Below, piece after piece: positions 1-10,911 of a DNA stretch of 10,911 bases. The notes beneath the pieces are model-generated. The model worked only from the letters and a program-made list of their open reading frames with translations. It had not been told where the DNA came from and did no database searches. Source of the stretch: Gemmatimonadota bacterium (GTDB lineage Bacteria; 4572-55; J002); assembly GCA_003697105.1 (NCBI GenBank), contig RFFQ01000045.1, forward strand, positions 1 to 10,911, read 5' to 3'. Each line of letters opens with the position of its first letter. The first letter of the stretch is position 1. Position numbers and translations under genes: made by a program.

Positions 1-114
1 GATTTGAGGCTAGCCAAAAAAATATTTTTTCGCAGACTGTTGTAATACTTTCTATGACGCACCGTAGATTATTACAGATATACATTCGTTAGGGCTGTAA
101 GGGGCTTAAAGTGA
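1..114. other. Upstream intergenic sequence with AT-rich palindrome
   Basis: No gene is visible before the dapA promoter. The palindrome GGCTAGCC (8-15) abuts an AT palindrome of A-run, TA, T-run (17-30). The bases 6-12, GAGGCTA, equal the minus-strand form of the last unit of the heptamer array at 9015-9021. A T-run at 25-30 follows the palindrome, so this could be the tail of a terminator from a gene left of the window, but the stem is pure A-T. Bases 31-114 show nothing I can name. Confidence 0.3.
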
Positions 115-143
115 TTGACAAAGGATTCTGACCATAGCATATT
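115..143 (+). promoter_or_regulatory. Candidate sigma-70-type promoter upstream of dapA
   Basis: TTGACA at 115-120 matches the -35 consensus perfectly. A 17-base spacer leads to CATATT at 138-143, which matches four of six -10 positions. Transcription would start near 150, about 100 bases before the dapA start codon. The permease gene on the minus strand has a candidate promoter of the same form (TTGACG, 17 bases, CATATT), which raises confidence a little. Promoter calls from sequence alone are weak, and an FCB-group organism may use a different -10 consensus. Confidence 0.4.
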
Positions 144-147
144 AAAT

Positions 148-175
148 CGTTTAGGAGACCGTTAGGGTCTCAACG
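148..175 (+). promoter_or_regulatory. Leader hairpin upstream of dapA
   Basis: GAGACC (155-160) and GGTCTC (166-171) form a perfect 6-bp stem with a 5-base loop. Beyond a 3-base bulge the stem continues with CGTT (148-151) pairing AACG (172-175). No T-run follows, so it does not look like a terminator. It sits at the predicted 5' end of the dapA transcript and could stabilise the message or act as an operator. The same stretch holds imperfect direct repeats, CGTTTAGGAGAC (148-159) and CGTTAGGGTCTC (160-171). A further CGTTAGGG lies at 87-94. The function is unknown. Confidence 0.35.
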
Positions 176-253
176 GGAGTTTCTAGCATGTACCCGGTTC
201 ATTAAAGAGATGTAACCAATTCAACAACACAATATATACTAAGGAGTGGTGTT

Positions 254-1126
254 ATGTTTAGTGGCGCACTTACCGCTTTGGCGACCCCATTTCGGGATGG
301 AAACATTGATTATGCGGCGTATGAAGCATTTATCCAATTTCAGTTGGAAAATGGAATTGATGGGCTGGTGGTTGCGGGTTCTACGGGTGAAGCGGCAACA
401 TTAACGGATACCGAAAAACTGGAACTGGGGCGGTTGGCGTTGAAGTTGGCGGCGGGGAGCGTTCCGGTGATTTTGGGTACGGGCAATAATAATACCCAAG
501 CTACTTATGAGCTGACCAAAAAAGCGGCAGATGCCGGATTTAGTGGTGTGTTGCTGGTAGCGCCTTACTACAATAAACCGACTCAGGAAGGCTTATTTCA
601 GCATTACGCACGCATTGCCGAAATCGAGATACCGCAGATTTTATACAATGTCCCCGGGCGAACGGCATCCCACATTGCACCCCAAACGGTTGCCCGGTTG
701 GTGGAATATCCCAATATCGTGGCAATTAAGGAAGCGAGTGGGGGCATTAACAATACCACTGAAATTCTTCGACATTGTGGAGACCGTATCACGGTACTTT
801 CGGGTGAAGATACCCTGATTTACCCCCTGATGTGTGTGGGCGCGAAAGGTGTAATTTGCACGACCTCCAATGTTGCGCCCAAATTGTTCCACGACCTGTG
901 TGCTGCCGCCGCAACCGGTGACCATAAGACCGCCCGTGCCCTGCACTTCCAAACATATCCCCTCATCCAAACCATGTTTGTAGAAACCAACCCCATTCCA
1001 GTGAAATACGCCTTGAGTCTGTTGGGGCTAATGACGGCGGAATATCGCTTGCCATTGATGCCACCCTCTGTTGCCAATCAGACAATTATTGCCGAGCAAT
1101 TACGATCCTTTGGACTTATCCCCTGA
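254..1126 (+). CDS. dapA: 4-hydroxy-tetrahydrodipicolinate synthase (DapA)
   Basis: This cytoplasmic TIM-barrel aldolase condenses pyruvate with aspartate semialdehyde, the first committed step towards diaminopimelate and lysine. At 290 residues it has the usual family length. Visible landmarks are the pyruvate-binding segment GSTGEAATL (residues 42-50, with T44 where the family usually has GTTGE), APYYNKPTQEG (103-113), YNVPGRT (131-137, with Y131 and R136 at the catalytic tyrosine and aspartate-semialdehyde-binding arginine positions) and the Schiff-base lysine K159 in VAIKEASGG. The start is supported by AAGGAG at 241-246, seven bases upstream. It is the first gene of a probable operon: the next gene begins 8 bases after the stop codon. 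N-acetylneuraminate lyase and other DHDPS-like aldolases share the fold, but the motif set and length favour DapA. No other lysine gene lies in the window. Confidence 0.95.
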   Translation: MFSGALTALATPFRDGNIDYAAYEAFIQFQLENGIDGLVVAGSTGEAATLTDTEKLELGRLALKLAAGSVPVILGTGNNNTQATYELTKKAADAGFSGVLLVAPYYNKPTQEGLFQHYARIAEIEIPQILYNVPGRTASHIAPQTVARLVEYPNIVAIKEASGGINNTTEILRHCGDRITVLSGEDTLIYPLMCVGAKGVICTTSNVAPKLFHDLCAAAATGDHKTARALHFQTYPLIQTMFVETNPIPVKYALSLLGLMTAEYRLPLMPPSVANQTIIAEQLRSFGLIP

Positions 1127-1130
1127 GGGG
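1120..1130 (+). promoter_or_regulatory. Ribosome-binding site overlapping the dapA stop codon, in a small hairpin
   Basis: CCCC (1120-1123), TGA (1124-1126, the dapA stop) and GGGG (1127-1130) form a 4-bp, 3-base-loop inverted repeat. The purine run GAGGGG (1125-1130) is the only plausible Shine-Dalgarno for the next start codon at 1135. Ribosomes terminating on dapA would open this stem, so translational coupling is a reasonable inference. The stem is short and has not been tested. Confidence 0.4.
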
Positions 1131-1134
1131 CACG

Positions 1135-1866
1135 ATGGAACTTTTTATCTGGTTTAATTATCCCTATCTAGGCTTGTTGTTCTTCGCATTTTTAATGATG
1201 GGGATGCAATTTTTAGGCATCGGCGGTGACCAAGATGCGGATATTGAAGTGGATGCCGGAGTAGAAGTTGAGGTTGATCTCGATGCCGACGTCGATCTGG
1301 AACTCGATACCAATGCGGATGTCGATTCTGATATAGAAGCACCCAGTGCAGGCTCTGGCGGTTTCCTTCATGCCGTTTTATCCTTTTTAAATATCGGTCG
1401 CGTTCCGCTGTCCATTGTGCTGGTGAGTTTATCACTTTTCATGGGTTTAACGGGTATCATTTTTAACAGTTTTGTTGTAACTTTGTTGAACAGCTATCCT
1501 TCGCCGGCATTCATTCTGTCGGGAGTCACATCGGTCTTGCTGGGTTTGGTAGGGACAAGCCAATTGGGTAAAATATTGGTAAAATTGTTTCCGGCGGATG
1601 AAACGTACGCGGTGGAAAAGGGTAAGTTGATCGGTTGTGTGGGAGAAGTGACTACCCCGTACATCCCACCGGCGGATAGCCGGAAACAGGGTTTGGTAGA
1701 TGTGTATAACCAGTATGGGACATTGTTAAAAGTCCCCTGTGTGGCGTATGACGGGCAACCCAAGCGAGGAGACCGGGTGGTGTTAATTGATTATAATCCA
1801 GAACACGAATTTTATTATGTGCTTGTGGAAGACAGCCCCGAGTATCACCGGTATTTGAGCGAATAA
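1135..1866 (+). CDS. YqiJ-type OB-fold inner-membrane protein with acidic alternating tract
   Basis: This is a probable integral membrane protein of 243 residues, similar in layout to the YqiJ/DUF1449 family, whose members are often encoded beside flotillin-like YqiK. A first hydrophobic segment spans about residues 4-29. A second hydrophobic region at about 90-151 probably holds two helices (around 91-117 and 125-142). The C-terminal 155-235 resembles the family's OB-fold/NfeD-like beta domain: GKLIGCVGEV, then KRGDRVVLIDY at 210-220. Between helix 1 and helix 2, residues 32-68 alternate acidic and mostly hydrophobic residues almost perfectly: 17 Asp/Glu, all at even positions, interrupted only at G42 and N60. 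The gene starts 8 bases after dapA and ends 14 bases before cheB, so it is co-transcribed with unrelated functions. No flotillin gene is visible. The family call rests on layout and recognition rather than a search; the biochemical role is unknown. Confidence 0.7.
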   Translation: MELFIWFNYPYLGLLFFAFLMMGMQFLGIGGDQDADIEVDAGVEVEVDLDADVDLELDTNADVDSDIEAPSAGSGGFLHAVLSFLNIGRVPLSIVLVSLSLFMGLTGIIFNSFVVTLLNSYPSPAFILSGVTSVLLGLVGTSQLGKILVKLFPADETYAVEKGKLIGCVGEVTTPYIPPADSRKQGLVDVYNQYGTLLKVPCVAYDGQPKRGDRVVLIDYNPEHEFYYVLVEDSPEYHRYLSE

Positions 1867-1880
1867 GCAGGAGTTTGAGG

Positions 1881-2921
1881 ATGGCAGACCCCATACGGAT
1901 TTTGATTGTAGATGATTCCGCTTTTGCCCGAATGGTGATCCGGCAAATGTTGAGTGCCGATCCCGATATTCAGGTGGTTGGCGAAGCAGAAAACGGTGAA
2001 CAGGCAATTCAAAAAACAAAAGTGCTCCAACCCGATTTAGTTACAATGGACATCAATATGCCCGGTGTTGATGGGCTGGAAGCGATTGAATCCATCATGG
2101 CGTATAATCCTTGCCCGATTTTGGTGGTGAGTTCTACTACCGATGCCAACATCGCGTACCGGGCGATCAGTTCCGGAGCATTAGAGGTTGTACCGAAACC
2201 GGAGTTAGATGACCCGCACCGTATGAACTTCCAAGCGGAATTTATTGAGAAGGTCAAACTTCTTTCCCGCGTGAAGGTGATTACCCATATTTCGGGACGG
2301 CACCGGCGAGCGAAATCGCCGGTATCCGAGGCACAGTTTTACCAAACACGCCCGGCAGATTGGAAAAAATGTGTTGTTATCGGCGCTTCAACCGGAGGCC
2401 CAAAAGCACTATCCAAAATTTTGAGCCAGTTACCGGGTGATTTGCCGGCGCCGGTTGTTGTGGTGCAGCATATTGCGGATGGCTTTACGCAGGGGTTAGT
2501 CGATTGGTTGGACAGCATCAACATGTTAAAAGTGCAATTGGTACAAGAGAATACCCCGCTGAAAATGAGCCATGTCTATATTGCACCCAACGGTATGCAT
2601 ACCCGAATCCTACCAAACGGGAAATTGGCTTTTGATGCCGGGATGCCGTGCCAGGGACATTGTCCTGCGGTGAACGTCCTTTTTGAGTCCGCCGCAGAGG
2701 CTTTGGGCGAACAGTGTATCGCGGTATTGCTGACGGGTATGGGTTCCGACGGGGCTGAAGGGATGCTTGCCATCCATAAAAGAGGAGGGTACACCATTGC
2801 CCAAGATGAAGCCAGTTGTGTGGTTTTCGGTATGCCGAAAAGTGCAATCGATTTAGGCGCGGTTCAGGTGGTGCGCCCGCTTGACCGGATTGCCGCGGAA
2901 ATTAAAAAGGCATTGTTATGA
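1881..2921 (+). CDS. cheB: Chemotaxis protein-glutamate methylesterase/deamidase CheB
   Basis: CheB removes methyl groups from glutamates of chemoreceptors and deamidates glutamines, resetting receptor sensitivity; phosphorylation by CheA activates it. The N-terminal receiver domain (about residues 4-120) shows the acidic pair D11/D12, phospho-acceptor D57 in MDINMPGVDG, S84/S85 and K106. After a basic linker (about 139-148), the catalytic domain (about 163-346) shows S170 in GASTGG, H197 in VVQHI and D290 in LTGMGSDG, matching the Ser-His-Asp triad. The substrate-loop segment GHCPAVNVLF also fits the family. I place the start at ATG 1881, with CAGGAG at 1868-1873; the TTG at 1875 two codons upstream sits too close to that site. 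The gene follows the YqiJ-like gene by 14 bases and is followed by a terminator. No receptor or kinase gene is adjacent. Confidence 0.95.
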   Translation: MADPIRILIVDDSAFARMVIRQMLSADPDIQVVGEAENGEQAIQKTKVLQPDLVTMDINMPGVDGLEAIESIMAYNPCPILVVSSTTDANIAYRAISSGALEVVPKPELDDPHRMNFQAEFIEKVKLLSRVKVITHISGRHRRAKSPVSEAQFYQTRPADWKKCVVIGASTGGPKALSKILSQLPGDLPAPVVVVQHIADGFTQGLVDWLDSINMLKVQLVQENTPLKMSHVYIAPNGMHTRILPNGKLAFDAGMPCQGHCPAVNVLFESAAEALGEQCIAVLLTGMGSDGAEGMLAIHKRGGYTIAQDEASCVVFGMPKSAIDLGAVQVVRPLDRIAAEIKKALL

Positions 2922-2960
2922 CCCATTGCTTACCAAATTTTCGGATTTGAACGATGGGTC
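2920..2960 (+). repeat. Inverted repeat at the cheB stop codon
   Basis: GACCCAT (2920-2926) is perfectly complementary to ATGGGTC (2954-2960). With a G-T pair (2927/2953) and a G-C pair (2928/2952) the arm extends to nine positions, leaving a 23-base loop. It starts inside the cheB stop codon and lies just upstream of the terminator. It could be a 3'-end RNA structure or a protein site; nothing in the sequence decides between them. Confidence 0.3.
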
Positions 2961-2975
2961 TAGCTGTACATGTTG

Positions 2976-3009
2976 GGGATGAAACCTTAAAGGTTTAACC
3001 CTTTTTTTT
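2976..3009 (+). terminator. Rho-independent terminator after cheB
   Basis: The arms AAACC (2982-2986) and GGTTT (2992-2996) enclose the loop TTAAA. GGG (2976-2978) pairs with CCC (2999-3001) across a small internal loop. Eight T residues follow at 3002-3009. This is a plausible intrinsic terminator closing the dapA-yqiJ-like-cheB unit. The T-run ends only 29 bases before cheR, so cheR either has its own promoter, which I cannot identify with confidence, or depends on readthrough. Confidence 0.65.
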
Positions 3010-3038
3010 CAAATAACTGACAAAGTTTTGGCAAAGGT

Positions 3039-4490
3039 ATGGATAGCACCGTGCATCGATTCATGACGCTGGCGCAGTGGGAAATGCTTAAAGCCTTTAT
3101 TCAGCGCGAAACCGGAATTATCGTACCAGATCAAAAACGTATGTTTTTAGAGCATGAGTGCGAACAACGTGCACAATTGCTGGGCTTCGAGACGTTTTCA
3201 TCTTATTTTGAATCTGTTCAGGAATCGCCGGGGCGAGAATTTCAGGAATTAGTACATCTGGTGGCAATTAACGAAACCTACTTTTTCCGGGAGCCTCTGC
3301 AATTCATCGCGTTGCGAGACCATCTTTTGCCGGAGGTTGTGCGACGAAACCCCAATAGACCCCTCCGTATCTGGAGCGCCGGTACCTCAACCGGTGAAGA
3401 AGCATATTCTATTGCCATGATTGTGCAAGATGTCCGGCAACGTCAGGGTGAGTTTGAGGTGGAAATCATCGGTACGGATATTGACCAAGAGGCGTTGAAA
3501 CATGCCAAAATCGCTCGTTACGGTAAAAATGCATTTCGTTCGGATGCGGTTTTGAACGCGAATGGTTTGGAATGGACTCCCTATTTTGAATCCGATGGAG
3601 ATATGTTTACTCTGAACCCTCAAATTCGGGACATGGTCCGGTTTGAATATCTGAATTTGACGCATGACACCTACCCAAATCTGGATTTTTCCAACTTTGA
3701 TTTCATTTTTTGCCGCAATGTGACTCTCTATTTTGATCGACTAACCTTAAAAGCGGTTCACCAACGGTTCGTGGCAAGTTTGAAACCGGAAGGTTATTTA
3801 TTTTTGGCTTCGGCAGAAACGCCGCATCATAATTGGGGTGAGTTGCGCTTAAAAGAGGTGGGGTCGGTTTTCGTTTATCAAAAGACAGAGACGGCTTCCA
3901 TTGAGTTGCCCCCCTCCACACCGGAGCCGGTTCCGTTGCTTCTGGATCGGTACCCGGCGCCTCTTTCGTTACCGGAGCCAACCCAACCGGTGATGCCGCT
4001 AAAGACGATTAAACCGCCTTCACTTGAGGCGGCGACTATCTATTTTCAAAAAAAAGAATATGCGCGCGCCTTGCACATTTTGGATCAGACTCTCACCCGT
4101 TATCCTGATTTTAGTCCCGCCTATATTTTGAAAGCCAATATTTTGATCAATCAAGAACAATTCGATGAAGCAGAGCAGGTTTGCCGGCTGTTGCAAGGGC
4201 GGGAAGCCTGGAACCGGAATGCCTACTTTTTATTGGGGTTGCTCAACTTTTATCGCGAAAATTTCGGACTGGCTAAAGCGGACTTGAGTAAAGCGATCTA
4301 TCTTAAACCGGATTTCGGACTGGCGCACTATTATTTAGGGCAAGTGTATGAGCGTCTCGCCCAACCGGCTCTGGCACACCGTGAGTACCGGAATGCGTTG
4401 AAAAATCTTGAAGAGGGCGTATTACCCGGCTTCTCGATAGAATCATTGCGGTTAATCTGCCAAAAAAAAATCAGTACGATTCAGACTTAA
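3039..4490 (+). CDS. cheR: CheR-type chemotaxis methyltransferase with C-terminal TPR domain
   Basis: This is an S-adenosylmethionine-dependent protein-glutamate O-methyltransferase that methylates chemoreceptors, opposing CheB. The N-terminal helical domain (about residues 10-75) precedes NETYFFRE (78-85). The SAM-binding motif WSAGTSTGEEAYSIAM spans 112-127, IIGTDID 143-149 and FIFCRNVTLYF 222-232, all typical of CheR. A Pro/Glu-rich linker (about 288-327) leads to a C-terminal TPR-like region (about 330-455, with A-Y/F pairs at repeating positions) and a tail around GFSIESLRLICQKK. At 483 residues it is about 200 longer than a plain CheR, as in WspC-like and delta-proteobacterial TPR-fused CheRs. 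The start is uncertain: AAAGG lies only one base before ATG 3039. GTG 3051 and ATG 3063 are alternatives that would not remove the core domain. A run of nine A residues (4462-4470) near the 3' end codes for part of QKKI. Confidence 0.92.
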   Translation: MDSTVHRFMTLAQWEMLKAFIQRETGIIVPDQKRMFLEHECEQRAQLLGFETFSSYFESVQESPGREFQELVHLVAINETYFFREPLQFIALRDHLLPEVVRRNPNRPLRIWSAGTSTGEEAYSIAMIVQDVRQRQGEFEVEIIGTDIDQEALKHAKIARYGKNAFRSDAVLNANGLEWTPYFESDGDMFTLNPQIRDMVRFEYLNLTHDTYPNLDFSNFDFIFCRNVTLYFDRLTLKAVHQRFVASLKPEGYLFLASAETPHHNWGELRLKEVGSVFVYQKTETASIELPPSTPEPVPLLLDRYPAPLSLPEPTQPVMPLKTIKPPSLEAATIYFQKKEYARALHILDQTLTRYPDFSPAYILKANILINQEQFDEAEQVCRLLQGREAWNRNAYFLLGLLNFYRENFGLAKADLSKAIYLKPDFGLAHYYLGQVYERLAQPALAHREYRNALKNLEEGVLPGFSIESLRLICQKKISTIQT

Positions 4491-4512
4491 ACTTTATTTC
4501 TCAGGAGGACAA

Positions 4513-5340
4513 ATGAAACCAAACATGATGATTCTGGTGGGGAGTATCCTGGTGGTGATGCTCGCCGGATGTACGGCAATAGAACAATTGATTCAGAAGC
4601 CAACGGTACAGTTTAAGGATGTCAAATTAAAAGACCCCTCTTTGTTTGATGCGACATTCGTTTTTGCGTTTGAGGTTCATAACCCCAATCTCATCGGGGG
4701 ATCGATTTCGCAATTAACGTACGATTTTGATGTAAATGGGCAGAATTTTCTGGAAGGGGTACTCGATCAGGGCATCTCGATTCCGGCGGGCGGTTCTTCT
4801 GTTGTGGAATTGCCCCTTCAGGTGGAATATTTGGGGTTTTTAAATTCTGTTGCGGACTTTGTCCATAAAGATGCTGTGCCGTATGACTTAAAAGGTACGT
4901 TTCGAGTGCTGGGTTTTGATATTCCATACCGTAAAACAGGCTCAATTGACATTCCAGACCTACCGAAGGTTTCCGTGAGTGCCGTTGAAATTGAAAATCT
5001 CTCGATGATGGGCGCTTCTTTGGTGTTTTCCGTGGAACTGGATAATCGGAATCCCTTTGCGGTGAATTTGGGGGGATTGGATTATCAGATCACGTTGGGG
5101 GATACTCCATTTGCGGAAGGGGTTTCGCGGTCAGTGCCTCCGGTAGCGGGTGGTAGTAAGACAACTCTTGAAATTCCACTGGATGTCAATTTTTTGCAAT
5201 TGGGGCAGGCGGCGTATAATCTGTTGACACAAACGGCTACTGGATATGGCATCTCTGGAAATATGAATTTTGATGTGCCGGCGCTGGGTGAAAAACAGTT
5301 TCCGTTTAGTCACTCTGGGAATGTCTCTTTGCGGCGCTGA
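4513..5340 (+). CDS. LEA type 2 (WHy-domain) family lipoprotein
   Basis: This is a predicted lipoprotein of 275 residues. A short signal peptide (residues 1-19) ends in the lipobox L17-A18-G19-C20, so lipidation at C20 is expected. The mature part appears to be two related beta-sandwich units resembling LEA14/WHy (water-stress and hypersensitive response) domains. Unit one spans about 32-140 (VQFKDVKLKDPSLFDATFVF, then VHNPN). Unit two spans about 152-265 (VSAVEIENLSMMGASLVF, then LDNRNPF and GLDYQITLGDTPFAEG). The N-P-pair motif after the strand and the 'slxyxixlxgxxfaeG' pattern fit this family. AGGAGG at 4503-4508 gives a strong ribosome-binding site. The gene lies 22 bases after cheR with no terminator between, so the two are probably co-transcribed. 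Residue D/S at +2 is not diagnostic here because sorting rules outside proteobacteria are unclear. The molecular function is unknown; WHy proteins are associated with desiccation and stress. Confidence 0.8.
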   Translation: MKPNMMILVGSILVVMLAGCTAIEQLIQKPTVQFKDVKLKDPSLFDATFVFAFEVHNPNLIGGSISQLTYDFDVNGQNFLEGVLDQGISIPAGGSSVVELPLQVEYLGFLNSVADFVHKDAVPYDLKGTFRVLGFDIPYRKTGSIDIPDLPKVSVSAVEIENLSMMGASLVFSVELDNRNPFAVNLGGLDYQITLGDTPFAEGVSRSVPPVAGGSKTTLEIPLDVNFLQLGQAAYNLLTQTATGYGISGNMNFDVPALGEKQFPFSHSGNVSLRR

Positions 5341-5428
5341 TCCATTCACGAATAGCTCCTTTACAGACCATTCGTTACGGTGCCTACCGTTGATCCGTTG
5401 ATCCCTCTCCCGTGGTTCTGCTGATGCT
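5341..5428. other. Convergent intergenic spacer with weak inverted repeats
   Basis: This 88-base gap separates the converging lipoprotein and permease genes. It holds a 5-bp hairpin (ACGGT 5377-5381, ACCGT 5386-5390, 4-base loop), a spaced inverted repeat (ACGAAT 5348-5353, ATTCGT 5370-5375) and a tandem 8-base duplication CGTTGATC (5388-5395 and 5396-5403). There is no T-run on either strand, so I do not call an intrinsic terminator although termination would be expected here. Confidence 0.35.
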
Positions 5429-6868
5429 TTATTCATCATACCGGATGGCTTCCACCGGCATCAGTTTAGCGGCTTGCCATGCCGGATAAAGTGTTGCTAA
5501 GAAACTGATAATAATAGCCGTTACAAAAACCAAGAGTGGGTCTGACCAAACCACCTGCACCGGTAAATGATCCAATTGATAGACATCTGCCGCCAGCGAT
5601 ACAAATTTCCACCGTTTCAAGGAGAGGGCAATCAGATAACCCCCAACGCCGCCCAACAGCGTCCCAATAATGCCGATCACGAGTCCTTCCATGATGAAAA
5701 TCCGCAGGATCATTTGGGAATTTGTGCCCATGGCCTTCAAAATTCCGATTTCGCGGGTTTTTTCCATCACAATCATAATCAACGTGCTAACGACATTAAA
5801 TGCGGCGACAATGATGATCAGGGTTAAGATGAGGAACATCACAAGCTTCTGCAAGTTTAGCAATTCAAAAATTTGTTCGTTCATTTCAGTCCAGTCGGTC
5901 GCTCGATAGGGATAATCAAGCCGTTTGTTTAGAGCCAGTAAGGCATTCAAGGCAGATTCGCCGATCTGATCCCGTTGGGCATCTGTCAACCGGTCGGTAT
6001 CAAAATAGAGTCGATCTTGATACCGTTTCGCCACTTTTTTTAAGGGGGCTTCCGCTGCCGGATAGGCGGCGCGGTAGGCATTCCATTCGTTTTCAGTTAA
6101 TCGCACGTGTATGCCGTTCAAGGATTTTCGCAGGAGGGGTGCTTCGTAAATATCGCTGATGCGCAGTTCCAAGCCGGTGATTTTATCCCCCAGTTCAAAA
6201 AAATCCTGTGCGGTGGGAATCGACAGGTAGCAGAGGGTGGCGTTGTAATCATACAAGCCGGAGTCAAAAATACCGCTGACGATAAATCGCCGCATTTTGA
6301 ATGCCACATTGCTGATCCGGCTTAAATTGGGCGTGGTGGGGAGGGGGTATGCCAGCACGATGGTATCACCGGCGGCAACACCAACTTTCCGTGCCAGTTC
6401 GACTCCCACGAGCATCCGTCCCGGTATTTTCGGATCGGGATCGGAGTCCAGGTTGAATTCGCCCGCCACCAGCCGCTCGGAATCAATGAACACCTCTGCT
6501 TTTGCCTGCGGGTCAATCCCCCGCACAGCCACTCCATCGACTTGATCCCCGTTTAGAATCATTGCTTTGGCGTAGATGAACGGCGAAATGGACTCCACTT
6601 GTGGAATGTCTTCTAATCGGGCGGTCACTTGATCCACGTTCGTCATGCCGTCAGAGAAATATTCCAGTATGTACAAATGCGAATTGGCGGCAAGAATCGA
6701 GTCCCGAAATTGGGTTTGAAACCCGGTCATTACCGCCAACGTGACCAACAACGTGGCGACCCCGACAAACACCCCGCCGGTGGCAATCCATGCCGCAAAA
6801 GAGAGCAACGCATTTTTATTTTTGGCTCCCAGATGGTGGCGTACAACAAATCGTTCAAAAAAAAGCAT
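5429..6868 (-). CDS. LolC/LolE-family lipoprotein-releasing ABC transporter permease (FtsX-like)
   Basis: This is an inner-membrane permease of the MacB/FtsX superfamily, most like LolC/LolE, which with the ATPase LolD extract lipoproteins from the inner membrane for transfer to the outer membrane. One helix lies at about residues 22-48 (AAWIATGGVFVGVATLLVTLAVMTGF, family-typical). A large periplasmic domain spans about 50-340. Three C-terminal helices lie at about 342-366, 386-415 and 445-463. The cytoplasmic motif MEKTREIGILKAMGT (368-382) and the ending PAWQAAKLMPVEAIRYD are classic for LolC/E. At 479 residues it is about 80 longer than E. coli LolC; the excess seems to be an insertion at about 252-318, just before the conserved W-T-E-M-N segment. 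AGGA seven bases upstream of the ATG supports the start. No lolD ATPase gene lies in the window, so the partner must be elsewhere. Other FtsX-type transporters are the alternative. Confidence 0.85.
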   Translation of the reverse strand: MLFFERFVVRHHLGAKNKNALLSFAAWIATGGVFVGVATLLVTLAVMTGFQTQFRDSILAANSHLYILEYFSDGMTNVDQVTARLEDIPQVESISPFIYAKAMILNGDQVDGVAVRGIDPQAKAEVFIDSERLVAGEFNLDSDPDPKIPGRMLVGVELARKVGVAAGDTIVLAYPLPTTPNLSRISNVAFKMRRFIVSGIFDSGLYDYNATLCYLSIPTAQDFFELGDKITGLELRISDIYEAPLLRKSLNGIHVRLTENEWNAYRAAYPAAEAPLKKVAKRYQDRLYFDTDRLTDAQRDQIGESALNALLALNKRLDYPYRATDWTEMNEQIFELLNLQKLVMFLILTLIIIVAAFNVVSTLIMIVMEKTREIGILKAMGTNSQMILRIFIMEGLVIGIIGTLLGGVGGYLIALSLKRWKFVSLAADVYQLDHLPVQVVWSDPLLVFVTAIIISFLATLYPAWQAAKLMPVEAIRYDE

Positions 6869-6918
6869 TTCATAGTCCTATATTCGGCGCGTCTTCCGTT
6901 ATGGGTTTTTCTGTGCTC

Positions 6919-6947
6919 AATATGCGGTTTTCCTATCTTAGCGTCAA
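6919..6947 (-). promoter_or_regulatory. Candidate promoter of the Lol-type permease
   Basis: On the minus strand TTGACG (complement of 6942-6947) is followed by exactly 17 bases and CATATT (complement of 6919-6924). Transcription would start near 6912, leaving a leader of roughly 45 bases before the ATG at 6868. The arrangement copies that upstream of dapA. No operator is visible. Confidence 0.45.
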
Positions 6948-6959
6948 GAACTTTAATCG

Positions 6960-6988
6960 TTGACTTTTGATTCCGGGCATGTTATCAC
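6960..6988 (+). promoter_or_regulatory. Candidate promoter of the adenosyltransferase-MEMO operon
   Basis: TTGACT (6960-6965) is followed by a 17-base spacer and TATCAC (6983-6988), matching five of six and four of six consensus positions. The start of transcription would fall near 6995, about 48 bases before ATG 7043. It lies back to back with the permease promoter, the two -35 boxes being 12 bases apart, so one regulator could act on both. No cobalamin riboswitch is possible in so short a leader. Confidence 0.4.
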
Positions 6989-7042
6989 TGTATCCAAATT
7001 GCTATCTTTTTTCATCAAATTTATCAGGATGAGACCTTAATA

Positions 7043-7591
7043 ATGAAGATTTATACCAAAACAGGTGATACGGGGGAGACCGGTTTATTTGGCGGACCGC
7101 GGGTCTCTAAGGATCATTTGCGGATTCAGGCGTATGGCACGGTTGACGAGCTCAATTCCACGCTAGGGGTTGCCTTAGTTCACTGTTCTGATGAGGCTTT
7201 GCGCGAAATGCTACTTCACATTCAACATCAGTTATTTGTGCTAGGGGCAGATTTAGCGACGCCGCTGGAGACGAAATCGAGCTACATTCAGCGTATTCCG
7301 GCGGAAGCGGTCACGCAATTGGAGCAGTGGATTGACCAATTTGAGGCAGAATTGCCTCCGCTTACCCACTTCATTTTACCCGGGGGATCGATCTGTGGGG
7401 CGTTTTTACATCAGGCACGAACCGTTTGCCGTCGCGCAGAACGGTATATCATTGCGTTGTCACACGAGGCGTCGCTGAGTGAATTTGTGATTCCGTATAT
7501 CAACCGGTTGTCAGATTATCTGTTTGACGCCGCCCGGATTGCCAATGTTCGTGCCGGTACGACTGAAACTATCTGGAATTCCAACTCATAG
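7043..7591 (+). CDS. PduO-type ATP:cob(I)alamin adenosyltransferase
   Basis: This cytoplasmic enzyme transfers the 5'-deoxyadenosyl group of ATP to cob(I)alamin, giving adenosylcobalamin for radical isomerases. The N-terminal ATP-binding signature YTKTGDTGETGLFGG (residues 4-18) is exact for the family. Helical motifs follow: YGTVDELNSTLG (31-42), FILPGG (110-115), the basic cluster HQARTVCRRAER (123-134) and YINRLSDYLFDAAR (152-165). At 182 residues it is full length for the PduO/EutT-unrelated trimeric class. AGGATGAG (7026-7033) serves as the ribosome-binding site. It is the first gene of a two-gene operon with the MEMO-family gene, which starts 13 bases after its stop. No cobalamin-dependent enzyme gene lies within the window, so the user of the cofactor is not shown. 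Confidence 0.93.
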   Translation: MKIYTKTGDTGETGLFGGPRVSKDHLRIQAYGTVDELNSTLGVALVHCSDEALREMLLHIQHQLFVLGADLATPLETKSSYIQRIPAEAVTQLEQWIDQFEAELPPLTHFILPGGSICGAFLHQARTVCRRAERYIIALSHEASLSEFVIPYINRLSDYLFDAARIANVRAGTTETIWNSNS

Positions 7592-7604
7592 AGAGGAGAG
7601 AGGT

Positions 7605-8783
7605 ATGGAAAAGCCGAAATTACGCACCGATATTCAGGTGACCCCCTATCAGGATGCAGAAAATGTGGGCGTGCTGATTCAAGATGCCCTAATTGAAGGG
7701 CGCACGATGATGCTGAGTGACGGTGCGGTCTTGCTGATGTCTTTTATGGATGGTACAAGAACTATCCGTGATATTCAATCCGAAATTATGCGGCAAACGG
7801 GACAACTGGTTAATTCGGAAGAGATCGAACAATTTGTGCAACTGCTAGACAACCATTATTTACTGGATAACGCGAACTACCGCCAACGATTACGCACCCT
7901 TGCCGCCGAATACAAGCGGCTTGAGGCTCGCCCCCCCCTGATGGCAGATGCAGGCTATCCCGCTGACCCCCAACAATTGCGAGCGTTTTTGGATGACGTC
8001 TTCGCTCAGAGTGAAAATAGCCATCTGGATGGACGGCTCCCCGAAAAATTAAGCGGAATTGTCGCCCCCCATATCGACATCCCGCGCGGGCAGAACACCT
8101 ACGCCAAGGTTTACGGAGCGTTACGCAAATATGATCCCGCACAAACCTACATTGTACTCGGCGTCAATCATCAATACCCCACCCAGAACCCCTTTATTGC
8201 TACAGATCGCGCCTACCAGACACCGCTAGGCAAATTGCCGGTGGATACCGGTCTGCTCCATCAGCTCAACCAGCGGCTGGATTGGGATATACTGGAGGGA
8301 GAAATTGCCCACCGGGGGGAACATTCCATTGAGTTTCCGGCGCTTTTCCTGCGCTACCTTTACCCAGAGGCAGAGATGAAAATTGTCCCCATTTTAAGCA
8401 ACTATTACGATAAAACGGATGAGCGAGTTGAACGATTTATCCGGGCATTACGCGAGATTATCGCCGGGCGGGAAGATATTGTCCTGATTTCCAGTGTTGA
8501 TTTTTCGCATATTGGGCCGCAATTTGGCTGGCAACGGGAGGTCACACCGGCGGATATTGCCAGCACGGAACGGGAAGATCGGCTAACCATCGCGTTTTTG
8601 GAAAAAAATGACCCGGATGGTTTTTATGCGGATATTATGAAGGATCAAAACCGGCGAAATATTGATGCGTTAGGTGCCACGTATGTGTTTCAACGGGTAC
8701 TGGATAAACCCGGGGTGTTGATCCAGTACGAGCAAGCGTTTGACCCGTTGAATACGGTCACCTTTACCGGACTCATTTTTTAG
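7605..8783 (+). CDS. amrB: MEMO-family protein (AmmeMemoRadiSam system protein B) with extra N-terminal domain
   Basis: The protein has 392 residues, taking ATG 7605 as start because it follows a strong purine-rich site (AGAGGAGAGAGG, 7590-7603). An in-frame ATG at 7524 would overlap the upstream gene by 68 bases without such a site. Residues about 150-392 are a MEMO domain, related to the LigB class of extradiol dioxygenases. Visible conserved pieces are APHIDIPRG (154-162, H156), GVNH (H189), the segment AHRGEHSIEFPA (235-246, H236 and H240) and VDFSHIG (298-304, H302). The Cys-Gly pair usually found near the end of MEMO domains appears replaced by IDALGA (353-358). The first 90 residues, rich in short helices (around DGAVLLMSFMDGTRTI and EEIEQFVQLLDNHYLL), look like a PqqD-like winged-helix domain; this is an inference. 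The family's role in bacteria is not established. Neither an AMMECR1 gene nor a radical-SAM partner is nearby. Confidence 0.85.
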   Translation: MEKPKLRTDIQVTPYQDAENVGVLIQDALIEGRTMMLSDGAVLLMSFMDGTRTIRDIQSEIMRQTGQLVNSEEIEQFVQLLDNHYLLDNANYRQRLRTLAAEYKRLEARPPLMADAGYPADPQQLRAFLDDVFAQSENSHLDGRLPEKLSGIVAPHIDIPRGQNTYAKVYGALRKYDPAQTYIVLGVNHQYPTQNPFIATDRAYQTPLGKLPVDTGLLHQLNQRLDWDILEGEIAHRGEHSIEFPALFLRYLYPEAEMKIVPILSNYYDKTDERVERFIRALREIIAGREDIVLISSVDFSHIGPQFGWQREVTPADIASTEREDRLTIAFLEKNDPDGFYADIMKDQNRRNIDALGATYVFQRVLDKPGVLIQYEQAFDPLNTVTFTGLIF

Positions 8784-8871
8784 CTTGCTTGAGACCGCCG
8801 CAGACCCCGGGAAACGGGCTATTGAGTTTCAAATCCTGCCATAGAGATTCCAATGGTCAAACACTAATAAA

Positions 8872-8910
8872 AAGAGATGTCATCTATTAAGATGACATCT
8901 CTTCTTTTTT
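8872..8910. terminator. Bidirectional Rho-independent terminator
   Basis: AAGAGATGTCATCT (8872-8885) and its exact complement AGATGACATCTCTT (8890-8903) form a perfect 14-bp stem with the loop ATTA. On the plus strand C then six T residues follow (8905-8910), ending the adenosyltransferase-MEMO operon. On the minus strand the stem is followed by TTTATTAG, giving a run of five T residues with the stem end, so it can also stop the surface-protein transcript after it passes through the heptamer array. Confidence 0.9.
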
Positions 8911-9021
8911 AGCCGCTAGCTTCTAGCTTCTAGCCGCTAGCTTCTAGCTTCTAGCCGCTAACTTCTAGCTTCTAGTTTCTAGCTTCTAGCTTCTAGTTTC
9001 TAGCTTCTAGCTTCTAGCCTC
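8910..9021. repeat. Heptanucleotide tandem array, 16 units of TAGCTTC type
   Basis: Sixteen contiguous 7-base units run without any gap from the last T of the terminator to the base before the surface-protein stop codon. Nine units are exactly TAGCTTC; the variants are TAGCCGC (units 1, 4, 7), TAACTTC (unit 8), TAGTTTC (units 10, 13) and TAGCCTC (unit 16). Variants fall almost wholly in every third unit, giving a 21-bp higher-order repeat. Read from the minus strand, the direction of the adjoining gene, the unit is GAAGCTA. The array contains 14 CTAG tetramers and stop codons in all frames, so it is non-coding. It forms the 3' untranslated region of the surface-protein message. It lacks the spacer structure of CRISPR. 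Confidence 0.95.
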
Positions 9022-10911
9022 TTATTTCAGAAGCACCATCTGTTTGATGTCACTGAAGTTATCGGTGCTAACCCGGTAGAAGTAAACGCCGGATTTCACG
9101 GCTTGGCCATTGGCATCCGTACCGTCCCAAATCAATTGATGATAGCCGGCTTCCATCGTGCCATCCACCAATGTGCGTACCAAACGACCATTGACATCAT
9201 AGATTGCCAACGCAACGGATGCGCTCACCGGCAGATCAAATTGGATTGTGGTGCGCGGGTTAAATGGATTCGGGAAGTTTTGGCTGAGGCGATAGTGGTT
9301 CGGTATGTTCAACCCGTAACCGACCTTCACATTGCCTTCCGTCAGGGTGGCATTCAGACTGCCTTCGTTGTAGAGGAAGTCATCCAACGTAATGGTAGTT
9401 TCGCTATCCAATTCCCCGACAACACTAAATTCAAGGTTGAATAGCACGCCTTCGCCTTCTAGTGCTTTCACGCCATACGCCACCACTTGAATCCCGGTTT
9501 CTGTATTGGAAGTCACCAATGTCATCGCTTCCGATAAAGTACCTTCCGTCAGGATACGGTTGAAGTGGATCACGTTGGCATCAAATTGAACTGCCGTTTG
9601 GTAGGCGATAATGTCATCCTGAGTTAGGTCGCCAACGGTTACCGGAATCACAATGGTTTCTTCTGGCAGACCGTAGGTGGAACCGACGGTGGTTTCCACG
9701 GAGCGTGTCGCGACTGTTTTGCTGTCAAGTTGTTTACCGCTCGGGCGATCCAGTGCGGATTGCCAGTTTCCACTGACATCACCGTAGAGCACCGCATCAA
9801 AGTTCTGGTCGAACATATCTTCTTCCAGCGGGGTGTAGCTGTAGCTCATGGGCATAAAGGTCCAGCTACCGGTCAGGGAACTTTGGGGGACATAGGCCGC
9901 GAACTGGGCAATTCGGGCGGCATCAAATGGAGTGATTTCGCCGTCACCGGTGACTTCACCCGCCAACTCCTGATATTCATTGAATTCGTACAGCCCGATG
10001 GAAGCCTGCGCGACCCGTGCGGCATCAAACGCCGTAATTGTGCGGTATCCCGGGTCGCCTTCAAAATCGGCGTTCAGCACGTAGTCTCCCGGGCGGCGAG
10101 AAACGACCGTAAAGTTGCCATCGGCATCGGTCAAGGCGGTGGTGGTCGTTGTACCGATCAGCGACACCAACGCACCGGCAATGGCTTCTTCGTTGCTCCA
10201 GTAAGCGATGTTCCCGCTTACCGCAGGACCTTCGCCACCGCCGCCGCCAACACCTTGAACGAGGAAGTAATCCACAAACCAACCCTTGTAACCTTGCGAG
10301 TTGGTCGCCCCAAAACGGAAGCGGAAGGTAACGGTTTCACCGGCATAATCCGTGAGATCAAAGACTGCCGGCACCCAATCGCCACTATTACCGGTATAAC
10401 CTGGACCACCGCTCAAACCGACAACGGTCGGATCGGGGTAGCCACCTTCGGGGTTAATAATATTCCAGCTATCACCGCCATCAACCGAAATTTGGATTTG
10501 ACCGCCATCCCAGCCATCATTGGTATCATACCAGTGGTAGAAGTTCAAGGCATAGGGTCCGACGGCGGCGGATAACTCAAATTCAGGGGTGGTCAGGTAC
10601 TGGCTGGAGGGACCGTTGTAGTTGCCATCCAAATCCGTACCCCAGCAATTTTCACCTTCATAAGCGGATGCGGGACCACCGTTCGGGGTGGGGGTGCCCC
10701 ATTCCCATTCGCCGGTACCACTAAAGCCACCGTCATCTCCTTCAAAACTTTGGACAAACTGCAATTCAAAGTTCAGGATGTTGGTTTGTCCGGCATCAAC
10801 CGTAAATTCCGTGATGGCTTCCTGGTAGTTCGGTGCGGCGCAATGCACGGTATAGGTGTAGTTGCCCGGCACATTTCCGAAGTCATAAAATCCATTTTCG
10901 TCCGTCATCAC
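9022..10911 (-). CDS. Multidomain secreted surface protein with dockerin-like, cohesin-like and C-terminal sorting domains (N-terminus beyond window)
   Basis: Only the last 629 residues are visible; the first codon here is GTG inside a domain, so the gene continues past the right edge. Order in the visible part: end of a carboxypeptidase-regulatory-like beta domain (1-50, DENGFYDFGNVPGNYTY); a MAM/jelly-roll-like module (about 54-220, FEGDDGGFSGTGEWEWGTP to GWFVDYFLVQ); a Gly-rich linker (221-227); a second regulatory-like domain (about 229-283, TDADGNFTVVSRRPGDYVL); a dockerin-like pair (about 285-340, ITAFDAARVAQ and GEVTGDGEITPFDAARIAQ); a cohesin-like domain (about 415-531, VQFDANVIHF to GEGVLFNLEFSV); and a C-terminal FlgD-like/type IX-style sorting domain (about 535-629, LSQNFPNPFNP, IYDVNGRLVRTL, SGVYFYRV, ending QMVLLK). 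It is probably exported and surface-attached or released; peptidase activity, if any, would lie in the missing N-terminal part. The stop codon touches the heptamer array. Confidence 0.88.
   Translation of the reverse strand: MMTDENGFYDFGNVPGNYTYTVHCAAPNYQEAITEFTVDAGQTNILNFELQFVQSFEGDDGGFSGTGEWEWGTPTPNGGPASAYEGENCWGTDLDGNYNGPSSQYLTTPEFELSAAVGPYALNFYHWYDTNDGWDGGQIQISVDGGDSWNIINPEGGYPDPTVVGLSGGPGYTGNSGDWVPAVFDLTDYAGETVTFRFRFGATNSQGYKGWFVDYFLVQGVGGGGGEGPAVSGNIAYWSNEEAIAGALVSLIGTTTTTALTDADGNFTVVSRRPGDYVLNADFEGDPGYRTITAFDAARVAQASIGLYEFNEYQELAGEVTGDGEITPFDAARIAQFAAYVPQSSLTGSWTFMPMSYSYTPLEEDMFDQNFDAVLYGDVSGNWQSALDRPSGKQLDSKTVATRSVETTVGSTYGLPEETIVIPVTVGDLTQDDIIAYQTAVQFDANVIHFNRILTEGTLSEAMTLVTSNTETGIQVVAYGVKALEGEGVLFNLEFSVVGELDSETTITLDDFLYNEGSLNATLTEGNVKVGYGLNIPNHYRLSQNFPNPFNPRTTIQFDLPVSASVALAIYDVNGRLVRTLVDGTMEAGYHQLIWDGTDANGQAVKSGVYFYRVSTDNFSDIKQMVLLK

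Follow-up and report, generated by a model that had tools for sequence, protein, structure and literature searches.

The window analysed here is the whole stretch of 10,911 nucleotides. At its right-hand end lies a minus-strand gene for a secreted multi-domain protein (9022..10911), cut by the window end and carrying a C-terminal FlgD_ig / Por_Secre_tail type IX sorting domain (Pfam). The TAA stop codon of this gene (9022..9024, minus strand; TTA on the plus strand) directly abuts a minus-strand array of 16 heptamers (8910..9021) with a 21-bp higher-order structure and the consensus GAAGCTA on the minus strand, which is TAGCTTC on the plus strand. The terminator hairpin of the minus-strand gene (8869..8906, minus strand; 17-bp stem, RNA -24.0 kcal/mol) lies on the other side, with a T-run at 8904-8910 on the plus strand, and the array starts on the last T of the terminator. 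That the array extends from this T up to the stop codon had been stated in the initial annotation and was borne out, and the positions of stop codon and terminator also support its statement that the array forms most of the 3' region of the message. The convergent neighbour is a plus-strand gene for a Memo-family protein (7524..8783), the true start of which is probably later than 7524, since the open reading frame overlaps the preceding gene. Because a T-rich run is found on both strands (8869-8910), the hairpin is probably bidirectional and serves the Memo-family gene too; if it does end that gene, the array would be transcribed only within the minus-strand message. Comparison of the window with Rfam gave no match. 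No array was found near the Memo orthologue in a genome of the same class, where the neighbours of the orthologue differ.

Numbered along the plus strand, units 1, 4 and 7 of the array read TAGCCGC, units 10 and 13 read TAGTTTC and unit 16 reads TAGCCTC; unit 8 is TAACTTC and the remaining units are TAGCTTC. The earlier description of sixteen in-phase heptamers with variants at every third unit, falling into two halves (GCCGC-type, then GTTTC-type), was correct at 8910-9021, with the small correction that the unit adjoining the stop (GAGGCTA) is degenerate. Self-similarity reached 0.92 at lag 21 and was lower at lag 7 (0.84) and lag 14 (0.83), and the lag-21 value was matched in 93 of 20,000 shuffles of unit order (permutation p ~0.005); both results support the proposed growth by 21-bp triplets. 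The array is a 7-bp tandem repeat, longer than expected by chance, in an intergenic location. It holds 14 CTAG tetramers (23 in the entire window), in a genome in which CTAG is ~5-fold depleted (223 vs 1,135 expected from base composition in a 291-kb sample), so the content singled out earlier as extreme is indeed so. With CTAG at each 7 bp the array has TAG in all six frames and could therefore never lie inside an open reading frame. Absence from open reading frames was accordingly rejected as a property of CTAG arrays: it is trivial, since stops in six frames force an intergenic location.

Searches of the 4.18-Mb assembly with 14-mers and with CTAGNNN found the window unit nowhere else, leaving it at a single locus. 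Other repeat units were sought in a 1.09-Mb sample of the genome and by pattern searches, which gave at least nine further heptamer arrays with the units GAAGGAT, GAAGGCG or GAAGGAG, on contigs C3, C10, C38, C39, C49, C61, C113, C177 and C199 (L132 14242-14402, L215 2801-2856, L218 3179-3423, L172 2-78, L219 2887-2921, L220 2980-3224, L221 2944-3020, L222 2640-3052 and L223 3405-3495). An upstream neighbour could be read for eight sisters and for the window array, and in all nine it is a gene of the same sense. The gene stop lies 0-21 bp from the array in the window and at C10, C49, C113 and C177; at C3, C38, C39 and C61 the gene runs into the array, which supplies the stop and adds an MKDEGGR-like C-terminal tail (genes with such tails are at L132, L172, L218 and L220). 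In the initial annotation a regulatory or 3'-end role had been held unlikely if the array were the only one of its kind in the genome or if such arrays were placed at random; the outcome is divided, as the repeat unit itself has no second locus, yet sister arrays exist, placed non-randomly, with nine of nine sense at a gene 3' end. One caveat on orientation is that a GAAGGAT array has stops on its sense strand only (its CG variant leaves one sense frame open), so that sense genes entering it are halted and antisense genes are not.

The genes upstream of the sister arrays are unrelated (a TPR protein, a DinG-like helicase, an LPG-synthase transmembrane protein, an SDR, a MoaC-MogA fusion and a peptidase C25), which argues against a shared regulon. 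A second gene with a type IX-like tail is present among them (peptidase C25 family with FlgD_ig, L221 1-2934), with a heptamer array 6 bp past its stop. At L222 3054-4106, MoaC and molybdopterin-binding (MoCF_biosynth) domains are fused in a single 351-aa frame.

Best self-similarity was found at lag 14, 21 or 28 in eight of the nine arrays compared, the window array included. The non-periodic block GAAGGCATYGGAAGG is common to the arrays at C10, C49 and C199; a fourth match, at C6, was set aside as chance, being coding sequence in a malate-dehydrogenase-like frame. Arrays at many different loci carry their AT/CG variants at the same unit position, and the CG found at every third unit in both the window array and the GAAGGNN arrays is no more than suggestive of kinship between them by sequence. 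Contigs C6, C20, C31, C39, C61, C113 and C199 end inside or beside such arrays; the assembly thus probably breaks there, which would undercount or shorten them.

The genome carries a second, frequent type of array, built of GAGTT plus 3-4 bases, for which 342 overlapping pattern matches were counted vs 0 for the reversed control. Such arrays were located at L132 14125-14241, L166 5097-5175, L188 141-166, L190 255-280, L214 2919-2977, L216 2600-2699 and L219 2676-2863, and also at L169, L182, L230 and L233. Of 16 cases, 12 have a gene boundary directly against the 5' side of GAGTT: in 7 this boundary is the start codon of a gene on the opposite strand, and in 5 it is the stop of a gene on the same strand. 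At three loci (C3, C38 and C49; L132 14125-14402, L218 2995-3423 and L219 2676-2921) the two types are joined in the coding-strand order STOP-(GAAGGAT)n-(AAACTC..)n-START, with AACTC octamers between the heptamers and the next start. Neither GAGTT nor GAAGGNN arrays were found in the one other genome of the phylum that was compared.

Similar arrays were then sought in other bacteria. The 18-mer CTAGAAGCTAGAAGCTAG was present in at least 119 stretches of GTDB genomes, vs ~7.5 expected by our arithmetic in random sequence of that size, with hosts among Gammaproteobacteria, Bacteroidota, Acidobacteria, Parcubacteria-type lineages, Firmicutes and others. One cultured bearer of a (CTAGAAG)n array beside a gene end is Zobellella denitrificans (L018 and L082). 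The 18-mer is rare per genome: in a domain-wide sample of 386 genomes, the window genome alone carried it. A period of 7 was found in 38 of 56 other short tandem arrays in 0.87 Mb of DNA flanking these loci, and units drift along the arrays of other bacteria, as slippage predicts. Of the longer CTAGAAG arrays in other bacteria, 28 of 33 were best at lag 7, whereas the window array was best at lag 21; this contrast in lag between the window genome and other bacteria is only suggestive, because each set was obtained by a different route. By simple longest-ORF gene calls, which were uncurated and were used in all comparisons across bacteria, arrays were enriched between convergent genes (27% vs 16-18%) and depleted between divergent genes (12% vs 20-27%), the latter being read as avoidance of promoters.

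Without correction, 61 of 120 gene 3' ends in other bacteria lay within 20 bp of an array vs 36 expected. With stop-donating arrays removed, 24 lay near stop codons vs 19.3 +/- 3.1 expected; the apparent attraction to stop codons arises because the arrays themselves create the stop. A general 3'-end role across bacteria was rejected on this ground, the proximity being gone after that removal. Strand bias at stop codons was weak in other bacteria (23:12 for overlapping arrays, 15:9 within 1-20 bp). A simple terminator finder picked up very few terminators next to arrays in these bacteria.

The array is probably an untranslated simple-sequence satellite, one member of a genome-specific, dispersed set of heptamer arrays tolerated at gene ends; this reading is favoured with appreciable reservation. 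Its growth would have come from the duplication of blocks of one unit (7 bp) and of three units (21 bp), presumably through strand slippage or unequal exchange, and it would persist because the promoter-free intergenic space between a stop codon and a terminator tolerates DNA with stops in all frames. It would be transcribed as 3' UTR in the GAAGCUA sense, would belong to the same set as the GAAGGNN arrays, and probably has no specific regulatory role. If arrays simply invade gene ends, some genes are expected to take their stop and an MKDEGGR-like tail from the array, as the four at C3, C38, C39 and C61 do. Two features are not accounted for by the satellite reading. The strict sense orientation at stops (9/9) exceeds what mere tolerance predicts, an estimate from intergenic proportions being ~0.5 per array and hence ~0.002 for nine, and the sharing of GAAGGCATYGGAAGG by three loci suggests copying between loci, beyond slippage alone.

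The sense orientation is what would be expected of a 3'-UTR element. As such, the sense-transcribed array would influence mRNA stability, ribosome clearance or the end of transcription in cis, or would be a binding site for an RNA-binding protein, with GAAGCTA and GAAGGAT playing the same role at different genes. The position of the window array between stop and terminator fits such an element, as does the preference of the G-rich strand for positions downstream of coding-strand open reading frames that was reported for GGGAATC-type heptamers (PMC4692102). The RNA of the window array was predicted to fold into a rod modestly better than shuffles (z -2.3), but the sister unit GAAGGAT gave no folding. 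CsrA, which would be the obvious protein to bind AGGAUG heptamers, was absent from the window genome and from the one other genome of the phylum compared (control genomes were positive), and GGA does not occur in the main units GAAGCTA, GCGGCTA and GAAACTA; a CsrA sponge with CsrB-like heptamers is excluded on both counts. The unrelated upstream genes, the loss of the 3' preference in other bacteria after correction and the four genes at which the array becomes coding also count against such an element, which is considered unlikely. The suggestion in the initial annotation of a protein-binding array or RNA element was accordingly not upheld, given the absence of CsrA, the z of -2.3, the unfolded GAAGGAT and, in other bacteria, a corrected stop proximity at the level of chance. 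Growth of the array driven by hairpins was rejected separately, since the single-stranded DNA showed no folding advantage over shuffles (z +0.96 and +1.58) and GAAGGAT lacks folding potential.

The sharing between loci would instead be explained by a dispersed family of actively copied arrays, spread by ectopic conversion, reverse transcription or a trans-acting enzyme with a preference for DNA just past stops. The block common to C10, C49 and C199, the AT/CG variants at the same unit position and the composites at C3, C38 and C49 would all be expected of such copying. However, neither conserved flanks nor an encoded enzyme was found, the window unit is single-copy in the genome, the C6 match to GAAGGCATYGGAAGG is an ordinary coding match, and gene conversion alone could yield the common block; active spread is judged quite unlikely. 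A bolder scheme is a coordinated, non-coding system of short-repeat arrays in this genome that would mark gene ends and be spread by copying that recognises gene boundaries. Its parts would be purine-rich heptamers lying sense on stops and AACTC-type 8/9-mers at starts or opposite-strand on stops, some of them joined as STOP-heptamers-octamers-START, with the window array as a diverged member. This system is put forward as speculative and quite unlikely.

Two further explanations are very improbable. The array could be a contingency locus, phase-variable or hypervariable, with a copy number that switches a neighbouring surface-protein gene, in keeping with the secreted, T9SS-tailed product of the upstream gene and the mutability of tandem repeats, but it lies past the stop, so that the number of units cannot alter a reading frame or promoter spacing, and sister arrays follow housekeeping genes. 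A six-frame translation barrier, in which CTAG at each 7 bp stops any readthrough, whatever its frame or strand, would exploit the fact that each CTAG is TAG on both strands and that the period cycles through all frames, but GAAGGAT arrays have no antisense stop and the CG variant keeps one sense frame open.

The window genome offers a clean case, in which arrays of different units are alike in strand, stop-codon placement and higher-order structure, and the want of quadruplex potential in the unit together with the absence of CsrA from the genome narrows the possible causes. It also exposes a trap, as arrays with stops in all frames look associated with stop codons merely by creating the stop. 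Cyanobacterial STRR are heptanucleotide tandem arrays dispersed in a genome; the window array belongs to another phylum and its CTAG unit, unlike theirs, is not dispersed, while the GAAGGNN units are.

Heptameric long simple sequence repeats of prokaryotes have been discussed (PMC4692102, PMC4679880), and in the SPADE survey of 7,006 genomes heptamer arrays, for which there is no clear clue to function, were more common than any other intergenic tandem repeat across a broad range of prokaryotes (PMC6344855). A proposal of Mrazek and colleagues, as cited in PMC4679880, is that slippage is favoured by polymerase contacts. The window array shares with this class its period of 7, its tandem arrangement and its intergenic location, and differs from the usual members in its 21-bp higher order and in the strict sense placement at stops in its genome. 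The GGGAATC and GGGGA(C/T)T repeats of Xanthomonas and Nostoc (PMC4692102) are likewise intergenic heptamers, rare between divergent genes and with a fixed-strand preference at the ends of open reading frames. GGGAATC repeats of Xanthomonas can form quadruplexes (PMC4692102), whereas the window units GAAGCTA, GCGGCTA and GAAACTA have no GGG, so that without a G-tract no quadruplex can form, and the window unit is single-copy in its genome. The TAACTGA direct repeats of marine Beggiatoaceae (PMC4679880) are also intergenic heptamer arrays scattered sporadically across phyla, but they lie mostly just upstream of start codons, and the window array has a different unit and lies downstream of a stop; the GAGTT/AACTC arrays of the window genome resemble them more than the window array does. 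The window array is thus a further case of the known intergenic heptamer-repeat class, with an unusually orderly placement in one genome.
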